This document shows, piece by piece, positions 1-64,000 of a DNA stretch of 64,000 bases. The translations under genes were made by a program, and so were the position numbers. The DNA is taken from contig NZ_MAOC01000021.1 in the NCBI RefSeq assembly GCF_001884135.1, positions 24,200-88,199 on the forward strand, in the 5' to 3' direction. The DNA comes from Bacillus nitratireducens. Its GTDB lineage: Bacteria; Bacillota; Bacilli; Bacillales; Bacillaceae_G. The notes under the pieces are model-generated. The model did no database searches and was not told the DNA's origin. It worked only from the letters and a program-made list of their open reading frames with translations. Numbering within the stretch: the first letter of the stretch is position 1; each line of letters starts with the position of its first letter.

Positions 1-64
1 ACTGATAAATAAAATATACTAAAAGGAGTATGCTTGCGGCGGAGTACAGGGCATCTAAAGTCAT
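1..64 (-). CDS. N-terminus of a small membrane protein, truncated by the window edge
   Basis: Only the first 21 codons are visible. Read on the minus strand, a GAGGAGG Shine-Dalgarno lies about 7 nt before an ATG at 64-62, and the frame stays open to the window edge. The peptide begins MTLDALYSAAS and then becomes hydrophobic (ILLVYFIYQ), so a membrane segment starts near residue 12. It diverges from the gene at 243 across a shared intergenic region. The family cannot be named from so short a piece. Confidence 0.6.
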   Translation of the reverse strand, partial: MTLDALYSAASILLLVYFIYQ

Positions 65-242
65 CTGATTGCCTCCTCGTTGTTGTTGTATTTATAGTGT
101 ATGAAATCTTACAATTTCATATTCAAGTGAAAAATATGTGAACGTTAACAAAATTGTAAAGTGCAAAAATTACAATCATTTTGTATAATAGAAGAAACAA
201 TCGTTATATAAAATATAATGAGCGAAAGGGGAGGGAACATAA

Positions 243-830
243 ATGCCAAATTGGTTTAGAAAAACCTTAGTCGCATTAATTACCGTATTTACATTTGGTT
301 TAGTGACGCCTCCTTCCATATTACTTGATAATGCCAAAGCTGCGGACAAGCCTACGAGCACAGCTGGGCAACAAAATTTGGAGAGTACGTCCTATACATA
401 TGAAGAAACGAATGATAGGTTAACCACCGATACATTTATTAATTATGCGATGCAAGAAGCAGAGAAGCAATCTATGCAAAAATTCGGCTCTAAAATTGGA
501 CCTGTAATTGAAGATGAATTTAAAGATGTTGTATTACCTAAAATTGAAGAGGCAATTGCGGAACTTGCCAATGATGTGCCAGAAGAATCGTTACAATCAT
601 TAGCGATTTCTCAAAGACCAGCTGGCGGAAATAATGAAAAGATTTTTCATGTTTATGATACGAAATCAGGAAATGACTTACTGAGATTTCATGTGAGGAG
701 AGATCATCCGCCGCAAGATGGATATTATTTTAATTTCCACTATCATCGTTTTGATGATGGATACTCAGGACACCATGAGTTAGGAAATATTTATTGGAAT
801 ACAAATGTACCGCCGAAATGGCTGTCTTAA
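243..830 (+). CDS. ypjP: YpjP-like secreted or membrane-anchored protein
   Basis: A 195-residue protein with a basic N-terminus, a hydrophobic segment at about residues 9-28 and a possible signal peptidase site after NAKA near residue 33. The rest is acidic and soluble, with an aromatic and histidine-rich C-terminal part (YYFNFHYHRFDDGY). The sequence and the setting close to thyA-dfrA resemble Bacillus YpjP, a family of unknown function. The start is supported by GGGGAGGG about 7 nt upstream. A hairpin with a U-run follows immediately, so the gene is monocistronic. Confidence 0.7.
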   Translation: MPNWFRKTLVALITVFTFGLVTPPSILLDNAKAADKPTSTAGQQNLESTSYTYEETNDRLTTDTFINYAMQEAEKQSMQKFGSKIGPVIEDEFKDVVLPKIEEAIAELANDVPEESLQSLAISQRPAGGNNEKIFHVYDTKSGNDLLRFHVRRDHPPQDGYYFNFHYHRFDDGYSGHHELGNIYWNTNVPPKWLS

Positions 831-862
831 AAAAGAACAAGAGAAAATCTTGTTCTTTTTTT
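831..862 (+). terminator. Rho-independent terminator after ypjP
   Basis: AAAAGAACAAGA pairs with TCTTGTTCTTTT around a short loop, followed by a T-run. Confidence 0.9.
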
Positions 863-937
863 ATATTTATGAAAGGGTAAGACATTTATGTTGTTGAATA
901 ACATATGTTTAGGAAAAAAAGCAAAGGGAGTAAGGGA

Positions 938-1573
938 ATGCAAAAATATATCGTTTTTGACTTTGATGGCACATTAGTAGATTCACAAAATATATTTGTA
1001 CCGATTTATAATCAACTTGCTGAAAAGCACGGATATAAAACGGTAAGGGAAGAAGAAATTGAGTATTTACGTAAATTAACGATGCCAGAGAGATGTAAAC
1101 AACTCGATGTACCACTGTATAAACTACCGATATTAGCGCTGGAGTTTTATAAATTGTATCAACCTGCTATAAAAGATCTCATTTTGTTCCATGGGATGAA
1201 GGATGTATTAGATGAACTACATAAAAAAGGCTACGGAATTGCAGTCATATCATCGAACTCAGAAGAGCATATTCGGGCATTTTTACACAATAATGATATA
1301 GAAAATATACAAGAAGTGTATTGCTCTAAAAATTTGTTCGGGAAAGATAAAATGATAAAAAGATTTTTAAAATCGAAAAAGATAACAGAGAAAGATATGT
1401 TATATGTCGGTGATGAACAGCGAGATGTAGCCGCTTGTAAAAAGGCAGGGGTGAACGTAATTTGGGTATCTTGGGGGTATGATGTCATTGAAACAGTGAA
1501 AAAAGATGCACCAGATTATATGGTCAATACACCAATGGAAATTGTGCAAGTAGTACAAGGGGCGTATTCTTAA
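938..1573 (+). CDS. HAD-superfamily hydrolase (phosphoglycolate phosphatase-like)
   Basis: A 211-residue haloacid dehalogenase-fold phosphatase. Motif I is DFDGTLVDS with nucleophile and acid at D8 and D10. Motif II is the serine in VISSNS, and motif IV is GDEQRD late in the protein. A helical cap lies between motifs I and II, as in the Gph/PGMB subgroup, so a small phosphorylated metabolite is the likely substrate; which one cannot be told. The ATG at 938 is preferred over an upstream ATG at 905 because GGGAGTAAGGG precedes it and the protein then begins at the usual point for the family. The next ORF starts 2 nt after the stop. Confidence 0.85.
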   Translation: MQKYIVFDFDGTLVDSQNIFVPIYNQLAEKHGYKTVREEEIEYLRKLTMPERCKQLDVPLYKLPILALEFYKLYQPAIKDLILFHGMKDVLDELHKKGYGIAVISSNSEEHIRAFLHNNDIENIQEVYCSKNLFGKDKMIKRFLKSKKITEKDMLYVGDEQRDVAACKKAGVNVIWVSWGYDVIETVKKDAPDYMVNTPMEIVQVVQGAYS

Positions 1574-1574
1574 T

Positions 1575-1703
1575 ATGAATACACTTCGAGCAGGTATTCA
1601 TCATATAGAATTTTGGGTAGCAAATCTAGAGGAATCCATTTCTTTTTACGATCCGAATGGGTTTATTATAGAAGTGGCGTTTACACCAAATGTAGAAATG
1701 TAA
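1575..1703 (+). pseudogene. VOC (glyoxalase-like) protein with in-frame internal deletion
   Basis: A 42-codon reading frame starts 2 nt after the HAD stop. Its first half (HHIEFWVANLEESISFY) is the classic start of a vicinal-oxygen-chelate domain. It then runs directly into DPNGFIIEVAF, the motif that ends such a domain. The central 80 or so residues of a normal 120-130-residue VOC protein are missing, yet the frame is kept. The metal site cannot form, so I treat it as a deletion remnant. It still has start, stop and spacing as in an operon, so a short peptide could be made. Confidence 0.75.
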
Positions 1704-1714
1704 GGGGAATAAAT

Positions 1715-2644
1715 ATGAAAATAATTACAGCATGGCAAAACAATATACAAATACTAAAAGATGCAGCAAATATTGAAGAAATTTCTAAAGGTTTCTCTCC
1801 TGATAAGAAATATATAGTTACGACAATTGATGATGAAAAATATTTGTTACGGATTGGCGATATACGAGAGTATGAAAGAAGGAAAATAGAATTTCAAATT
1901 TTAAATGAAATGGTAAAACGTAACGTACAGGCACAAAGGCCGATTGAAATAGGTATATTGGAAGAAGAAGGTGTATATAGTATTTTCTCATATTTAGAGG
2001 GGGAAGATGCGAAAAAATTGTTGCCTACATATACACCAAAAGAACAATATGAAATTGGTATAGAGGCAGGAAAAGATTTAGCAAAAATGCATACATATGA
2101 AGCTCCTAAGGACATACTTCCATGGTATGAAAGAGCAATGAAAAAACATCGAAAATATGTAGAGGCATATAAAACATGTGGAATAAAAATAAAAAATGAT
2201 GATAAAATCATAAAGTTTATAGATGAAAATGAAATATATGTAAAGAACCGCCCAAATCGATTTCAACATGACGATTTTCATTTAGAGAATATAATTGTAC
2301 GTGATGCGAAATATGTAGGTGTTGTTGATTTTAATGGCTACGACTGGGGCGATCCACTTCATGATTTCGTAAAAATTGCACTATTTGCAAGGGATATTAG
2401 TATTCCGTATTCAATCGGACAAATAGAAGGATACTTTAATGGGAGAATACCAGAGGAGTTCTGGAAATTATATGCGGTGTACGTTGGTATGACAGTTTTC
2501 TCATCAGTTGTCTGGAGTTTACGAGCAGCACCGCATATGTTAGATGATACGTTAGAACGTCTTACTATCGTTTTAGAGGATCATAAAAACTTTGAGCTAT
2601 TAAAGCCAATCTGGTTTCAACCAGAAAAGATTGATATGAAATAG
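1715..2644 (+). CDS. Aminoglycoside phosphotransferase (APH) family kinase
   Basis: A 309-residue protein of the APH/choline kinase fold. The catalytic-loop motif reads HDDFHLEN (Asp as base, Asn as metal ligand), followed about 15 residues on by VVDFNGYDWGDP, whose first Asp is the Mg2+-binding residue. The N-terminal lobe has a nucleotide-binding pattern (YIVTTIDDEKYLLRIGD). The start at 1715 is set by AAGGGG 6-10 nt upstream; the longer frame upstream overlaps the VOC remnant. The substrate is unknown: the family includes antibiotic, homoserine, choline and sugar kinases, and nothing here shows drug resistance. Confidence 0.8.
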   Translation: MKIITAWQNNIQILKDAANIEEISKGFSPDKKYIVTTIDDEKYLLRIGDIREYERRKIEFQILNEMVKRNVQAQRPIEIGILEEEGVYSIFSYLEGEDAKKLLPTYTPKEQYEIGIEAGKDLAKMHTYEAPKDILPWYERAMKKHRKYVEAYKTCGIKIKNDDKIIKFIDENEIYVKNRPNRFQHDDFHLENIIVRDAKYVGVVDFNGYDWGDPLHDFVKIALFARDISIPYSIGQIEGYFNGRIPEEFWKLYAVYVGMTVFSSVVWSLRAAPHMLDDTLERLTIVLEDHKNFELLKPIWFQPEKIDMK

Positions 2645-2682
2645 AAAAGGTAGGTGTGATTCACATCTACCTTTATTTTTTT
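2645..2682 (+). terminator. Rho-independent terminator after APH-like kinase
   Basis: AAAGGTAGGTGTGA and TCACATCTACCTTT form a stem, followed by TATTTTTTT. Confidence 0.9.
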
Positions 2683-2800
2683 ACCATTCTTCGTTTTGAA
2701 GCAGTTGTAATGCTAACTTTAAATCGACATCTTCTTGTATACCAATTCCGGACATTCCTTTACCTTTATCTATAATGAGAAACTTGACGACTCCATTATA
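2681..2800 (-). pseudogene. C-terminal remnant of a minus-strand gene
   Basis: On the minus strand an open frame of about 40 codons ends in TAA at 2683-2681. It reads like real protein (VVKFLIIDKGKGMSGIG, then a helical LKLALQLL and NEEW at the end). It has no start codon with a ribosome site, and it abuts the Shine-Dalgarno of the AraC gene. I take it as the 3' end of a gene lost by deletion. I do not recognise the family. Confidence 0.4.
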
Positions 2801-2820
2801 ATAAAAAAGGGGGTGGATTA

Positions 2821-3702
2821 TTGAAATTCAGGCAAGGTAAATATGAAGAAATAAAATTACGTGCTAAAATTCCAGGAATGGTTGAATATATAGAAGACAC
2901 AATGTTACCTACTGGTTTTCACTATTATATTCCTCCGCACTGGCATAGAAGTATTGAAATTAGCCTAGTCGTATATGGAGAAGTTTTCTTGTATGTGAAT
3001 GGGCAAAAAAAGAAAGTATCTGCTGGCGAATTTATTTTTGTAAATAGTGGAGATGTTCATGAATTTGAAAAAGTTGAAAATACAAGTTGTGCAGTAATGA
3101 TGTTAATTATTTCTTATGAATTTCTTAAAGAGCTAAATGAAGATTTTGATAAATATAGATTCAATATAAAGGAATCAGTTGTTCAGAAAACTAACCTCCA
3201 GCAAATGTTTTATGAATTAAAGGGGTTAGTCACAAATTCTGATGATTTAACTTACATAAAAATTAATAGTTTAATTTATGAAATTGTTTATATTCTATTG
3301 CGATATTGCAAAGATGGGGAGAATATAGACAATGATTTTCAACTTGGAAATAGACAGAAAGAAATGATTACGTATATTTACAAACATTATGATGAGGAAC
3401 TAAAACTGAAAGATGTGGCCAAACATTTTTTTGTAAGTGAAGAACATTTTTCACGTATGTTTAAAAAATCGTTCGGATCAAATTTCACCACTTTTTTAAC
3501 GAGATACAGGCTCTATAAAGCGTATGAAGATATTATTAGAGGTACAAATTCTATACAAGATATAGCGCTGAAACACGGATTTCCAAATGTGAAATCATTT
3601 ATTTCACAGTTTAAAGACAAATATGGATATACACCATTACAGTATAGGAAAAATAGCACATCAAAAAATGACAATAATCGAATCAGATATGAACAACAAT
3701 AA
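2821..3702 (+). CDS. AraC-family transcriptional regulator with cupin sensor domain
   Basis: A 293-residue regulator. Residues about 30-95 form a cupin-like AraC ligand-binding domain (PPHWHRSIEISLVVYGE, then GEFIFVNSGDVHEFE). The last 100 residues hold two helix-turn-helix motifs (LKLKDVAKHFFVSEEHFSRMFKK and IQDIALKHGFPNVKSFISQFK) ending in GYTPLQYR, the AraC signature. The start is TTG, with AAGGGGGTGG just upstream. It precedes an esterase gene on the same strand, separated by a terminator, so that gene is a plausible but unproven target. Confidence 0.88.
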   Translation: MKFRQGKYEEIKLRAKIPGMVEYIEDTMLPTGFHYYIPPHWHRSIEISLVVYGEVFLYVNGQKKKVSAGEFIFVNSGDVHEFEKVENTSCAVMMLIISYEFLKELNEDFDKYRFNIKESVVQKTNLQQMFYELKGLVTNSDDLTYIKINSLIYEIVYILLRYCKDGENIDNDFQLGNRQKEMITYIYKHYDEELKLKDVAKHFFVSEEHFSRMFKKSFGSNFTTFLTRYRLYKAYEDIIRGTNSIQDIALKHGFPNVKSFISQFKDKYGYTPLQYRKNSTSKNDNNRIRYEQQ

Positions 3703-3747
3703 AAATACGTTCCATGGTACATTTTGTACATGGAACGTATTTTTATT
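3701..3747 (+). terminator. Terminator after AraC gene
   Basis: A long perfect stem (AAAAATACGTTCCATG pairing with CATGGAACGTATTTTT) ends in T residues and overlaps the stop codon. Confidence 0.88.
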
Positions 3748-3779
3748 TAGTAAACGGGAAGTTATATAATCCCGAATAA

Positions 3780-3793
3780 TGAAAGCGCTTGAA
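3780..3793 (+). promoter_or_regulatory. Candidate cre (CcpA) site ahead of the esterase
   Basis: TGAAAGCGCTTGAA agrees with TGWAANCGNTNWCA except near its 3' end. It lies between an AT-rich TATAAT-like stretch and the Shine-Dalgarno of the esterase, so CcpA binding would act as a roadblock or repressor. Inference only. Confidence 0.45.
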
Positions 3794-3814
3794 TTTAGAA
3801 GGGAGAAATATTAG

Positions 3815-4924
3815 ATGACTAGAAAATATGACTTAGACTTATTAGAAAAAATGCAAGAAAAACAAGAAATCATTAATGTGCAGGGGGCAAAAATCTTAGT
3901 AAAAAACATACCAGATTGTGATGAAAAAGGTGCTATGGATCCACGTCTTTATAAGGATATGAAGGTTCAAATGAATGTAATGAGGTTTATGCCTAAAAAT
4001 ATGATGAAAATGGATGCTTCTGAAAAATCAGTAAAGAATATGCGAAAACAATTTAATGGCATTAAAAGTGTTCTCATTGTCACTAAAGACATAAATATTA
4101 CGCATAAAACAGTGAAAGCGGAAGATGGATATGATATTCCGGTAAGAATTTATAATAGTAGTTCTAAACAAGAGAATGCACCAATTCTATACTTTATTCA
4201 TGGTGGTGGATTTATGGCAGGTTCACCAGATGTAGTAGAAGAACTTGTGAAATTGATAGTGGAAAAAACAGATATATTAGCTGTTTCTGTGGATTATCGA
4301 TTAGCTCCAGAAAATCCTTTTCCAACTGGGCATACAGATTGTTACACTACCTTAAAGTGGATTTATGAGAATGCTGGCACATTAGGCGGTGATAAGAATA
4401 ATATCTTTGTGGCAGGTGATAGTGCAGGAGGGAACTTAACACAGTATTGTACAACTAAAGATTTGGAAGATGGTAGGAAGTATGTGAAGGGACAGTTGCT
4501 ACTGTATCCTACAATTAATATGTGTGATTATGAAGATGAATTTTATTCTTGGAGTATAGATAAATATGAAATTGCTCCAAAGTATAAAAAAGGATTAGAA
4601 AAAATGCTTAATATTATGCATTCAATGGTTGGAGGTATGTCAGAAGTACTGGGTACGAAAGAAATTAATTCTAAGTATTTAAGCCCATATGTTGATGTAT
4701 CCCCAGATTATCCAAGTACATTTATTACGGTAGGAGAGCATGATTTTCTAATGATAGAATGTTTAGCGTATGCAGCTAAATTAACTAACAAAGGCGTTGA
4801 TACTGAAACAGTCCTTTATCGAGGTTTAGGGCATGCTTATGGAGATAACGTAGGTGTTTATCCTCAAAGTGAAGATTTAGCAATTGAAATGGGGAATTTT
4901 ATATTAAAGCATAGTAGAAAGTAG
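3815..4924 (+). CDS. Alpha/beta hydrolase, hormone-sensitive-lipase-type esterase
   Basis: A 369-residue carboxylesterase of the HSL/BFAE class. The oxyanion-hole motif HGGG starts at residue 129. The nucleophile elbow GDSAGG has Ser203, the acid is Asp310 (GEHDF) and the base is His340 (GLGHAYG), giving a complete triad. No signal peptide is visible, so it is probably cytoplasmic and acts on short acyl esters. It is preceded by an AraC regulator and a cre-like site and followed 5 nt later by a PAP2 gene, suggesting a two-gene lipid-related transcript. Confidence 0.88.
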   Translation: MTRKYDLDLLEKMQEKQEIINVQGAKILVKNIPDCDEKGAMDPRLYKDMKVQMNVMRFMPKNMMKMDASEKSVKNMRKQFNGIKSVLIVTKDINITHKTVKAEDGYDIPVRIYNSSSKQENAPILYFIHGGGFMAGSPDVVEELVKLIVEKTDILAVSVDYRLAPENPFPTGHTDCYTTLKWIYENAGTLGGDKNNIFVAGDSAGGNLTQYCTTKDLEDGRKYVKGQLLLYPTINMCDYEDEFYSWSIDKYEIAPKYKKGLEKMLNIMHSMVGGMSEVLGTKEINSKYLSPYVDVSPDYPSTFITVGEHDFLMIECLAYAAKLTNKGVDTETVLYRGLGHAYGDNVGVYPQSEDLAIEMGNFILKHSRK

Positions 4925-4929
4925 GGAGA

Positions 4930-5793
4930 ATGATGAAAAATAGAAAAGTGATATTAATTGTTAGCTTTGCTATTTTACTATGTATCTTTGCGTTTACAGA
5001 TTTACAAATATCCAATAGTTTATACGAACCAACTAATAAGATCGCTCTTTTTTTACAAGCTATAGGAGAAATTCCTGCTATGCTTATTGCTTTATTTTCT
5101 AGTATATATTTATTTGAAACTAGAAAGAATACAGGTTCAAGGGGATATTATCTATCTGGAATTGGCTATGGTATAACCAGTCTCTTATTTGCTTTTATTG
5201 CTTCATTTATGCTAGTGCATTATTTAACCATTTCAAAATTTTTAATTCCAATTTTTATGCTTTGCTTTATTGTGGCTTGTTATATGATTTCTAAATCATG
5301 GAGTAAATATGATGATGCAAGATTGAGAGACATTGCATTAATGGGATTGTTAAGTGTAGTTATTGTATTAATTACATTTAATTTAATAAAATTAGGATGG
5401 GGTAGAGAACGCTATCGTCATATGGTTTCTATTGGATCGTTTGAAGGGTTTTCAAAATGGTTTGTACCTCAGGGAATCGCTAAAAGTGATGAGTTTATGT
5501 CGTTTCCATCAGGTCATAGTGCCAATGCTGCGTTAATCATTTGGTTTAGCTTGTTACCGGAATATTTCGCTTCATTAAAGAGAAAGAAAATAGGTGTGTG
5601 GATTCTCATTCTGTTGTGGATGATAGTGGTGCCAATTAGTCGTATTATGGTAGGGGCTCATTTTGCCTCGGATGTTACAGTTGGAGTCGCTATCTCGGTA
5701 ACTGTATTTATGTGTTTGAAAAAAGTTGTTTGGAGAGATAAGAACACTAAATTCGCCGATAACAAGGATGTTATTCCATATTCAGTAAAATGA
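4930..5793 (+). CDS. PAP2-family membrane phosphatase
   Basis: A 287-residue integral membrane protein with about six hydrophobic segments. It carries the tripartite PAP2 signature: K-x6-R-like LGWGRERYRHM near residue 155, FPSGHSANAA, and SRIMVGAHFASDV. Members dephosphorylate phosphatidic acid, undecaprenyl or other lipid phosphates, with the two histidines as nucleophile and acid. It begins 5 nt after the esterase stop (ATGATG; either ATG is possible) and is almost certainly co-transcribed with it. Confidence 0.85.
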   Translation: MMKNRKVILIVSFAILLCIFAFTDLQISNSLYEPTNKIALFLQAIGEIPAMLIALFSSIYLFETRKNTGSRGYYLSGIGYGITSLLFAFIASFMLVHYLTISKFLIPIFMLCFIVACYMISKSWSKYDDARLRDIALMGLLSVVIVLITFNLIKLGWGRERYRHMVSIGSFEGFSKWFVPQGIAKSDEFMSFPSGHSANAALIIWFSLLPEYFASLKRKKIGVWILILLWMIVVPISRIMVGAHFASDVTVGVAISVTVFMCLKKVVWRDKNTKFADNKDVIPYSVK

Positions 5794-5924
5794 TAATAAG
5801 AAAACAATGCTTCATGAAGGATTATTTTGAGATTATATAATGATGAATGGTTTGAGTAGTACTAAAATATCATTAATTTAATTAGATAATCAAATTAATA
5901 GTTGTAGATGGGATTTCTACTTGT

Positions 5925-5958
5925 GAAAAAATAGAGGGAAGCGAAAGCTTCCCTCTAT
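5925..5958 (-). terminator. Terminator of the minus-strand serine hydrolase
   Basis: ATAGAGGGAAGC-gaaa-GCTTCCCTCTAT hairpin. The A-run on its left becomes a U-run when read on the minus strand. Confidence 0.9.
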
Positions 5959-5966
5959 AAAATTAA

Positions 5967-7424
5967 CTATTCAATTTTAGTAAATGTAAGAGGTTGGGTA
6001 CTTAGCATTACAGGTACATGTAACTGCAGCGATGGGAATTCACCACTTACATTCATTTCATAAGAGAATAATAAACTCATTTTCATTTGGAATAAATCAA
6101 CTTCTGCAGAGAATATGTCGTAATGATGATGCCCTAATTGAATATCCATCTCCATAAATTGTACATATAACGAATCATCTCGTTTGTATACTTGTAATGT
6201 CCCGTAAGCAGGATGTTCAAACGTACCAGTGTAGTCCTCTAACTTGTGAGAAGGTGTAGTCCCTTTCATTTGATCAGGGATGGATTCGGTTGCTTCTTTC
6301 ATCATTTCCTTCATTTTTTCACTATCTTCTACAGCACGTTTATGCCAGTCGATGGACCCTAATCCGATTATCTCGTCGTAAATTTGGTTTGCTAGATAAA
6401 TAGGAAGTAATGTACCTCCAGCATTCGTTAATATAACAAGACCTACATTTTCATTTGGCATAAATGAAACAAACGCTGAAAATCCATCGATATTACCACC
6501 GTGATGAATCATTTTATAACCACGATAAGCGCTAATAAACCAACCAAGCCCATAACTATTTAATGGAGATTCGGGAAGTGATAAAGCTGGTTGATCTGGA
6601 ATTGAATTATGTGGTGTACACAGTTGTTGTAATAATTCAGGAGAGATTAGTTCATGGTCTCCAAATTTCCCTTTGTTTAAGTGAAGAAGTACCCAATTTG
6701 CCATATCTTCAATTGTAGAATTAATACATCCAGCAGCGCCAACTGTATCAATATTACGGAATGGAACTTCTTTTATTTCACCCTCGTTTTCAACGTAAGG
6801 TAAAGCGTAATCATCTGTATTTTGTGAGTCTGTAACAGAGAAGTTTGTTTGATCCATATTTAAAGGCTCTAAAATATGTTCTGTAACATATTGTTCCCAT
6901 GTTTGATTCGTAATGTTTTCTACAATATAACTAATTGTCGCATACATTAAGTTGTTATAAAGAAATGCTGTACGGAACGGAGCATCAAGTGATAAATGTT
7001 TTATTTTTTCTACTATATCTTTTCGAGTTAAAGAAGAGCTGTACCAAAGAGCATCATGACGACTTACCCCAGTACGGTGAGAAGCTAAGTCTCGTCCAGT
7101 AACTTGTGAGCTAGCAAGTAGTTCAGATAAAGAGAATTTAGGTATATAAGTCTGGACAGGAGTATCCCAATTAAACTTTGTTTGCTGTGCTAATAAACTT
7201 AAGGAAAGTGTGCCAAAAGCTTTCGTTGAGGAACCAATTGCGAACCGAGTACTCGGTGTAACAGCCTCTTTTGTCTCTATATTACGATAGCCGAAACCTT
7301 CTGAAATAATAACTTCACCATCTTTTATCACAGCTACAGCAGCACCAGGAACATTTAGATCCTTCATCATTTTTTCAACCGTTGTTTGTAAAGAAGTTAT
7401 AACAGGAGTTTCAATTTTAGACAT
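5967..7424 (-). CDS. Serine hydrolase, class C beta-lactamase/esterase EstB family
   Basis: A 485-residue penicillin-binding-protein-fold hydrolase. The nucleophile motif is S65-x-x-K68 (GSSTK), the second motif Y156-x-N158 (YNN) and the third HHGGNIDG, which replaces KTG as in EstB/Pab87-like peptidases. A C-terminal lipocalin-like DUF3471-type domain follows from about residue 375. There is no signal peptide. The first ATG of the open frame (7439) is itself part of the Shine-Dalgarno (ATGGAGGTTAGAAGT), so the start is the ATG at 7424. Substrate unknown: D-amino acid peptides or esters. Confidence 0.87.
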   Translation of the reverse strand: MSKIETPVITSLQTTVEKMMKDLNVPGAAVAVIKDGEVIISEGFGYRNIETKEAVTPSTRFAIGSSTKAFGTLSLSLLAQQTKFNWDTPVQTYIPKFSLSELLASSQVTGRDLASHRTGVSRHDALWYSSSLTRKDIVEKIKHLSLDAPFRTAFLYNNLMYATISYIVENITNQTWEQYVTEHILEPLNMDQTNFSVTDSQNTDDYALPYVENEGEIKEVPFRNIDTVGAAGCINSTIEDMANWVLLHLNKGKFGDHELISPELLQQLCTPHNSIPDQPALSLPESPLNSYGLGWFISAYRGYKMIHHGGNIDGFSAFVSFMPNENVGLVILTNAGGTLLPIYLANQIYDEIIGLGSIDWHKRAVEDSEKMKEMMKEATESIPDQMKGTTPSHKLEDYTGTFEHPAYGTLQVYKRDDSLYVQFMEMDIQLGHHHYDIFSAEVDLFQMKMSLLFSYEMNVSGEFPSLQLHVPVMLSTQPLTFTKIE

Positions 7425-7623
7425 ACTTCTAACCTCCAAATATAAATTTTGTTCTACCGCACTATACTTTCGGTAATAGAAAATGAAAACCTTTTTAATT
7501 ATGGAAAGTTAATAATTTTGTAAGAATTATTGAAATGAAATTTTATTAATCAAGATTATTAAATTCACTGTTTTTCATGTTATGATAAATTTCATATACG
7601 ACTGAAAGAAGGTTTTACTACAT

Positions 7624-8580
7624 ATGAAACATGCTGAATATGAATATTTAAATTTATGCCGTCATGTAATGGAGCATGGTACGAAGAAAGAAGATCGTAC
7701 AGGGACAGGCACTGTATCTGTATTTGGATATCAAATGCGTTTTGATCTAAGTAAAGGTTTTCCTTTATTAACGACAAAGAGAGTACCGTTTCGCCTTGTA
7801 GCAAGTGAACTGCTTTGGTTTATGAAAGGTGATACAAATATTCGCTATTTATTGCAACATAATAATAATATTTGGAATGAATGGGCGTTTAAGAGCTGGG
7901 TAGAAAGCGATGAGTATACTGGCCCTGATATGACAGATTTCGGTCTTCGCTCACAACAAGATGAGGAATTTAAAGTGCAATACGATGAGCAAATGGAATT
8001 GTTTAAAAAGAGCGTTTTAGAAGACGATGAATTCTCAACGAAGTTTGGATATTTAGGAGACGTATACGGAAAACAATGGCGTGCTTGGAAAACGACAGCT
8101 GGTGAAACACTTGATCAGCTAAAAGATGTAATTGAAATGATTAAGAAAACGCCAGATTCACGTCGCTTAATTGTTTCTGCTTGGAATCCTGAGGATGTAC
8201 CAAGTATGGCTTTACCGCCTTGTCATACGCTATTTCAATTTTATGTAGCGGACGGAAAACTTTCTTGTCAGCTATATCAAAGAAGTGGAGATATATTCCT
8301 TGGAATTCCATTTAACATTGCAAGTTACTCATTGCTAACACATTTAATTGCACATGAATGTGGTCTTGAAGTAGGAGAATTTGTTCATACAATTGGAGAT
8401 GCACATATTTATACGAATCATTTTGAACAAGTAGAAAAGCAATTGGCACGTGAACCACGTCCATTCCCGAAACTTACATTAAATCCAGATGTAAAATCAG
8501 TGTTTGATTTTGAAATGGAAGATTTAACTATTGAAGGATATGATCCGCATCCAGCAATTAAAGCACCGGTTGCAGTATAA
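7624..8580 (+). CDS. thyA: Thymidylate synthase ThyA (long form)
   Basis: Converts dUMP and methylenetetrahydrofolate to dTMP and dihydrofolate. The 318-residue protein shows the catalytic Cys200 in PPCHTLFQF, the dUMP phosphate arginines (DSRRL) and the [12 protein letters not shown] motif. It is about 50 residues longer than the E. coli enzyme because of an insert at about residues 85-140, before [14 protein letters not shown]; such long forms are known in Firmicutes. The C-terminus ends in KAPVAV, as in the family. dfrA starts 19 nt downstream, which couples the dihydrofolate producer to its recycler. Confidence 0.97.
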
Positions 8581-8599
8581 TTGTAGAGGAGATGACAAA

Positions 8600-9088
8600 A
8601 TGATTGTTTCATTTATGGTCGCAATGGACGAGAATAGAGTAATTGGGAAAGATAATAACTTACCTTGGCGTTTACCGAGTGAATTACAATACGTGAAGAA
8701 AACGACGATGGGCCACCCGCTTATTATGGGAAGAAAAAACTATGAAGCGATTGGTAGACCGCTTCCAGGAAGACGTAATATTATCGTAACACGTAACGGT
8801 GATTACCATGTAGAAGGTTGTGAAGTTGCTCATACCGTAGAAGAAGTGTTTGAACTATGTAAAAATGAAGAAGAGATTTTTATTTTTGGTGGAGCGCAAA
8901 TTTATGATCTCTTTTTACCTTACGTAGACAAATTATATATAACAAAAATCCACCATGCATTTGAAGGGGATACATTCTTCCCAGAAATGGATATGACAAA
9001 TTGGAAAGAGATTTTTGTAGAAAAAGGTTTAACGGATGAAAAAAATCCGTATACGTACTATTACCATGTATATGAGAAGCAACAATAA
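8600..9088 (+). CDS. dfrA: Dihydrofolate reductase
   Basis: NADPH-dependent reduction of dihydrofolate to tetrahydrofolate. The 162-residue protein shows VAMDENRVIGKDNNLPW, the catalytic acid Glu28 in PSELQYVK, the NADPH site MGRKNYEAIG and FIFGGAQIY. Phe96 and Tyr102 are present; from memory these are the residues linked to the poor trimethoprim susceptibility of B. anthracis DHFR. The start at 8600 follows GAGGAGATGAC; the longer frame running into thyA has no ribosome site. It is co-transcribed with thyA and closed by a terminator. Confidence 0.96.
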   Translation: MIVSFMVAMDENRVIGKDNNLPWRLPSELQYVKKTTMGHPLIMGRKNYEAIGRPLPGRRNIIVTRNGDYHVEGCEVAHTVEEVFELCKNEEEIFIFGGAQIYDLFLPYVDKLYITKIHHAFEGDTFFPEMDMTNWKEIFVEKGLTDEKNPYTYYYHVYEKQQ

Positions 9089-9092
9089 TAAT

Positions 9093-9127
9093 AAAGATTG
9101 ATGTGAACATTCACATCAATCTTTTTA
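9093..9127 (+). terminator. Terminator after thyA-dfrA
   Basis: AAAGATTGATGTGA pairs with TCACATCAATCTTT, then T residues. Confidence 0.92.
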
Positions 9128-9243
9128 TTTGTATTCATTAATATAAGTTTATAGATGATATTCAATAGTGCTATAATGAAATCTAGCATGTGAAAATGCT
9201 AAAATTTTCAAAAGTATTCATATAGAAAGAGGAGGAGAATCGA

Positions 9244-11229
9244 TTGAGAAAGATATGGGGGATTCTATTTCTTTGCTTAACATTCATGTTAGTCGGATGC
9301 GGTAAAGAAGAAAAACCACAAGAAGCGTTTGATACATATGCAAAAGCATGGAATAAACAAAAATTTGCAGATATGTATGATCAATTATCAGAAAATGCAA
9401 AAAAAGATATTTCAAAGAAAGAGTTTACTGAGAAATATGAAAAGATTTATTCTGGTATCGAAGTGAAAGACTTAAAGGTAGAAACAGGGGAAGTAAAAGA
9501 AGATAAAAAAGATGAAGGCCCTGTTCCTTTTAAGGTAAGCATGGATACTGTTGGTGGTAAAATCACTTTTGGCCATGAAGCAAAAATGGTGAAAGAAAAA
9601 GATGGAGATAAAGAATCTTGGAAAATAGATTGGACTCCTGATTTTATATTCCCAGGTATGACAAAAGATAGTAAAGTGCGTATGCAAACGACGCAACCAA
9701 AACGTGGAGAAATATATGACCGTAACGGTAAATATCTTGCGGTAAATGGTAAAGCTTCTGAAATCGGAATGATTCCTGAAAAGTTAGGGGATGCTGCTCC
9801 GCAATCGAAAGAAACGGTAGCGAAGTTGTTAAATATGTCTGTAGAAGAAATTGATCAAAAACTAGCTGCTAAATGGGTAAAACCAGGGTATCTCGTACCA
9901 ATTGGAATTTTACCTGAAGGGGCAACTCAAAATACGTATCTTGATTTACCTGGTGTTGTAACAAAACCTGTAAATGTTCGTACATATCCGTTAGGAGAAG
10001 CAGCGGCGCATCTTACTGGCTATATTGGAAAAGTGAATGCTGAAGACTTAAAAACGCTACAAAAGAAAGGCTATCAAGCCGATGAGCCAGTTGGTAAAGC
10101 TGGATTAGAGCAAGTATTAGAAGAAAAGCTGCGCGGTAAAAAAGGTGGCCGTGTCTTTGTAGAAGATGCGCAAGGAAAAGAAATTAAAAATTTAGTGAAA
10201 ACAGATGCTGTTGATGGAGAAAATGTAACATTAACTATCGATAGTGCTGTTCAAGAAAAAACGTATAATGAAATGAAGGGCGAAGCTGGTTCAAGTGCAG
10301 CAATTAATCCGAAAAGTGGAGAAACAATTGCACTTGTAAGTAGTCCAGCATATGATCCTAATTTAATAGCACGAGGCACATCGAAAGCACAACGTGAAGC
10401 TTGGAATAATGATCCGAAAAAACCGATGACGAATCGATTTACACAATTATCGGTACCGGGTTCTGTATTTAAGCCAATTACAGGTGCAATCGGTCTTGAA
10501 ACGAAAACAATTGATCCAAAAGAAGAGTTGAAAATTGAAGGATTGAAATGGACAAAAGATTCTTCATGGGGCAATTATTATGTAACGCGTGTGAAAGATG
10601 CGAATCCGATTGATTTTGATAAGGCGATGAAATACTCGGATAATATTTATTTCGCGCAAGAAGCTATGAAAATCGGAAAAGACAAATTTATGAGTGAAGC
10701 AAAAAAATTCGGATTCGATGAGAAATTACCAATTGAATATGGATTCCCAGCTTCTAAAATCGCAAATGATGGTATTAAAAATGATATTCAAATGGCAGAT
10801 ACAGGTTATGGACAAGGACAAGTATTAATGACTCCTCTTCATTTAGCTTTAACGTATGCGCCAATTGTAAATGATGGAACGATTCCGTCACCGTATATCA
10901 TTAAAACAGATAAACAACCAAAAGCTTGGAAAGAAAATGTGATTTCTAAAGGAACTCAAGATATATTGAAAACAGCATTAACGAAAGTAATTAACGATCC
11001 AGATGGTACTGGAAAAATTGCTAAAATTGATGGTATGACTCTTGCTGGTAAAACAGGAACAGCAGAATTGAAAGTATCAAAAGAGGCAGAAGGAAAAGAA
11101 CTAGGTTGGTTCGCTGCGTTTGATTTAAATTCACCTGATATGGTCATTACAATGATGATTGAAGACGTAAAAGGTAGAGGTGGAAGTAATATTCCAGCTG
11201 AAAAAGTTAAACATGTTTTTCAAAAATAG
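9244..11229 (+). CDS. pbpC: Penicillin-binding protein 3-like transpeptidase (class B lipoprotein)
   Basis: A 661-residue class B PBP that cross-links peptidoglycan outside the membrane. A lipobox (LVGC) at Cys19 makes it a lipoprotein. Residues about 25-140 match the MecA N-terminal (NTF2-like) domain, followed by a dimerisation domain from about 155 (RGEIYDRNGKYLA) and a transpeptidase domain. Catalytic motifs are S407-VFK410, S465-D-N467 and K603-TGT. The architecture is that of B. subtilis PBP3 and of MecA, low-affinity PBPs. The start is TTG, with a strong AGAGGAGG site. Monocistronic between terminators. Confidence 0.93.
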   Translation: MRKIWGILFLCLTFMLVGCGKEEKPQEAFDTYAKAWNKQKFADMYDQLSENAKKDISKKEFTEKYEKIYSGIEVKDLKVETGEVKEDKKDEGPVPFKVSMDTVGGKITFGHEAKMVKEKDGDKESWKIDWTPDFIFPGMTKDSKVRMQTTQPKRGEIYDRNGKYLAVNGKASEIGMIPEKLGDAAPQSKETVAKLLNMSVEEIDQKLAAKWVKPGYLVPIGILPEGATQNTYLDLPGVVTKPVNVRTYPLGEAAAHLTGYIGKVNAEDLKTLQKKGYQADEPVGKAGLEQVLEEKLRGKKGGRVFVEDAQGKEIKNLVKTDAVDGENVTLTIDSAVQEKTYNEMKGEAGSSAAINPKSGETIALVSSPAYDPNLIARGTSKAQREAWNNDPKKPMTNRFTQLSVPGSVFKPITGAIGLETKTIDPKEELKIEGLKWTKDSSWGNYYVTRVKDANPIDFDKAMKYSDNIYFAQEAMKIGKDKFMSEAKKFGFDEKLPIEYGFPASKIANDGIKNDIQMADTGYGQGQVLMTPLHLALTYAPIVNDGTIPSPYIIKTDKQPKAWKENVISKGTQDILKTALTKVINDPDGTGKIAKIDGMTLAGKTGTAELKVSKEAEGKELGWFAAFDLNSPDMVITMMIEDVKGRGGSNIPAEKVKHVFQK

Positions 11230-11242
11230 AAAATGATGAGAG

Positions 11243-11273
11243 CTACCTCCATGGAATATGGAGGTAGTTTTTT
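11243..11273 (+). terminator. Terminator after pbpC
   Basis: CTACCTCC-loop-GGAGGTAG followed by TTTTTTA. Confidence 0.9.
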
Positions 11274-11339
11274 ATTTCGTCAGAAACTTAATATATTAGT
11301 ATTATTTATTAACTTACGAAAAAAAAGTAGCTATTTTTA

Positions 11340-11385
11340 TTGACAACAATTAAAACTTTTCGTATTATACTTACATAAGGTAAGT
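11340..11385 (+). promoter_or_regulatory. Sigma-A promoter with inverted repeat upstream of azoR
   Basis: TTGACA at 11340-11345, a 17-nt spacer and TATTAT at 11363-11368 make a near-consensus vegetative promoter. Immediately downstream, ACTTAC-ataag-GTAAGT (11369-11385) is a perfect 6-bp inverted repeat over the expected transcription start, a likely operator for a repressor. Another ACTTAC half-site lies near 11312. Azoreductases in Bacillus are often controlled by DUF24/MarR-type quinone sensors; the regulator here is not visible. Confidence 0.65.
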
Positions 11386-11446
11386 TATTTACTTTCAAAT
11401 TATAAATCTTGAATTAAAGATAAATTAGAAAAAGGGAGAGAATACA

Positions 11447-12082
11447 ATGACAAAAGTACTATTTATCACAGCAAATCCAAATTCAGCAGAAGGTTCTTTC
11501 GGTATGGCAGTAGGAGAAGCTTTCATCGAAGCTTATAAAAACGAGCATCCACAAGACGAAGTTGTAACAGTTGATTTATTCAATACTACTGTACCAGCAA
11601 TTGATGCAGATGTATTTGCTGCTTGGGGTAAATTTGCAGCAGGTGAAGGCTTTGAAACTTTAACAGAAGTTCAACAACAAAAAGTTGCAGCAATGAACAC
11701 AAACTTAGAAACATTTATGCATGCAGATCGTTATGTATTCGTAACTCCAATGTGGAACTTTAGCTATCCACCAGTAGTAAAAGCATACTTAGATAACTTA
11801 GCGATCGCAGGTAAAACATTCAAATATACTGAAAATGGTCCAGTTGGCTTATTAGAAGGCAAAAAAGCACTTCACATTCAAGCGACAGGTGGCGTTTATT
11901 CTGAAGGAGCATACGCAGCTGTAGACTTCGGTCGTAATCACTTGAAAACAGTATTAGGATTCATCGGTGTAAATGAAACTGAATATATTGCAGTTGAAGG
12001 TATGAATGCAAATCCTGAAAAAGCACCAGAAATTAAAGAAGCAGCAATTGCTAACGCACGTGAATTAGCAAAACGTTTCTAA
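11447..12082 (+). CDS. azoR: FMN-dependent NADH-azoreductase
   Basis: A 211-residue flavodoxin-like quinone/azo reductase (AcpD/AzoR family), cytoplasmic, which reduces quinones and azo bonds with NADH. The FMN-phosphate loop is TANPNSAEGSFGMAVGEAF, and the flavin-contacting MWNFSYPPVVKAYLD motif lies near residue 100, followed by ATGGVYSEG. Length is normal. It has its own strong promoter and terminator. B. cereus carries several paralogues, so the exact number suffix is not assigned. Confidence 0.92.
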   Translation: MTKVLFITANPNSAEGSFGMAVGEAFIEAYKNEHPQDEVVTVDLFNTTVPAIDADVFAAWGKFAAGEGFETLTEVQQQKVAAMNTNLETFMHADRYVFVTPMWNFSYPPVVKAYLDNLAIAGKTFKYTENGPVGLLEGKKALHIQATGGVYSEGAYAAVDFGRNHLKTVLGFIGVNETEYIAVEGMNANPEKAPEIKEAAIANARELAKRF

Positions 12083-12100
12083 TATAGACTACTTAAAGAT

Positions 12101-12131
12101 GTCCAAACACTTGTTGTTTGGACATTTTTTC
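12101..12131 (+). terminator. Terminator after azoR
   Basis: GTCCAAACA and TGTTTGGAC stem with following TTTTTTCTT. Confidence 0.9.
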
Positions 12132-12193
12132 TTCTTTTTCCTTCGTTTGTCTAGTATAATGAAGGTCGGAATGATAATAGGTGGGGGTTCTGT

Positions 12194-12913
12194 ATGATTC
12201 AAACGTTTTTTAAAATCTTTTATTTAATTTTAATCGTAATTGCGATTACACCGAGAATGTGGCGTCTTAAAAAACAAGTAAATACGATGTCACCGCAAGA
12301 AAAAGATAATGCTGTGTATAAAACGACAAATTGGTTTGGTAAAAAAATGGTACGTGTAGCTGGTGGGGCAGTAGAAGTAAAAGGGCTTGAAAATGTTCCG
12401 AAAGACAAGCCGGTACTAGTTGTAAGTAATCATCAAAGTAATATGGATATCCCTGTTTTACTAGGTTACTTAAATAAACCAATTGGATTCGTTTCAAAGG
12501 CAGAGATTAAGAAATTTCCAGTTGTACCAACTTGGATGGAACTTATGAATTGTGTATTTATGGTTCGTAATGATCGTCGTCAATCTCTTCAAGCGATTAA
12601 AGATGGAATTGAACTATTAAAGAATGGACATTCTATCGTAATTTTCCCTGAAGGAACGAGAAGTAAGGGTGGAGAAATTGGAGAGTTTAAAGCTGGTAGT
12701 TTTCACCTAGCAGTAAAATCTGGTGTAGCAATCTTACCTGTAACGTTAGATGGTACATATAAAATGTTTGAAGCGAATGGAAATCGTATGAAATCAGCTC
12801 ATGCAACAGTAACAATTTCTAAGCCGATTACACCTGAAGAGTATGCGAATATGGATATTAAAGAGTTAACGAAGCATACACAGGATGTTATCGCATCACA
12901 ATTACATAAGTAA
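12194..12913 (+). CDS. plsC: 1-acyl-sn-glycerol-3-phosphate acyltransferase
   Basis: Makes phosphatidic acid from lysophosphatidic acid at the inner face of the membrane. The 239-residue protein starts with a hydrophobic helix (FFKIFYLILIVIAI). It carries the acyltransferase motifs NHQSNMD (the HX4D catalytic pair, about residues 79-85), FVSKAEIKKFP, and FPEGTRS, with LPVTLDGTY as block IV. Length and motif order are typical of PlsC. It stands alone, converging on hemolysin III over a shared terminator. Confidence 0.9.
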   Translation: MIQTFFKIFYLILIVIAITPRMWRLKKQVNTMSPQEKDNAVYKTTNWFGKKMVRVAGGAVEVKGLENVPKDKPVLVVSNHQSNMDIPVLLGYLNKPIGFVSKAEIKKFPVVPTWMELMNCVFMVRNDRRQSLQAIKDGIELLKNGHSIVIFPEGTRSKGGEIGEFKAGSFHLAVKSGVAILPVTLDGTYKMFEANGNRMKSAHATVTISKPITPEEYANMDIKELTKHTQDVIASQLHK

Positions 12914-12914
12914 T

Positions 12915-12955
12915 AAAAAAGGTTTCAGCTTAATATAAGCTGAAACTTTTTTTAT
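12915..12955. terminator. Bidirectional terminator between plsC and hlyIII
   Basis: AAAAAAGGTTTCAGCTT pairs with AAGCTGAAACTTTTTTT. A-run and T-run on opposite sides serve both converging genes. Confidence 0.9.
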
Positions 12956-13611
12956 TACGCTGCAGGTAAGACGTAAAAGAGTACACAGAAGAACATCATT
13001 GCACTACCGCCTAAAACGAAGAGGTGCCAAATGGCATGGTTGAAAGGTAGTTTTTCCCAAAGGAAGAAGATTGCCCCGACTGAATATAAAATGCCACCTG
13101 CTAAAAGTAGTGAAAAACCATGTCCAGTTAGATTTTCATAAAGTGGTTTAATAGCAACGATTATGAGCCATCCCATAATGATATAACATAAAGTTGATGC
13201 TTTTATAAAGCGACGTACAAAGAAAATTTTGAAGACAATACCGCCAATTGCAAGTGTCCATATAATAGCGAGTAACGTCCAGCCTAAAGGTCCACGAAGT
13301 GTAATAAGTAGAAACGGAGTATATGTGCCAGCGATTAATAAATAGATGGCTGAATGATCTAAAATAGTAAATAATTTTTCTACCTTTGGATGGTGAATGC
13401 TATGTAGCAACGTTGAAAATAAGTACAGTAAGAACATGCTTACACCATAAACAGTAAATGCAACAACAGCAGATGCAGTACCATGTTTAGAAGCATGAAT
13501 AATTAATATAATTAAGGCAGGGATGCTTAAAATGGCACCGATACCATGTGTAATTGCATTTGCAATTTCTTCTTTCACAAAATGTGTCATTCGTGTCATT
13601 TTTTCAGTCAT
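12955..13611 (-). CDS. hlyIII: Hemolysin III family (TrhA/PAQR-like) membrane protein
   Basis: A 218-residue polytopic protein with seven hydrophobic segments. Conserved family residues are visible: ANAITHGIG in the first helix, STLLHSIHH after the second, ILDHSAIYLLIAGTYTPF, and HAIWHLFVLGG at the end, a His/Asp/Ser set like the metal site of PAQR receptors. It matches what I remember of B. cereus Hly-III, a pore-former when tested in E. coli; its native role is probably membrane homeostasis. The ATG at 13611 follows GAAAGGA; upstream codons in the frame lack support. Confidence 0.9.
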   Translation of the reverse strand: MTEKMTRMTHFVKEEIANAITHGIGAILSIPALIILIIHASKHGTASAVVAFTVYGVSMFLLYLFSTLLHSIHHPKVEKLFTILDHSAIYLLIAGTYTPFLLITLRGPLGWTLLAIIWTLAIGGIVFKIFFVRRFIKASTLCYIIMGWLIIVAIKPLYENLTGHGFSLLLAGGILYSVGAIFFLWEKLPFNHAIWHLFVLGGSAMMFFCVLFYVLPAA

Positions 13612-13824
13612 AATGCAAATCCTTTCTACTATCATAAAATAATATGTCGTTTCCCTTACCATATCATACACAAAGACAATAGAAAATGAAATTTGTATAA
13701 TTGATTATATTTTTGAATTTTTTTGACAAAAGACAACGGACTTGTTGACGTTTTCAAACTTTTTTGACAAAATAAAATTATGTAATAGTAGGACAAGAAA
13801 TCTACTAAAAAAGGGGATGGGGAA

Positions 13825-14010
13825 ATGTTTTCAAATATTGGCTTTCCAGGGTTAATTTTAATTTTAGTAGCTGTACTCATTTTATTTGGACCTAAAAAAT
13901 TGCCGGAAATCGGGAAGGCTTTAGGGGAAACGTTAAAAGAATTCAAAAAATCAACGAAAGAATTGACTGATGATGCATTTCAAGAGAAGGAAAAGAAAGA
14001 AAAAATGTAA
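13825..14010 (+). CDS. tatA: Twin-arginine translocase subunit TatA
   Basis: A 61-residue protein: a short periplasm-facing tip, one membrane helix ([16 protein letters not shown]), the [14 protein letters not shown] hinge and amphipathic helix, then a charged tail. This is the pore-forming TatA component, homologous to B. subtilis TatAd/TatAy. Start supported by AAAAAGGGG. tatC follows 42 nt later; no tatB is present, as usual for minimal Gram-positive Tat systems. Confidence 0.95.
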
Positions 14011-14052
14011 TGAATTTTCCTTGTAATGGATAAATAAAGTGTGGTGAACGAG

Positions 14053-14793
14053 ATGGAAGATCGGGAAATGAGCGTAGTAGAACATATAGTTGAGCTTCGC
14101 AAACGAGTAATATATACAGTGCTATCCTTTGTGATATTTTTAATTATTGGATTTACTTTTACGAAGGATATTTATTTTTGGCTTGTAAAAGATTTACCAA
14201 TGAAATTAACTGTTCTCGGTCCAAGTGATGTATTGTGGATTTTTTTCTCGATTGCTACAGTATTTGCTATCGTTTGTACAATTCCTTTTGCTGCTATACA
14301 AATTTGGTTATTTGTAAAACCGGGTTTACATCCAAATGAACAAAAGATGACAGTGATGTATATACCGGTATTGTCTATATTATTTATTGCAGGTTTATGC
14401 TTTGGATATTTCATTGTAATGCCGTTTTTATTTCATTTTTTAACTACGATAGGTAATGAAATGTTTAATACGATGTTTACGACAGAAAAGTATTTTCATT
14501 TTGTTCTCAATTTAACAGTTCCATTTGCTGTAATTTTTGAATTGCCTGTAGTAGTAATGTTTTTAACGAGTATTGGACTGTTGACGGCGGAATTTCTAAT
14601 AAAAATAAGAAGGTATGCATACGTAGCCTTGATTATCATTGCATCGTGTATATCGCCGCCTGATTTTTTATCACATAGTTTAGTAGCGGTACCGCTTATT
14701 TGTATTTATGAAATTAGTATCGCTCTATCAAAGATTGTTAGTAAACGCAAAAAGAAAAGAGAAGAAATACAGTCGAAAAGTGCCTCTTTATAA
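14053..14793 (+). CDS. tatC: Twin-arginine translocase subunit TatC
   Basis: A 246-residue protein with six membrane helices; the receptor for folded preproteins with RR signal peptides. It shows the N-terminal EHIVELRKRVIYT motif and the first-loop region ending in FVKPGLHPNEQK. The start is uncertain: GTG at 14041 and ATG at 14053 are in frame; I prefer 14053 because a GGTG site precedes it and the family begins close to that point. It forms a two-gene operon with tatA. No RR-substrate gene lies adjacent. Confidence 0.93.
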   Translation: MEDREMSVVEHIVELRKRVIYTVLSFVIFLIIGFTFTKDIYFWLVKDLPMKLTVLGPSDVLWIFFSIATVFAIVCTIPFAAIQIWLFVKPGLHPNEQKMTVMYIPVLSILFIAGLCFGYFIVMPFLFHFLTTIGNEMFNTMFTTEKYFHFVLNLTVPFAVIFELPVVVMFLTSIGLLTAEFLIKIRRYAYVALIIIASCISPPDFLSHSLVAVPLICIYEISIALSKIVSKRKKKREEIQSKSASL

Positions 14794-14804
14794 AGGCACT
14801 TTTT
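14777..14804 (+). terminator. Terminator after tatAC
   Basis: AAAGTGCC-tctttata-GGCACTTTTT, overlapping the end of tatC. Confidence 0.88.
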
Positions 14805-14936
14805 AATTTATTTGTTATACTCTAGATATAATCGTATACAATATATAGAAGAAAAAAATTATAGAATCTCCAAAATTTAGACAAACTTTTCACTTTTATA
14901 AGTTTATACTGAAGTTATCTAGATATATATGGGTAA

Positions 14937-14985
14937 TAAGACTCCCGTCTCAAGGGATATATAGGACAGGGGCCGAATTAGGTGG
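14937..14985. repeat. Diverged copy of the repeat found at 63761-63813
   Basis: TAAGACTCCCGTCTCAA here matches the segment starting at 63761 with one change, and TTAGGTGG recurs 41 nt after the start here and 40 nt after it there. The right arm of the hairpin (GGGAGTC) seen at 63807-63813 is not kept. I read the two as related dispersed elements, this one decayed. A tiny ORF (ATG 14929 to TAG 14964, 11 codons) overlaps it. Confidence 0.5.
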
Positions 14986-15119
14986 ATATAAATGAAGTAT
15001 TAACTTCTAAACGGGGGCCGCTTAAGAATATTTTAGTTTTCATAGGAAACCTACACTTGAAAAACGTGTTAAAGAATAAAGTGGAGGAAGTTCAAAAATC
15101 CAACGAAAAAGAGGATTGA
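14982..15119 (+). CDS. Small basic protein, unknown function (45 aa)
   Basis: A GTG-initiated frame of 45 codons directly after an in-frame TAG. The product begins MDINEVLTSKRGPLKN, has a hydrophobic stretch (ILVFIGNLHL) and ends charged (VEEVQKSNEKED). AGGGG lies about 10 nt upstream. Its start codon falls on the right edge of a repeat-like element, so it may be an accidental frame. In favour of coding, a Shine-Dalgarno (GAGGA) in its last codons leads into the next ORF 4 nt after its stop. No family recognised. Confidence 0.4.
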   Translation: MDINEVLTSKRGPLKNILVFIGNLHLKNVLKNKVEEVQKSNEKED

Positions 15120-15123
15120 TATT

Positions 15124-15375
15124 GTGATTACGAAAAGTTTTTATTTCACTCATGCAACAGGGAGTTGTATTAAAATATTTGAAATCCCTGTCCTACAAAC
15201 ACAGCATCCATTAGCGTTTCTAATTCAGTCTCGTCTTCAATTGTTTATTGCAAAAATTCAAAAACATAAAAATCCAAGATTCTCGTACTCTTTCCGTGAA
15301 TATTTACAAAGTTGTTTGAAGTGGAATGATTATTCAAATGTATATAAAACAAATACTCTGGAAAAGAATGCATAA
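15124..15375 (+). CDS. Small protein of unknown function (83 aa)
   Basis: A GTG-initiated, 83-residue product with ordinary composition for the window. It is mixed hydrophobic and basic (IPVLQTQHPLAFLIQSRLQL, then KIQKHKNPRFSYSFREYLQ), with no signal peptide or clear membrane helix and a single Cys-Leu-Lys-Trp patch. GAGGATTGATATT upstream provides the ribosome site. A good terminator follows, which supports it as a real transcription unit. I cannot name a family. Confidence 0.6.
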   Translation: MITKSFYFTHATGSCIKIFEIPVLQTQHPLAFLIQSRLQLFIAKIQKHKNPRFSYSFREYLQSCLKWNDYSNVYKTNTLEKNA

Positions 15376-15386
15376 TATACAGCAGG

Positions 15387-15415
15387 GACAGAGTTAAATA
15401 GGCTCTGTCTTTTTC
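15387..15415 (+). terminator. Terminator after the 83-aa gene
   Basis: GACAGAG-ttaaatag-GCTCTGTC with TTTTT. Confidence 0.85.
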
Positions 15416-15528
15416 ATTTTAGGTATAAAAATATAATTAATTTGGTGAAATTTGTTCTAAATTGTTGAAAGCACTGGGAATGCTAGTATAATAACAGGGA
15501 GAGCGTATTGGAAAGGGAAGAATATAAT

Positions 15529-16371
15529 ATGCAAAAAATTAAAATTGTAACAGATTCAACTGCAGATTTAGCGCAGGATGTAATCGAAAAGTATGGCATT
15601 CATGTGCTACCATTATCAATCTCTGTAAATGGACAAACATATTTAGATCGTGTTGATTTACAACCTGATGAATTTATTGAAGAAATGATCAAATCAGAGG
15701 AATTACCAAAAACATCACAACCGGCAATGGGTACATTTGTAGAAATGTATGACAAGTTAGGTGAAGATGGAAGTGAAGTACTTTCCATTCATATGACAAG
15801 TGGAATGAGTGGTACTGTGGCAACTGCCAATAGTGCTGCATCAATGACCGATACAAAAGTAACAGTTGTTGATTCTCAATTTATTACACATGCTTTAGCA
15901 TATCAAGTAGTTGAAGCTGCGAAAATGGCAAATGAAGGACGCTCACTAGAAGAAATTTTAAAACGTGTAGATGAAGTGAGAAAGAATACTCGTTTATATG
16001 TAGTAGTAGATACATTAGAAAACTTAGTGAAGGGTGGGCGTATCGGTAAAGGAAAAGCGTTTATCGGTTCGCTACTTAATATAAAACCAATTGCTAGCCT
16101 TGAAGATGGTGTTTATAACCCTGTAACGAAAGTGCGTAGCCAAGGTCAAATTGTAAAAACGTTAGCTAAGTTATTTGAGGAAGATACAGCTGGAAAAGTT
16201 GTAAAAACTGTTGCAATTCCACATGCGAAAGCAATTCCTTTAGCTGAAAATGTAAAAGCGGCTGTAGAAAAAGTGAGTGGATTTGCTCAATCAGAAATTT
16301 TCTATACAACGCCTATTATTAGTACTCATACAGGTCCGGGAGCAATCGGATTTATGTATTTAGCAGAGTAA
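15529..16371 (+). CDS. DegV-family fatty-acid-binding protein
   Basis: A 280-residue DegV protein, a family that binds one fatty acid and in Firmicutes (FakB) presents it to the kinase FakA for phosphorylation and entry into phospholipids. The N-terminal KIVTDSTADL is the family hallmark, with the fatty-acid head-group region TSQPAMGTF and MTSGMSGT near residues 60 and 90. The carboxylate-binding THTGPGAIG is near the end. The start is ambiguous: TTG 15508 has a good CAGGGAG site, but ATG 15529 gives the normal N-terminus. Single gene. Confidence 0.9.
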   Translation: MQKIKIVTDSTADLAQDVIEKYGIHVLPLSISVNGQTYLDRVDLQPDEFIEEMIKSEELPKTSQPAMGTFVEMYDKLGEDGSEVLSIHMTSGMSGTVATANSAASMTDTKVTVVDSQFITHALAYQVVEAAKMANEGRSLEEILKRVDEVRKNTRLYVVVDTLENLVKGGRIGKGKAFIGSLLNIKPIASLEDGVYNPVTKVRSQGQIVKTLAKLFEEDTAGKVVKTVAIPHAKAIPLAENVKAAVEKVSGFAQSEIFYTTPIISTHTGPGAIGFMYLAE

Positions 16372-16372
16372 T

Positions 16373-16410
16373 AAAAAAGCTACTTGAAATGAATTTTCAA
16401 GTAGCTTTTT
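16373..16410. terminator. Bidirectional terminator after degV
   Basis: AAAAAAGCTACTTGAAA pairs with TTTCAAGTAGCTTTTTT. It also lies immediately downstream of the small minus-strand ORF that ends at 16410. Confidence 0.9.
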
Positions 16411-16493
16411 TATGTGAAAATAACATAGGAAATGAGAAGGGCTATACAGGCGCTACCGCTAATAATATAGCGAGTCTGTAAATAATTTTTCAT
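16410..16493 (-). CDS. 27-residue single-span membrane peptide
   Basis: A short minus-strand frame with ATG at 16493, a clear AAGGGTG Shine-Dalgarno 6 nt before it and TAA at 16412-16410 next to a terminator. The product is MKNYLQTRYIIS followed by a hydrophobic helix (ACIALLISYVIF): a basic head and one membrane span. Complete translation and termination signals argue for a real small protein. It lies downstream of and co-oriented with the metallo-hydrolase gene. Function unknown. Confidence 0.6.
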   Translation of the reverse strand: MKNYLQTRYIISGSACIALLISYVIFT

Positions 16494-16554
16494 AGAAATC
16501 ACCCTTTTCGATTTTCTAAAGTATATGATAAATCATTTAAAAAAAGTAGCGTAG

Positions 16555-17529
16555 TTATACATGAGTGGTTTCTGTGATTTTTTCTGTTCTTTCCTCTGAA
16601 ATAATAGGGCTATAAGTGAAAGTTTGACCTAAAAAGAGAACATGTAGTTGTTCCCATGGTAGTATTCGTAAATTCCAGTTATTTCGTAGTCTTGTTATTG
16701 CTTCTCTTGGTGTTTCATCTGCTAAAGCAAAAGTACCGTAGTGCATTGGAATGAAATGTGTAGCTTTTATATCTAAATAGGCTTGCACAGCTTCTTCAGG
16801 TGAAACGTGGGACACTTTCATAAACCATTCTGGTTCATAGGCACCAATTGGCATAAGTGCAATATCAATTGAAAAACGGTTTCCGATTTCTTTAAAACCT
16901 TGGAAATAACCACTATCACCACAAAAATAAATGGTTTCTGAAGAAGTCATATTATCAATGATCCATCCTCCCCAGTGAGATGTATTCATATCAAATAAGG
17001 ATCTTCTCGTCCAGTGCTGGGCGGGTACGAAGTGAAAGGAAACATCATTAATTGTTGTGTTTTCCCACCAATTATACTCTTCTACGTTAGTGAATTTTTT
17101 GCGAGTAAATAATTTTTTCAGCCCAATAGGTACAAGGTATAGAACATCATTATTTAGCTGGCGAAGAGATGAAAAGTCTAAATGATCGTAATGACCGTGT
17201 GAAATAAGAACGATATCAATTTTCGGTAGTCCTTTTATAGAGAGCCCTGGCTCAGTAAGTCGTGGAACCAACTTTAATTTATTTGCCCATACTGGATCTG
17301 TTAAAATATTTAAGCCGTTCGTTTGAATGAGAAAAGTGGAATGACCAATCCATGTGACAGTTGTTTTTTCAAAGTTATTAAGCAAAAATTTACTTTGTTT
17401 AACAGGTGATTGTTCTACTAGAAAAGAAAAGTCTTTTTTGTTTTGCTTTCTCTCTTTACGCCAGCGTAGGAAGGAGCGAATCGATTTTTTTGTACTTACA
17501 TTATCCATATTTTCATAGCGCTTAGCCAT
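16555..17529 (-). CDS. Metallo-beta-lactamase-fold hydrolase (UlaG/NAPE-PLD-like)
   Basis: A 324-residue protein. After a basic N-terminal 60 residues comes the MBL domain: TWIGHSTFLIQ, ILTDPVW, then the zinc motif SHGHYDHLD, VPAQHWTRR, FCGDSGYF and a final HYGTF. The pattern WIGHST...TDPVW is that of the N-acyl-phosphatidylethanolamine phospholipase D and UlaG branch, so a lipid phosphodiester or lactone substrate is possible. The start at 17529 follows GAGGTG; GTG and ATG codons just upstream are part of the ribosome site region. Possible operon with the small ORF downstream. Confidence 0.85.
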   Translation of the reverse strand: MAKRYENMDNVSTKKSIRSFLRWRKERKQNKKDFSFLVEQSPVKQSKFLLNNFEKTTVTWIGHSTFLIQTNGLNILTDPVWANKLKLVPRLTEPGLSIKGLPKIDIVLISHGHYDHLDFSSLRQLNNDVLYLVPIGLKKLFTRKKFTNVEEYNWWENTTINDVSFHFVPAQHWTRRSLFDMNTSHWGGWIIDNMTSSETIYFCGDSGYFQGFKEIGNRFSIDIALMPIGAYEPEWFMKVSHVSPEEAVQAYLDIKATHFIPMHYGTFALADETPREAITRLRNNWNLRILPWEQLHVLFLGQTFTYSPIISEERTEKITETTHV

Positions 17530-17865
17530 GAACATCACCTCATTTAAAATCGTTGTAGTTGTATTGTACCGAAATGTTGTTAAGGAATACAGTGTTTAAC
17601 ATGGATTAATGTTTAAGTAATTGTAAAAAAACAGGGGATAGGTATTTACAAATTTAACAATGAACTTTGTTTCGTACATAATGTTAAGAGAAATAATAGT
17701 AGTAAAATATATTTTGTCTAGTAATTAGCTTTAAATAAAGAAGTAACATACGTAAAATCGTACGATTTCGTGAACAAATGACGTAAACAATTTTCTCATA
17801 GTGTTTACTTTTGTTATGATATACATTACTTACATAAATTAAGGAAAGAGAAAAGAGGTTTAATA
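17530..17865. other. Divergent intergenic region with a palindrome
   Basis: This 336-nt AT-rich region separates the metallo-hydrolase and Sco genes and should hold both promoters. The only clear element is the perfect 14-nt palindrome AAATCGTACGATTT at 17755-17768, a possible operator about 100 nt before the Sco gene. No ORF with a ribosome site is seen. Confidence 0.4.
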
Positions 17866-18453
17866 ATGAAGCGTTATCAAAAGTTAATTGGTCTTATGGT
17901 TGTATTTTGTCTCTTTGTACTTGCAGGTTGTAGCAGTTCAGGTTCAAAATTACGTAAACCGTTAAACTGGGATTTAGAAACTTTCCAATTTACAAATCAA
18001 GAAGGAAAGCCATTTGGTACAAAAGATTTAAAAGGGAAAGTTTGGGTAGCGGATTTCATGTTTACAAACTGTCAAACAGTTTGTCCGCCAATGACTGCTA
18101 ATATGGCTAAATTACAGAAAATGGCTAAGGAAGAGAAACTGGATGTTGAGTTTGTTTCGTTTAGTGTAGATCCTGAACTTGATAAACCAGAAAATTTGAA
18201 AGCTTTCATTCAAAAGTTTACAGAAGATACAAGTAACTGGAACTTGTTAACAGGGTATTCACTGGAGGAAATTACAAAGTTTTCAAAAGATAACTTCCAA
18301 TCGCTTGTAGATAAACCAGAAGATGGGCAAGTAATACACGGTACATCTTTTTATTTAATCGATCAAAATGGAAAAGTAATGAAAAAGTATAGTGGCATTA
18401 GTAATACGCCATACGAAGATATTATACGTGATATGAAGCGATTAGCGGATTAA
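17866..18453 (+). CDS. ypmQ: Sco1/SenC copper chaperone lipoprotein
   Basis: A 195-residue membrane-anchored thioredoxin-fold protein that delivers copper to the CuA site of cytochrome c oxidase. The lipobox is LAGC at about Cys22. The copper ligands are the CxxxC pair in FTNCQTVCPP and the His of IHGTSFYLID near residue 155. Length and layout match B. subtilis BsSco (YpmQ). The gene is single, converging with hsp20 over a shared terminator; no oxidase genes are near. Confidence 0.93.
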   Translation: MKRYQKLIGLMVVFCLFVLAGCSSSGSKLRKPLNWDLETFQFTNQEGKPFGTKDLKGKVWVADFMFTNCQTVCPPMTANMAKLQKMAKEEKLDVEFVSFSVDPELDKPENLKAFIQKFTEDTSNWNLLTGYSLEEITKFSKDNFQSLVDKPEDGQVIHGTSFYLIDQNGKVMKKYSGISNTPYEDIIRDMKRLAD

Positions 18454-18485
18454 AAAGAAGGGTGCATAGCACCCTTCTTTTTTTA
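18453..18485. terminator. Terminator shared by sco and hsp20
   Basis: AAAAAGAAGGGTGC-atag-CACCCTTCTTTTTTT. Confidence 0.9.
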
Positions 18486-18487
18486 CA

Positions 18488-18952
18488 TTAGTCTATGGAT
18501 AAAATGTCATGCTGCTGTGGAAGTTTTGGTGCACGAATTTCTAATACGCCGTTTTGATAAGAAGCTTTCGCTGCTTTTTTATTAATTGAGTATGGTAACT
18601 TAATCAATCTTGATGCTTCTGAAATGGAACGTTCTCGGCGATAATAGTTATGAGATGTTTGTTCTTCTTCCTCATCAAGTATCTCTTCTTTTACAGAGAC
18701 TTTTAAGTATTCACTTTGTATTTCAATTCGAATTTGTTCTTTTTGTATACCTGGTAGTTCAGCTGTAACAACGAGTTCTTCACCAACTTCATATAAATCT
18801 ACAGGGAATGTTAATAAACGGTTTCCTTTTTGGAAAAAATGATTTAAATCAGCGATTACATTGCGAAGTGGTGTTTGCTCGAAGAAATCATCAATTTGCT
18901 TTAAATAATTGCGAACCGGTGGGCGAGAAGAATCTTTTTTTTCTTCACTCAT
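18488..18952 (-). CDS. Hsp20/alpha-crystallin small heat-shock protein
   Basis: A 154-residue holdase chaperone. The N-terminal 50 residues are flexible and aromatic. The alpha-crystallin domain runs from about 50 to 140 (FPVDLYEVGEELVVTAELPG to YQNGVLEIRAPK), with the A-x-x-x-NGVLEI signature; the tail lacks a clear I-x-I motif and ends in DILSID. An acidic insert (LDEEEEQ) lies in the L57 loop. It resembles the small Hsp/CotP group of Bacillus. AGGAGGG precedes the ATG. Confidence 0.88.
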   Translation of the reverse strand: MSEEKKDSSRPPVRNYLKQIDDFFEQTPLRNVIADLNHFFQKGNRLLTFPVDLYEVGEELVVTAELPGIQKEQIRIEIQSEYLKVSVKEEILDEEEEQTSHNYYRRERSISEASRLIKLPYSINKKAAKASYQNGVLEIRAPKLPQQHDILSID

Positions 18953-19169
18953 GGTATTCCCTCCTAGAAATCAATATGCAATATCATATGACAAAAGCGG
19001 AGAAAGGTGATTGCCTAGTTTTCATGTTTTCATAAAAAATTGTTAAAAATGTGAAATGGAGTGATTTTTTTATAGTTTTTGGTCGCCATATTCAGTTGAT
19101 TATGCTAGTATAAATAGGGTTGATATAGTAGTATAGAGACAGAATGAAAACTGAAAGAGGGTAAGAAGT

Positions 19170-21071
19170 ATGTGTGGTTTTGTAGGATGTTTATGTGAAA
19201 ACCCTAGAGAGTTTTCAGAAACAGAAAAACATCAATTTGAAAATATGAACACGATGATTTTCCACCGCGGTCCAGATGACGAAGGATATTTTCGTGATGA
19301 ACATGTACAATTTGGCTTCCGCCGTTTAAGCATCATTGACTTAGAGGCAGGACATCAGCCGCTAACTTATGAAAATGATCGATATGTAATTATTTTTAAT
19401 GGTGAAATTTACAATTATGTAGAATTACGTGAAATGTTACTTGAAAAAGGCGCAACGTTTGCAACGCAATCTGATACAGAAGTTATCATTGCATTGTATG
19501 CACATATGAAAGAAAAATGTGTAGACTACCTTCGTGGTATGTTCGCATTTATGATTTGGGATCGTGAAGAAAAGACACTTTTCGGTGCACGTGACCACTT
19601 TGGCATTAAGCCTTTATACATCGCACAACAAGGTGATACTACATTCTTCGCATCTGAGAAGAAAAGTATTATGCATGTAATGGAAGACAAAGGGGTAAAC
19701 CCAACGTCACTACAACATTACTTTACGTACCAATATGGTCCAGAGCCAGAAACATTAACAATTGATGTTAATAAAATTGAGCCTGGTCATTACTTCGTAA
19801 AAGAAATCGGTAAAGAGATGGAAATCCATCGTTACTGGAATCCTTATTTCAACGCTTCAAGCGCAACGAAAGAGGAACATATCCAAGCAATTCGTGATGT
19901 ATTATACGATTCTGTAAAAGTGCATATGCGTAGTGATGTACCAGTAGGTTCATTCCTTTCTGGTGGTATCGATTCATCTATTATTGCTTCTATCGCAAGA
20001 GAAATGAACCCAAATCTTTTAACATTTTCTATTGGTTTTGAGCAACGCGGTTTCAGTGAAGTTGACGTTGCGAAAGAAACTGCTGAGAAATTAGGAGTTA
20101 AAAACCATAACGTATTCATTTCAGCGCAAGAGTTTATGGATGAGTTCCCAAAAATCATTTGGCATATGGATGATCCTTTAGCAGATCCAGCAGCTGTACC
20201 ATTGTATTTCGTTGCGAAAGAAGCACGTAAACATGTAACGGTTGTTCTTTCTGGTGAAGGTGCAGACGAGCTATTTGGTGGATATAACATTTATCGTGAG
20301 CCAAACTCTTTAAAAATGTTCTCTTACATTCCTAGCCCAGGAAAGAGCGTTCTAAAGGCATTAAGTGGTGCTCTTAAAGAAGGATTTAAAGGGAAAAGCT
20401 TCTTAGAGCGTGGATGTACGCCAATTGAAGAGCGTTACTATGGAAATGCGAAAATCTTCCGTGAAGAAGAGAAAGCTGAATTAATGAAGTATTACGATGA
20501 AAGTGTTAACTATATGGATATCACGAAACCATTGTATAACGAAATTAAAGATTATGATGATGTAAGTAAAATGCAGTACATTGACATGTTCACATGGTTA
20601 CGCGGCGATATTTTATTAAAAGCTGATAAAATGACGATGGCAAATTCATTAGAACTTCGTGTACCGTTCTTAGATAAAGAAGTATTTGACGTTGCATCTA
20701 AAATTCCGACTGAATTTAAAATTGCTAACGGAACTACGAAAGCTATTTTACGTGAAGCAGCACGTGGCATTGTTCCAGATCACGTATTAGATCGTAAAAA
20801 GCTTGGATTCCCAGTACCAATTCGTCACTGGTTAAAAGATGAAATGCACGATTGGGCTATAAATATTATTAAAGAAAGCAAAACGGATCATTTAATCGAC
20901 AAACAGTATGTATTAAACTTACTGGAAGCACATTGTGCAGATAAAGGCGATTATAGCCGTAAAATTTGGACTGTACTTGCGTTTATGGTATGGCATCAAA
21001 TTTATGTTGAGCATAAATACGATACGAATAAGTTCCACGAAGAAACAAAGCGTGCGTATAGCTTAGTTTAA
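19170..21071 (+). CDS. asnB: Asparagine synthase (glutamine-hydrolysing)
   Basis: ATP-dependent amidation using glutamine. The 633-residue protein starts MCGFVG, so Cys2 is the N-terminal nucleophile of the glutaminase domain (HRGPDDEG, FNGEIYNY, SDTEV). The synthetase domain has the PP-loop SGGIDSS near residue 260 and SGEGADELFGGYN. The closest match I recall is B. subtilis AsnB, which in that species also amidates meso-diaminopimelate in peptidoglycan, so a cell-wall role is possible. Length is typical. Single gene with its own terminator. Confidence 0.94.
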   Translation: MCGFVGCLCENPREFSETEKHQFENMNTMIFHRGPDDEGYFRDEHVQFGFRRLSIIDLEAGHQPLTYENDRYVIIFNGEIYNYVELREMLLEKGATFATQSDTEVIIALYAHMKEKCVDYLRGMFAFMIWDREEKTLFGARDHFGIKPLYIAQQGDTTFFASEKKSIMHVMEDKGVNPTSLQHYFTYQYGPEPETLTIDVNKIEPGHYFVKEIGKEMEIHRYWNPYFNASSATKEEHIQAIRDVLYDSVKVHMRSDVPVGSFLSGGIDSSIIASIAREMNPNLLTFSIGFEQRGFSEVDVAKETAEKLGVKNHNVFISAQEFMDEFPKIIWHMDDPLADPAAVPLYFVAKEARKHVTVVLSGEGADELFGGYNIYREPNSLKMFSYIPSPGKSVLKALSGALKEGFKGKSFLERGCTPIEERYYGNAKIFREEEKAELMKYYDESVNYMDITKPLYNEIKDYDDVSKMQYIDMFTWLRGDILLKADKMTMANSLELRVPFLDKEVFDVASKIPTEFKIANGTTKAILREAARGIVPDHVLDRKKLGFPVPIRHWLKDEMHDWAINIIKESKTDHLIDKQYVLNLLEAHCADKGDYSRKIWTVLAFMVWHQIYVEHKYDTNKFHEETKRAYSLV

Positions 21072-21072
21072 T

Positions 21073-21112
21073 AAAAAAACCTTAAGGTCGTATTCGGCTT
21101 TAAGGTTTTTTT
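21073..21112 (+). terminator. Terminator after asnB
   Basis: AAAAAAACCTTAA stem with TTAAGGTTTTTTT. Confidence 0.9.
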
Positions 21113-21163
21113 CATAAATTGTAATTATAATTGATACAATAATAGTAAAAGGATGGACAACAT

Positions 21164-21523
21164 ATGATTACGTTTGAGAAAGTAAATACAGAAAATGAAA
21201 GCGTTGTAAAAGAAATGTTTCACTCACACAGCTTAGATATGAAAAAGGTTCAGTATTGTGTAAAAGTTGATGATACATATATTGGTGTAATAGATTATAG
21301 TGTCCAAGAAGAGAGTGCTATTTTGTCACAGTTAATTATTCATTTTGATTATCAAGGTTATGGATACGGGACGAATACGTATTTTACATTTGAAGAAATA
21401 ATGAAACAGAGAAATGTGAATGAAATAAAAGTATTGCAAGAGGTGTTTACGGAACAAGCTAAATCTTTCATAGTGGGATCTGGTTTTATTGAGGAAAATG
21501 GAATATATGTAAAGAAAATATAG
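21164..21523 (+). CDS. Small GNAT-like acetyltransferase
   Basis: A 119-residue protein with the core of a GNAT fold: CVKVDDTYIGVIDY (strands 2-3), LSQLIIHFDYQGYGYGTNTYFTFEEI, which is strand 4 plus the Q-x-x-G-x-G acetyl-CoA loop and helix 3, then VNEIKVLQEVFTEQAKSFIVGSGFIEE (strand 5 to strand 7). It is shorter than usual (about 150), lacking much of the N-terminal part. Acceptor unknown. AAAAGGATGG precedes the ATG; a membrane protein gene follows 45 nt later. Confidence 0.7.
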   Translation: MITFEKVNTENESVVKEMFHSHSLDMKKVQYCVKVDDTYIGVIDYSVQEESAILSQLIIHFDYQGYGYGTNTYFTFEEIMKQRNVNEIKVLQEVFTEQAKSFIVGSGFIEENGIYVKKI

Positions 21524-21568
21524 TGAATATTGGTCACTTGATGAAATGAATATGGGGCAGGTGAATGT

Positions 21569-21904
21569 ATGACAATGACTGCTGGTCTTGTATTAGTTGG
21601 AAGTTGTTTTATTGTAGCAGAACTATGCCAGATTTTTATTCGAAAAAGAATGTATAAGAAGAGAAGACCATATGAATTACAATATGTACCCGTGTTTGTA
21701 ATTTTGTTTTGCATGTTATTTGCATTACAAAACGCAATTCATTTTTCACCTCTTTTGAACATCTTTTTAAAGTTTGGGTTGTTATACAGCGGTGTTGGAA
21801 TAGCTCTCATATGTATTTTGTTTTGTATACGTTACATCCACTATCAATCGTACATATTCATTTTAAATTGGTTAAAGAAAAGTGATAGAAGCCGCCTTAC
21901 ATAA
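21569..21904 (+). CDS. Three-span membrane protein of unknown function
   Basis: A 111-residue protein with hydrophobic segments at about 5-24, 44-62 and 66-90, a basic loop (IRKRMYKKRRPYE) between the first two and a basic C-terminus (KKSDRSRL). Topology by the positive-inside rule places that loop in the cytoplasm. No family recognised. GGGGCAGGTGAATGT upstream gives the ribosome site. A weak GC hairpin followed by a T-run overlaps the stop. Confidence 0.65.
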   Translation: MTMTAGLVLVGSCFIVAELCQIFIRKRMYKKRRPYELQYVPVFVILFCMLFALQNAIHFSPLLNIFLKFGLLYSGVGIALICILFCIRYIHYQSYIFILNWLKKSDRSRLT

Positions 21905-22009
21905 GGGGGTTTTTTCTTTGTATTTGTAACGGAACTTGTACAACTAACATAAAATAGGACGAGTAGAAATGTAAGCTTATTACCTTAACGAAAGGAACGA
22001 AAAAGATAT

Positions 22010-22996
22010 ATGAAACTTGTTATAGACGCAGGGCATGGTGGATATGATTCTGGTGCTGTTGGTAATGGGTTAGTGGAAAAAGAGTTAACACTTCAAATTG
22101 CTAGACGTGTACGAGATATTTTATCTGCAAATTATCCAATCAATATTAAAATGACACGTGACAGCGATGTATTCATCTCTTTATCAGAACGTGCTAATAT
22201 TGCTAATTCATTTGGTGCAGATTATTTTATCTCATTTCACATTAATAGCGGCGGTGGCACTGGATTTGAAAGTTATATTTACAATGCGCTATCTAATAGT
22301 AGTTCCGCATATGAAAAGCAACAAAAAATGCATGCAGCAGTCAATCCTGTATTAACTAAATATGGTCTTCGTGACCGAGGAGCCAAAAAAGCAAATTATG
22401 CGGTACTAAGAGAGACTGCAATGGATGCAATTTTAACTGAGACTGCTTTTATTGATACAACGTTTGATGCTAATTTATTGAAAAATCCACAATTTATTGA
22501 AGACTTAAGTCAAGCGTATGCAAATGGGATAGCAGCTATTTTTGGAGTTGCTCCAAATCCACAACCTCCAAACCCCCAGCCAACACCACAAACGAAGGGG
22601 ATCGCCTATATACTTGGGAAAAATGTGAATTTAAGAAGTGGTCCATCAACGTCTTCTTCAGTTATTCGTCAACTAAACTCCCCAGTGTCGTATATCGTAT
22701 ATCAGGAAAGTAATGGATGGTTGGACTTAGGAAATGGACAATGGGTGTATAATGACCCTTCGTACATTAATTTTGTAAAGACGAGCAATAGTGATGGAAG
22801 TGCAATTGGTGTCGCATATATACAAGGAATGAATGTGAATTTAAGAAGTGGTCCATCAACATCTTCTTCAGTTATTCGTAAATTAAATAATCCAGAATCT
22901 TATTTAGTATATATGAATCAAAACGGTTGGTTGAACCTTGGTGGTAATCAATGGGTGTACAATGATCCATCATATATTAAATATAAACAATATTAG
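22010..22996 (+). CDS. N-acetylmuramoyl-L-alanine amidase with two SH3 repeats
   Basis: A 328-residue peptidoglycan amidase. Residues 1-175 are an Amidase_3 domain: zinc ligands His9 (DAGHGG), Glu23 (VEKELTL) and His77 (SFHINS), and catalytic Glu in TETAFID. A proline-rich linker (PNPQPPNPQP) leads to two bacterial SH3 domains of about 60 residues that bind the wall. There is no signal peptide, as in mother-cell autolysins of the CwlC type and phage endolysins, so release by lysis is likely. The SH3 copies share a nearly identical 47-nt stretch 210 nt apart. Confidence 0.9.
   Translation: MKLVIDAGHGGYDSGAVGNGLVEKELTLQIARRVRDILSANYPINIKMTRDSDVFISLSERANIANSFGADYFISFHINSGGGTGFESYIYNALSNSSSAYEKQQKMHAAVNPVLTKYGLRDRGAKKANYAVLRETAMDAILTETAFIDTTFDANLLKNPQFIEDLSQAYANGIAAIFGVAPNPQPPNPQPTPQTKGIAYILGKNVNLRSGPSTSSSVIRQLNSPVSYIVYQESNGWLDLGNGQWVYNDPSYINFVKTSNSDGSAIGVAYIQGMNVNLRSGPSTSSSVIRKLNNPESYLVYMNQNGWLNLGGNQWVYNDPSYIKYKQY
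22623..22879 (+). repeat. Tandem SH3-domain DNA repeat inside the amidase
   Basis: The 47 bases at 22623-22669 recur at 22833-22879 with one difference, a shift of exactly 210 nt (70 codons). The rest of the unit is more diverged, except WVYNDPSYI. This indicates duplication with local conservation or gene conversion. Confidence 0.8.
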
Positions 22997-23020
22997 GAAA
23001 TGAATTTATAATGTAATACG

Positions 23021-23055
23021 AATGCGTATTTATGTATAACGTAGATACGCATTTT
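23021..23055 (+). terminator. Probable terminator after the amidase gene
   Basis: AATGCGTA and TACGCATT form a stem with a 17-nt loop, followed by TTT. The loop is long and the T-run short. Confidence 0.55.
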
Positions 23056-23201
23056 AAGAACGTTTATTATTTTCATACGTATACACTTTATTTTAAAAAT
23101 AAACATTTGAATAGCGGATAGAATCTAAATTGTATATATTAAAAAAGTTTTCTGATATACATTGACAATGTATGTAATATACATTAACCTTTAATTGTTA
23201 A

Positions 23202-23216
23202 TGATAATCGATTTCA
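23202..23216 (+). promoter_or_regulatory. Fur box upstream of the siderophore-binding protein gene
   Basis: TGATAATCGATTTCA matches the 7-1-7 Fur consensus TGATAATnATTATCA in its left half and in TCA on the right. It lies 15 nt before the start codon of an iron-uptake gene, so iron repression is very likely. A second palindromic stretch, TACATTGACAATGTA, lies at about 23157. Confidence 0.7.
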
Positions 23217-23230
23217 TCTAGGGAGGACAT

Positions 23231-24193
23231 ATGGTACATAGTAAAAAAATATTTATGTTCTGCATTATGATACTTATGGTAATAATCGCAGGGTGTAGCA
23301 AAGAAGAGAAAAAAGAAAATGATACATCAGCTAAAGCAAAAGATTCGTATACTGTAAAGCATGCAATGGGTGAAACAACAGTAAATGGTACACCTAAAAA
23401 AGTAGTTGTTTTAACAAATGAGGGTGCGGAGGCACTTTTAGCTGTTGGAGTAACACCAGTTGGAACTACAAAACCACGTGCTGGTGATGAATGGTATCCT
23501 CATTTAGCGAAAGATTTAAAAGATACGAAAGTTGTAGGAACTGAGCGTGATATTAATTTAGAGGCAGTTATGAAACTTAAGCCGGATTTAATTATCGGGA
23601 ATAAAATGCGTCATGAAAAAATATATGAGCAATTGAACGAAATAGCGCCAACTGTATACGCTGAAACATTGCGCGGGGATTGGAAAGAAAACTTTACACT
23701 CTATACAAAAGCTGTAAATAAAGAAAAAGAAGGGCAAAAGGCTCTTGAAGATTATAAAAAACGTATTGAAGGAATGAAAGAGAAGTTAGGAGATAAATTG
23801 AATTCTAAAGTTTCTATTATTCGCTTCGTACCAGGTGATGTTCGTATTTATCAGAAAAACTCATTCTCAGGTGCTGTTTTAAATGATGTTGGATTTAAGC
23901 GACCACCACTTCAAGATAAAGATGAATTTGCGATAAAAGGAATTACAAAAGAGCAAATTCCGAATATGGATGGGGACTACATATTCTACTTTACATCTGA
24001 TAAAGATGCAGATAAGAATAACGAAGGAAATACGTTAGCAAAAGAATGGACAGAAGATCCACTCTTTAAGCAGCTACAAGCTTCTAAAGACAATAAAGTA
24101 TTCCAAGTGGATGAAGTAATTTGGAATACAGCAGGCGGTATTAAAGCTGCAAATTTAATGTTAGATGATATTGAAAAATATTTTCTGAAATAA
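23231..24193 (+). CDS. Iron-siderophore ABC transporter substrate-binding lipoprotein
   Basis: A 320-residue class III binding protein (FeuA/YfmC/FhuD-like), tethered outside by a lipobox cysteine at Cys22 (IIAGC). It has the two-lobe pattern: VVVLTNEGAEALLAVGVTPVG, then MKLKPDLIIG, the helical backbone near residue 170, and the C-lobe ending in AANLMLDDIEKYF. No permease or ATPase gene is adjacent, so it must share a transporter encoded elsewhere. The Fur box directly upstream supports ferric-siderophore uptake. The ligand cannot be deduced. Confidence 0.88.
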   Translation: MVHSKKIFMFCIMILMVIIAGCSKEEKKENDTSAKAKDSYTVKHAMGETTVNGTPKKVVVLTNEGAEALLAVGVTPVGTTKPRAGDEWYPHLAKDLKDTKVVGTERDINLEAVMKLKPDLIIGNKMRHEKIYEQLNEIAPTVYAETLRGDWKENFTLYTKAVNKEKEGQKALEDYKKRIEGMKEKLGDKLNSKVSIIRFVPGDVRIYQKNSFSGAVLNDVGFKRPPLQDKDEFAIKGITKEQIPNMDGDYIFYFTSDKDADKNNEGNTLAKEWTEDPLFKQLQASKDNKVFQVDEVIWNTAGGIKAANLMLDDIEKYFLK

Positions 24194-24205
24194 ATGAATG
24201 GTTGA

Positions 24206-24237
24206 GTACATCACTTTAAATAGGTGATGTACTTTTT
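24206..24237 (+). terminator. Terminator after the binding-protein gene
   Basis: GTACATCAC-loop-GTGATGTAC followed by TTTTT. Confidence 0.9.
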
Positions 24238-24324
24238 AATTTATTTAAATACAGAAAATTCCTTCTTTAGAGTGTGGATAAGTTGTACAATAAAATCAAT
24301 CATGGAATAAAGGAGTGGGAAGGA

Positions 24325-25200
24325 ATGAAAGCTACTCATAAAGATTGGATTTTGTTTAACGGAAGAATTGTAAATACGAAAGAAGAACAGCCGATGGTTG
24401 CGTTAGAAGAGCGAGGACTCCAATTTGGTGAAGGCATATATGAGGTATTTAGGCTATACGATGGGAAGCCTCATTTATTAGACTTACATTTGGAACGCTT
24501 TTTTAAATCTATGAAGGAAATAAATATTGTTCCTCCGTTTACAAAGGAAGAGTTAGTTGAAGAACTTCATCAAATGATTGAAAGAAATCAATTTCAAGAA
24601 GATGGGAATGTGTATCTTCAAATATCACGTGGAGCTCAAGCTCGAAATCATGTGTATGAAAAAGATTTACAGCCAACATATTTTGCGAATATTGTTTCGT
24701 TTCCAAGACCTATCGCTACTATGGAACAAGGAATAAAGATTACAGTAGAAGAGGATATACGCTGGAAGTTTTGCCATATAAAATCTTTGAACCTTCTACC
24801 TAATATCATGATTAAAAATAAAATAAACGAGCAAGGGTATCAAGAAGCGATATTAGTACGAGATGGAGTTGTAACAGAAGGGTGTCATTCGAATTTCTTT
24901 ATGGTGAAAAATAATAAATTAATTACACATCCAGCTGATAATTTCATTCTACACGGCATTACTCGTCACTACGTTATTACATTAGCGAAAGCGTTACATA
25001 TAGAGGTAGAAGAGCGTGAATTTTCATTACAGGAAGTGTACGAATCCGATGAGTGTTTTTTCACAGCGACACCACTTGAAATATTCCCAGTTGTTCAAAT
25101 TGGTGATGAGAAGTTTGGAAGTGGTGAAAGAGGACCAATTACGAAAAAACTACAAGCTGCATATGAAGAAAGTATTAGTTTGTTTAAAGTGACAAATTAA
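24325..25200 (+). CDS. dat: D-amino acid aminotransferase (fold-type IV PLP enzyme)
   Basis: A 291-residue class IV transaminase, probably D-alanine:2-oxoglutarate aminotransferase, supplying D-glutamate for peptidoglycan. GLQFGEGIYEVFR is the N-terminal signature, Lys153 in HIKSLNLLPN the Schiff-base lysine, and VTEGCHSNFFMV carries the acid near 187. The D-Ala specificity pattern (R-x-H in RGAQARNH) is present. The start is the ATG at 24325 with AAGGAGTGGGA upstream; the open frame extends 17 codons further without support. Branched-chain or aminodeoxychorismate-type relatives are less likely. Confidence 0.88.
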   Translation: MKATHKDWILFNGRIVNTKEEQPMVALEERGLQFGEGIYEVFRLYDGKPHLLDLHLERFFKSMKEINIVPPFTKEELVEELHQMIERNQFQEDGNVYLQISRGAQARNHVYEKDLQPTYFANIVSFPRPIATMEQGIKITVEEDIRWKFCHIKSLNLLPNIMIKNKINEQGYQEAILVRDGVVTEGCHSNFFMVKNNKLITHPADNFILHGITRHYVITLAKALHIEVEEREFSLQEVYESDECFFTATPLEIFPVVQIGDEKFGSGERGPITKKLQAAYEESISLFKVTN

Positions 25201-25207
25201 TAATGAG

Positions 25208-25239
25208 GAAAAAAGCTGGTATTCCTCCAGCTTTTTTTC
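25208..25239 (+). terminator. Terminator after dat
   Basis: AAAAAAGCTGG-tattcct-CCAGCTTTTTTT. Confidence 0.92.
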
Positions 25240-25268
25240 ATGATATAATTCAACCATAGGACAAGTTT

Positions 25269-25282
25269 TGAAAACGCTGTAA
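25269..25282 (+). promoter_or_regulatory. Candidate cre site before the nitroreductase gene
   Basis: TGAAAACGCTGTAA matches TGWAANCGNTNWCA at 13 of 14 positions. It overlaps the 5' edge of the Shine-Dalgarno (AAAAGGGG), so CcpA could block expression. Confidence 0.4.
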
Positions 25283-25298
25283 AAAGGGGATTTAATAT

Positions 25299-25946
25299 AT
25301 GAATTATGAAGATTTTAAAGAAGTAATTCACGGTAGACGAAGTGTTAGAAAGTTTACAGAACAAGAAGTATCCACTAGTGATATAAAAGAAATTATTGAT
25401 TGTGCTCGTTATGCACCGAGTGATACGAACTCACAAACGTGGGAGTTCTTGGTCATTATGAACAGAGAGAAAATTAAAGAAATTGAACAAATGACATGGG
25501 ATGCATTACATAAACTTGCGGCAAAAGCAGCAGAAAATGGAGAAGAGAAAGCAGGGAAATTACTTACACGTTCTTTCGGACCGTATGCGACAGCTTTCTC
25601 TGAGGCGCCAGTATTAATCGTATGTTTGGCAACACCATATGAATCAAAGTTCCGTGAAAAGATATTTGATCCAATTGCCTTCGTTCCTGATTCAGTATGG
25701 GAAGAAGAAGGAATTAAGAGTAGCTGTTTAGCGGCACAAAACTTAATGCTGGCTGCACATGCGAAGGGTCTTGGTACGTGTCCAATGACAGGACCTGTAT
25801 TGTTAGCTCAAAAAGAACTACGACAATATTTACAAATTGAGACCGAAAAACAAATTAATATGGTAATTTCACTCGGTTATCCGAAAGATAAACCGAAGAA
25901 ACTTCCAAGAAAAGAAGTAGATGAGATTACAACATTTATTTTTTAA
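25299..25946 (+). CDS. Nitroreductase-family flavoprotein
   Basis: A 215-residue NAD(P)H-dependent FMN oxidoreductase. The FMN-phosphate motif is RRSVRKFTEQEVS at residues about 14-26, with ARYAPSDTNSQTWEFLV next and the C-terminal flavin-binding region LGTCPMTGP and VISLGYPKDKPKKLPRKEVDEI. The family reduces quinones, nitroaromatics or other electrophiles; the natural substrate is unknown. Single gene with a cre-like site and terminator. Confidence 0.9.
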   Translation: MNYEDFKEVIHGRRSVRKFTEQEVSTSDIKEIIDCARYAPSDTNSQTWEFLVIMNREKIKEIEQMTWDALHKLAAKAAENGEEKAGKLLTRSFGPYATAFSEAPVLIVCLATPYESKFREKIFDPIAFVPDSVWEEEGIKSSCLAAQNLMLAAHAKGLGTCPMTGPVLLAQKELRQYLQIETEKQINMVISLGYPKDKPKKLPRKEVDEITTFIF

Positions 25947-25956
25947 TCGCTATATA

Positions 25957-25986
25957 GAAAAGACATTGAAATAACAATGTCTTTTT
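25957..25986 (+). terminator. Terminator after nitroreductase
   Basis: AAAAGACATTG-aaata-ACAATGTCTTTTT. Confidence 0.9.
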
Positions 25987-26209
25987 ATTTTGGACAGGTA
26001 TTTTATTAATCTGTTGGGCTAAAATGATAAATAAGATGAAATTACTATTTATTTCATTAAAAAAAATTAATGTTCTATTAAGGAAAGTATGGTACAGTAG
26101 TCGTGAGCAAGCTACTAGTATTTGTTCATGAAAGTGTTAAAAATAGTTTTAAAATTAATAAATTATTTTTGTATAATAAATTATAATGAAATTACAGGGG
26201 GGATGAATT

Positions 26210-26698
26210 TTGAAGAAATTCATAATCGCTGGATTGTCTGTATTGTTATTAGCAGGCTGTGGTGCTCCAAAGGAAAAAGAGGATGCACAGTCAAATCAGG
26301 AAGAACAAGTTGTAAATGCAAGTGATGAGAATATGGTTGTATTTCCTGAAGGGGCAATACCAGTTGGAGAAGGGAAAGTAAAAGTCATTACACCAGATGG
26401 TACTTCTGAAAATGGAAATATACCGACTGTATTTATCAAAAAAGATACTTTAATTCAGCAAGTCGAGTTAGAACTTTCTAATTTTCAAAACGATAAAGAA
26501 ACATTCGTATTTGTAGATCAAATATTTGCAGATAAACATCAAGTAACTAGTACAACACAGACAACAGTACAATTAAAAGAAAAAATGCTTGAGACAGGTA
26601 GTCATACGATTACCGCAGCCCAGTTTGAAAACAATGACCCGAAAGGAAAAGTCATCAGCTTTAATCAAGCGACATTTGAAACGAAGCCTGCGTCTTAA
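26210..26698 (+). CDS. Putative lipoprotein of unknown function
   Basis: A 162-residue protein with a typical lipoprotein signal peptide (KKFIIAGLSVLLLAGCG, Cys near 17) followed by an acidic linker. A globular part of mostly beta character follows (GKVKVITPDG, TFVFVDQIFADKHQV, GSHTITAAQFEN). The start is TTG at 26210 with a GGGGGG site 7-12 nt upstream; an ATG at 26203 is out of frame. It may be a small extracellular beta-sandwich protein. No family is recognised. Confidence 0.75.
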   Translation: MKKFIIAGLSVLLLAGCGAPKEKEDAQSNQEEQVVNASDENMVVFPEGAIPVGEGKVKVITPDGTSENGNIPTVFIKKDTLIQQVELELSNFQNDKETFVFVDQIFADKHQVTSTTQTTVQLKEKMLETGSHTITAAQFENNDPKGKVISFNQATFETKPAS

Positions 26699-26706
26699 AT
26701 AGGGAT

Positions 26707-26742
26707 AAAAAGTACATTGCTTAAAGTGGTAGTGTACTTTTT
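26707..26742 (+). terminator. Terminator after the lipoprotein gene
   Basis: AAAAAGTACA and TGTACTTTTT with a 16-nt loop. Confidence 0.75.
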
Positions 26743-26774
26743 AATTTGGATAGAATTAGGTTGTTGAGAATAAT

Positions 26775-27020
26775 ATGTTTCACTTTCTAGTACGAATGAA
26801 TAGTAAGAAATTACTCTTTACTACTACGACAGAGAAAGTGGTTGATGATGTGAATCGGTTTGTTCGTATCTTTTTGATTAGTATGATAATGTCAGTAGTT
26901 TGGCTTACTATACAAGAGGTTATTCAAATGACGCTCAATTATCAAATCCATGACATGCTAATAGGATCTGTATGTTTTGTCATTGTGTACCGATTTCATG
27001 ATAAACTCGGATTAAGGTAA
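26775..27020 (+). CDS. Small two-span membrane protein, unknown function
   Basis: An 81-residue protein with hydrophobic segments at about 30-47 (IFLISMIMSVVWLTI) and 58-73 (MLIGSVCFVIVY). The ribosome site at the first ATG is weak; an internal ATG at codon 8 is possible. Base composition and codon use resemble neighbouring genes. No family recognised. Confidence 0.55.
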   Translation: MFHFLVRMNSKKLLFTTTTEKVVDDVNRFVRIFLISMIMSVVWLTIQEVIQMTLNYQIHDMLIGSVCFVIVYRFHDKLGLR

Positions 27021-27134
27021 GTATTAAGTTGGAAATGTAGGGATTTCATTTGAAATGTCGAATAGTACATACGATGTCGTAATAACAAATTTTCTATTGT
27101 TTACTGTGAAACAGAAGAAGGAGAGATAGTAGTA

Positions 27135-27683
27135 ATGAAACGAGCTCTTATTAATATCGACTATACATATGATTTTGTAGCTGAAAAAGGTGCTTTAACT
27201 TGCGGGAAGCCAGGTCAAGAAATTGAGAAAGAACTTGTGCATGTAACGAAGCAGTATATTGAAGAGGGAGATTATGTAGTGTTTGCGATCGATAAACATG
27301 AAGACAATGATGTATATCATCCTGAAGCCAAATTGTTTCCACCTCATAATATAGCAGATACAAATGGAAGAGACTTATTCGGTGAATTACAAGATGTATA
27401 CGAAAAATATAAAAATGCTGAGAATGTATATTACATGGACAAAACACGATACAGTGCATTTGCCGGAACAGATTTAGAGATGAAGTTAAGAGAACGAGGA
27501 ATAGAAGAAGTTCATCTTGTAGGTGTTGCTACCGACATCTGTGTTCTTCATACAGCAGTAGATGCTTATAATAAAGGATTTAAAATTGTCGTTTATGAAA
27601 AGGCGGTTGCATCTTTTAATGCGCAAGGACATGAATATGCACTTGGACATTTTAAATCTTGTTTAAATGCAGAAGTGAAGTAA
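27135..27683 (+). CDS. pncA: Nicotinamidase/isochorismatase-family cysteine hydrolase
   Basis: A 182-residue hydrolase that probably converts nicotinamide to nicotinate in NAD salvage. The catalytic triad is visible: Asp9 (NIDYTYDF), Lys in MDKTRYSAF, and Cys in VATDICVLHTA. The metal-binding region DKHEDNDVYHPEAKLFPPH fits nicotinamidases better than isochorismatases. Length is close to that of B. subtilis PncA. AGAAGGAGAG precedes the ATG. Confidence 0.88.
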   Translation: MKRALINIDYTYDFVAEKGALTCGKPGQEIEKELVHVTKQYIEEGDYVVFAIDKHEDNDVYHPEAKLFPPHNIADTNGRDLFGELQDVYEKYKNAENVYYMDKTRYSAFAGTDLEMKLRERGIEEVHLVGVATDICVLHTAVDAYNKGFKIVVYEKAVASFNAQGHEYALGHFKSCLNAEVK

Positions 27684-27714
27684 AAAAAGAGGCCTTCGAA
27701 AAGGCCTCTTTTTT
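27684..27714 (+). terminator. Terminator after pncA
   Basis: AAAAAAGAGGCCTT-cg-AAAAGGCCTCTTTTTT, nearly symmetrical; it could also serve the minus-strand remnant ending at 27719. Confidence 0.92.
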
Positions 27715-27718
27715 ACAT

Positions 27719-27948
27719 TTATATAGAAACGACTTGTTTTTGAATTAACTTTTTAATGAACGGACTAATCTTTTCTGGTAGTCGGTTTAAATCGAAAAAT
27801 TGTACATGCAATGATTCAACTCCGTCTGCTTTTAACAAGCCACATGTAAATTCTGTAATATTTATCCTTGTTCATTGAAAACAGCTACTCCAGCTAAATT
27901 GAGTGGTCTTGATCCAATAACTTCTCTTAGTTCTTCGATATAGCCCAT
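27719..27948 (-). pseudogene. Nudix hydrolase gene destroyed by internal deletion
   Basis: On the minus strand an ATG at 27948 starts a peptide typical of small Nudix proteins (MGYIEELREVIGSRPLNLAGVAVFNEQG). It then meets a stop. In another frame the C-terminal end continues (TEFTCGLLKADGVESLHVQFFDLNRLPEKISP to a TAA at 27719). The whole central part, including the Nudix box, is gone: about 230 nt remain of an expected 460 or so. A two-frame remnant cannot encode an active enzyme. Confidence 0.8.
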
Positions 27949-28199
27949 TGTTAGTAACCTTCGCGAGTCAAAATATTTTCAAATGAACTATTCGGTGTCA
28001 TGTGAATGTTTTCCTGTTATTAAGATGAGTAGTGCAGTCTTAAAATAAAGTCATTTAAAAAATTTTCAATTGTCAGCTCCCTTTAGATAATGAAAAAGGT
28101 TATATTTATAGAAGAATGTATAACAAGTTTGAAGGGAACCAAAAAGTAATACAATAAATCAGTTTTGCATGAAATTTTCATTAGTAAGGAAGTGGATGG
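27949..28199. other. Intergenic region before mscS-type gene
   Basis: About 250 nt of AT-rich DNA, presumably holding the promoter of the MscS gene. No ORF with a ribosome site, and no convincing hairpin or operator, was found. Confidence 0.3.
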
Positions 28200-29093
28200 A
28201 TGAGTTTATTAACGTATACTGAGGAATTTTTTAATTATGTAAGGGAATTTTTACTTTTAAGATTTTTACTATTTGCTTTAGTTCTTATCATTATTTCTTT
28301 TGTCATAAACCGCATTATTGATTGGTTTTTTAAAAAATCAAGCTTTTTTGATGAAGAGGTAGAGCAGACGATTCAAAGTGTTATTCGATCTATTTTTAGA
28401 TATATCATTATCATCAGTCTGATCATATATTTAATTAGTCAATTTGTAGATATAAAAAGTATTATTGCAGGTGCAGGGATAGCGGGAGTCGTCATCGGTT
28501 TTGCTGCACAACAGATGCTAAAAGATGTCATATTAGGCTTCGCAAGATTAGCGGACAAAGAGTTTCGTGTTGGCGATTTTGTAACTTTTAACGGAACAAA
28601 TTCAGGAACTATTGAGGAAATTAGTATTCGTTTTATGCAAATTCGTGAATGGTCAGGGAAACTCCTTACCATACCACATGGAGAGATTAGAACGATACAG
28701 AATTTTAATAAAGGGTGGATGCGAGTTATTGAACGCATCACGGTAAGTTATCAGGAAGATCCTACAAGAGTTAAGGAATTGTTAGAAGAAGTATGTGTTA
28801 TTTGTAATGAAAAATTGGACCAAAATCTTTATAGAGTAGATGATGAAGCTGTTGAACCATTTAAATATGTTGGAGTTACAGACTTAAATCCTAACCTTAA
28901 ATATGTTGGATATGAATTTTGTATTACAGGTTTGATTAAACCGGAAGATTATTTTGAAACTTCTAGACAAGTAAGATTTGAATTAATGTCTATGTTCCAT
29001 AAAAATCAAGTGCAAATGCCAGCAGCGAATATGTTCGTTAACACTGAAAGTTTACAGCATATTCATAGAGGACAATCTTTATCAGACAGTTAA
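28200..29093 (+). CDS. Small-conductance mechanosensitive channel, MscS family
   Basis: A 297-residue channel that opens under membrane tension to release solutes in hypo-osmotic shock. Hydrophobic helices at about 17-40 and 62-82 precede the pore helix, whose Gly/Ala pattern (IIAGAGIAGVVIGFAAQQMLKDVILGF) is the MscS hallmark. The beta domain (FRVGDFVTFNG, IPHGEI) and an alpha/beta C-terminal domain follow. It belongs to the short YkuT/YhdY-like type. GGAAGTGG precedes the ATG. Single gene with a terminator. Confidence 0.92.
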   Translation: MSLLTYTEEFFNYVREFLLLRFLLFALVLIIISFVINRIIDWFFKKSSFFDEEVEQTIQSVIRSIFRYIIIISLIIYLISQFVDIKSIIAGAGIAGVVIGFAAQQMLKDVILGFARLADKEFRVGDFVTFNGTNSGTIEEISIRFMQIREWSGKLLTIPHGEIRTIQNFNKGWMRVIERITVSYQEDPTRVKELLEEVCVICNEKLDQNLYRVDDEAVEPFKYVGVTDLNPNLKYVGYEFCITGLIKPEDYFETSRQVRFELMSMFHKNQVQMPAANMFVNTESLQHIHRGQSLSDS

Positions 29094-29161
29094 AGAAAAT
29101 TAGCTGATTTCTGTTTTTATTTAGAATTTGGATTTGAATGAACTGTATGGGATATCTCCTG

Positions 29162-29193
29162 AAAAAGAGCTGAAGGAATTCAGTTCTTTTTTT
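29162..29193 (+). terminator. Terminator after mscS-type gene
   Basis: AAAAAGAGCTGAA-ggaa-TTCAGTTCTTTTTTT. Confidence 0.88.
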
Positions 29194-29245
29194 GTTTATA
29201 GTATTTAGAAATTTCTTAATGTTATAATGATAGTTGGTGATGAGA

Positions 29246-30364
29246 ATGAACATAGATGAAAAAGAGATGCATCGTTTAGAAGCATTAAAAAAAATTGCTG
29301 AGTTACTGAATGAAGCGACAAACTTACAGGAAATGTTAGAAAAAGTGTTACATACATTATTACAAGTTATGAATTTACAAACAGGGTGGATATTCTTTAT
29401 TGATGAAAGTGGAAAGCATCGTATGCTTGTAGACCAAAACTTACCACCAGCTCTTACGTGGCAAGAAAAGAAGCCGATGTGTGAAGGAGATTGTTGGTGT
29501 GTAGAACGTTTTGTGAATGGAAGATTGGAAAAAGCGACAAATATTATTGAATGTAAACGAATAGAGGATGCGATTGAATGTAATTGGGGAGAGACTGAAG
29601 ATGTTACACATCATGCGACAATCCCACTAAGATCTGGATCAGAGAAATTTGGTCTATTAAATGTTGCCTCGCCCCATAAAACACATTTTTCTGAGGAAGA
29701 GTTAGCGTTATTAGAAGCGATTGCATTTCAAATTGGAACGACAATACAACGTATTCAATTAGTTGAGAAAGAACGGAAATATGTAGTTGTAGCTGAAAGA
29801 AATCGACTTGCACGTGACCTACATGATTCCGTTAAACAATTGTTATTTTCAATTATGCTAACAGCGAAAGGGACTCTAAATATGACGAAGGATAGAGACT
29901 TGCAAGAGTTGTTAAGTTATATTGGAGAGTTATCACAGGAAGCATTACAAGAGATGACACTTTTAATTTGGCAATTAAGGCCTGAAGGATTAGAGAAAGG
30001 TTTAGCAGAAGCGATACAAAATTACGGAAAACTGTTAGGGATTCAAGTGGAAGTTCGAATTGATGGAATGGTTTTAATTGAAGATGAAATAGAAGAAGTT
30101 TTATGGCGTATAAGCCAAGAGGCATTACATAATTGTAAAAAGCATGCTTCGTGTGAAAAAGTATGTGTTCATTTAAGGATTGAAGAGAATAAGCTGCACT
30201 TTTACATAGAAGATAACGGAATAGGATTTATACAGGATCAAGTAAGAGAGTCCGCACTGGGTTTGAAAAGTATGAAAGAACGAATTGAATTAATGAGGGG
30301 AATTTTTCGAATAAAAGCAGAACCAGAAAAGGGAACGAAGATAGAAATTCAATTACCGGTTTGA
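29246..30364 (+). CDS. GAF-domain sensor histidine kinase (NarX/AirS/YhcY type)
   Basis: A 372-residue cytoplasmic kinase without membrane helices. Residues about 15-170 form a GAF domain with a cysteine cluster: Cys79, Cys83, Cys85, Cys103 and Cys112. A HisKA_3 domain has His193 in ARDLHDSVKQLL, and an HATPase domain carries EALHNCKKHA and EDNGIGF. This architecture matches B. subtilis YhcY and S. aureus AirS (YhcS), the latter sensing oxygen through an Fe-S cluster on GAF cysteines, so redox or oxygen sensing is a fair inference. The regulator gene follows after 14 nt. ATG 29246 is chosen over TTG 29234 by the GGTGAT site. Confidence 0.88.
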   Translation: MNIDEKEMHRLEALKKIAELLNEATNLQEMLEKVLHTLLQVMNLQTGWIFFIDESGKHRMLVDQNLPPALTWQEKKPMCEGDCWCVERFVNGRLEKATNIIECKRIEDAIECNWGETEDVTHHATIPLRSGSEKFGLLNVASPHKTHFSEEELALLEAIAFQIGTTIQRIQLVEKERKYVVVAERNRLARDLHDSVKQLLFSIMLTAKGTLNMTKDRDLQELLSYIGELSQEALQEMTLLIWQLRPEGLEKGLAEAIQNYGKLLGIQVEVRIDGMVLIEDEIEEVLWRISQEALHNCKKHASCEKVCVHLRIEENKLHFYIEDNGIGFIQDQVRESALGLKSMKERIELMRGIFRIKAEPEKGTKIEIQLPV

Positions 30365-30378
30365 GAGGGAGAACGTCT

Positions 30379-31014
30379 GTGAAAATTAAATTATTACTTG
30401 TAGAAGATCATCATATCGTTCGAAGGGGACTTGTATTTTTTTTGAAGACGAGAGAAGAATTTGAAATTATTGGGGAAGCAGAAAATGGTGAAGAAGCATT
30501 AACATTCGTCCAAACAGAAAGGCCAGATGTAGTATTAATGGATTTATCAATGCCGAAAATGGATGGTATTGAAGCGACAAAACGTATAAAACAATACGAT
30601 GAGACGATAAAGATACTTATGCTCAGTAGTTTTTCAGAACAAGATTATGTTTTACCAGCAATAGAAGCGGGAGCAGATGGTTACCAATTAAAAGAAGTGC
30701 AGCCAGATCAGCTTGTTGCGTCAATCGTTGCAGTATATCAAGGGAATGCAAATTTTCACCCGAAAGTAACACCTGCACTATTAGGACGATCAGCAGCCAA
30801 GAAAAAAAAAGAGAATCCTTTTTCTATGTTAACAAAAAGGGAGCAAGAAGTACTTCGTGAAATTGCGAAAGGAAGAAGCAATAAGGAGATTGCAGCAGAG
30901 CTTCATATTACAGAACAAACTGTGAAAACACACGTTTCAAACGTATTGGCTAAATTAGAAGTAGATGATCGTACACAAGCTGCATTATACGCAGTAAAGC
31001 ATGGGGAACACTAG
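30379..31014 (+). CDS. NarL/LuxR-family response regulator (YhcZ/AirR type)
   Basis: A 211-residue regulator. The receiver domain has the acidic pocket VEDHH and phosphoacceptor Asp55 (VVLMDLSMP), with Lys in QLKEV. The C-terminal LuxR helix-turn-helix reads LTKREQEVLREIAKGRSNKEIA and TVKTHVSNVLAKL. It is cognate to the adjacent GAF kinase. The start is GTG 30379 with AGAGGGAG 8 nt upstream; the frame reaches back to a TTG at 30361 that lacks a site. Confidence 0.92.
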   Translation: MKIKLLLVEDHHIVRRGLVFFLKTREEFEIIGEAENGEEALTFVQTERPDVVLMDLSMPKMDGIEATKRIKQYDETIKILMLSSFSEQDYVLPAIEAGADGYQLKEVQPDQLVASIVAVYQGNANFHPKVTPALLGRSAAKKKKENPFSMLTKREQEVLREIAKGRSNKEIAAELHITEQTVKTHVSNVLAKLEVDDRTQAALYAVKHGEH

Positions 31015-31144
31015 AAATAAGTATGAATAATTGTGTCATATGTTACGGTAGAATACATAGGAGCAAATAAAATCGCTAAATAAAGGTGTTTCTTCTTTCG
31101 ATTATTAGGTACAATATAGCTACTATGGAAGGGGAAGATACGAT

Positions 31145-31999
31145 ATGCCTGGTACAAAAAGTGGGATTGGAAAGATTCAGGCTTCGTTAAATGGTCTATC
31201 ACCGAAATTACGAAGTATTGCCGAACATATTTTGAAACATCCACAAGATGTTGTACATAAATCGATTACGGAGTTAGCTGAAGTTACGAATAGTTCTGAA
31301 GCAACGATATTCCGCTTATGCAAACACCTAGGTTTTCAAGGGTTTCAAGACCTGAAAATTACATTAGCTCGTGAGATTGTACATACCCCGATGCAAAATA
31401 TTCATGAGGAAGTATCGGTAGAAGATAATATGGTCACTGTCGCTAAAAAGGTTTTTCATTCACATATTACAGGACTGCAAGATACATTACATTTGTTAAA
31501 TGATAACGCGTTGGAACAGGCAGTAAGTGCGCTGAATGAAGCGAAACGAATTGAGTTTTATGGAAATGGTGGTTCAGGTATTATTGCGATGGATGCTTAT
31601 CATAAGTTTATGAGAACGGGTATTTCTTGTATTGCTCATACGGATTCACATTTTCAAATTATGGGAGCTGGCTTGCTGACAAAAGAAGCAGTGGTCATTG
31701 CAATTTCTCATTCGGGCAGTAATAAAGGATTACTTGAAGCATTAGAAGTAGCGAAAGCAAGAGGGGCTCGCATTATTGCGATTACAAGCTATCAAAAATC
31801 GGCATTAAGCCAACTTGCTCATATAACGCTATATACTTCGACGCGTGAGACGGAATTTCGTACAGAAGCAAGTTCGTCACGATTAGCGCAGCTTAGTTTA
31901 TTAGATACTTTGTATGTGGGATTGTCATTGCAGCGACAAGAGGAAACACTACAAAATTTACAAAGTATACGTGAAACAATTTCAATGAAGCGAATATAA
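31145..31999 (+). CDS. MurR/RpiR-family transcriptional regulator with SIS domain
   Basis: A 284-residue regulator. The N-terminal helix-turn-helix domain (residues about 8-80) contains SITELAEVTNSSEATIFRLCKHLGFQGFQDLK. The C-terminal SIS domain binds a sugar phosphate (FYGNGGSGIIAMDAYHKF, ISHSGSNKGLLEALEVAKARGARIIAIT). Such regulators control sugar or amino-sugar use. The gluconate operon about 4 kb downstream has no gntR-type gene, so this is a candidate regulator for it, unproven. Single gene. Confidence 0.88.
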   Translation: MPGTKSGIGKIQASLNGLSPKLRSIAEHILKHPQDVVHKSITELAEVTNSSEATIFRLCKHLGFQGFQDLKITLAREIVHTPMQNIHEEVSVEDNMVTVAKKVFHSHITGLQDTLHLLNDNALEQAVSALNEAKRIEFYGNGGSGIIAMDAYHKFMRTGISCIAHTDSHFQIMGAGLLTKEAVVIAISHSGSNKGLLEALEVAKARGARIIAITSYQKSALSQLAHITLYTSTRETEFRTEASSSRLAQLSLLDTLYVGLSLQRQEETLQNLQSIRETISMKRI

Positions 32000-32025
32000 A
32001 AAGCTCTTCAAATGAAGAGCTTTTT
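31998..32025 (+). terminator. Terminator after rpiR-type gene
   Basis: AAAAAGCTCTTCA-aa-TGAAGAGCTTTTT. Confidence 0.92.
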
Positions 32026-32205
32026 ATATTGGCGAGTAGTCTGTTGATATACCCTCTAGATCTACTTGTTCTAAGTGTCTATATTACCTATAGTAATAAG
32101 CTCTCATCTTTTAGACCATTCATTTGTTAAATCTCGATATTTTGCATATGAAATTTAAGAAATAGCTTGATACATCAAAATACGTATTTGGTAATAATTC
32201 AAATA

Positions 32206-32223
32206 TTGTTCAATATTTCACAA
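32206..32223 (+). promoter_or_regulatory. Rex-like operator upstream of adhA
   Basis: TTGTTCAATATTTCACAA fits the Rex consensus TTGTGAAnnnnTTCACAA with a perfect right half and two mismatches in the left. It lies about 145 nt before an alcohol dehydrogenase gene in a 340-nt intergenic region, the setting expected for NADH/NAD-controlled fermentation genes. Confidence 0.6.
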
Positions 32224-32367
32224 TAAGCTTATGAAATTCCATGTTATGATGAACCTGTAATGATGATTGAACACTTAAATTTGGTACAATAATTAGCCAA
32301 AATAGTGAGGACAGTAGTTGTGAGATAAACTCATTAAAACTCTAAAACACTAAAGGGGAGATCACAT

Positions 32368-33405
32368 ATGAAAGCAGTAGTAGTTAATAAAAACAGCAAA
32401 GCAAACATTGAAGTTATTGAAAAGGAATTACGTCCGTTACACTCGGGTGAAGCGCTTGTAGATGTAGAGTATTGTGGAGTTTGTCATACTGATTTACACG
32501 TTGCAAATCATGATTTCGGAAATACAGATGGCCGTATTCTTGGTCATGAGGGTGTAGGTATTGTTACTAAAATAGCTGATGATGTTACTTCACTAAAGAT
32601 AGGTGACCGTGTAAGTATTGCATGGATGTTCCAATCTTGTGGACGTTGTGAATATTGTGTAACGGGTAGAGAAACATTCTGCCGTGAAGTGAAAAATGCT
32701 GGTTATTCAGTAGATGGTGGTATGGCTGAACAATGTATTGTTACAGCTGATTATGCGGTGAAAGTACCAGAAGGATTAGATCCTGCTCAAGCATCATCAA
32801 TCACATGTGCGGGCGTAACTACATATAAAGCTATAAAAGTATCAGACATTAAACCTGGTCAACCTATTGTCATCTATGGCTGTGGTGGATTAGGTAACCT
32901 AGCTATCCAATATGCTAAAAACGTATTTGGTGCAAAGGTAATTGCAGTAGATATTAATGACGATAAATTAGCTTTAGCAAAAGAGGTTGGTGCGGATATG
33001 ACTATCAATCCAATTTCTCAAGGTCCTGCTGATAAGATTGTTCAAGATGAGTTTGGTGGTGCTTATGCTGCTGTAGTAACAGCCGTTTCTAAAGTAGCAT
33101 TCAACTCAGCAGTTGATGCAGTACGTGCTTGTGGTAAAGTCGTTGCAGTCGGTTTACCAGTAGAAACTATGGATTTAAACATTCCGCGACTTGTACTAGA
33201 TGGAATTGAAGTAGTTGGTTCTCTAGTTGGTACTCGTAAGGATCTAGAGGAGGCATTTATGTTCGGAGCAGAAGGAAAAGTAGTGCCGGTTGTTCAAACG
33301 TGTTCTCTAGATAAAGTACAAAATGTATTCGAAGAAATGGAACAAGGTAGAATTCAAGGACGTATGGTAATCGATTTTAAACAGCATAATTGTGATTGTA
33401 AATAA
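32368..33405 (+). CDS. adhA: Zinc-dependent alcohol dehydrogenase AdhA
   Basis: A 345-residue medium-chain dehydrogenase that interconverts acetaldehyde and ethanol with NAD(H). Catalytic zinc ligands Cys39 and His60 (GHEGVG) and the structural zinc set Cys91, Cys94, Cys97 and Cys105 are visible. The Rossmann glycines are in [15 protein letters not shown] and the NAD-selective Asp in VIAVDIND. The protein has a Cys-rich tail (HNCDC). AAGGGGAGATC precedes the ATG. A Rex-like site upstream fits fermentative control. Confidence 0.94.
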
Positions 33406-33468
33406 TTCACTTTAAATATAAAAAGCATGAGTCTAGCAAAGGACATGTAAAAAAGTTAGACGGCATGC

Positions 33469-33508
33469 AGAAGATGGTCCCTGTATTCAATGGGGATCAT
33501 CTTCTTTA
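33469..33508 (+). terminator. Terminator after adhA
   Basis: AGAAGATGGTCCC pairs with GGGATCATCTTCT (one G-U) with T residues after. It may also stop the minus-strand permease transcript. Confidence 0.75.
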
Positions 33509-33545
33509 TATTCCATTAATAGCAATGCCGATTAATGAGAAATGA

Positions 33546-34565
33546 TTAAAGGTTCAATTTATTTGCAAACGAAAAAGAATCTTTATTTCCAACAAATTTT
33601 TTATGATCTGGAACGGTTTTAATTGCTACAACTTGCGAATCTCTTGCTTTCAGTGCATCTTGAATCCCGATTGTCATAAGCTTAATAAAAATAATCGTAA
33701 TAAAGAATGAAACGAGAGTATAAAAAATAATCCACCATGAAAGATTCATTTCATAACGATTTAATCCAATAAGACCTGCCCAATCATTAGATATAGAAAC
33801 AGGTTTGGGCACTCCGTCATAGAGTTCCCGCATTTGTATCCCGCCAATTACAATGTTAAGCAACGCTAAATGGATAACGAGTATGAGTGTTTGGACGATA
33901 TGTTCCATGAATAACACAAATAAGCGATCAAGTAATAAGACTCGTAAGTGTTTTTTGATAATATGAAAACGGCTAGCACCCAGCAATTGAGAACTTAAAA
34001 TGTAATCTTGTTTCATAAATTCATCAACCTCTGAGGATATATATAAAGAAAGTGTAGGTAGAGCGACGAAAATAAGTACGAGTACTTGATAAAACATAAA
34101 TGAAATATTTGGGTCTAATCTATCAGCGTTTGATGTGATTACAATATTAACGGGCGTGATGAGTATAAATGCGATAAATAGAGTTGGAATATAATAAAAA
34201 ACTTCTGAGCATGACTGGAAAAATCTCTTGAATTTTGGAGCGTATAAACTTAAGAGGATTCCTATACATGTTCCGAATAAAATTCGAAAGAAGCTAATTG
34301 CCACGGCTAATAAAATGGTGAATTTTGCTCCTTCTACAATTTGTAAGAAAACAGACTCTCCAAAACGATCAGATCCAAAAGGCGGCATTAACGATGGCGA
34401 AAAGGGGGCCTTTCCAAGTAATTCGTTATTGTCATTGTAAAGTAACTGAGGAGGTTTTGGGATGTTATCTTTAAAGAACCAACTATAAATAAAACTAGCT
34501 GAAACAAGTATGAATAAATAAGTAAAGCCGATTAAAAATCGTTTTGATTTCCAAATAGATTTCAT
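33546..34565 (-). CDS. ABC transporter permease, DppC/OppC-like
   Basis: A 339-residue membrane protein with an N-terminal helix, an extracytoplasmic segment containing SDRFGESVFLQIVEGAKFTILLAV (the DppC/OppC start pattern, usually GTDxxGRD), and five further helices. The EAA-type loop is SSQLLGASRFHIIKKHLRVLL. The start at 34565 overlaps the stop of the upstream permease (ATGA) and has AAAGGAG before it. The two permeases form a heterodimer. No ATPase or binding-protein gene is adjacent, so the unit is incomplete here. Confidence 0.78.
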   Translation of the reverse strand: MKSIWKSKRFLIGFTYLFILVSASFIYSWFFKDNIPKPPQLLYNDNNELLGKAPFSPSLMPPFGSDRFGESVFLQIVEGAKFTILLAVAISFFRILFGTCIGILLSLYAPKFKRFFQSCSEVFYYIPTLFIAFILITPVNIVITSNADRLDPNISFMFYQVLVLIFVALPTLSLYISSEVDEFMKQDYILSSQLLGASRFHIIKKHLRVLLLDRLFVLFMEHIVQTLILVIHLALLNIVIGGIQMRELYDGVPKPVSISNDWAGLIGLNRYEMNLSWWIIFYTLVSFFITIIFIKLMTIGIQDALKARDSQVVAIKTVPDHKKFVGNKDSFSFANKLNL

Positions 34566-35464
34566 AATACTGCTCCTTTCAATTGCTTTTGCCATCTATT
34601 CATCATGAATGAGATTATTTGAAAAATGGCATAAAACGGTAAAATAATCATAACAAGTATGATAAATGCAGCTGGAGGTGAAATAAACGCCTTCTTAAAT
34701 AAAAATTGGATAATGCCTTCCATATTAAAAACAAATTCTAAAATGAATAAGTTAGAAAGTAAGAAAACAAAAATCGTTTTTAAATGGTGAAAGAAGTGGA
34801 TAGATATATTTTTGAATAAATGAATGCATAGTATATAACTTGATGAAAGTCCTTTTCCATATGCAACCTCTACGTAATGTTTTTCATGTTCTTCTTTTAT
34901 GTATAACACCATCATCCGAAACATTTGTAATGTAGGTAAGACTGCTAAAGATAAAATAGGGAGTAAATAAGCTCGATTTTCATTAAAAGAAATAATGGTG
35001 ACAGGAGATTCCCCGAATTTCTGAAGTACCCATATGAAAAATATTTGCAAACAAATCATCATCATCATATCAGGGACAGCTTCTAATATGAATACAATTC
35101 GGTTTATCCATTTTTTTATATAATCTTTTGCTAAAAAATAAAAAAATGCCATACTAGATGATAGAAAGAGTGCAAGCAAAAAGGCTACAAATAATACAGT
35201 AAATGAATAGAGGTAAGGTTCTAAAACAGTTGGAAATAATGGTGTCTTTTTGAAATGACCAAATTTCGGGTCTGATCCTATAACTACTAATGATTCAGGG
35301 GAGAAAACCTGTTTTAACATAGTAACGATCTGATTAAAAAAATGAATTGGTTGAAAAGTGAATCCCTGTTGAGTGATAAATAAATAAGGTAAATTTAATA
35401 ATAGTAAGAGTGATAAAAGAATTGATGAAAGTTTTATTGTGAATTGAGATATTTTATAGAACAT
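34562..35464 (-). CDS. ABC transporter permease, DppB/OppB-like
   Basis: A 300-residue permease with about six helices and an EAA loop (EVAYGKGLSSSYILCIHLFKN), the partner of the following DppC-like gene through a 4-nt ATGA overlap. The ATG at 35464 follows GGAGGG; upstream codons lack support. It is more diverged than typical DppB: the substrate-side loop is long and lysine/phenylalanine-rich (GSDPKFGHFKK). Peptide, nickel or another small solute are possible substrates. The missing ATPases must be supplied by another system, or the pair is a relic. Confidence 0.75.
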   Translation of the reverse strand: MFYKISQFTIKLSSILLSLLLLLNLPYLFITQQGFTFQPIHFFNQIVTMLKQVFSPESLVVIGSDPKFGHFKKTPLFPTVLEPYLYSFTVLFVAFLLALFLSSSMAFFYFLAKDYIKKWINRIVFILEAVPDMMMMICLQIFFIWVLQKFGESPVTIISFNENRAYLLPILSLAVLPTLQMFRMMVLYIKEEHEKHYVEVAYGKGLSSSYILCIHLFKNISIHFFHHLKTIFVFLLSNLFILEFVFNMEGIIQFLFKKAFISPPAAFIILVMIILPFYAIFQIISFMMNRWQKQLKGAVL

Positions 35465-35597
35465 TAAATCCCTCCGACATCTTTTTACAACATTATACAA
35501 TAAAGTTCATATTTTGTTTTGATTTTTCAGAAAAATATAAATACTGTTAGATTTTATAGTATGGAACATATATTTACAAGGTAAAAAAGTGATAGTA

Positions 35598-35732
35598 GGG
35601 AGCCACGCCCTATGTCCATCAAGATAAAAGAACGAGTGAAACTAAAACAATAAAAAAAGAGCAAAATGCACAGAATTCCCATTTTGGAGGTAGTTGCTTT
35701 TCTTAGCTTGGTGGGCTATGTGACGTGACCCC
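35598..35732. repeat. 135-bp structured repeat-like element (bcr-type candidate)
   Basis: The outer 26 nt at each end are imperfect inverted repeats: GGGAGCCACGCCCTATGTCC on the left pairs, with G-U and a few mismatches, with the stretch ending GGGCTATGTGACGTGACCCC. A transcript would therefore fold into one long hairpin with an inner purine-rich region (CAATAAAAAAAGAGC) and a GGAGGTAG motif. It has no ORF. It resembles in size and layout the dispersed bcr elements of the B. cereus group, recalled from memory and not checked. Confidence 0.55.
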
Positions 35733-36029
35733 TAATAATGAATATTGTTTTTTAACTCCCTTTTCATGCAAATGAGTAGCAAGTATGGAAGGACCAAATA
35801 TGCGTTGTTAATGAGAGAAAAAGAGTGTGTTGCGTAAGGAATATAAGGTAACTTTACCGCAAGAAAAAGCTAAATTTAGTATGTAGGTGAAATGGAATGA
35901 GGGGATTTATTTTTCGTTATGAAAAAAATTTTCTTTTCATAACTTGATTTATGAAAAAATATTTTATATACTAATTCATGTAAACGGTTTACTAGATCGT
36001 ATTTTGCTAGAAACGAAGGGAAGATTCGC
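35733..36029. other. Intergenic region upstream of the gluconate operon
   Basis: About 300 nt, AT-rich, with short open remnants (for example LRKEYKVTLPQEKAKFSM ending in TAG at 35886) that lack ribosome sites and look like decayed coding DNA. The 3' end carries the operator-like palindrome at 35979-35992. Confidence 0.35.
35979..35992 (+). promoter_or_regulatory. Palindromic operator/cre-like site before gntK
   Basis: TGTAAACGGTTTAC contains the perfect palindrome GTAAAC-G-GTTTAC and matches the CcpA cre consensus at 12 of 14 positions. It sits about 38 nt before the gntK start, behind an AT-rich TATATA stretch, so it could bind CcpA or a dedicated repressor of the gluconate operon. Confidence 0.5.
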
Positions 36030-37568
36030 ATGGAAACAAGGGGGAGAGTAATCGGGATTGATATCGGTACCACAAGTACAAAAACGGTTGTGTTCACAGA
36101 AAAAGGAAAAGTCGTTGCTTCACATGCAGTTGATTATCCAATTATTCAACCGAACGTCGGATGGGCTGAGCAAGATCCTGATGTAATATGTGCTGCTGTA
36201 TATAAAACTGTAAGCGTTGCCATCGAAAAGAGTAATGTGTCACCAGAGGATATTTCTTCAATCGGTATTAGTACAGCAATGCACGCCTTAATTGCAGTAG
36301 ATGAAAACGGAGCGCCGTTAACGCGCTCTATTATTTGGGCAGATAATAGAAGCACAAAGCAATCAGAAAAACTATTACAACAAATGAATGGTCATGACAT
36401 TTATAGAAGAACTGGTACACCGATTCATCCGATGTCACCACTTTCTAAATTACTGTGGATGAAAGAAGAAGAAACGGAGTTATTCAGAACTGCTTATAAA
36501 TTTATTTCCATTAAAGAGTATGTCATTTATCAATTATTCTCACGCTATGTAGTTGATCATTCAATTGCATCAGCTACTGGGTTATTTAATTTAGAAACAT
36601 TAAACTGGGATGAAGATGTTTTAACTATGTTAAATATGTCACCAGAACAATTATCAACACCTGTACCAACTACATATATTTTATCGGGAATGAAACCGGA
36701 ATTAGCACAAAAGATGGGCATTCATGAAGATACTCCAGTTGTTATTGGTGCGAGTGATGGTGTTCTTGCAAATGTAGGTGTTGGTGCAATATCGCCTGGT
36801 TCAGCTGCAATTACGATTGGAACAAGTGGTGCAGTTCGAACAATTTCATCAAATGTCAATACAGATGAAAAGGGAAGAACGTTTTGTTACGCATTAACAG
36901 ATGAGCACTGGGTTATCGGTGGGCCAACGAATAACGGCGGAATATTACTGAGATGGTTACGTGATGAATTTGGTAGCCCAGAGCAAGAAGTTGCAAAGAA
37001 GCTTGGGATTGATCCTTATGATTTATTAATTAAGTATGCAGAAAGTGTACCAGCTGGAGCAGATGGATTGCTATTTTTACCGTTTCTATCTGGAGAACGT
37101 GCACCCTACTGGAATGCAAATGCTCGTGGTACATTCTTCGGAATTAACCTTCAGCATAAACGTGAACATTTCATACGTGCTGTCATGGAAGGAGTTTGTA
37201 TGAGTGTGTATTCAGTTGCACTTGCCATTCGTGATTGTACGGGGCCACTTACTGAAATACGTGTTTCAGGAGGCTTTGCAAAGTCTGCATTTTGGAGACA
37301 AATGTTATCTGACATGATGGGGAAAGAATTGCTTGTTCCAGAAAGTCATGAAGCATCTGCGCTTGGGGCAGCGGCACTTGCTTTGTATGCAATTGGGAAA
37401 ATTGATTCTCTTGAAGAGGTGAAGGATTGGATTGATATTGTCCATCACCATGTACCGAATAAAGAAAATACGGCTTTATATTTAGAGATGTTTTATATGT
37501 ATGAACGACTTTACAATCGTTTGAAAGAAGAATTTGATTGTATAGCTGCTTTCCAACGTAAACAATAG
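36030..37568 (+). CDS. gntK: Gluconokinase
   Basis: ATP-dependent phosphorylation of D-gluconate to 6-phosphogluconate. The 512-residue FGGY-family kinase starts with the phosphate-1 motif GIDIGTTSTKTVVF. It has catalytic Asp in WADNRS, TGLFNLETLNWD, the ATP site ITIGTSGAVR, and the C-terminal FGGY signature region RVSGGFAKSAFWRQMLSDMMG. It is the first gene of gntK-gntP-gnd; B. subtilis has the same set with gntR in front, which is absent here. Confidence 0.95.
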   Translation: METRGRVIGIDIGTTSTKTVVFTEKGKVVASHAVDYPIIQPNVGWAEQDPDVICAAVYKTVSVAIEKSNVSPEDISSIGISTAMHALIAVDENGAPLTRSIIWADNRSTKQSEKLLQQMNGHDIYRRTGTPIHPMSPLSKLLWMKEEETELFRTAYKFISIKEYVIYQLFSRYVVDHSIASATGLFNLETLNWDEDVLTMLNMSPEQLSTPVPTTYILSGMKPELAQKMGIHEDTPVVIGASDGVLANVGVGAISPGSAAITIGTSGAVRTISSNVNTDEKGRTFCYALTDEHWVIGGPTNNGGILLRWLRDEFGSPEQEVAKKLGIDPYDLLIKYAESVPAGADGLLFLPFLSGERAPYWNANARGTFFGINLQHKREHFIRAVMEGVCMSVYSVALAIRDCTGPLTEIRVSGGFAKSAFWRQMLSDMMGKELLVPESHEASALGAAALALYAIGKIDSLEEVKDWIDIVHHHVPNKENTALYLEMFYMYERLYNRLKEEFDCIAAFQRKQ

Positions 37569-37582
37569 GGGGATTGGGAGAA

Positions 37583-38932
37583 ATGGTAGTTGGGATTGTA
37601 CTAGCGGCTGTTGTCATATTACTTTTACTAATTACGGTAGTAAAATGGCATCCATTTGTCGCGTTAATTTTAACAGCAATTGGTGTAGGGCTAGCGATGG
37701 GGATGCCCTTAATTGGAACTTCACCACAACATCCGGGGATTATCGATTCTATTAAATTAGGTCTTGGTAATACGTTAGGGTTTTTGGCGATTGTTTTAGC
37801 TTTAGGAACAATGCTTGGAAAAATGATGGCTGAGTCTGGCGGTGCTGAACGAATTGCAAACACATTAATTGGACGTTTTGGGAAAAAGCGTGTTCACTGG
37901 GCAATGATGTTCGTTGCATTTTTAGTAGGGATTCCGGTGTTTTTCCAAGTTGGATTTGTACTATTAATTCCGTTAGTATTTACAATTGCGTTAGAAACAG
38001 GGGTATCACTTATTACAATCGGAATTCCGCTAGTAGCAGGTCTGTCGGTTGTACACGGACTTGTTCCACCGCATCCAGCAGCAATGGCAGCGGTAGGTAT
38101 ATTTAAAGCAGATGTAGGGAAGACAATTTTATATGCATTAATTGTCGGACTTCCAACTGCAATAATTTCAGGTCCGCTTTATGGGAAATGGATCGGTGCT
38201 CGTATACATAAAGAAGTACCATTAGAAATAGCGGAGCAATTTATTGAAAGAGATAAGAAGAAGGAACTTCCTAGTTTCGGAAATACATTGTTTACTATTT
38301 TACTTCCAGTATTCCTTATGCTTGGTGCATCCATTGCGGAAGTAGCGTTAAGCAAAACGAGTCAACTTGCACAAGTATTGCACTTTATTGGAGATCCAAT
38401 AGTCGCATTATTAATTGCAACGATATATTCTTTCTTTAGTCTTGGCTATGCAAAAGGATTTTCTAAAGACAAAGTCTTACAATTTACAAACGATTGCTTA
38501 GGGCCGATTGCAAACATACTGTTAGTTATCGGTGCAGGCGGCGCATTTAATAAAGTGTTATTAGATTCTGGGATCGGAACTACAATTGCGGAGATGGCGA
38601 AAGAATCGCATATTTCACCGATATTATTAGGTTGGGGAATTGCTGCACTTATCCGAGTTGCAACGGGATCGGCTACTGTTTCTATGATGACAGCAGCTGG
38701 AATTGTAGCACCGATTGCAGCAAGTACACCAGGAGTAAATGTAGAGTTACTGGCACTTGCAACAGGAGCAGGGTCATTAATATTATCGCATGTAAATGAT
38801 TCTGGATTTTGGATGATTAAAGAGTATTTCGGAATGACTGTGAAAGAAACATTATTAACATGGACCGCAATGGAGACAATATTATCTGTTGTAGCACTTG
38901 GATTAATTTCGTTATTAAATATATTTGTATAG
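37583..38932 (+). CDS. gntP: Gluconate permease
   Basis: A 449-residue gluconate:H+ symporter with about 12-14 membrane segments. GntP-family features include KWHPFVALILTAIGVGLAMGMP near the N-terminus and GLVPPHPAAMAA mid-protein, plus GWGIAALIRVATGSATVSMMTAAGI and HVNDSGFWMIKEYFGM. The ATG at 37583 follows AGGGGG by 9 nt; the in-frame TTG at 37574 is too close to it. It starts 14 nt after gntK. Confidence 0.94.
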   Translation: MVVGIVLAAVVILLLLITVVKWHPFVALILTAIGVGLAMGMPLIGTSPQHPGIIDSIKLGLGNTLGFLAIVLALGTMLGKMMAESGGAERIANTLIGRFGKKRVHWAMMFVAFLVGIPVFFQVGFVLLIPLVFTIALETGVSLITIGIPLVAGLSVVHGLVPPHPAAMAAVGIFKADVGKTILYALIVGLPTAIISGPLYGKWIGARIHKEVPLEIAEQFIERDKKKELPSFGNTLFTILLPVFLMLGASIAEVALSKTSQLAQVLHFIGDPIVALLIATIYSFFSLGYAKGFSKDKVLQFTNDCLGPIANILLVIGAGGAFNKVLLDSGIGTTIAEMAKESHISPILLGWGIAALIRVATGSATVSMMTAAGIVAPIAASTPGVNVELLALATGAGSLILSHVNDSGFWMIKEYFGMTVKETLLTWTAMETILSVVALGLISLLNIFV

Positions 38933-38950
38933 AATGGGAGATTGATTAAT

Positions 38951-39847
38951 ATGAAACTAGGTTTAATTGGATTAGGAAAAATGGGATTCCCATTAGCGGA
39001 ACACTTACATGAAGATAAGCATGAAGTAGTTGTATACGATGTAAATAAAGAGCTTGTTGAAAAGGCAGGAAAATTAGGGATTACTGCTCGTCATACATTA
39101 AAAGAAATGATCTCTGAATTAGAAGCGCCTCGTACAATTTGGGTAATGGTACCTGCAGGAGAAGTTGTTGAGTCAGTACTAAAAGATGTATATCCATTAT
39201 TAGAGGAAGGCGATATCGTTATTGAAGGTGGAAATTCATTCTATAAGGATACGTTACGCCGTGCTGAAGAAGCGAAAAGCTTTGGCTTACATTATGTAGA
39301 TATCGGTACATCAGGCGGTGTAGAAGGAGCTAGATACGGCGCTTGCTTAATGGTTGGTGGAGAAAAAGAAATTTATGATCAATTAGAACCTTTATTTAAA
39401 GATTTAGCAGTAGAAAATGGTTATTCATATGCAGGCCGCGTCGGTAGTGGGCATTTCTTAAAAATGGTTCATAACGGTATTGAATACGGAATGATGCAAG
39501 CAATCGCTGAAGGATTTGAAGTACTTGATAAAAGTGATTTTGATTTCAATTATGAAGATGTTGCAAAAGTATGGGCGAACGGATCAGTTATCCGTGGTTG
39601 GTTAATGGACTTAACTGAAAAAGCATTTGCAGATGATCCAAAACTTGATGGCATTAAAGGTGTAATGAACTCTTCAGGAGAAGGGAAATGGACTGTTGAA
39701 ACTGCGCTTGAATTACAAGCAGCGGCACCAGTTATCGCTATGTCATTATTTATGCGCTACCGTTCACAAGAAGATGATACATTCCACGGAAAAGTGGTTT
39801 CTGCACTTCGTAATCAATTCGGTGGACATGAGGTTGTGAAAAAATAG
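38951..39847 (+). CDS. gnd: 6-phosphogluconate dehydrogenase, decarboxylating, short form
   Basis: Oxidises 6-phosphogluconate to ribulose 5-phosphate and CO2. At 298 residues it is the short type (B. subtilis YqeC-like), not the 470-residue GntZ form. The N-terminal Rossmann motif GLIGLGKMGFPLAEHL is followed by VVYDVN, with Asp favouring NAD over NADP. The substrate motif DIGTSGGVEGARYG and catalytic Lys in GSGHFLKMVHNGIEYG are present. Start ATG 38951 with GGGAG 9 nt upstream. Last gene of the operon, closed by a strong terminator. Confidence 0.93.
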   Translation: MKLGLIGLGKMGFPLAEHLHEDKHEVVVYDVNKELVEKAGKLGITARHTLKEMISELEAPRTIWVMVPAGEVVESVLKDVYPLLEEGDIVIEGGNSFYKDTLRRAEEAKSFGLHYVDIGTSGGVEGARYGACLMVGGEKEIYDQLEPLFKDLAVENGYSYAGRVGSGHFLKMVHNGIEYGMMQAIAEGFEVLDKSDFDFNYEDVAKVWANGSVIRGWLMDLTEKAFADDPKLDGIKGVMNSSGEGKWTVETALELQAAAPVIAMSLFMRYRSQEDDTFHGKVVSALRNQFGGHEVVKK

Positions 39848-39864
39848 GAAATATTAGTTTTGTG

Positions 39865-39893
39865 AAACTCATACGAAAGTATGAGTTTTTTTT
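39865..39893 (+). terminator. Terminator of the gnt operon
   Basis: AAACTCATAC-gaaa-GTATGAGTTTTTTTT. Confidence 0.93.
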
Positions 39894-40000
39894 ATTTCTC
39901 ATACTATTTAATGAAAGTTTTTCCCTCTTTTTACTGTGTTTTGTATAGAAATTTCTGATAATATATAAATATAACTTGAAAACAAAGGGGAGAAATAATT

Positions 40001-40537
40001 ATGAAACTAGTCGTAATTAACGGTACACCAAGAAAATTCGGTAGAACTCGCGTTGTGGCAAAATATATTGCAGAGCAATTTGAAGGGGAGTTATACGATT
40101 TAGCAGTAGCGGAATTGCCTTTATATAATGGAGAAGAATCACAACGTGAATTAGAGGCAGTAAAAAAATTAAAAGCTTTAGTGAAAGCTGCGGATGGAGT
40201 AGTACTATGTACACCAGAATATCATAACGCGATGAGCGGAGCGCTGAAAAATTCGTTAGACTACTTAAGTAGCAGTGAATTCATCCATAAACCTGTCGCA
40301 TTGCTAGCAGTTGCTGGAGGAGGTAAAGGGGGAATAAACGCATTAAATAGTATGCGCATTGTCGCTAGAGGCGTTTACGCAAATGCAATCCCAAAACAAA
40401 TAGTACTTGATGGATTACATGTGCAAGATGGTGAACTGGGAGAAGATGCAAAACCATTGATTCATGATTTAGTTAAAGAATTAAAAGCATATATGAGCGT
40501 ATATAAAGAGGTGAAAAAACAACTAGGAGTTGAGTGA
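40001..40537 (+). CDS. NADPH-dependent FMN reductase family protein
   Basis: A 178-residue flavodoxin-fold reductase (chromate reductase/YhdA-like azoreductase group). The FMN-phosphate loop is NGTPRKFGRTRVVAK, and the flavin contact CTPEYHNAMSGALKNSLDYLSS is the family signature, followed by AVAGGGKGGINALNSMR. It starts with GGGGAG upstream. The MFS transporter gene begins 1 nt after its stop, so the pair may serve detoxification of a redox-active compound (inference). Confidence 0.88.
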   Translation: MKLVVINGTPRKFGRTRVVAKYIAEQFEGELYDLAVAELPLYNGEESQRELEAVKKLKALVKAADGVVLCTPEYHNAMSGALKNSLDYLSSSEFIHKPVALLAVAGGGKGGINALNSMRIVARGVYANAIPKQIVLDGLHVQDGELGEDAKPLIHDLVKELKAYMSVYKEVKKQLGVE

Positions 40538-40538
40538 T

Positions 40539-41768
40539 ATGTCCTCTCTTTATCATGATTCTCGCTTGTACTACATTCTAGGAGCCAATAGTTTATCTGC
40601 TATTGGCTCTGGGATTGTTATGATTACGATTCCGTGGCTATTGATTAAGGAAAGTGGGGGAGAGACAACGTTTGGGTATATTTCTATCGTTGCAACTCTC
40701 ATCATGTTTTTACTAACACCATTCATTGGGCAAAGCATAGATCGTTTTTCAAGAAAATCTTTATTGTTATGTAACGAAGGTATCGGGATAGCCATTATAG
40801 GAATGATGGCTATTTGGGGATTTGCTGGGCAATCATACAATTCTATTCATTACATTATTATTTATATAGCAGGTTCTTTCTATTATCTATTATTCTATCC
40901 CACAATATTTGCATTTAACCAAGAAATATTTCAATCAGAGCATTATAAAAGTTTAAGTGGCACGATGGAAATACAAGGACAATTAACGCAAGTTATTTCA
41001 GGTGCAGCTGCTAGTTTTTTAATTGAGATTATTTCTCTGAAATGGATCTTGTTAGTGGATATGTTAACTTTTGCAGGAGCATTTTTCCTGTTCTTATGTA
41101 TACCATATGTAAAGAAAAAAGAAGTAAAAGGGAAAGTAACCTTTAAGAAGCAATTGTTCGAAGGAATTCACTTTATGAAAAAGCGCCCTAAGTTATTTTG
41201 GTTTTTACTAGCGACTTATATGCCGTTTATCGGTGTCATGATGGCAAATTATTTAATCCCAGTATATATTTCAGATATACTCAAAGCTAGTGCCTCTGTA
41301 TACGCAATTGAAGGTATGATGTACGGTGTCGGAGCGGTTCTTGCAGGAATAAGTATTCCAATCATGATGAAATATGTCAAAACAGAAGTTTCAATCGTTA
41401 TGACGATGTTCATTTATGTAATTTCAATTACCGCAATGATTATTGAGCCTTCCATTATGTTATTATATGGACTTGCGATTTTTCATGCGATTGGAAATGC
41501 TGGAACGAGAGTGGCGAGAAATGTATTGATGATGGAAGAAATCCCAAATGAAGTAATGGGACGTGTGGACAGCTTATTTCGATTAATTGGTACAGGAATT
41601 CGAATTGTATTATTAATGTTGTTTACGGCAGGCGTATCTAAGGCAGGGGTGATGATCCCGTTTTACGCACTAAGCTTTATATTGATCCTATCATTAGGGA
41701 TTGCTTTTTATTATGTAATTTCAAAACGTAAAATGGAAGCGAATGTGTCTAATAAATCCATCGTTTAA
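40539..41768 (+). CDS. Major facilitator superfamily transporter
   Basis: A 409-residue protein with 12 predicted membrane helices. The loop between helices 2 and 3 (FIGQSIDRFSRKSLLL) carries the MFS motif A pattern (G-x-x-x-DRxxRK). It resembles the EntS/MFS-3 exporter subgroup for small hydrophobic compounds. AGGAG lies within the end of the reductase gene; ATG 40539 is chosen over TTG 40530. Substrate unknown; efflux is likely. Confidence 0.85.
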   Translation: MSSLYHDSRLYYILGANSLSAIGSGIVMITIPWLLIKESGGETTFGYISIVATLIMFLLTPFIGQSIDRFSRKSLLLCNEGIGIAIIGMMAIWGFAGQSYNSIHYIIIYIAGSFYYLLFYPTIFAFNQEIFQSEHYKSLSGTMEIQGQLTQVISGAAASFLIEIISLKWILLVDMLTFAGAFFLFLCIPYVKKKEVKGKVTFKKQLFEGIHFMKKRPKLFWFLLATYMPFIGVMMANYLIPVYISDILKASASVYAIEGMMYGVGAVLAGISIPIMMKYVKTEVSIVMTMFIYVISITAMIIEPSIMLLYGLAIFHAIGNAGTRVARNVLMMEEIPNEVMGRVDSLFRLIGTGIRIVLLMLFTAGVSKAGVMIPFYALSFILILSLGIAFYYVISKRKMEANVSNKSIV

Positions 41769-41780
41769 AAAACACTTCTT

Positions 41781-41819
41781 ACTCCCTTTCTTTTTCTATA
41801 TAATAAAAAGAAAGGGAGT
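41781..41819 (+). promoter_or_regulatory. Perfect 15-bp hairpin covering the ydcF-type ribosome site
   Basis: ACTCCCTTTCTTTTT pairs perfectly with AAAAAGAAAGGGAGT around a 9-nt loop. There is no T-run on the + side, so it is a poor terminator. The 3' arm contains AAGGGAG, the only Shine-Dalgarno for the ATG at 41832 (13 nt spacing). It may therefore mask translation, or act as a processing or 3'-protecting hairpin for the MFS message. Confidence 0.5.
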
Positions 41820-41831
41820 GCTAACTTATTT

Positions 41832-42389
41832 ATGAACAAATGGATATTACTTATAATCTTATTACTACCGCCACTATACATTATTTATATGACGTTTCGA
41901 ATGAATAAAGTTGCTCGTGAAACATTGAGTAATCACTCTCCATACGTTCTTATATTAGGTGCAAAGTTATTTGGAGATAGACCGTCTTTATCACTTCAAA
42001 ACCGTTTGGATGTAGCGTTGGAATATTTATATTCTCACCCTGAAGTAAAAGTAATTGTTTCAGGTGGTCAAGGGGAAGATGAAGATATACCGGAAGCTCA
42101 CAGTATGAGAAACTATTTAATGGTACATGGTATAGATGAGAGTCGTATTTTAATGGAAGACCGTTCGACAAATACGTATGAAAATTTAAAGTTTAGTATG
42201 GATTTATTTGATGTAAAACATGCGGTAGTTGTCAGTAATACGTATCATTTATATCGAACGAAAATAATTGCAAGGCGTTTAGGAATGAAGATGGAGGCAT
42301 TAGCTGCAGAAACACCAATGCGTTCTAAGAGAAAAATGTATGTGCGTGAATATGCTGCTATTATGAAAACAATATTGTTCGACCGTTAG
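41832..42389 (+). CDS. YdcF/SanA-like DUF218 membrane-anchored protein
   Basis: A 185-residue protein: one N-terminal membrane helix (WILLIILLLPPLYIIYM), then a DUF218 domain with YVLILGAKLFGDRPSLSLQNRLDVAL, VIVSGGQGEDED, EAHSMRNYLMVHGIDESRILMEDRSTNTYENLKFS and VVSNTYHLYRTKIIARRLGM. The family is linked to cell-envelope integrity in other bacteria (ElyC/SanA/YdcF); the reaction is unknown. The ribosome site lies inside a hairpin arm with unusually long spacing. Confidence 0.85.
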   Translation: MNKWILLIILLLPPLYIIYMTFRMNKVARETLSNHSPYVLILGAKLFGDRPSLSLQNRLDVALEYLYSHPEVKVIVSGGQGEDEDIPEAHSMRNYLMVHGIDESRILMEDRSTNTYENLKFSMDLFDVKHAVVVSNTYHLYRTKIIARRLGMKMEALAAETPMRSKRKMYVREYAAIMKTILFDR

Positions 42390-42412
42390 AGCTCAAATGT
42401 GAGCTCTTTTTT
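42388..42412 (+). terminator. Terminator after ydcF-type gene
   Basis: AGAGCTCA-aatg-TGAGCTCTTTTTT. Confidence 0.92.
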
Positions 42413-42493
42413 ATATAGAAATAATGCGTATCATTTGAAATGAATTCCATATTCCATCAAAATAAAGGAAACAACAATAAAGGAGTTGTATTT

Positions 42494-43441
42494 GTGATTC
42501 AATTTAATCATGTGTCCAAATCGTATGAAGATGGCACAAAAGCAGTGGATTCATTGCATTTAGAAATTAAAAAAGGAGAATTTTTTGTTCTCATTGGTCC
42601 GAGTGGTTGCGGGAAAACAACGACAATGAAGATGATCAATCGTTTAATTGAAACGACAGAAGGTTCAATTTTAATCGATGGAAAAGATATTCAACAATAT
42701 AATATAAATGAATTACGTTGGAATATAGGATACGTGTTGCAGCAGATTGCGCTGTTTCCACATATGACAATTGCTGAAAATATTGCAGTTGTCCCTGAAA
42801 TGAGAAAATGGACCAAAAAGGAAATAAAAGCACGTGTCGATGACTTGCTACAGATGGTTGGGCTCGATCCAGATGTATATCGTGATCGTATGCCAGATGA
42901 ATTGTCGGGAGGGCAGAAACAACGTGTTGGTGTCGTACGGGCATTAGCCGCAAACCCGAAAATTGTACTTATGGACGAACCATTTAGTGCGTTAGATCCG
43001 TTAAGTAGGGAGCAGCTCCAGAAGGATATCGTACAACTGCAAAAAAAGATTCAAAAAACAATCGTGTTCGTAACGCATGATATGCAAGAGGCTTTATCAC
43101 TTGGTGATCGTATTTGTGTAATGAAAGAAGGAAAAGTTGTTCAATTAGATACACCAGAAGGAATTATACATAACCCGAAAAATGAGTTTGTAGAGGAGTT
43201 CATTGGAAATCGTGGACGACCTTGGTATGAGGGGAAGAGTATAGAAGAGGTATTGCCGCTAGACGAGGGTATACGAGTTGAAGGGAATGCTTTATCTTTA
43301 CATTCGTCATTACAAGAAGCACTAGTCCGCTTACAAACTGAAGAGTCAGTGCCGGTTGAAGAGCATGGTCAATATGTTGGAGCATTAACAAGTCATCATA
43401 TTGTCAATTACATTGTTGAACAAATGAAGGAAAGAGGCTAA
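42494..43441 (+). CDS. Osmoprotectant ABC transporter ATPase (OpuF/OpuC type)
   Basis: A 315-residue ATPase energising uptake of quaternary amines such as glycine betaine, carnitine or choline. Walker A is GPSGCGKTTT, the Q-loop LQQIALFPHMT, signature LSGGQKQRVGVVRAL and Walker B VLMDEPFSALD. The C-terminal 75 residues form a short regulatory part with a degenerate CBS-like segment. The start is GTG 42494 with AAAGGAG upstream; the open frame extends further without support. The permease gene follows 3 nt after the stop. Confidence 0.9.
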   Translation: MIQFNHVSKSYEDGTKAVDSLHLEIKKGEFFVLIGPSGCGKTTTMKMINRLIETTEGSILIDGKDIQQYNINELRWNIGYVLQQIALFPHMTIAENIAVVPEMRKWTKKEIKARVDDLLQMVGLDPDVYRDRMPDELSGGQKQRVGVVRALAANPKIVLMDEPFSALDPLSREQLQKDIVQLQKKIQKTIVFVTHDMQEALSLGDRICVMKEGKVVQLDTPEGIIHNPKNEFVEEFIGNRGRPWYEGKSIEEVLPLDEGIRVEGNALSLHSSLQEALVRLQTEESVPVEEHGQYVGALTSHHIVNYIVEQMKERG

Positions 43442-43444
43442 ACA

Positions 43445-44956
43445 GTGACTGATTTTATTCAAACGTTCCAAGAACGAAAAGTAGAATTGCTAAGTGCATT
43501 AAGTGAGCATTTACAAATATCGCTTATTTCACTATTTTTTGCAGTAATTATTGCGGTGCCTCTTGGCATTATATTAACAAGAAAAGAACGGATGGCTGAA
43601 TTTATAATAGGGACTTCTGCTGTTATGCAGACAGTGCCCTCACTTGCTTTACTTGGACTATTAATTCCGTTAGTAGGAATTGGAAAACTGCCAGCTATAA
43701 TCGCATTAGTTGTGTATGCACTATTACCTATTTTACGAAATACATATACAGGAATACGGGAATTAGATGAATCACTTATAGAAGCGGCGAGAGCTATGGG
43801 GATGAATAGCTGGAAAAGATTATGGAAGGTAGAGCTTCCGCTCGCATTGCCAATTATTATGGCTGGTATTCGTACAGCAATGGTATTAATTGTTGGAACA
43901 GCTACATTAGCTGCTTTAATAGGCGCTGGTGGGCTCGGTAAGCTCATATTATTAGGCATAGATCGAAATGACCATGCGCTTATCATTTTAGGGGCCGTAC
44001 CAGCCGCGTTACTCGCTTTATTCTTTGATATAGTACTTCGCATACTTGAGAGCCCGAAACGCTCTTCTAAGCGCGTTATATTGACGATATGTATAGTTGT
44101 AGTAATGATAGCTGCTCCATTTCTTTGGAATACCCAAAAGAAAGATATTGTTATTGCCGGTAAACTAGGATCAGAACCTGAAATATTAATTCAAATGTAC
44201 AAGCAACTTATTGAACAGGATACAGATTTACAAGTGGAATTAAAACCGGGACTTGGAAAAACAGCATTTGTATTTGAAGCGTTAAAATCAGGTGAAGTAG
44301 ATATATACCCAGAATTTTCAGGTACAGCTTTATCTACTTTCGTGAAAGAAGAACCGAAAAGTACAAATCGTGATGAAGTATATGAACAAGCTCGTATTGG
44401 AATGGAAAACAAATATAATATGGTTATGTTAAAGCCAATGGAGTATAACAATACATATTCACTAGCCATGCCGAAAAAAATAGCAGATCAAAATAACATA
44501 AATACAATTTCTGATTTAGGAAAAATTGCACAGGAAGCTAAAGTAGGATTTACATTAGAATTTGCTGATCGTGAAGATGGTTATAAAGGAATGCAAAAAT
44601 TATATAACTATAAGTTTTCAAATGTTAAAACGATGGAACCGAAACTGCGCTATAGTGCAATACAATCGGGGGATGTTAACGTAATCGATGCATATTCAAC
44701 AGATAGTGAATTGGAGCAATATGGGCTTAAAGTGCTAAAAGATGATAAAGGACTATTCCCGCCTTATCAAGGAGCACCATTATTAAGAAAAGAGACGTTA
44801 CAGAAATATCCTGAACTCGAAAAAGTATTAAATAAATTATCTGGAAAGATTACAGATGAAGAAATGAGAAAAATGAATTATGAAGTAAACGTAAAAGGTA
44901 AAAGTAGCGAAGAAGTCGCAAAACAATTTTTACAAAAAAAGAAGTTACTTCGTTAA
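43445..44956 (+). CDS. Fused permease/substrate-binding protein of osmoprotectant importer
   Basis: A 503-residue hybrid. Residues 1-210 are a ProW/OpuCB-type permease (five helices; EAA loop EAARAMGMNSWKRLWKVELPLALPIIMAGIR). A further helix at about 213-230 anchors residues 235-503, a class F (OpuCC/ProX-like) binding domain starting IVIAGKLGSEPEILIQM, with VDIYPEFSGTALS and DAYSTDSELEQYGL. The same fusion is known in the OpuF system and in OpuA/BusAB of lactococci. Functional importer would be two ATPases plus two hybrids. GTG start. Confidence 0.92.
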   Translation: MTDFIQTFQERKVELLSALSEHLQISLISLFFAVIIAVPLGIILTRKERMAEFIIGTSAVMQTVPSLALLGLLIPLVGIGKLPAIIALVVYALLPILRNTYTGIRELDESLIEAARAMGMNSWKRLWKVELPLALPIIMAGIRTAMVLIVGTATLAALIGAGGLGKLILLGIDRNDHALIILGAVPAALLALFFDIVLRILESPKRSSKRVILTICIVVVMIAAPFLWNTQKKDIVIAGKLGSEPEILIQMYKQLIEQDTDLQVELKPGLGKTAFVFEALKSGEVDIYPEFSGTALSTFVKEEPKSTNRDEVYEQARIGMENKYNMVMLKPMEYNNTYSLAMPKKIADQNNINTISDLGKIAQEAKVGFTLEFADREDGYKGMQKLYNYKFSNVKTMEPKLRYSAIQSGDVNVIDAYSTDSELEQYGLKVLKDDKGLFPPYQGAPLLRKETLQKYPELEKVLNKLSGKITDEEMRKMNYEVNVKGKSSEEVAKQFLQKKKLLR

Positions 44957-44992
44957 TTTTACAATAAATATACAATTTTATATGTATGAAAT

Positions 44993-45022
44993 GACCGTTT
45001 ATTACAAAATGAACGGTTTTTT
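44993..45022 (+). terminator. Terminator after the OpuF-like operon
   Basis: ACCGTTTAT and ATGAACGGT form a short stem followed by TTTTTTC. Confidence 0.7.
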
Positions 45023-45169
45023 CGTGCATACTTATACATTTTTTTAAAAAAGTATTCCATTTTTCTTCATTTTCTTTTAGAATAAGTAATGTTTTCCTGA
45101 AAAAATATAAGAGAAACGTCTATTAGAGAAAAAGGTGACTTTAATAGTTGAACGAACATAACACCTAGA

Positions 45170-46597
45170 ATGACAGATGGGGTGGTACAAATAGAAAAGA
45201 AGTTAGGATTTTTTCCGTTAATCGCATTAGTAGTTGGAACGATGGTTGGTGGCGGTGTTTTTAGTTTACCGCATGATTTAGCAGTAGGAGCAAATAGTGG
45301 TGCAACGATAATTGGTTGGTGTATTACAGCAATGGGAATGATTCCACTCGCGCTCGTATATCAAACGTTAGCAAGACAAAAACCGGAGCTTGAGGGCGGA
45401 ATTTATAGTTATGCACGAGCTGGATTCGGTGAATATATTGGTTTTAACAGTGCTTGGGGATACTGGCTAGCAGGTATTTTAGGAAATGTTGCAACAATTA
45501 TGTTACTGTTTAGTACATTAGGTTACTTCTTCCCAATTTTTAAAGGTGGAAATAATGTTGCGTCAATCGTAGGTGCATCACTTTTATTATGGACACTTCA
45601 TTTTCTTATCTTATTTGGAATCCGTGAAGCTTCCATTATGAATGTTATCGCAACGATTGGGAAATTAGTTCCGATCTTACTATTTATTGTCGTGATGGTA
45701 ACAGCGTTTCGCTGGGATACATTTACACATGACTTTTGGGGCGAAGGAACTATCTCAGTTTCCTCTGTACTAGGTCAAGTGAAAAATACAATGCTTGTAA
45801 CCCTTTGGGTGTTCATTGGGGTTGAAGGAGCAGTTGTATTATCAGGAAGAGCTAAAAATAGCAGGGACGTTGGAAAAGCGACAGTACTTGGACTTATTTT
45901 AGTAATGTCTATTTATATTTTAATTTCTGTTCTGTCAATGGGAGCAATGACACGAGGAGAACTTTCCGTTTTAGAAACTCCTTCAATGGGACATGTATTA
46001 GAACATGTTGTTGGGCCATGGGGTGCAATGGCAATTAATATTGGATTAGTTGCGTCACTTGTAGGTACATTAATTGGCTGGTTTTTACTTGTTTCTGAAA
46101 TTTCTCACGTAGCAGGAAAAGACGGCGTGTTTCCGAAAGTCTTTACGAAAACAAATAAGAAACAAACGCCGCATATGGCATTGTGGATTTCAAATATCGT
46201 TGCCCAAACTATATTTATAATCGTTCTGTTTTCACAATCGACATATCAAATTATGTATTTTATTGCGTCAACATCTATATTACTGCCGTACTTATTATCA
46301 GCGTTATATCAATTGAAATTAGTCATTACGAAAGAGCTGGAAGTTGCGAGAGTGAAGAATGGTTTGTTAGCATTAATTGCTTCTGTATATTCTGTATGGC
46401 TCATTTACGCAGCTGGTTTAAAGAATTTACTGCTTGTTTCAATCGTATATGGTATTGGGATTCTCGTGTATATGTTTGCAAGAAAAGAAAAAGGGAATCG
46501 TTGTTTTGCAGGTAAAGAGCGATATGTGATGTGGGCGATTGTTATTGCCGCTATTACATCACTTTATATGCTTGTGACAGGAAATATAAAAATGTAA
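45170..46597 (+). CDS. APC-superfamily basic amino acid permease/antiporter (ArcD/LysP-like)
   Basis: A 475-residue transporter with 12 membrane helices. The consensus of helix 1 (LIALVVGTMVGGGVFSLP) and the helix 6-7 pattern (LWVFIGVEGAVVLSGRAKNSRDVGKATVLG) place it in the basic amino acid/polyamine antiporter family; arginine:ornithine exchange is the commonest role. No arc genes are near. The start is uncertain: ATG 45170 has no good Shine-Dalgarno and other in-frame starts lie close. Confidence 0.85.
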   Translation: MTDGVVQIEKKLGFFPLIALVVGTMVGGGVFSLPHDLAVGANSGATIIGWCITAMGMIPLALVYQTLARQKPELEGGIYSYARAGFGEYIGFNSAWGYWLAGILGNVATIMLLFSTLGYFFPIFKGGNNVASIVGASLLLWTLHFLILFGIREASIMNVIATIGKLVPILLFIVVMVTAFRWDTFTHDFWGEGTISVSSVLGQVKNTMLVTLWVFIGVEGAVVLSGRAKNSRDVGKATVLGLILVMSIYILISVLSMGAMTRGELSVLETPSMGHVLEHVVGPWGAMAINIGLVASLVGTLIGWFLLVSEISHVAGKDGVFPKVFTKTNKKQTPHMALWISNIVAQTIFIIVLFSQSTYQIMYFIASTSILLPYLLSALYQLKLVITKELEVARVKNGLLALIASVYSVWLIYAAGLKNLLLVSIVYGIGILVYMFARKEKGNRCFAGKERYVMWAIVIAAITSLYMLVTGNIKM

Positions 46598-46625
46598 AAG
46601 TCCTTTTCATTTAAAGGGCTTTTTT
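46596..46625 (+). terminator. Terminator after amino acid permease
   Basis: AAAAGTCCTTT-tcattt-AAAGGGCTTTTTT. Confidence 0.88.
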
Positions 46626-46673
46626 CTTTGGTTAGAGAATATTTAATACATAAGATATTCAGGAGGGATGAAA

Positions 46674-46934
46674 ATGGGAGAAAAAGAACAGTTGTCTAGA
46701 ATAATGGAGTTAGCTAGTGATTTAAGGAAAGTACTGGTGCAAGAATCTTTTTTTAATCATCATCCTGAACTACGAGGAGTGATTGAAAATTTAGCGAGTT
46801 CTGTAGAGAATTTGGCGGAGTTGCAGCAAAATAAAGATGAAAATGCCGAAGATAGATTGCGGTACGTGCTTGCTAAAATGAAAATCGCTCATAATGCCAT
46901 TTTGCAAGAGAAAAAAGCATTTCCTTCTCATTAA
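46674..46934 (+). CDS. Small helical protein of unknown function
   Basis: An 86-residue, acidic, wholly helical protein (SRIMELASDLRKVL, VIENLASSVENLAELQ, RLRYVLAKMKIAHNAIL), with heptad-like leucines suggesting a coiled coil or helical bundle. The start is ATG 46674 because AGGAGGG ends 6 nt before it; an ATG at 46668 touches that site. It has its own terminator before the ATPase/nuclease pair. No family recognised. Confidence 0.7.
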   Translation: MGEKEQLSRIMELASDLRKVLVQESFFNHHPELRGVIENLASSVENLAELQQNKDENAEDRLRYVLAKMKIAHNAILQEKKAFPSH

Positions 46935-46951
46935 TATACGTTTTATTTTTG

Positions 46952-46979
46952 AACCTGACGGATGACGTCAGGTTTTTTA
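46952..46979 (+). terminator. Terminator after the helical protein gene
   Basis: AACCTGACG-gatga-CGTCAGGTTTTTT. Confidence 0.92.
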
Positions 46980-47040
46980 TTTCTAGTTTTAGATTGTAGT
47001 TCATACACTAAGAATAGTATGAAAAAAGAAGGTGACTACG

Positions 47041-48858
47041 TTGAAATTACATAAAGCTCTTCATCCAAGTTTTATAAAACGAATGTATTATATGAGGTTT
47101 ATTGGAACGTTTGCTAAAGCGGAGGGAGAGAAGAATGGAGAAAATTTCTTTGTACAATGCCTTTCTCCATTACCCTTAACTTTACAAGAGTTATTTCCGG
47201 CTGGAAAATATTTATTTGAAGGATTATGCAGTAATAAAAAAAATGAAAAAATCTTTACTGATTTAAAGAAGCGTAAATTAGAAAAGCAATTAGTTATGTT
47301 TCGTCTTTATTATGATCGAGGAAATTTATTTTTGGAATTAATATGTACAGAAGAGCCTAGGGAGATAGCATCTTCATATAAATTGATTCCTTCACCAAAG
47401 GTCTCGAATTATAAAAAGAGAGCGTCTTTGGAACGGAAGTTAAGCAACGGTTATTTATCATTTCTTATGCCTAAATTACCAAAAGACTTTGAGCCTCCAG
47501 AATTATTATGGTATGAAGGAAGACTATATGGGAATTTATCGTTAAAATCATCAATAAGTTCAATTTCATATTTTGAGCAAAGAAAAGAATGCAAATATAT
47601 TGAAATAAACGATTGGATGAAACATATAGAAATAGCGGTAGATGATCATTTATATTTTGTAAGTGAGAATGTGTATGAGCAACTAAATAAACGAATTGTT
47701 GAAGAAGGTAAGTTAGTTGAAGCAGAGGATATTAAAATGCAAAAGGAGGACTGGGAATGGGATGAGCGTGAATCCTCTTTTTTGCAGTATGTACAAAGTA
47801 TGGTTCGTAAAAAAGGACTATATTTGGATGATACAGATATATATAATTTTCACATTAGTGTTAAAACCAATATGTTAACGATTGTTGGTGGTATACCAGG
47901 TGTTGGTAAATCACGCTTTGTGCAAGCATATGCAGAAGCACTTGGGTTACGTTATGGTGAAGAATTAATTTGGATTCCAATTTCACCATCGTATCAAGAA
48001 CCACATGATATTCTCGGCTACCTTCATCCGAATGGTAATTTTATTGAAAGTGAAACGAAGTTAGTTCGGACATTGCTGCAGGCTAAAGAAAACCCAAATC
48101 AATTGTATATAATTGTGTTTGATGAAATGAACATGTCACATATTGAGCATTGGTTTACTCCATTTCTATCCGTTCTTCAACTTGAAAAGCAAAATCGTAT
48201 TTTGAATTTGTATGAGAAAGTACAAGAAATAGAAAATCAAATTCCGCCTTCAGTGGAAATTGGTGAGAATGTTATTTTCGTAGGCACTGTAAATTTTGAT
48301 GAAACGACGAAAGAACTTTCCGATCGATTATTAGATCGAACAAATTTGATTACGCTACAAAAAATTCCGTTTTGCGAGATGAGTATAGAACAAGAGAAAG
48401 TAGTTCAGCAACCTCCGCTGAAAGTAACAACGGGAGAATTTCGAATTAATTGGTTTAGGAATAAAGAGATGATTGAAGTGTTTACTGAAGAGGAATTAGA
48501 GTTATTGGATAAGTTACATGATGTATTATCATCACACGATACATCAAAAGGAATTTCTTTCCGATGTGCAAACGCAATCGCTACGTATTTGCAAAATATA
48601 CCGTTCCAAAATAATCAGTCCTATATGATTAGCAGGGAAGAAGGCTTTGACTTGCAAATAAAGCAACGCGTATTAACGAAATTAAGGGGGACAGAAATGA
48701 CAGTGGGCTCTCTACTTTCTGAAGAAGCAAAAAGGGGAGCGATATTGATACCACTTTTACAGTCTCCGCTTGCAAATCGTGTATCTACATTTGAACATTC
48801 TTTAGCTTATATAAGACAAAAGCGTAGAGAACTGGAGCTGTATGGATATGCAAAATGA
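47041..48858 (+). CDS. McrB-like AAA+ (GTPase-type) motor with novel N-terminal domain
   Basis: A 605-residue protein. Residues 1-240 form an unassigned, mixed basic domain with repeated aromatic beta-like segments (KRMYYMRFIGTF, ELLWYEGRLYGNL, DHLYFVSENVYEQL). The motor follows: Walker A GGIPGVGKSRF (Lys290), Walker B VFDEMNMSHIEHWF (Asp361, Glu362), and GTVNFDETTKELSDRLLDR (Asn418, Asp420), corresponding to the McrB NTAD motif and the arginine-finger region. It overlaps by 17 nt a gene for a DUF2357/PD-(D/E)XK protein, the McrB-McrC layout. Likely a restriction or DNA-processing motor. Start TTG 47041 with AGAAGGTG. Confidence 0.75.
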   Translation: MKLHKALHPSFIKRMYYMRFIGTFAKAEGEKNGENFFVQCLSPLPLTLQELFPAGKYLFEGLCSNKKNEKIFTDLKKRKLEKQLVMFRLYYDRGNLFLELICTEEPREIASSYKLIPSPKVSNYKKRASLERKLSNGYLSFLMPKLPKDFEPPELLWYEGRLYGNLSLKSSISSISYFEQRKECKYIEINDWMKHIEIAVDDHLYFVSENVYEQLNKRIVEEGKLVEAEDIKMQKEDWEWDERESSFLQYVQSMVRKKGLYLDDTDIYNFHISVKTNMLTIVGGIPGVGKSRFVQAYAEALGLRYGEELIWIPISPSYQEPHDILGYLHPNGNFIESETKLVRTLLQAKENPNQLYIIVFDEMNMSHIEHWFTPFLSVLQLEKQNRILNLYEKVQEIENQIPPSVEIGENVIFVGTVNFDETTKELSDRLLDRTNLITLQKIPFCEMSIEQEKVVQQPPLKVTTGEFRINWFRNKEMIEVFTEEELELLDKLHDVLSSHDTSKGISFRCANAIATYLQNIPFQNNQSYMISREEGFDLQIKQRVLTKLRGTEMTVGSLLSEEAKRGAILIPLLQSPLANRVSTFEHSLAYIRQKRRELELYGYAK

Positions 48859-50698
48859 GGAGCGTTATGAAACAGCAATCGTCGATACGAAAGAAACGCT
48901 CCCGTTTGTATTGAAGCTAATCATCGGTACTGAGGGGAAAGGCGATTTTATCCTTTTAAATCGCCTTTGTACGTCTACTACAGCATTAGTTCAATGTATT
49001 TATAAGGTACAGGAATTAAAACCACTGAAATTGCATTTCCATTATCAAAATCCAATGGATATTACATTCATATGGAATAAAGTATATGAGGGACAAAAGA
49101 ATATAAAAGAATCACAATATGAATTAAATGAAAAAAAACAAAGAGTATTAGTGTATGAACATGGAAAAACTGAATTTTTTTATCCGTGGCGCTGTGGCTT
49201 ATATCATTTTGAAGTGCGTATAGAAGATAAAACTTATTATGGGGCGTTTCAAGTTGTTCCTAAAAACTTTTTTGATGACCAATTTGAAATGATTCAAGAT
49301 TATGTGAAGTCAATTTTAAACGAGTTAATTTTAGATAGAGGTTATTACAAGAAAACTTTCTCAGCACTGAGCGATATTGAAGATTCTTCTTATTTGGTAT
49401 TGTTAAGAAAATTGCCACAAAAAATGAAAAGAATAAAACAAATTTTTAAGAAAGTAGAATCGAATGCGGAATTTGTACACGAATTTAATTGGGAAACGAA
49501 AGAGCGGAAGACAACGAGAAAAGCTGCCATTATGACAGAAAGAAAGCTTTATGCGAAATATTACAACCGTAAATTTAAGGAGAAAAAAAATAGTATTGAA
49601 AATGCATTCCTTAAATTTAAAACAATGCAATTCTATTATTATTTACTTGAAGCAGAAAGTTTTGTACGTAAAACGATTGAAATACTAGAAGGAGAAAAGA
49701 AGAAAAAGTCAGACGAATTTCAAGCTGTTAAAACAATTATGAAAACGATTGAACGAAATGGATCCGTCACGGACAGAGAAAAACAAAAATATAGAAATCT
49801 ACATTTACTGAAAGAAGCAGATTTACGTAAAAGTTCTGTGAAAATACAAGAATATAAAATATTAGCTCATATCGTACATGAAAGCGTGCAATACTTTCGA
49901 AATTTATTGTATTCTCCATTTTGGAGGGAAGTTTCTGAAACAGCTAACATTAATTCGCACACTTTATCTATACCACATCAACAATTACTCCATCATTTAG
50001 AATTGTTACCGCAGCAAACGGAGCAATCCCCATCTTTATTATTCGTATATAAACCAACGTTTTTAGTGTATGAGTATTACGCTTTTTTTATCGTTATTTC
50101 TATATTAGAACAAATCGGATTTGAAGATAAGAATCCTATCCGTGAACAAATACAAGAACATTTTTATTTAGACGGATTACAAGATGGAACGACAGTTATC
50201 TTGCATAGAGATAATATAAAAGTACACGTCGCATTTAATGATCTAATTGAAACACATCCCCTTATTGCACTTAGCAAAGGAAGTAATTTTTATAATGGAG
50301 AAGACACAAAGAAGCCAGATATACGTCTAGATTGTTATGTAAAGGAAGAAGAGGAGTACGTATATAAATCATCTATAATTATTGAAGTGAAATATAGCCC
50401 TATGTATAATATTTTTCAACCTATTGGTAATACGAAAGCGACGGAGCAAATGTATAAATACTGGTCTATTAAGTATGTAGAAGAACAAAGTGGAAAACGA
50501 GTTTTTCATCGTAGGGCAATTTATGAAGTGATTTGTGTATATCCAGGGAGTCATATGCATAGTAAAAAAATAGAATCTGGTTGTGGTGTGTTTTTACAAT
50601 TATATCCGTATAAGACGAAACAAGGAGAAGAGAAGTTGGCGGGAAAGCACGGGATGATTCAAATTTTTGAAAAATGGTTAAAAAGCAATAAAATGTAA
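48842..50698 (+). CDS. McrC-like DUF2357/PD-(D/E)XK nuclease subunit
   Basis: A 618-residue protein. The N-terminal 150 residues are beta-rich (VQCIYKVQELKPLKLHFHYQ, GLYHFEVRIEDKTYYGAFQV) like DUF2357. The middle is long, lysine-rich and helical (about 230-375) and should form a stalk contacting the motor. The C-terminal nuclease domain has the PD-(D/E)XK core Asp493 (KKPDIRLDCYV) and Glu515-V-Lys517 (IIIEVKYSP), followed by a Gln-x-x-x-Tyr helix (TEQMYKYWS). All three catalytic residues are kept, so it should be active. Overlaps the ATPase gene, implying coupled translation. Confidence 0.75.
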   Translation: MDMQNEERYETAIVDTKETLPFVLKLIIGTEGKGDFILLNRLCTSTTALVQCIYKVQELKPLKLHFHYQNPMDITFIWNKVYEGQKNIKESQYELNEKKQRVLVYEHGKTEFFYPWRCGLYHFEVRIEDKTYYGAFQVVPKNFFDDQFEMIQDYVKSILNELILDRGYYKKTFSALSDIEDSSYLVLLRKLPQKMKRIKQIFKKVESNAEFVHEFNWETKERKTTRKAAIMTERKLYAKYYNRKFKEKKNSIENAFLKFKTMQFYYYLLEAESFVRKTIEILEGEKKKKSDEFQAVKTIMKTIERNGSVTDREKQKYRNLHLLKEADLRKSSVKIQEYKILAHIVHESVQYFRNLLYSPFWREVSETANINSHTLSIPHQQLLHHLELLPQQTEQSPSLLFVYKPTFLVYEYYAFFIVISILEQIGFEDKNPIREQIQEHFYLDGLQDGTTVILHRDNIKVHVAFNDLIETHPLIALSKGSNFYNGEDTKKPDIRLDCYVKEEEEYVYKSSIIIEVKYSPMYNIFQPIGNTKATEQMYKYWSIKYVEEQSGKRVFHRRAIYEVICVYPGSHMHSKKIESGCGVFLQLYPYKTKQGEEKLAGKHGMIQIFEKWLKSNKM

Positions 50699-50727
50699 AA
50701 GAAATCCTTTTTATAAAGGATTTCTTT
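50697..50727 (+). terminator. Terminator after the McrBC-like pair
   Basis: AAAAGAAATCCTTT-ttat-AAAGGATTTCTTT. Confidence 0.88.
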
Positions 50728-50966
50728 ATGTTAAGAAGAATTATATGCCATAAGGAAAGAGGCATAACATGGGTCGAATTTGAAATGATAATCATCTTTC
50801 ATTAGAGAAATTAACTTTCTTTGTATGTACGATTGTATAAGAAAGTAAGAAATGGTACATACGGGGGAACAGAGTGTGAAATAGGAATTTAATTCAATTT
50901 GCAGAATATAATAAGACGTAAATATTTTTAGTTGCATACGAAGATTTGTTCTTATATGATAGTAAG

Positions 50967-50980
50967 TGAAAGCGTTATCA
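50967..50980 (+). promoter_or_regulatory. Perfect cre (CcpA) match before the acyltransferase-like gene
   Basis: TGAAAGCGTTATCA fits TGWAANCGNTNWCA at every position. It lies 35 nt before the start codon, where CcpA would repress. Confidence 0.65.
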
Positions 50981-51014
50981 AAAAACAGAGCGGCGATGGG
51001 AAAGGCGGGTAAAT

Positions 51015-51611
51015 ATGTTCCAGCGTGTTCAAACAAAGGAAGAACATTTTTGGTTCGAGCAACTGTGGGGAGATTTTTGTGAAGAAAGAAATTTAATGTT
51101 TGTAGAACGTAATTTAAATCCATCACGATTTTTATTAATAGAAGATGAACATCATATTGGTACAGTAGAATGTATTAAGTATACAGTACCTGAACAATCA
51201 AATTCGGAGTTTTTCTATCCGTTTTCTAAAAATGATTTAGTGAAAGATTTGAAAAATGTATATGAAATAGGAAAGTTAAGCATTGCGAAAACGTCTCGGG
51301 GGAGAGGACATTTCAAAAGGCTGGCAGCTATTTTATTTATGCATGCGCTAGAGACGAAAGCTGAATGGTATATTGCAGCAGTTACAAAAAGAATGTATAT
51401 GTATTTACTTACACTCGGTTTTCCAATTGAGCCGATAGATAATCCATTCCAGTTTCATGATACTTTACAAGGTGTACCAGTACGGATCCATGCTCGAAAA
51501 GGGGCTACACATTTGTATTCTTTGAAAGAATTCCGTGATATTATTCAAGGGAATGCTCATGCGCAGGCACTTATTGCAGAATACAGTAAAAATATTATGT
51601 TAACAAAATAA
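51015..51611 (+). CDS. GNAT-fold acyltransferase resembling N-acyl amino acid/autoinducer synthases
   Basis: A 198-residue protein. FLLIEDEHHIGTVECIKY, YEIGKLSIAKTSRGRGHFKRLAAILFMHALE (strand 4, acyl-CoA or acyl-ACP loop and helix) and WYIAAVTKRMYMYLLTLGFPIEPI give a GNAT-like fold of the FeeM/LuxI-related kind rather than a simple acetyltransferase. The central loop R-G-R-G-H lacks the usual Q/R-x-x-G-x-G spacing. The product could be an N-acyl amine, but that is inference. AAAGGCGGG precedes the ATG, with a perfect cre further up. Confidence 0.6.
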   Translation: MFQRVQTKEEHFWFEQLWGDFCEERNLMFVERNLNPSRFLLIEDEHHIGTVECIKYTVPEQSNSEFFYPFSKNDLVKDLKNVYEIGKLSIAKTSRGRGHFKRLAAILFMHALETKAEWYIAAVTKRMYMYLLTLGFPIEPIDNPFQFHDTLQGVPVRIHARKGATHLYSLKEFRDIIQGNAHAQALIAEYSKNIMLTK

Positions 51612-51634
51612 AAATATATGAATATGTATATATG

Positions 51635-51667
51635 AAGAAGGGTGTCATGTTACAGCCTTCTTTCTTC
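51635..51667 (+). terminator. Terminator after the acyltransferase-like gene
   Basis: AAGAAGGGTGT pairs with ACAGCCTTCTT (one mismatch), followed by TCTTC. Confidence 0.65.
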
Positions 51668-51671
51668 ATAC

Positions 51672-51707
51672 AAAAAGTAGACCCTTATTCTTGTAATAAG
51701 GGTCTAC
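51672..51707 (-). terminator. Terminator of racA
   Basis: GTAGACCCTTATT and AATAAGGGTCTAC form a perfect 13-bp stem. The A-run at 51672-51676 is a U-run on the minus strand. Confidence 0.92.
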
Positions 51708-51711
51708 AATT

Positions 51712-52197
51712 TTATAGTCCAAATATACTAAAAATCATTTTGCGGCGCTTAGGTTTCTTTTCTCTTTCATATGTTGGTTTTGAATCAGGAGTAATATATA
51801 TTGGTTCTTCTTTTTTTAAGGCAGCTTCTAGTTTTTGAATCCGCTCTAACATTTCCTCCATTTCACGGCGATGTTGTAAAAGTTGGTATGTAACGACATC
51901 ATTTGCTTTATCTAGCATTTGTTCTTCCATTCGATCTAGTCTTCTCGTAATTGAATTTAATTGAGCTGCTAATTGCTCAAAATCATTTGATGATGTTGTT
52001 TGAGTAGGTTGAACGTTGTGAGGTTGGTCTGCTTGAGAACGATGGTATTCTAACATTTGATCTAAATCACCTTGTGTGAAAATAAAATGACCATATTTAT
52101 TTTTTTCTATCGTAAGATTTAATTGTTGTGCAATCCGGACAACAGCCTTTGGGCTAACACCTAATTTCTTCGCGATAAATGGTGTTTTATATTCCAA
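51712..52197 (-). CDS. racA: RacA-type chromosome-anchoring protein
   Basis: A 161-residue DNA-binding protein that tethers the replication-origin region to the cell pole during sporulation. An N-terminal MerR-like helix-turn-helix ([25 protein letters not shown], residues about 4-28) with [15 protein letters not shown] is followed by a linker. A coiled coil comes next (about 72-130: [19 protein letters not shown] and [21 protein letters not shown]), then a very basic tail ([13 protein letters not shown]) for polar or membrane attachment. From memory, group homologues run nearer 180 residues, so the linker may be shortened. AGGAGGG precedes the ATG. Confidence 0.85.
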
Positions 52198-52514
52198 AAT
52201 AATCCCTCCTATATATATCCTGTTGAATGATTTCTAGTTATGTAGTAAGTTCCCTTCAGGTGTGACAAAAGAAGTGTGGAATCGGCAAAGAAAGTGTTTT
52301 TTCACGAAATTGAGCTGTTTAGCATATACGATTTATATAAATTATTTTTATTTATCGAAAAATTGAGATTATTATAGTTTGACGATAATAAGTTAATTAG
52401 ATTATCATAATTATAAATATCTTTTTTATGTATGCATATAATATATAAAAAGGTGGTTGCTAATGTAGAATTTTATTAGAGTATAAGAATGCTTACTTCA
52501 CTTGAATAAATTTA
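52198..52514. other. Divergent promoter region between racA and the CNNM gene
   Basis: About 320 nt of very AT-rich DNA (runs such as TTATTTTTATTTATCG and ATATAATATATAAAAAGG). No ORF with a ribosome site is seen. The CNNM leader with its hairpin begins at 52515. Confidence 0.35.
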
Positions 52515-52517
52515 AGT

Positions 52518-52554
52518 AGGAGGTGGCTTCCTTGCTTACACTGTAAGTAAGGAA
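52518..52554 (+). promoter_or_regulatory. Leader with four-codon ORF and Shine-Dalgarno-masking hairpin
   Basis: A consensus AGGAGGT (52518-52524) stands 7 nt before TTG-CTT-ACA-CTG-TAA (52532-52546), a complete four-codon ORF. That ORF lies inside a 12-bp hairpin (52528-52539 with 52543-52554, one G-U, loop ACT). The 3' arm of the hairpin contains the AAGGAA Shine-Dalgarno of the main TTG start at 52561. Ribosomes on the mini-ORF would open the stem, so translation coupling or attenuation is plausible. Confidence 0.5.
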
Positions 52555-52560
52555 AAGTAT

Positions 52561-53916
52561 TTGGACATATATAGTATAAGTATAGTGATTGTTTTAATTG
52601 CCTTGACGGCATTTTTCGTTGCAGCAGAATTTGCAATTGTTAAAGTGAGGAGTTCACGAATTGACTATTTAATTGCAGAAGGAAATAATCGTGCGATATC
52701 TGTCAAAACAGTCATTACAAACTTAGACGAATATTTATCAGCTTGTCAGTTAGGAATAACTGTTACAGCTCTTGGGATTGGGTGGTCTGGTAAACCGGCG
52801 CTAAAGCACATGTTTGATGTGTTGTTTGCTAATTGGAATGTCCCCACTCAACTCGCAGATATTTTGGCTATAGTTTTAGTGTTTTTGTTTATCACATTTT
52901 TTCATGTGGTAGTAGGGGAGCTAGCTCCAAAAACATTCGCGATTCAAAAAGCAGAACAAGTGAGTTTCTTTGTTGCTAAGCCACTCATTTTGTTTTATCG
53001 TATTGCATTCCCATTCATTTGGATTTTAAATGGATCAGCGCGGCTAATTACGAAATTTTTTGGGTTGAAACCACCAAAAAAGCATGACGAAGTGCATTCA
53101 GAAGAAGAATTGCGGTTGTTGGTTTCAGAAAGTTATAAAAACGGTGAGATTAATCAATCTGAATATAAGTATGTAAATAAAATATTTGAATTTGACGATC
53201 GTATTGCGAAAGAAATAATGGTACCACGAACAGAAATGAATATTTTAAATAAAGAAATGCCTGCCGAAGAGGCTTTACAAAAAATGTCTCATGAAAAATA
53301 CACGAGGTATCCGGTGGTTGATGGTGATAAGGACCATGTAATAGGCTTTGTGAATTTTAAAGATATATTTACAGATTTTGTGAAGCATCGAGTTGTTAGT
53401 GAAAAGACAGTCGAGCAATATATTAGGCCAATTATTCTAGTAATTGAATCTATCCCCATTCATGATCTATTTTTAAAAATGCAAAGGGAAAGGACGCATA
53501 TTGCTATATTGATTGATGAATATGGTGGTACATCAGGTCTTGTAACCGTTGAAGATATTTTAGAAGAGATTGTAGGGGATATTCAAGATGAGTTCGATAC
53601 TGATGAACAACCAGAAATCCAACAAGTTAGTGAGACGAAAACAATTTTAGAAGGAAAAGTACTTGTTAGTGAAGTGAATGCATTATTAGGTTTGACTATT
53701 GACGACGATGATGTCGATACGATCGGCGGCTGGATACTAACCAAAAATATTGAGATCGCCGAAGGAGATACCATTGAAATTGAAAACTACAAGTTTTGTG
53801 TGAAGGAATTAGATGGGCACTATATTAAGAGGTTGGAAGTAACGAAACCTTCAGAATCGATTGTTATTGTGGGGGATGAAAAAAAGATTTCGCTCCAAGA
53901 ACAAATTAGTTCATAA
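52561..53916 (+). CDS. CNNM/CorC-family membrane transporter (hemolysin C-like, MpfA type)
   Basis: A 451-residue protein. A DUF21/CNNM membrane domain spans residues 1-150 (AEFAIVKVRSSRIDYL, LGITVTALGIGW, FFHVVVGELAPKTFAIQKAE). Then come a linker (RLLVSESYKNGEINQSEYKYVNKIFEF), two CBS domains (MVPRTEMNILN, and HIAILIDEYGGTSGLVTVEDILEEIVGDI) and a C-terminal CorC_HlyC transporter-associated domain (DDDDVDTIGGWIL). Relatives export Mg2+ (or Co2+). TTG start with the ribosome site in a hairpin arm; control by the leader is likely. Confidence 0.9.
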   Translation: MDIYSISIVIVLIALTAFFVAAEFAIVKVRSSRIDYLIAEGNNRAISVKTVITNLDEYLSACQLGITVTALGIGWSGKPALKHMFDVLFANWNVPTQLADILAIVLVFLFITFFHVVVGELAPKTFAIQKAEQVSFFVAKPLILFYRIAFPFIWILNGSARLITKFFGLKPPKKHDEVHSEEELRLLVSESYKNGEINQSEYKYVNKIFEFDDRIAKEIMVPRTEMNILNKEMPAEEALQKMSHEKYTRYPVVDGDKDHVIGFVNFKDIFTDFVKHRVVSEKTVEQYIRPIILVIESIPIHDLFLKMQRERTHIAILIDEYGGTSGLVTVEDILEEIVGDIQDEFDTDEQPEIQQVSETKTILEGKVLVSEVNALLGLTIDDDDVDTIGGWILTKNIEIAEGDTIEIENYKFCVKELDGHYIKRLEVTKPSESIVIVGDEKKISLQEQISS

Positions 53917-53943
53917 ACTCTGCTTTGTAGCAGAGTTTTTTTT
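53915..53943 (+). terminator. Terminator after the CNNM gene
   Basis: AAACTCTGCT-ttgt-AGCAGAGTTTTTTTT. Confidence 0.93.
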
Positions 53944-54060
53944 GAGCAAAATGTTTTTGGGGGTGTTAGGGCTATGATACAATTACATAAGTTAGACCTT
54001 TCACTAGGTGAAGTAAATGCAATGTATTATTGTATATATATATTCGGAAGGAGAACCACT

Positions 54061-55485
54061 ATGAAAAAGCATTTATATATAAATGGGGTATGGAAATCAG
54101 TAGGGACGTATAAACCATTGTATGCACCATATTCTGAAGAAATATTAGCGGAGATTGCGCAAGGTACAGAAGATGACGTAAAGGAAGCAATAGTTTCGGC
54201 TAAAAATGCAATGAAAGAAATGAAAAAATTATCTTCATACGATCGCGCAACTATTTTAGAAAAGGTTGCACAAAAAATGGATGAGAAAAGAGAAGAGTTT
54301 GCAGTGATTATTGCAAAAGAAGCTGCAAAACCAATTCGTGCTGCACGGGGAGAAGTAGATCGCACTGTTCAAACATATAAGTTTGCAGCTGAAGAAGCGA
54401 AGCGAATATATGGTGAGACGTTACCATTAGATGCGGCACCAGGAGCAGAGGGCCGTATAGCGTATACAATTCGACAACCAATCGGAGTTATTGGTGCTAT
54501 TACACCGTTTAATTTTCCACTTAATTTAGTAGCACATAAAGTAGGTCCGGCAATTGCGGCTGGAAATACTATAGTGCTAAAGCCAGCCGACCAAACGCCA
54601 CTTTCGTCATATGCATTGGTGGAATTATTTGAAGAAGCTGGTTTACCAAAGGGAGCTTTCAATATAATTTCTGGACCTGGACCTGTTGTAGGTGAGGCAT
54701 TAGTAAAAGATGAGAACGTTGCTTGTATTACTTTTACAGGAAGTCCAAAAGTAGGTATTGGAATTAAGCAAAAAGCTGGATTGAAACGAGTGACGTTAGA
54801 ATTAGGATCAAATGCTGCTGTTATCATTGATGAAGACGTTGAATTGACAGACGAAATAATTGAACGTGTAACATGGGGCGCGTTTGTGAATAATGGACAA
54901 GTTTGTATTTCTGTACAACGTGTTTTTGTACATGAATGCAAAATAGATGAGTTTATTACAAAATTAACAAAAGTAATGGAAAACGTTGTAGTAGGAGACC
55001 CGCTTCATGAAGAAACAGATGTATCAGCACTTATTTCAAAAAACGATGTAGAACGTGTAAGTTCATGGGTAGAAGAGGCAGTTAAGGCAGGAGCAAATGT
55101 TGTATACGGTGGTAACAAACGTGATGCAAGGATCTTTGAACCAACTGTATTAACAAATGTTCCAGAGTATGTATCTGTTCAGTGCCAAGAAGTATTTGGT
55201 CCACTTATGACAGTAAATACATTTAAAGAATTTGATGAGGCTTTAGAACAAGTAAATAATTCACGTTATGGATTACAAGCAGGTGTATTTACAAACAATC
55301 TATGTAAAGCAATGCGTGCCATTGATGAATTAGAAGTCGGTGGTGTCATGATTAATGATATTCCAACGTTCAGAGTAGATCATATGCCTTATGGTGGTGT
55401 GAAAGAAAGCGGAACTGGACGTGAAGGAATTAAATATGCAATAGAAGAAATGACAGAAATGAAATTAGTGTGTATTAAAAAATAA
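54061..55485 (+). CDS. NAD(P)-dependent aldehyde dehydrogenase
   Basis: A 474-residue ALDH-superfamily enzyme. Catalytic Cys282 (NNGQVCISVQR) and general base Glu247 (LELGSNAAVI) are in place, with the oxyanion Asn in PFNFPLN, the coenzyme motif FTGSPKVG and the C-terminal PYGGVKESGTGREG. It resembles the lactaldehyde/glyceraldehyde-3-phosphate (non-phosphorylating) dehydrogenase subgroup; the aldehyde is not identifiable. The ATG at 54061 follows AAGGAGA; the open frame runs 29 codons further upstream without a site. Confidence 0.92.
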   Translation: MKKHLYINGVWKSVGTYKPLYAPYSEEILAEIAQGTEDDVKEAIVSAKNAMKEMKKLSSYDRATILEKVAQKMDEKREEFAVIIAKEAAKPIRAARGEVDRTVQTYKFAAEEAKRIYGETLPLDAAPGAEGRIAYTIRQPIGVIGAITPFNFPLNLVAHKVGPAIAAGNTIVLKPADQTPLSSYALVELFEEAGLPKGAFNIISGPGPVVGEALVKDENVACITFTGSPKVGIGIKQKAGLKRVTLELGSNAAVIIDEDVELTDEIIERVTWGAFVNNGQVCISVQRVFVHECKIDEFITKLTKVMENVVVGDPLHEETDVSALISKNDVERVSSWVEEAVKAGANVVYGGNKRDARIFEPTVLTNVPEYVSVQCQEVFGPLMTVNTFKEFDEALEQVNNSRYGLQAGVFTNNLCKAMRAIDELEVGGVMINDIPTFRVDHMPYGGVKESGTGREGIKYAIEEMTEMKLVCIKK

Positions 55486-55508
55486 AGTGGATCGAGCTTA
55501 AACATCGC

Positions 55509-55557
55509 AATAAAAAACGAGCAGGAAATGTTTACGATTCCATACTCGTTTTTTATT
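55509..55557. terminator. Terminator after the aldehyde dehydrogenase gene
   Basis: AATAAAAAACGAG pairs with CTCGTTTTTTATT around an inner GGAA/TTCC stem; symmetrical A and T runs allow use from both sides. Confidence 0.85.
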
Positions 55558-55605
55558 GTTTGTTTTACGTTTCACGGAACGATTTCATTTAAGTAAGTGT
55601 ACCTT

Positions 55606-55998
55606 TTACTTCATTTCTTGTTTGAAAATAGCATCTTCTACATAAATTTGTTCTTTATCTACAGCAGTGCTATGAGATAGTACTAAACCGATTGGTGTTT
55701 CAATACCTTTATTTTGAACAATTGTAAAAGGAACATTTTTTTCATTTGCTAATTTAATGTATTTTGATAAATGTGGGTAAGCAATGCTACCATTTAGGAA
55801 TATTTGTAATGATTGAGAAGAGCGCATGCTACTAGCTACTTCAGAATATACATTACTTTGCATTACTTGACCGATTGTTAAAGCGATTTCTACACGCTCA
55901 CGTAATGTAGTTAAATACATATTACGTTCTTCTGGTTTGTTTTGCTTTTGGCCATATATGCCTTCTTGGAGATAATCTTCCACATTTTTATTTACCAT
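55606..55998 (-). CDS. yueI: YueI-family (DUF1694) protein
   Basis: A 130-residue cytoplasmic protein. NVEDYLQEGIYG at the N-terminus, ERNMYLTTLRERVEIALTIGQVM and LQIFLNGSIAYPHLSKYIKLANEKNVPFTIV are characteristic of DUF1694, a family of unknown function with a ribosomal L30e/L7Ae-like fold. GAAAGGTG precedes the ATG at 55998; the TTG six codons upstream is part of the ribosome site region. Confidence 0.82.
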   Translation of the reverse strand: MVNKNVEDYLQEGIYGQKQNKPEERNMYLTTLRERVEIALTIGQVMQSNVYSEVASSMRSSQSLQIFLNGSIAYPHLSKYIKLANEKNVPFTIVQNKGIETPIGLVLSHSTAVDKEQIYVEDAIFKQEMK

Positions 55999-56236
55999 AT
56001 TTTTCACACCTTTCAATTCTTATTGTACGCAAGAATTAAAAAGGATGCAAAAAAAAGTAGTTTTGAACAGAAAAATAATTAAAAAATGAGAAAGAAAAAG
56101 AGATATATGAATAAAACTTATTTAATAAGAAAGGAAAAATAAATTTTATCAACAGAAATTAACAAAATGTGACAATAATCTATTAACGAAATGTATTTTT
56201 TGTGTTAATATTCAAAATATAAAGGGTATTCGTCGT

Positions 56237-57370
56237 ATGGAAATGGAGGGAATGGAGGTTTTTCCAATCGATAAGGATATTAAAGAAGTATTTTGTTCGC
56301 ACTTGAAAAACAACAAGCACCAATTCGTAGAGAACTGGAAAAACAAAATGATAATTTCCGAAAAAGATCCATTTAAACAAGAAGTAGTTCAAAATGGAGA
56401 AAATTTATTAGAGTTAATTATCGAACTTGTTATGGAAGATAAAGATATTAATTATCTTCAACCATTATGTGAGAAAATTGCCATTGAGCGTGCAGGGGCA
56501 GATGCGAATATTGGAGATTTTGTCTACAATGCAAATGTGGGAAGAAATGAACTTTTTGAAGCAATGTGCGAATTGGATGTAAGCGCTCGTGAACTGAAAC
56601 CGATTATGGCCAAAATACATACTTGTTTTGACAAATTAATTTATTATACCGTTTTAAAATACTCAGAAATTATAACGAGAAATTTAGAAGAAAAACAGCA
56701 ATATATAAACGAAACACATAAAGAAAGGCTTACGATTCTAGGGCAAATGTCGGCTAGTTTTGTCCATGAATTTCGTAATCCGCTAACTTCAATTATGGGA
56801 TTTGTAAAGTTATTGAAGACAGACCATCCTAATCTATCGTATTTAGATATTATTTCACATGAATTAGATCAATTGAATTTTAGGATTTCACAATTTTTAC
56901 TTGTGTCGAAAAAAGAAATGTGGAATGAATCGGAACGTTTTTGGCTAAATGACTTGTTTCAAGATATTATACAATTCTTGTATCCAAGTTTAGTTAATGC
57001 AAATGTTTTGATTGAAAAAAATTTGCCGTATCCTATTCCACTCATTGGCTACCGAAGTGAAGTGAGACAAGTATTTTTAAATATTTTAATGAATTCAATT
57101 GATGCTCTTGAATCGGTGAAAGAAGAGCGGAAAATTATCATTGATGTATTTGAAGAGGATACCACAATTCGTATTGTTATAAAAAATAATGGACCTATGA
57201 TTCCAGCGGAAAGTGTAGAAACCATTTTTGAGCCATTTGTAACTACTAAAAAGCTAGGAACTGGTATTGGACTATTTGTATGTAAACAAATTGTAGAAAA
57301 GCATAAAGGATCCATATTGTGTCGTTCGAATAACGACTGGACAGAATTTCAAATTGAGTTTCAAAAGTAA
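56237..57370 (+). CDS. Cytoplasmic sensor histidine kinase with globin-like N-terminal domain
   Basis: A 377-residue kinase with no membrane helix. Residues 15-150 are helical and match the HisK_N/RsbR-N globin-like sensor type (HQFVENWKNKMI, LLELIIELV, IAIERAGADANIGDFVYNANVGRNELF). The HisKA domain has His177 in SFVHEFRNPLTSIMGF. HATPase motifs are VFLNILMNSIDAL, NNGPMIP and GTGIGLFVCKQIV. The layout is that of orphan sporulation kinases feeding Spo0F, and no regulator gene is adjacent. ATG 56237 with AAAGGG 10 nt upstream; later in-frame ATGs are possible. Confidence 0.85.
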   Translation: MEMEGMEVFPIDKDIKEVFCSHLKNNKHQFVENWKNKMIISEKDPFKQEVVQNGENLLELIIELVMEDKDINYLQPLCEKIAIERAGADANIGDFVYNANVGRNELFEAMCELDVSARELKPIMAKIHTCFDKLIYYTVLKYSEIITRNLEEKQQYINETHKERLTILGQMSASFVHEFRNPLTSIMGFVKLLKTDHPNLSYLDIISHELDQLNFRISQFLLVSKKEMWNESERFWLNDLFQDIIQFLYPSLVNANVLIEKNLPYPIPLIGYRSEVRQVFLNILMNSIDALESVKEERKIIIDVFEEDTTIRIVIKNNGPMIPAESVETIFEPFVTTKKLGTGIGLFVCKQIVEKHKGSILCRSNNDWTEFQIEFQK

Positions 57371-57406
57371 ACAGTCTACACCATACGAATGGTGTAGACT
57401 GTTTTA
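57369..57406. terminator. Bidirectional terminator between kinase and DUF4397 genes
   Basis: AAACAGTCTACACCA-tacgaat-GGTGTAGACTGTTTT. Confidence 0.92.
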
Positions 57407-58153
57407 ATTTGTAAGTATAACAGCCTCTAACTTTGGGTCCTCAGTTGAATAACCTATTATTGAAATTGTGTAAATTGAATTTGGTTCAACGTTGAACTTA
57501 GGAATGGTTAATAGTACTTTTTTTGAATCAGCAAGTGAAACTTCAATATCTGCTGTACCAGGGCTAACTTGTAAAAAATCTGTTACTTGTTTAAAAAGTA
57601 CATTTTCAAATAAATGATCCCCATCTTTCAAATTAACATTTACAACGGGAGTGTCTGGTGAAAAATGTGCGAACCGTATTTTTGCTTGACCAGATGGTAA
57701 ATGAGTATTATCAAGAATAGGTTGTAATTGGAGATGATTATCGCTATTGACCGCTGCAAGGGTATAAGTGTGATTCCCCATTATGGGTACTAATGCTGAG
57801 AATATTGGAGTTTCGTTTCCAACAGGGACAATATCAATACGGTATTTACCTTGTACTAATGATAAGTAAGGACTGAATTGTTTAAAGGAAATATTTTTAA
57901 TCACTTTTTGTCCATTTACAATAATATCAACTGCCGGTGTGTGGGGAGCTGTGTGGAAAATTCTCATATGTGACGGCAAAGTCGCTTCTTGTGAATCTCT
58001 CTTTTCGTATGCTTGTACAAGTTTTGTAATTGCATCATGGTATTTCATATAGAGTTCCACATACTTTTTAGGATTGCTATATTGGTAGTAACGAGCAAGT
58101 TGTTCGTAACGTGCAGCTTCTTGTCCGTATTTTTCAATTTCGGATTGAGTCAT
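57404..58153 (-). CDS. DUF4397 domain protein
   Basis: A 249-residue protein. After a tyrosine-rich helical N-terminus (QEAARYEQLARYYQYSNPKKYVELYMKYH, residues about 9-38) come two beta-sandwich DUF4397 repeats. Each opens with a RI/RFAHxxPxTPxVDI pattern (MRIFHTAPHTPAVDIIVNG near 73; IRFAHFSPDTPVVNVNLKDG near 160). There is no signal peptide, which is unusual for this mostly extracytoplasmic family; a spore-coat or spore-surface role is conceivable. AAGGAGG precedes ATG 58153. Confidence 0.8.
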   Translation of the reverse strand: MTQSEIEKYGQEAARYEQLARYYQYSNPKKYVELYMKYHDAITKLVQAYEKRDSQEATLPSHMRIFHTAPHTPAVDIIVNGQKVIKNISFKQFSPYLSLVQGKYRIDIVPVGNETPIFSALVPIMGNHTYTLAAVNSDNHLQLQPILDNTHLPSGQAKIRFAHFSPDTPVVNVNLKDGDHLFENVLFKQVTDFLQVSPGTADIEVSLADSKKVLLTIPKFNVEPNSIYTISIIGYSTEDPKLEAVILTN

Positions 58154-58343
58154 AAAACATTCCTCCTTCATCATTACAACTATATGCGAAGCTGGAAAGA
58201 AGATATGCGAAAAAAACTGTTTTTCTAAAAGGAAAAGTTTAAATAGGGATTTTTTTATTTATAGGCAAACACACATACAAATTGGTAATTGTCCTACATA
58301 ATTTATAAAGGAAAGGTAGTTTGACTTTGAAGGAAGGAGCACA

Positions 58344-58465
58344 ATGGGGATCTGGATATCCCGGGTATGTAGTGTGAATTTAGTTATGGAGGATTTCGTG
58401 CTTTAGGCTGTGGAACAAATGTTGGATTTGCACTATAAGTATTTCTATTTCCAATAAGTGAACTG
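58344..58465 (+). pseudogene. Degenerate glycine-rich YjcZ-like small protein gene
   Basis: AAGGAAGGAG precedes an ATG at 58344, but the reading frame is broken. GSGYPGY appears in one frame, SYGGFRALGCGTNVGFAL in another, then a TAA at 58436-58438 after which VFLF continues. Intact B. cereus YjcZ-type proteins have a glycine/tyrosine-rich head and a GFALxxxLFxLL membrane tail, so the match through one frameshift and one nonsense change is convincing. Confidence 0.6.
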
Positions 58466-58502
58466 GCTGGAAAAGGTAATATCGGATAAAAGAGCGTCGT
58501 GC

Positions 58503-58537
58503 CGAACTGATTACTGTCGTTAATCGGTTCTTTTTTT
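58503..58537 (+). terminator. Terminator-like hairpin
   Basis: GAACTGATT and AATCGGTTC stem followed by TTTTTTT. Presumably the terminator of the decayed gene upstream. Confidence 0.75.
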
Positions 58538-58971
58538 ATTGTTATAAATAGATGGTGCTACTTGTTTAGTAATAGTTATGACAATTGTGGTTTGTTATCT
58601 ATATAGTGAAGTAAAATGTCGAATTTTGTTTGAAAATATGCAATATAAAGTAGGATAATAGGAAGGAGAATAACGGGAGTTCCGTCGAAGTTTACACAAT
58701 GTCGGCAATTGAGAGAAGCTGATATTATGTTAAAAAAGCATTTAATTAGTTGTTATCTTAAATCAAGGAGGGGTGTTTAAGCGTACAGATAAGGGTTGGT
58801 CTTCGATTTGAGTTCTGAATTTTCTGTTTTTAAATTAATATTTTGCACTCATTTGTATATTTTATAATAGTTTTTTGATAAATTCACTGCTTTCGCAGAG
58901 GGTTCTTTTTTATGAAAGAAACGTCAATTTTCTTCATATATATATACAAATTGGAGAAATGGGGGAGCGCT
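58538..58971. other. Long intergenic region upstream of yodT with a decayed ORF
   Basis: About 430 nt. A strong AGGAAGGAG at 58660-58668 is followed not by a usual start but by ATA at 58670, which opens a 36-codon frame (TGVPSKFTQCRQLREADIM and on to RRGV, TAA at 58778-58780). This looks like a gene that lost its start or its body. Another AAGGAGGGG at 58764 leads to a short GTG frame. The yod promoter should lie at about 58830-58900; no firm sigma factor match could be set. Confidence 0.4.
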
Positions 58972-60282
58972 ATGCGCGATTACTTAATTAAACCACTTGT
59001 TGGTCAGCCGTATCCAATGATTTCACATGGAAAAGGTGTATATTTGTATGATCAAAACGGAAATAAATATTTTGATGGTTCGTCAGGAGCAATTACGGCA
59101 GGTATTGGGCATGGCGTAAAGGAGATTGCAGACGTTATTAAAAAACAAGCAGAGGAGATTGCTTTCGTATATAGGTCACAGTTCACGAGTGAACCAGCTG
59201 AAAAATTAGCGAAGAAGTTAAGTGATTTAAGTGTAGGAGATTTGAACTGGAGCTTTTTTGTAAATAGTGGTACGGAAGCAAATGAAACAGCTATGAAAAT
59301 CGCAATTCAGCATTTTCAGGAGCGCGGTATTCAAGGGAAACATAAAATTTTGTCACGATGGATGAGCTATCATGGTATTACTATGGGTGCCTTATCAATG
59401 TCTGGGCATCCACTGCGCAGACAACGTTTCGTATCTATTTTGGAAGATTATCCAACTATTCCAGCTCCTTATTGTTTCAGATGCCCTGTACAGAAGGTAT
59501 ATCCAACTTGTCAGCTTGCTTGTGCGACTGAACTAGAAAGAGCGATTGAGCGAATTGGTGCAGAACATATTGCAGCTTTTATCGCTGAACCGATTATTGG
59601 GGCTGCTGGAGGCGCGATTGTCCCGCCGAAAGAATATTATAAAGTAATTAAAGATATTTGTAGTCATTACGATATATTATTTATTGCGGATGAAGTAATG
59701 ACTGGACTTGGTCGTACTGGTGCATGGTTTGCGATGGAGCACTGGGGTGTAGAACCGGATATTATGACGCTTGGTAAGGGGCTAGGAGCGGGTTATACAC
59801 CAATGGCAGCGACAGTTGTAAGTGACCGTGTTATGGAGCCGATTTTACGTGGATCACGTTCTGTAATGAGCGGACATACGCTTAGTGCCAATCCATTGTC
59901 TGCAGCAACGGCTTTAGCTGTTATTGAATATATGGAGAAACATAATCTACCTGAAAAAACAGCAGAAAAGGGAGAGTATTTATTAAAAGGTTTACAGAAA
60001 GTTCAGCAGCAATCGACAATCATTGCCGATGTACGTGGAAAAGGATTGCTAATTGGAATAGAATTGCAACCGTTTACAAAAGCGTCGGAACTTATTTCGG
60101 TTGCGGCTAAAAATGGATTACTCTTATACCAAGCTGTTTCAGGGCAAGCAGGAAAAGAGGATAGTGCACTGCTTGTTGCACCACCAATGACAACTACATA
60201 TTCCGAGTTAGATGAATTACTTTCAATTTTTGTAAAGAGCGTGGAAGAGATGATGCAAAAAGGAGGGCATAGTATCGCATGA
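58972..60282 (+). CDS. yodT: Class III aminotransferase YodT
   Basis: A 436-residue PLP transaminase of the ornithine/acetylornithine/beta-alanine type. NSGTEANETAMKIA is the phosphate-binding region, SYHGITMGALSMSG and FIAEPIIGAAGGAIVPP follow, with Asp in IADEVMTGLGRTG and Schiff-base Lys in LGKGLGAGYTP. It is the first gene of yodT-S-R-Q-P; the likely substrate is an acetylated beta-lysine-derived amine. A Cys-rich patch (YCFRCPVQKVYPTCQLAC) is notable. The start at 58972 follows GGGGGAG. Confidence 0.88.
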   Translation: MRDYLIKPLVGQPYPMISHGKGVYLYDQNGNKYFDGSSGAITAGIGHGVKEIADVIKKQAEEIAFVYRSQFTSEPAEKLAKKLSDLSVGDLNWSFFVNSGTEANETAMKIAIQHFQERGIQGKHKILSRWMSYHGITMGALSMSGHPLRRQRFVSILEDYPTIPAPYCFRCPVQKVYPTCQLACATELERAIERIGAEHIAAFIAEPIIGAAGGAIVPPKEYYKVIKDICSHYDILFIADEVMTGLGRTGAWFAMEHWGVEPDIMTLGKGLGAGYTPMAATVVSDRVMEPILRGSRSVMSGHTLSANPLSAATALAVIEYMEKHNLPEKTAEKGEYLLKGLQKVQQQSTIIADVRGKGLLIGIELQPFTKASELISVAAKNGLLLYQAVSGQAGKEDSALLVAPPMTTTYSELDELLSIFVKSVEEMMQKGGHSIA

Positions 60283-60977
60283 CAACTATTACAAATACAT
60301 TCGGTAAATTAAAAGAAGTAGAGGAAGTAATTTCTTTGTTCCATGATGATATGACATTAATGTTTGGGGGATTTGGAGGGATTGGATCTCCTCCATCTTT
60401 AATTCAAGCTGTTTTAGATAAAGGCATTACAAATTTAAATTTAATAGGAAATGATACTGGATTTCCTGATGTAGGAATCGGTCGTCTTGTTACGAATGAA
60501 AGGGTTAAATCTTTAGTTACTTCTCATATTGGATCAAACCCAAATGCGGGAAGACAATTAAATGAAGGAAGATTGCAAATTGAATTTTCTCCGCAAGGAA
60601 CATTAGCAGAGCGTATTCGCGCTGGTGGTGTAGGCCTAGGTGGTATTTTAGTTGATGTTGGTGTTGATACGATTGTAGAAGAAGGAAAGCGAACAGTTGA
60701 AATGAATGGAAAGACATATTTAGTTGAAACAGCTTTAACGGCTGAAGTCGCAATTGTATATGCGAAAAAAGCGGATCCGTTTGGCAATCTGGTATTTGAT
60801 AAAAGCGCTCGTAATATGAATCCGCACGTAGCTATGGCTGGGGACATAACGATTGTAGAAGCAGAAGAAATTGTTCCACTTGGAAGTTTAGATCCAGAAG
60901 AAATTGTCGTCCCAGGTGTATTTGTAAATTATATCGTGCCATCGGAAGGAGTGAATTGGAAATGGGTATGGGCGTAG
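60279..60977 (+). CDS. yodS: 3-oxoacid CoA-transferase subunit A-like, YodS
   Basis: A 232-residue alpha subunit of a family I CoA-transferase. MFGGFGGIGSPPSLIQAVLDKG is the CoA-binding region, and NAGRQLNEGRLQIEFSPQGTLAERIRAGG is the subunit A signature. It pairs with YodR and probably moves CoA onto the oxo acid released by YodT and YodQ/P chemistry. ATG overlaps the yodT stop (ATGA), so translation is coupled. Confidence 0.9.
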   Translation: MTTITNTFGKLKEVEEVISLFHDDMTLMFGGFGGIGSPPSLIQAVLDKGITNLNLIGNDTGFPDVGIGRLVTNERVKSLVTSHIGSNPNAGRQLNEGRLQIEFSPQGTLAERIRAGGVGLGGILVDVGVDTIVEEGKRTVEMNGKTYLVETALTAEVAIVYAKKADPFGNLVFDKSARNMNPHVAMAGDITIVEAEEIVPLGSLDPEEIVVPGVFVNYIVPSEGVNWKWVWA

Positions 60978-61624
60978 AAGTGAGAGATAAGATTGCAAGA
61001 CGTGCAGCGAGAGAAATTCAAAATGGCATGATTGTAAATTTAGGTATTGGAATTCCATCGCTTGTACCGAATCATTTGCCAGAAGATATGAAAGTTATGT
61101 TTCATGCAGAAAACGGTATTGTCGGTATGGGACCAACGCCAAGTAAAGGGAATGAAGATGAGAATTTATGTAATGCAGCGGGTTTACCAACATCTCTTAT
61201 TACAGGAGCAAGTTATTTCGATAGCTGCATGGCGTTTGGCATGATTCGAAAAGGATTACTTGATGTTACGATACTTGGTTCGTTACAAGTAAGTGAACAT
61301 GGTGATTTAGCAAACTGGATTGTACCAGGAAAACGCGTTCCAGGTATTGGAGGAGCGATGGATTTAGCGCAAAAAGCGAAGCGGGTCGTTGTTGTGATGA
61401 ATCATGTTGATAAATACGGAAATGCAAAGATTGTTTCGGAATGTACATTGCCATTAACTTCGAAAAAATGTGTAGATTTAATTATTACAGACATGGCTGT
61501 AATGGAAGTGACTCCAAGTGGACTAGTCTTACAAGAATTAATGAGTCCGTACACTGTAGAAGATGTAAAACGACATACGACGGCTGATTTTCAAATAAGC
61601 TCAAATTTACTAGTAATTGAATGA
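60962..61624 (+). CDS. yodR: 3-oxoacid CoA-transferase subunit B-like, YodR
   Basis: A 220-residue beta subunit. NLGIGIPSLVPNHLP leads to the catalytic glutamate motif FHAENGIVGMGP, then GASYFDSCMAFGMIRKGLLDVTILGSLQVS and KRVVVVMNHVDKYGNAKIV. The start is ATG 60962, 10 nt after AGGAG inside yodS; overlap with yodS is 16 nt. Together with YodS it forms the transferase heterotetramer. Confidence 0.9.
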   Translation: MGMGVEVRDKIARRAAREIQNGMIVNLGIGIPSLVPNHLPEDMKVMFHAENGIVGMGPTPSKGNEDENLCNAAGLPTSLITGASYFDSCMAFGMIRKGLLDVTILGSLQVSEHGDLANWIVPGKRVPGIGGAMDLAQKAKRVVVVMNHVDKYGNAKIVSECTLPLTSKKCVDLIITDMAVMEVTPSGLVLQELMSPYTVEDVKRHTTADFQISSNLLVIE

Positions 61625-61639
61625 GGGGAGTTGTAATAT

Positions 61640-62908
61640 ATGGAGCAATTAAAAAATCAAGTTTGTGATTATATTGAGAGTCATGAAGAAGAGAGCGTAA
61701 AATTTTTAACACGATTAATTCAAGAAAAGAGCGTATCTGGTGATGAAAGTGGTGCGCAGGCAATTGTTATTGAAAAGTTGCGTGAGTTAGGTCTAGACCT
61801 CGATATTTGGGAGCCTGCTTTTAATGAAATAAAAGATCACCCTTATTTCGTATCACCTCGTACGAGCTTTACAGATAGCCCGAACATTGTAGCGACTTTA
61901 AAAGGAAGTGGCGAAGGGAAATCTATGATTTTAAATGGCCATATTGATGTCGTGCCAGAAGGGGATGTAAATCAGTGGGACCATCATCCGTATAGTGGAG
62001 AGAAAATAGGAAACCGCATATATGGACGTGGAACAACAGATATGAAAGGCGGCAATGTCTCACTTATGCTTGCGATGGAAGCAATTATTGAATGTGGTAT
62101 TGAACTAAAAGGTGATATACATTTTCAAAGTGTAATAGAAGAAGAGAGCGGTGGGGCAGGAACATTAGCAACTATTTTACGAGGGTATAAGGCAGATGGC
62201 GTTATTATTCCTGAGCCGACGAATATGAAATTTTTTCCGAAACAACAAGGGTCAATGTGGTTTCGTCTACATATAAAAGGCAAAGCAGCACACGGTGGTA
62301 CACGGTATGAAGGAGTAAGTGCAATAGAAAAAAGTATGTTTGTTGTAGATCATTTGAGAAAATTAGAAGAGAAGAGAAATGGTCGAATTACAGATCCATT
62401 ATTTAAGGGGATTCCGATTCCAATTCCAATTAACGTTGGGAAAATTGAAGGGGGAAGCTGGCCAAGTTCTGTTCCCGATTCATTAATTTTAGAAGGAAGA
62501 TGTGGTATTGCGCCGAATGAGACTATAGAGGCAGCAAAAGAAGAATTTGAAGGCTGGATTGGTGAATTAAAAGAAGTGGATAGTTGGTTTGTAAAAAATC
62601 CTGTAGAAGTAGAATGGTTTGGAGCGAGATGGGTTCCTGGTGAACTAGAAGAAAATCATCCGCTTATTACAACGCTTCAACAAAATTTTGTTGAAATTGA
62701 AGGGAACGAACCGATTATAGAAGCATCACCATGGGGAACAGATGGAGGTTTGTTCACACAAATCGCTAACGTACCAACGATAGTATTTGGTCCAGGAGAG
62801 ACGAAAGTAGCACATTATCCAAACGAATATATAGAAGTTGATAAAATGATTGCTGCCGCGAAAATAATTGCATGTACATTACTAGATTGGTGTGAGGTGA
62901 AGAAATGA
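61640..62908 (+). CDS. yodQ: M20-family deacylase YodQ
   Basis: A 422-residue zinc deacylase (ArgE/DapE/acetylornithine deacetylase family). Metal ligands are His and Asp in LNGHIDVVPEGD and GRGTTDMKGG, Glu-Glu in VIEEESGGAGT, Glu/Asp in IIPEPTN and His near the C-terminus. The dimerisation lid starts at about 190 (KGKAAHGGTRYEGVSA). It would remove the acetyl group added by YodP once the chain has been processed. GAGGGGAG precedes the ATG. Confidence 0.88.
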   Translation: MEQLKNQVCDYIESHEEESVKFLTRLIQEKSVSGDESGAQAIVIEKLRELGLDLDIWEPAFNEIKDHPYFVSPRTSFTDSPNIVATLKGSGEGKSMILNGHIDVVPEGDVNQWDHHPYSGEKIGNRIYGRGTTDMKGGNVSLMLAMEAIIECGIELKGDIHFQSVIEEESGGAGTLATILRGYKADGVIIPEPTNMKFFPKQQGSMWFRLHIKGKAAHGGTRYEGVSAIEKSMFVVDHLRKLEEKRNGRITDPLFKGIPIPIPINVGKIEGGSWPSSVPDSLILEGRCGIAPNETIEAAKEEFEGWIGELKEVDSWFVKNPVEVEWFGARWVPGELEENHPLITTLQQNFVEIEGNEPIIEASPWGTDGGLFTQIANVPTIVFGPGETKVAHYPNEYIEVDKMIAAAKIIACTLLDWCEVKK

Positions 62909-63804
62909 AATACTATGAATCTTTTAGTGAACAAACAAAGTATTACACAGTAGAAGGGGTATTAGACTATTTTAATAAACGTGTTAGAGTTGATCACTAT
63001 ACAGGAAATGTTGAGCACATTATACAAACAATCGATAAATTAGCAGAGAAACATTCTTTCACTAAATGTATTATTAAAGGAAAGGGAGAGCATGTTTCAA
63101 CATGGCTCTCTTTCGGTTTCTTATTGGAAGCGACGATACCTCATTATTTTCAAGGACACGATGCGTACTTCTTCGTGAAATATCATTCCAATGAAAGACG
63201 AAATAGTATTCATTGGAATGAGGAAGATAGCATTTTAAGTGGTGTAAAAGCAAAAGAAGTGAAAGAAAAAATAGTCCCTGAGGAGTTTGTGTTAAGAAAA
63301 GCGACAGAAGAGGACGCGGAAGAATTAGCAATTGTCTTTGGGAAAGTATTTGAAGTTTATCCGACACCTTTAAATGAAGCGAGTTATGTAAAGCAGACGA
63401 TGAAGGAAGACGATACAATTTACTATGTTTATGAATTCAAAGGGGAAATTATTAGCACAGCATCTGCTGAAATGAATGTAAAAGAAGGTAATGCAGAATT
63501 AACGAATTGTGCTACATTACCTGAATATCGAAAACATGGTTTTATGAAAAGTTTGCTAATTAAGTTAGAGGAAGAACTTCAAGAAAGATCTATTTTTTGT
63601 TCCTATACAATTGCTCGTTCGCTATCTTTCGGTATGAATGCAGCCTTTCATCAATTAGGCTATGCATATACGGGAAGGCTCGCGAATAATTGCTACATTT
63701 TTGATAAGTTGGAAGATATGAATATATGGGTGAAAGATTTATCTAGCTATTCGAAAGCAGTAAGACTCCCGCCTCAAAATTCGGCTGTAAAGCAAAGCAG
63801 TTAG
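62905..63804 (+). CDS. yodP: Beta-lysine N6-acetyltransferase YodP/AblB
   Basis: A 299-residue two-domain protein. An N-terminal domain (YTVEGVLDYFNKRVRVDHYTGN, FLLEATIPHYFQGHDAYFFVKYH) is specific to AblB proteins. A GNAT domain follows from about 125, with ATEEDAEELAIVFGKVFEVYPTPL, YVYEFKGEIISTASAEMN and LPEYRKHGFMKSLLIKLEEEL, the acetyl-CoA loop being atypical. It acetylates beta-lysine made by lysine 2,3-aminomutase. ATGA overlap with yodQ. Its last 13-14 codons are made from a repeat hairpin (63764-63813), so the C-terminus is probably altered or extended. Confidence 0.88.
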   Translation: MKYYESFSEQTKYYTVEGVLDYFNKRVRVDHYTGNVEHIIQTIDKLAEKHSFTKCIIKGKGEHVSTWLSFGFLLEATIPHYFQGHDAYFFVKYHSNERRNSIHWNEEDSILSGVKAKEVKEKIVPEEFVLRKATEEDAEELAIVFGKVFEVYPTPLNEASYVKQTMKEDDTIYYVYEFKGEIISTASAEMNVKEGNAELTNCATLPEYRKHGFMKSLLIKLEEELQERSIFCSYTIARSLSFGMNAAFHQLGYAYTGRLANNCYIFDKLEDMNIWVKDLSSYSKAVRLPPQNSAVKQSS

Positions 63805-63853
63805 GTGGGAGTCGGGATAATAATCAGTGGGGATGAATAAAACCCCACTGATT
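63761..63853. repeat. Two-hairpin repeat at the 3' end of yodP
   Basis: First hairpin: GACTCCCGCCT (63764-63774) pairs with AGGTGGGAGTC (63803-63813), one G-U. Second: AATCAGTGGGG (63822-63832) with CCCCACTGATT (63843-63853). The first part is related to 14937-14985. This looks like a dispersed B. cereus-group repeat that inserted over the yodP stop; it could also act as a partial terminator. Confidence 0.6.
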
Positions 63854-63950
63854 AAAGTTTCACTTAACTATAAATAAGCAATAGAAATATATACAAATTT
63901 CATCAAAATAATAGAACGGAATCGTCATGCTTATAATCGCACAGAGGGAT

Positions 63951-63986
63951 GCCGAAAATCCGGCATGCATTTGCCGGATTTTCGGC
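63951..63986 (+). promoter_or_regulatory. Perfect 15-bp hairpin ahead of a Shine-Dalgarno at the window edge
   Basis: GCCGAAAATCCGGCA (63951-63965) and TGCCGGATTTTCGGC (63972-63986) pair without mismatch around a 6-nt loop, followed by AAAAGGGGGGATGA with no T-run. The purine run is a good ribosome site for a gene starting beyond 64000, by synteny probably kamA. The stem may be a repeat, a 3' stabiliser of the yod message, or a translation-control element. Confidence 0.5.
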
Positions 63987-64000
63987 AAAAGGGGGGATGA

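What the first reader, a model, noticed from the sequence alone, without database searches (positions are those of the whole stretch)
47041..50698. McrBC-like ATPase/nuclease pair, candidate modification-dependent restriction system
Seen: overlapping genes for an AAA+ motor with Walker A (Lys290), Walker B DEMN and an Asn-x-Asp motif in the NTAD position, and a DUF2357-like protein ending in an intact PD-(D/E)XK core (Asp493, Glu515, Lys517). Known: McrB/McrC pairs combine a GTP-driven ring with a DUF2357-stalk nuclease. Inferred: this is a compact, divergent member standing alone, outside an obvious defence island, with local codon use, so it may be old and resident.
Basis: partly seen in the sequence, partly recalled or inferred. 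Interest (0 to 1): 0.72.

Follow-up and report, generated by a model that had tools for sequence, protein, structure and literature searches.

The report
Resident McrBC-like nuclease pair (CoCoNuT)
Two overlapping genes encode a motor-and-nuclease pair of an already described McrBC-like kind, which related bacteria keep at one fixed place in the chromosome, as if it were a settled part of the cell and not a travelling defence system.

Summary
In detail: ATPase 47041-48858 and nuclease 48842-50698 overlap by 17 nt, with every named residue. The motor is McrB-like. The nuclease matches no family model itself, but relatives hit DUF2357 (12 of 34) and PDDEXK_7 (13 of 34). The motor has NxD, not McrB's NxxD. 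This fits the two-gene Pseudo-Type I-B CoCoNuT of Bell et al. 2024 (PMC11090510, sections 7-8 read). Added here: the pair is in 19 of 19 held genomes of one family, in shared surroundings, with motifs intact in 20 of 20 including the window. A CnuA-sized gene lies directly upstream in 0 of 20, against 24 of 24 other loci; a CnuA profile hits 1 of 19 genomes. The two-gene form is one side of a branch, and in 8 close genomes its dN/dS is the lowest of 13 local genes. Best explanation: a nucleotide-driven ring delivers marked nucleic acid, most likely DNA, to an intact PD-(D/E)XK nuclease. Activity is untested; a domesticated housekeeping role is not excluded.

The parts
47041..48858 (+). CnuB-like (McrB-like) AAA+ motor, 605 aa, TTG start
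48842..50698 (+). CnuC-like (McrC-like) protein, 618 aa: N-terminal beta-rich part, long helices, C-terminal PD-(D/E)XK nuclease
48842..48858 (+). 17-nt overlap of the two genes
   Evidence: sequence
47890..47913 (+). Walker A GIPGVGKS, Lys290
48118..48132 (+). Walker B FDEMN
48292..48303 (+). NxD signature NFDE (McrB NxxD position)
50315..50320 (+). P492-D493 of the nuclease core
50384..50392 (+). E515-V-K517 of the nuclease core
47041..47865 (+). N-terminal region before the motor (residues 1-275), homologous to that of three-gene CnuB; in the window the profile aligns from residue 35 on
46951..46975 (+). terminator-like hairpin after the gene before, suggesting a separate transcription unit
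   Evidence: consensus match only
50698..50727 (.). hairpin just after cnuC; the scan scored it on the minus strand
   Evidence: consensus match only

Best explanation
A two-gene, resident Pseudo-Type I-B CoCoNuT. CnuB (McrB-like) forms a nucleotide-driven, probably GTP-driven, AAA+ ring; its N-terminal module recognises a marked nucleic acid; the CnuC stalk docks in the ring, stimulates hydrolysis and brings the PD-(D/E)XK nuclease, which cuts, most likely DNA. An ancestor of the family had the three-gene form, lost the coiled-coil gene cnuA once and kept cnuBC at one place by vertical descent. Shown here: gene pair, motifs, McrB-like motor fold, McrC-like families in relatives, absence of cnuA, shared surroundings, one clade, strong constraint. 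Inferred: GTP, ring, kind of substrate, cleavage, direction of the change from three genes to two. Function: a built-in modification-dependent nuclease, as defence or as quality control.
Confidence: 0.7

Rival explanations
1. Domesticated housekeeping enzyme: the pair no longer defends but processes host nucleic acid, for example damaged or modified DNA or RNA under stress or during sporulation.
For: 19 of 19 genomes, shared surroundings, lowest dN/dS of 13 local genes in 8 close genomes, no CnuA, neighbours RacA and a sporulation-type kinase.
Against: Motor, N-terminal module and nuclease motifs are all kept, as in the three-gene form; neighbours may be ordinary chromosome and prove nothing; a review reports a frameshifted homologue in one B. 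cereus strain.
Confidence: 0.3
2. RNA-targeting CoCoNuT, as Bell et al. predict for the class: the N-terminal module binds RNA and the complex answers stress or infection by RNA cleavage.
For: Class prediction read in PMC11090510; N-terminal module homologous to that of three-gene CnuB in 20 of 20.
Against: No RNase family matched in either protein (of limited reach); the only nuclease seen is an intact PD-(D/E)XK; reported genetic effects concern methylated DNA.
Confidence: 0.2
3. Overcrowding-stress system that borrows CnuA from a Type I-B copy elsewhere, as Bell et al. suggested from gene neighbourhoods.
For: Mechanosensitive channel at 28200 in the window; text.
Against: CnuA profile found in 1 of 19 family genomes; the channel is 18 kb away, and in 13 of 19 family genomes other genes lie to the left of the pair. 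The profile also missed the diverged upstream gene of a second system in G003 (L058), so a very diverged CnuA could be overlooked.
Confidence: 0.08
4. Not McrBC-related: a MoxR or dynein-like AAA+ with an unrelated partner.
For: Foldseek's top rows for the motor are dyneins, with NorQ and CbbQ further down; UvrA first in one profile search.
Against: Sequence search with the motor itself gives only McrB below 1e-5; McrB leads by Z, though tied; relatives of the partner hit DUF2357 and PDDEXK_7.
Confidence: 0.02

Closest known systems
Pseudo-Type I-B CoCoNuT (Bell et al. 2024, PMC11090510)
   Same: NxD motor, McrC-like nuclease partner, no CnuA, Bacillus-like hosts, close to three-gene systems
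   Different: Nothing structural found; here shown as resident in shared surroundings across a family. Their accession lists and figure supplements were not seen, so identity with this very locus is inferred.
Type I-B CoCoNuT (CnuA-CnuB-CnuC)
   Same: CnuB and CnuC homologous; overlapping genes
   Different: CnuA absent; in the fetched genomes three-gene loci lie in varied surroundings, the two-gene form in shared ones
E. coli K-12 McrBC
   Same: AAA+ motor related to McrB; partner whose relatives carry DUF2357 and PD-(D/E)XK
   Different: NxD for NxxD; different N-terminal module; extra N-terminal part in CnuC; specificity unknown
B. anthracis McrB3P (BA_2283; PMC4722110)
   Same: By gene order probably the orthologue of this motor: the window kinase at 56237, seven genes on, has a pXO2-61-like sensor as BA2291 does; the tags differ by eight
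   Different: The review pairs McrB3P with McrB2P as its McrC; the window suggests that the adjacent overlapping gene is its own partner
PADLOC PDC-M26A
   Same: Motor matches at E 1.3e-33
   Different: Best stretch covers 263-443 of a 724-position profile; no second component matched; no paper in the library holds 'PDC-M26'

Membership tests
McrBC superfamily | AAA+ motor related to McrB with Walker A and DE-x-N Walker B | tested here: met
McrBC superfamily | Partner with DUF2357 and PD-(D/E)XK | tested here: met
   By relatives: DUF2357 12 of 34, PDDEXK_7 13 of 34; the window protein alone has no Pfam hit; core residues kept
Canonical (E. coli type) McrBC | NxxD signature | tested here: not met
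   NxD in the window and in 20 of 20 resident CnuB
Canonical (E. coli type) McrBC | GTP hydrolysis and cleavage of modified DNA | not testable with these tools
   needs purified protein
Type I-B CoCoNuT | Separate coiled-coil protein CnuA | tested here: not met
   0 of 20 resident loci have it directly upstream; profile 1 of 19 genomes
Pseudo-Type I-B CoCoNuT | NxD motor | tested here: met
Pseudo-Type I-B CoCoNuT | Close relative of Type I-B that lacks CnuA | tested here: met
   tree
Pseudo-Type I-B CoCoNuT | Immunoglobulin-like, RhoGDI-like N-terminal domain of CnuC (stated for Type I-B and I-C) | tested here: inconclusive
   RhoGDI2 5h1d is the first Foldseek row and RhoGDI holds 5 of the first 10, but E is 4e-3 at best and the model is weak
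Pseudo-Type I-B CoCoNuT | Cold-shock OB fold and often YTH-like domain in CnuB (stated for Type I-B) | tested here: inconclusive
   Neither is among the 25 of 28 Pfam families shown for 32 members; N-terminal module homologous to that of three-gene CnuB; model too weak there
PADLOC PDC-M26 | Full set of components | tested here: inconclusive
   Only PDC-M26A matched, in part

The most novel reading that the evidence does not exclude
A Type IV restriction-like motor and nuclease has been domesticated: after losing its coiled-coil partner once, it became a core, vertically inherited nucleic-acid processing enzyme of a whole family of Bacillus relatives, under tighter constraint than the genes around it.
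Probability: 0.35. Interest if true: 0.66.

Novelty: already known. Interest (0 to 1): 0.4.

Why it matters
No NxD-type McrB had been characterised when PMC11090510 was written (section 7). This settled, two-gene, strongly constrained form without CnuA is a simple one to test, and it can separate defence from housekeeping. It also suggests a correction: the motor reported as McrB3P probably has its own McrC next door, a protein that the libraries used here (Pfam, NCBIfam, PADLOC, PHROGs) do not name.

Tried and rejected
Considered and set aside: a mobile defence island (shared flanks in the family genomes; no phage match; one remote plasmid match); a non-McrB AAA+ (but see 83 and 88); borrowed CnuA. 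The small gene 46668-46934 was considered as part of the operon and rejected: terminator-like hairpin between, no family at a useful score, and in G019 its homologue lies about 5 kb upstream of cnuB.

Led nowhere: viral contig scans with the nuclease alignment and with one motor gave no relative, the motor alignment gave one (L079); PDB profile searches; no Rfam family at gathering score in the window; locus-tag searches gave only the one review or papers that look unrelated in the listing. No held family genome was closer than 54%, so presence within the B. cereus group could not be counted; the review's Table 2 is the only source. The window's species was not determined here.

Rows left out: A1 holds 34 of 43 nuclease rows then in hand (without near copies L046, L047, L049, L051, L053, L054, L063, L069 and the truncated L071). 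A2 holds 32 motor rows, without the same near copies, L043 (wrong frame given), L070 (broken) and L071. The CnuB tree holds 42 rows, without L070 and L071. Of 37 matching order genomes outside the family, 20 were fetched. The dN/dS uses 8 of the 19 genomes, all of one close group; two of its 13 genes were found in only 6 of the 8. My ORF filter missed CnuB in L043 and CnuA in L075; the ORF listing found both.

Full report
The observation. Pfam finds AAA_5 in the first (E 9e-7) and nothing in the second; PADLOC, NCBIfam and PHROGs also give nothing for the second. PDB sequence search gives E. coli McrB for the first (E 6.4e-7).

Relatives. A tblastn of the partner found nothing in 50,697 phage records and one remote match in 72,556 plasmid records. 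The family of one of them, as held, gave a full-length match in 19 of 19 genomes: five at 51-54% identity and fourteen at 35-37%. That the window belongs to this family is inferred from these matches. In a sample of 397 genomes of the order, 53 match, 16 of them members of that family, so 37 of 381 others, several only in part. The pair is general in one family and patchy around it.

Same surroundings. One search compared the flanks (up to about 10 kb each side) with the window's genes. On the right, 17 of 19 family loci have the RacA gene (51712); of the other two, L056 has the gene at 51015 before its contig ends, and L046 lies on a 5.3-kb contig that ends just after the nuclease and shows only the left flank. 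On the left, five loci have the small gene 46668 next to the motor and L043 has it about 5 kb off; thirteen have the Hsp20-like gene 18488 near by. Of the 20 loci from outside the family (L059-L078), none matches the genes at 51015, 51712 or 52561; L072 holds a 36% match to the kinase at 56237, and a few hold weak matches to other window genes.

Two genes, not three. In 24 other loci (L057-L078, L008, L079) a gene of 324-456 aa lies directly upstream of the motor, overlapping it or within 19 bases. In the 20 resident loci the nearest upstream ORF is 80-179 aa and 43-732 bases away: 0 of 20. The larger genes (A3, 18 rows) fit the coiled-coil CnuA of Bell et al.; that the shorter ones (324-370 aa) are CnuA is not shown. 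A profile of A3 finds CnuA in 1 of 19 family genomes, G019, beside its extra three-gene copy. It missed the 324-aa gene of G003, so very diverged forms could escape. The motor tree (42 rows, quick method) puts all 20 two-gene rows on one side of a branch (SH-aLRT 95), among the three-gene ones if the midpoint root is right: one loss of CnuA is enough. The tree warns of long branches, L043 among them.

Intact and constrained. Walker A, DEMN, NxD-E, LLDR, PD and E-x-K are present in 20 of 20 resident copies, with no internal stop. Among eight genomes of one close group, median dN/dS is 0.037 for the motor and 0.044 for the nuclease, the two lowest of 13 genes at the locus; the next is 0.058. A profile of the N-terminal region of three-gene CnuB (17 loci) matches all 20 resident ones; in the window and two others the first 50 or so positions do not align, and in L041 and L042 the main match covers only the later part. 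Reversed sequences and other window proteins gave no match at the limit printed.

What is known. PMC11090510 (sections 7 and 8) describes the NxD branch of McrB, Type I-B CoCoNuTs (CnuA, CnuB, CnuC) and, in many Bacillus species, a Pseudo-Type I-B without CnuA. The authors suppose a role in overcrowding stress, from neighbours such as a mechanosensitive channel, and perhaps use of CnuA from a Type I-B copy. The window has such a channel at 28200, 18 kb away. The data here weaken both ideas: the surroundings look like shared chromosome, and 18 of 19 family genomes have no detectable CnuA. I saw the text, not the figure supplements. Family-wide residency is not stated in the parts read; searches showed no paper that I could recognise as stating it, and most hits were seen as listings only.

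A link to genetics. PMC4722110 lists B. anthracis McrB3P (BA_2283) as the most ubiquitous type IV homologue in the B. cereus group, and reports that mutants of the type IV loci suggest activity against methylated DNA. The kinase at 56237 has a sensor like pXO2-61, as BA2291 does. By gene order the motor here would then be BA_2283 and the nuclease its neighbour; the count is seven genes in the window and eight in the tags, so this stays an inference. The review pairs McrB3P with McrB2P; an adjacent overlapping McrC-like gene is a simpler partner.

Conclusion. A known kind of system in an unusually settled state. Whether it defends or serves the host is open, and it can be tested in laboratory strains.

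Noticed in passing
L052:10613-10948 (G012): 336 bases lie between cnuB and cnuC in this genome, where the window's genes overlap; parts of it recur elsewhere in the genome (17 matches, itself included) and it folds better than each of 100 shuffles (z -2.66). No Rfam family at a useful score.
   Followed up: partly
L043:1490-6722 (G019): About 5 kb of other ORFs lie between the homologue of the small gene 46668 and cnuB; this genome also holds a three-gene copy (L057).
   Followed up: partly
L070:5241-7290 and L071:8363-18281: Copies outside the family are sometimes broken: a motor in two ORFs in L070 and incomplete nuclease ORFs in L071, unlike the 20 resident copies.
   Followed up: no
window 46668-46934: A small conserved gene (88 aa) before the pair, with homologues in Ectobacillus-like genomes and no family at a useful score.
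   Followed up: partly
window 56237-57370: Sporulation-type histidine kinase whose sensor matches the solved pXO2-61 protein (3pmc, E 5.5e-26).
   Followed up: partly
G003:C3:88149-90026, G004:C1:2794358-2796235: A second CnuB-like motor in two family genomes, with a 324-aa gene upstream in G003 that the CnuA profile does not recognise; weaker or partial motor matches also in G002, G005, G013, G016, G018, G019 and on another contig of G003.
   Followed up: no
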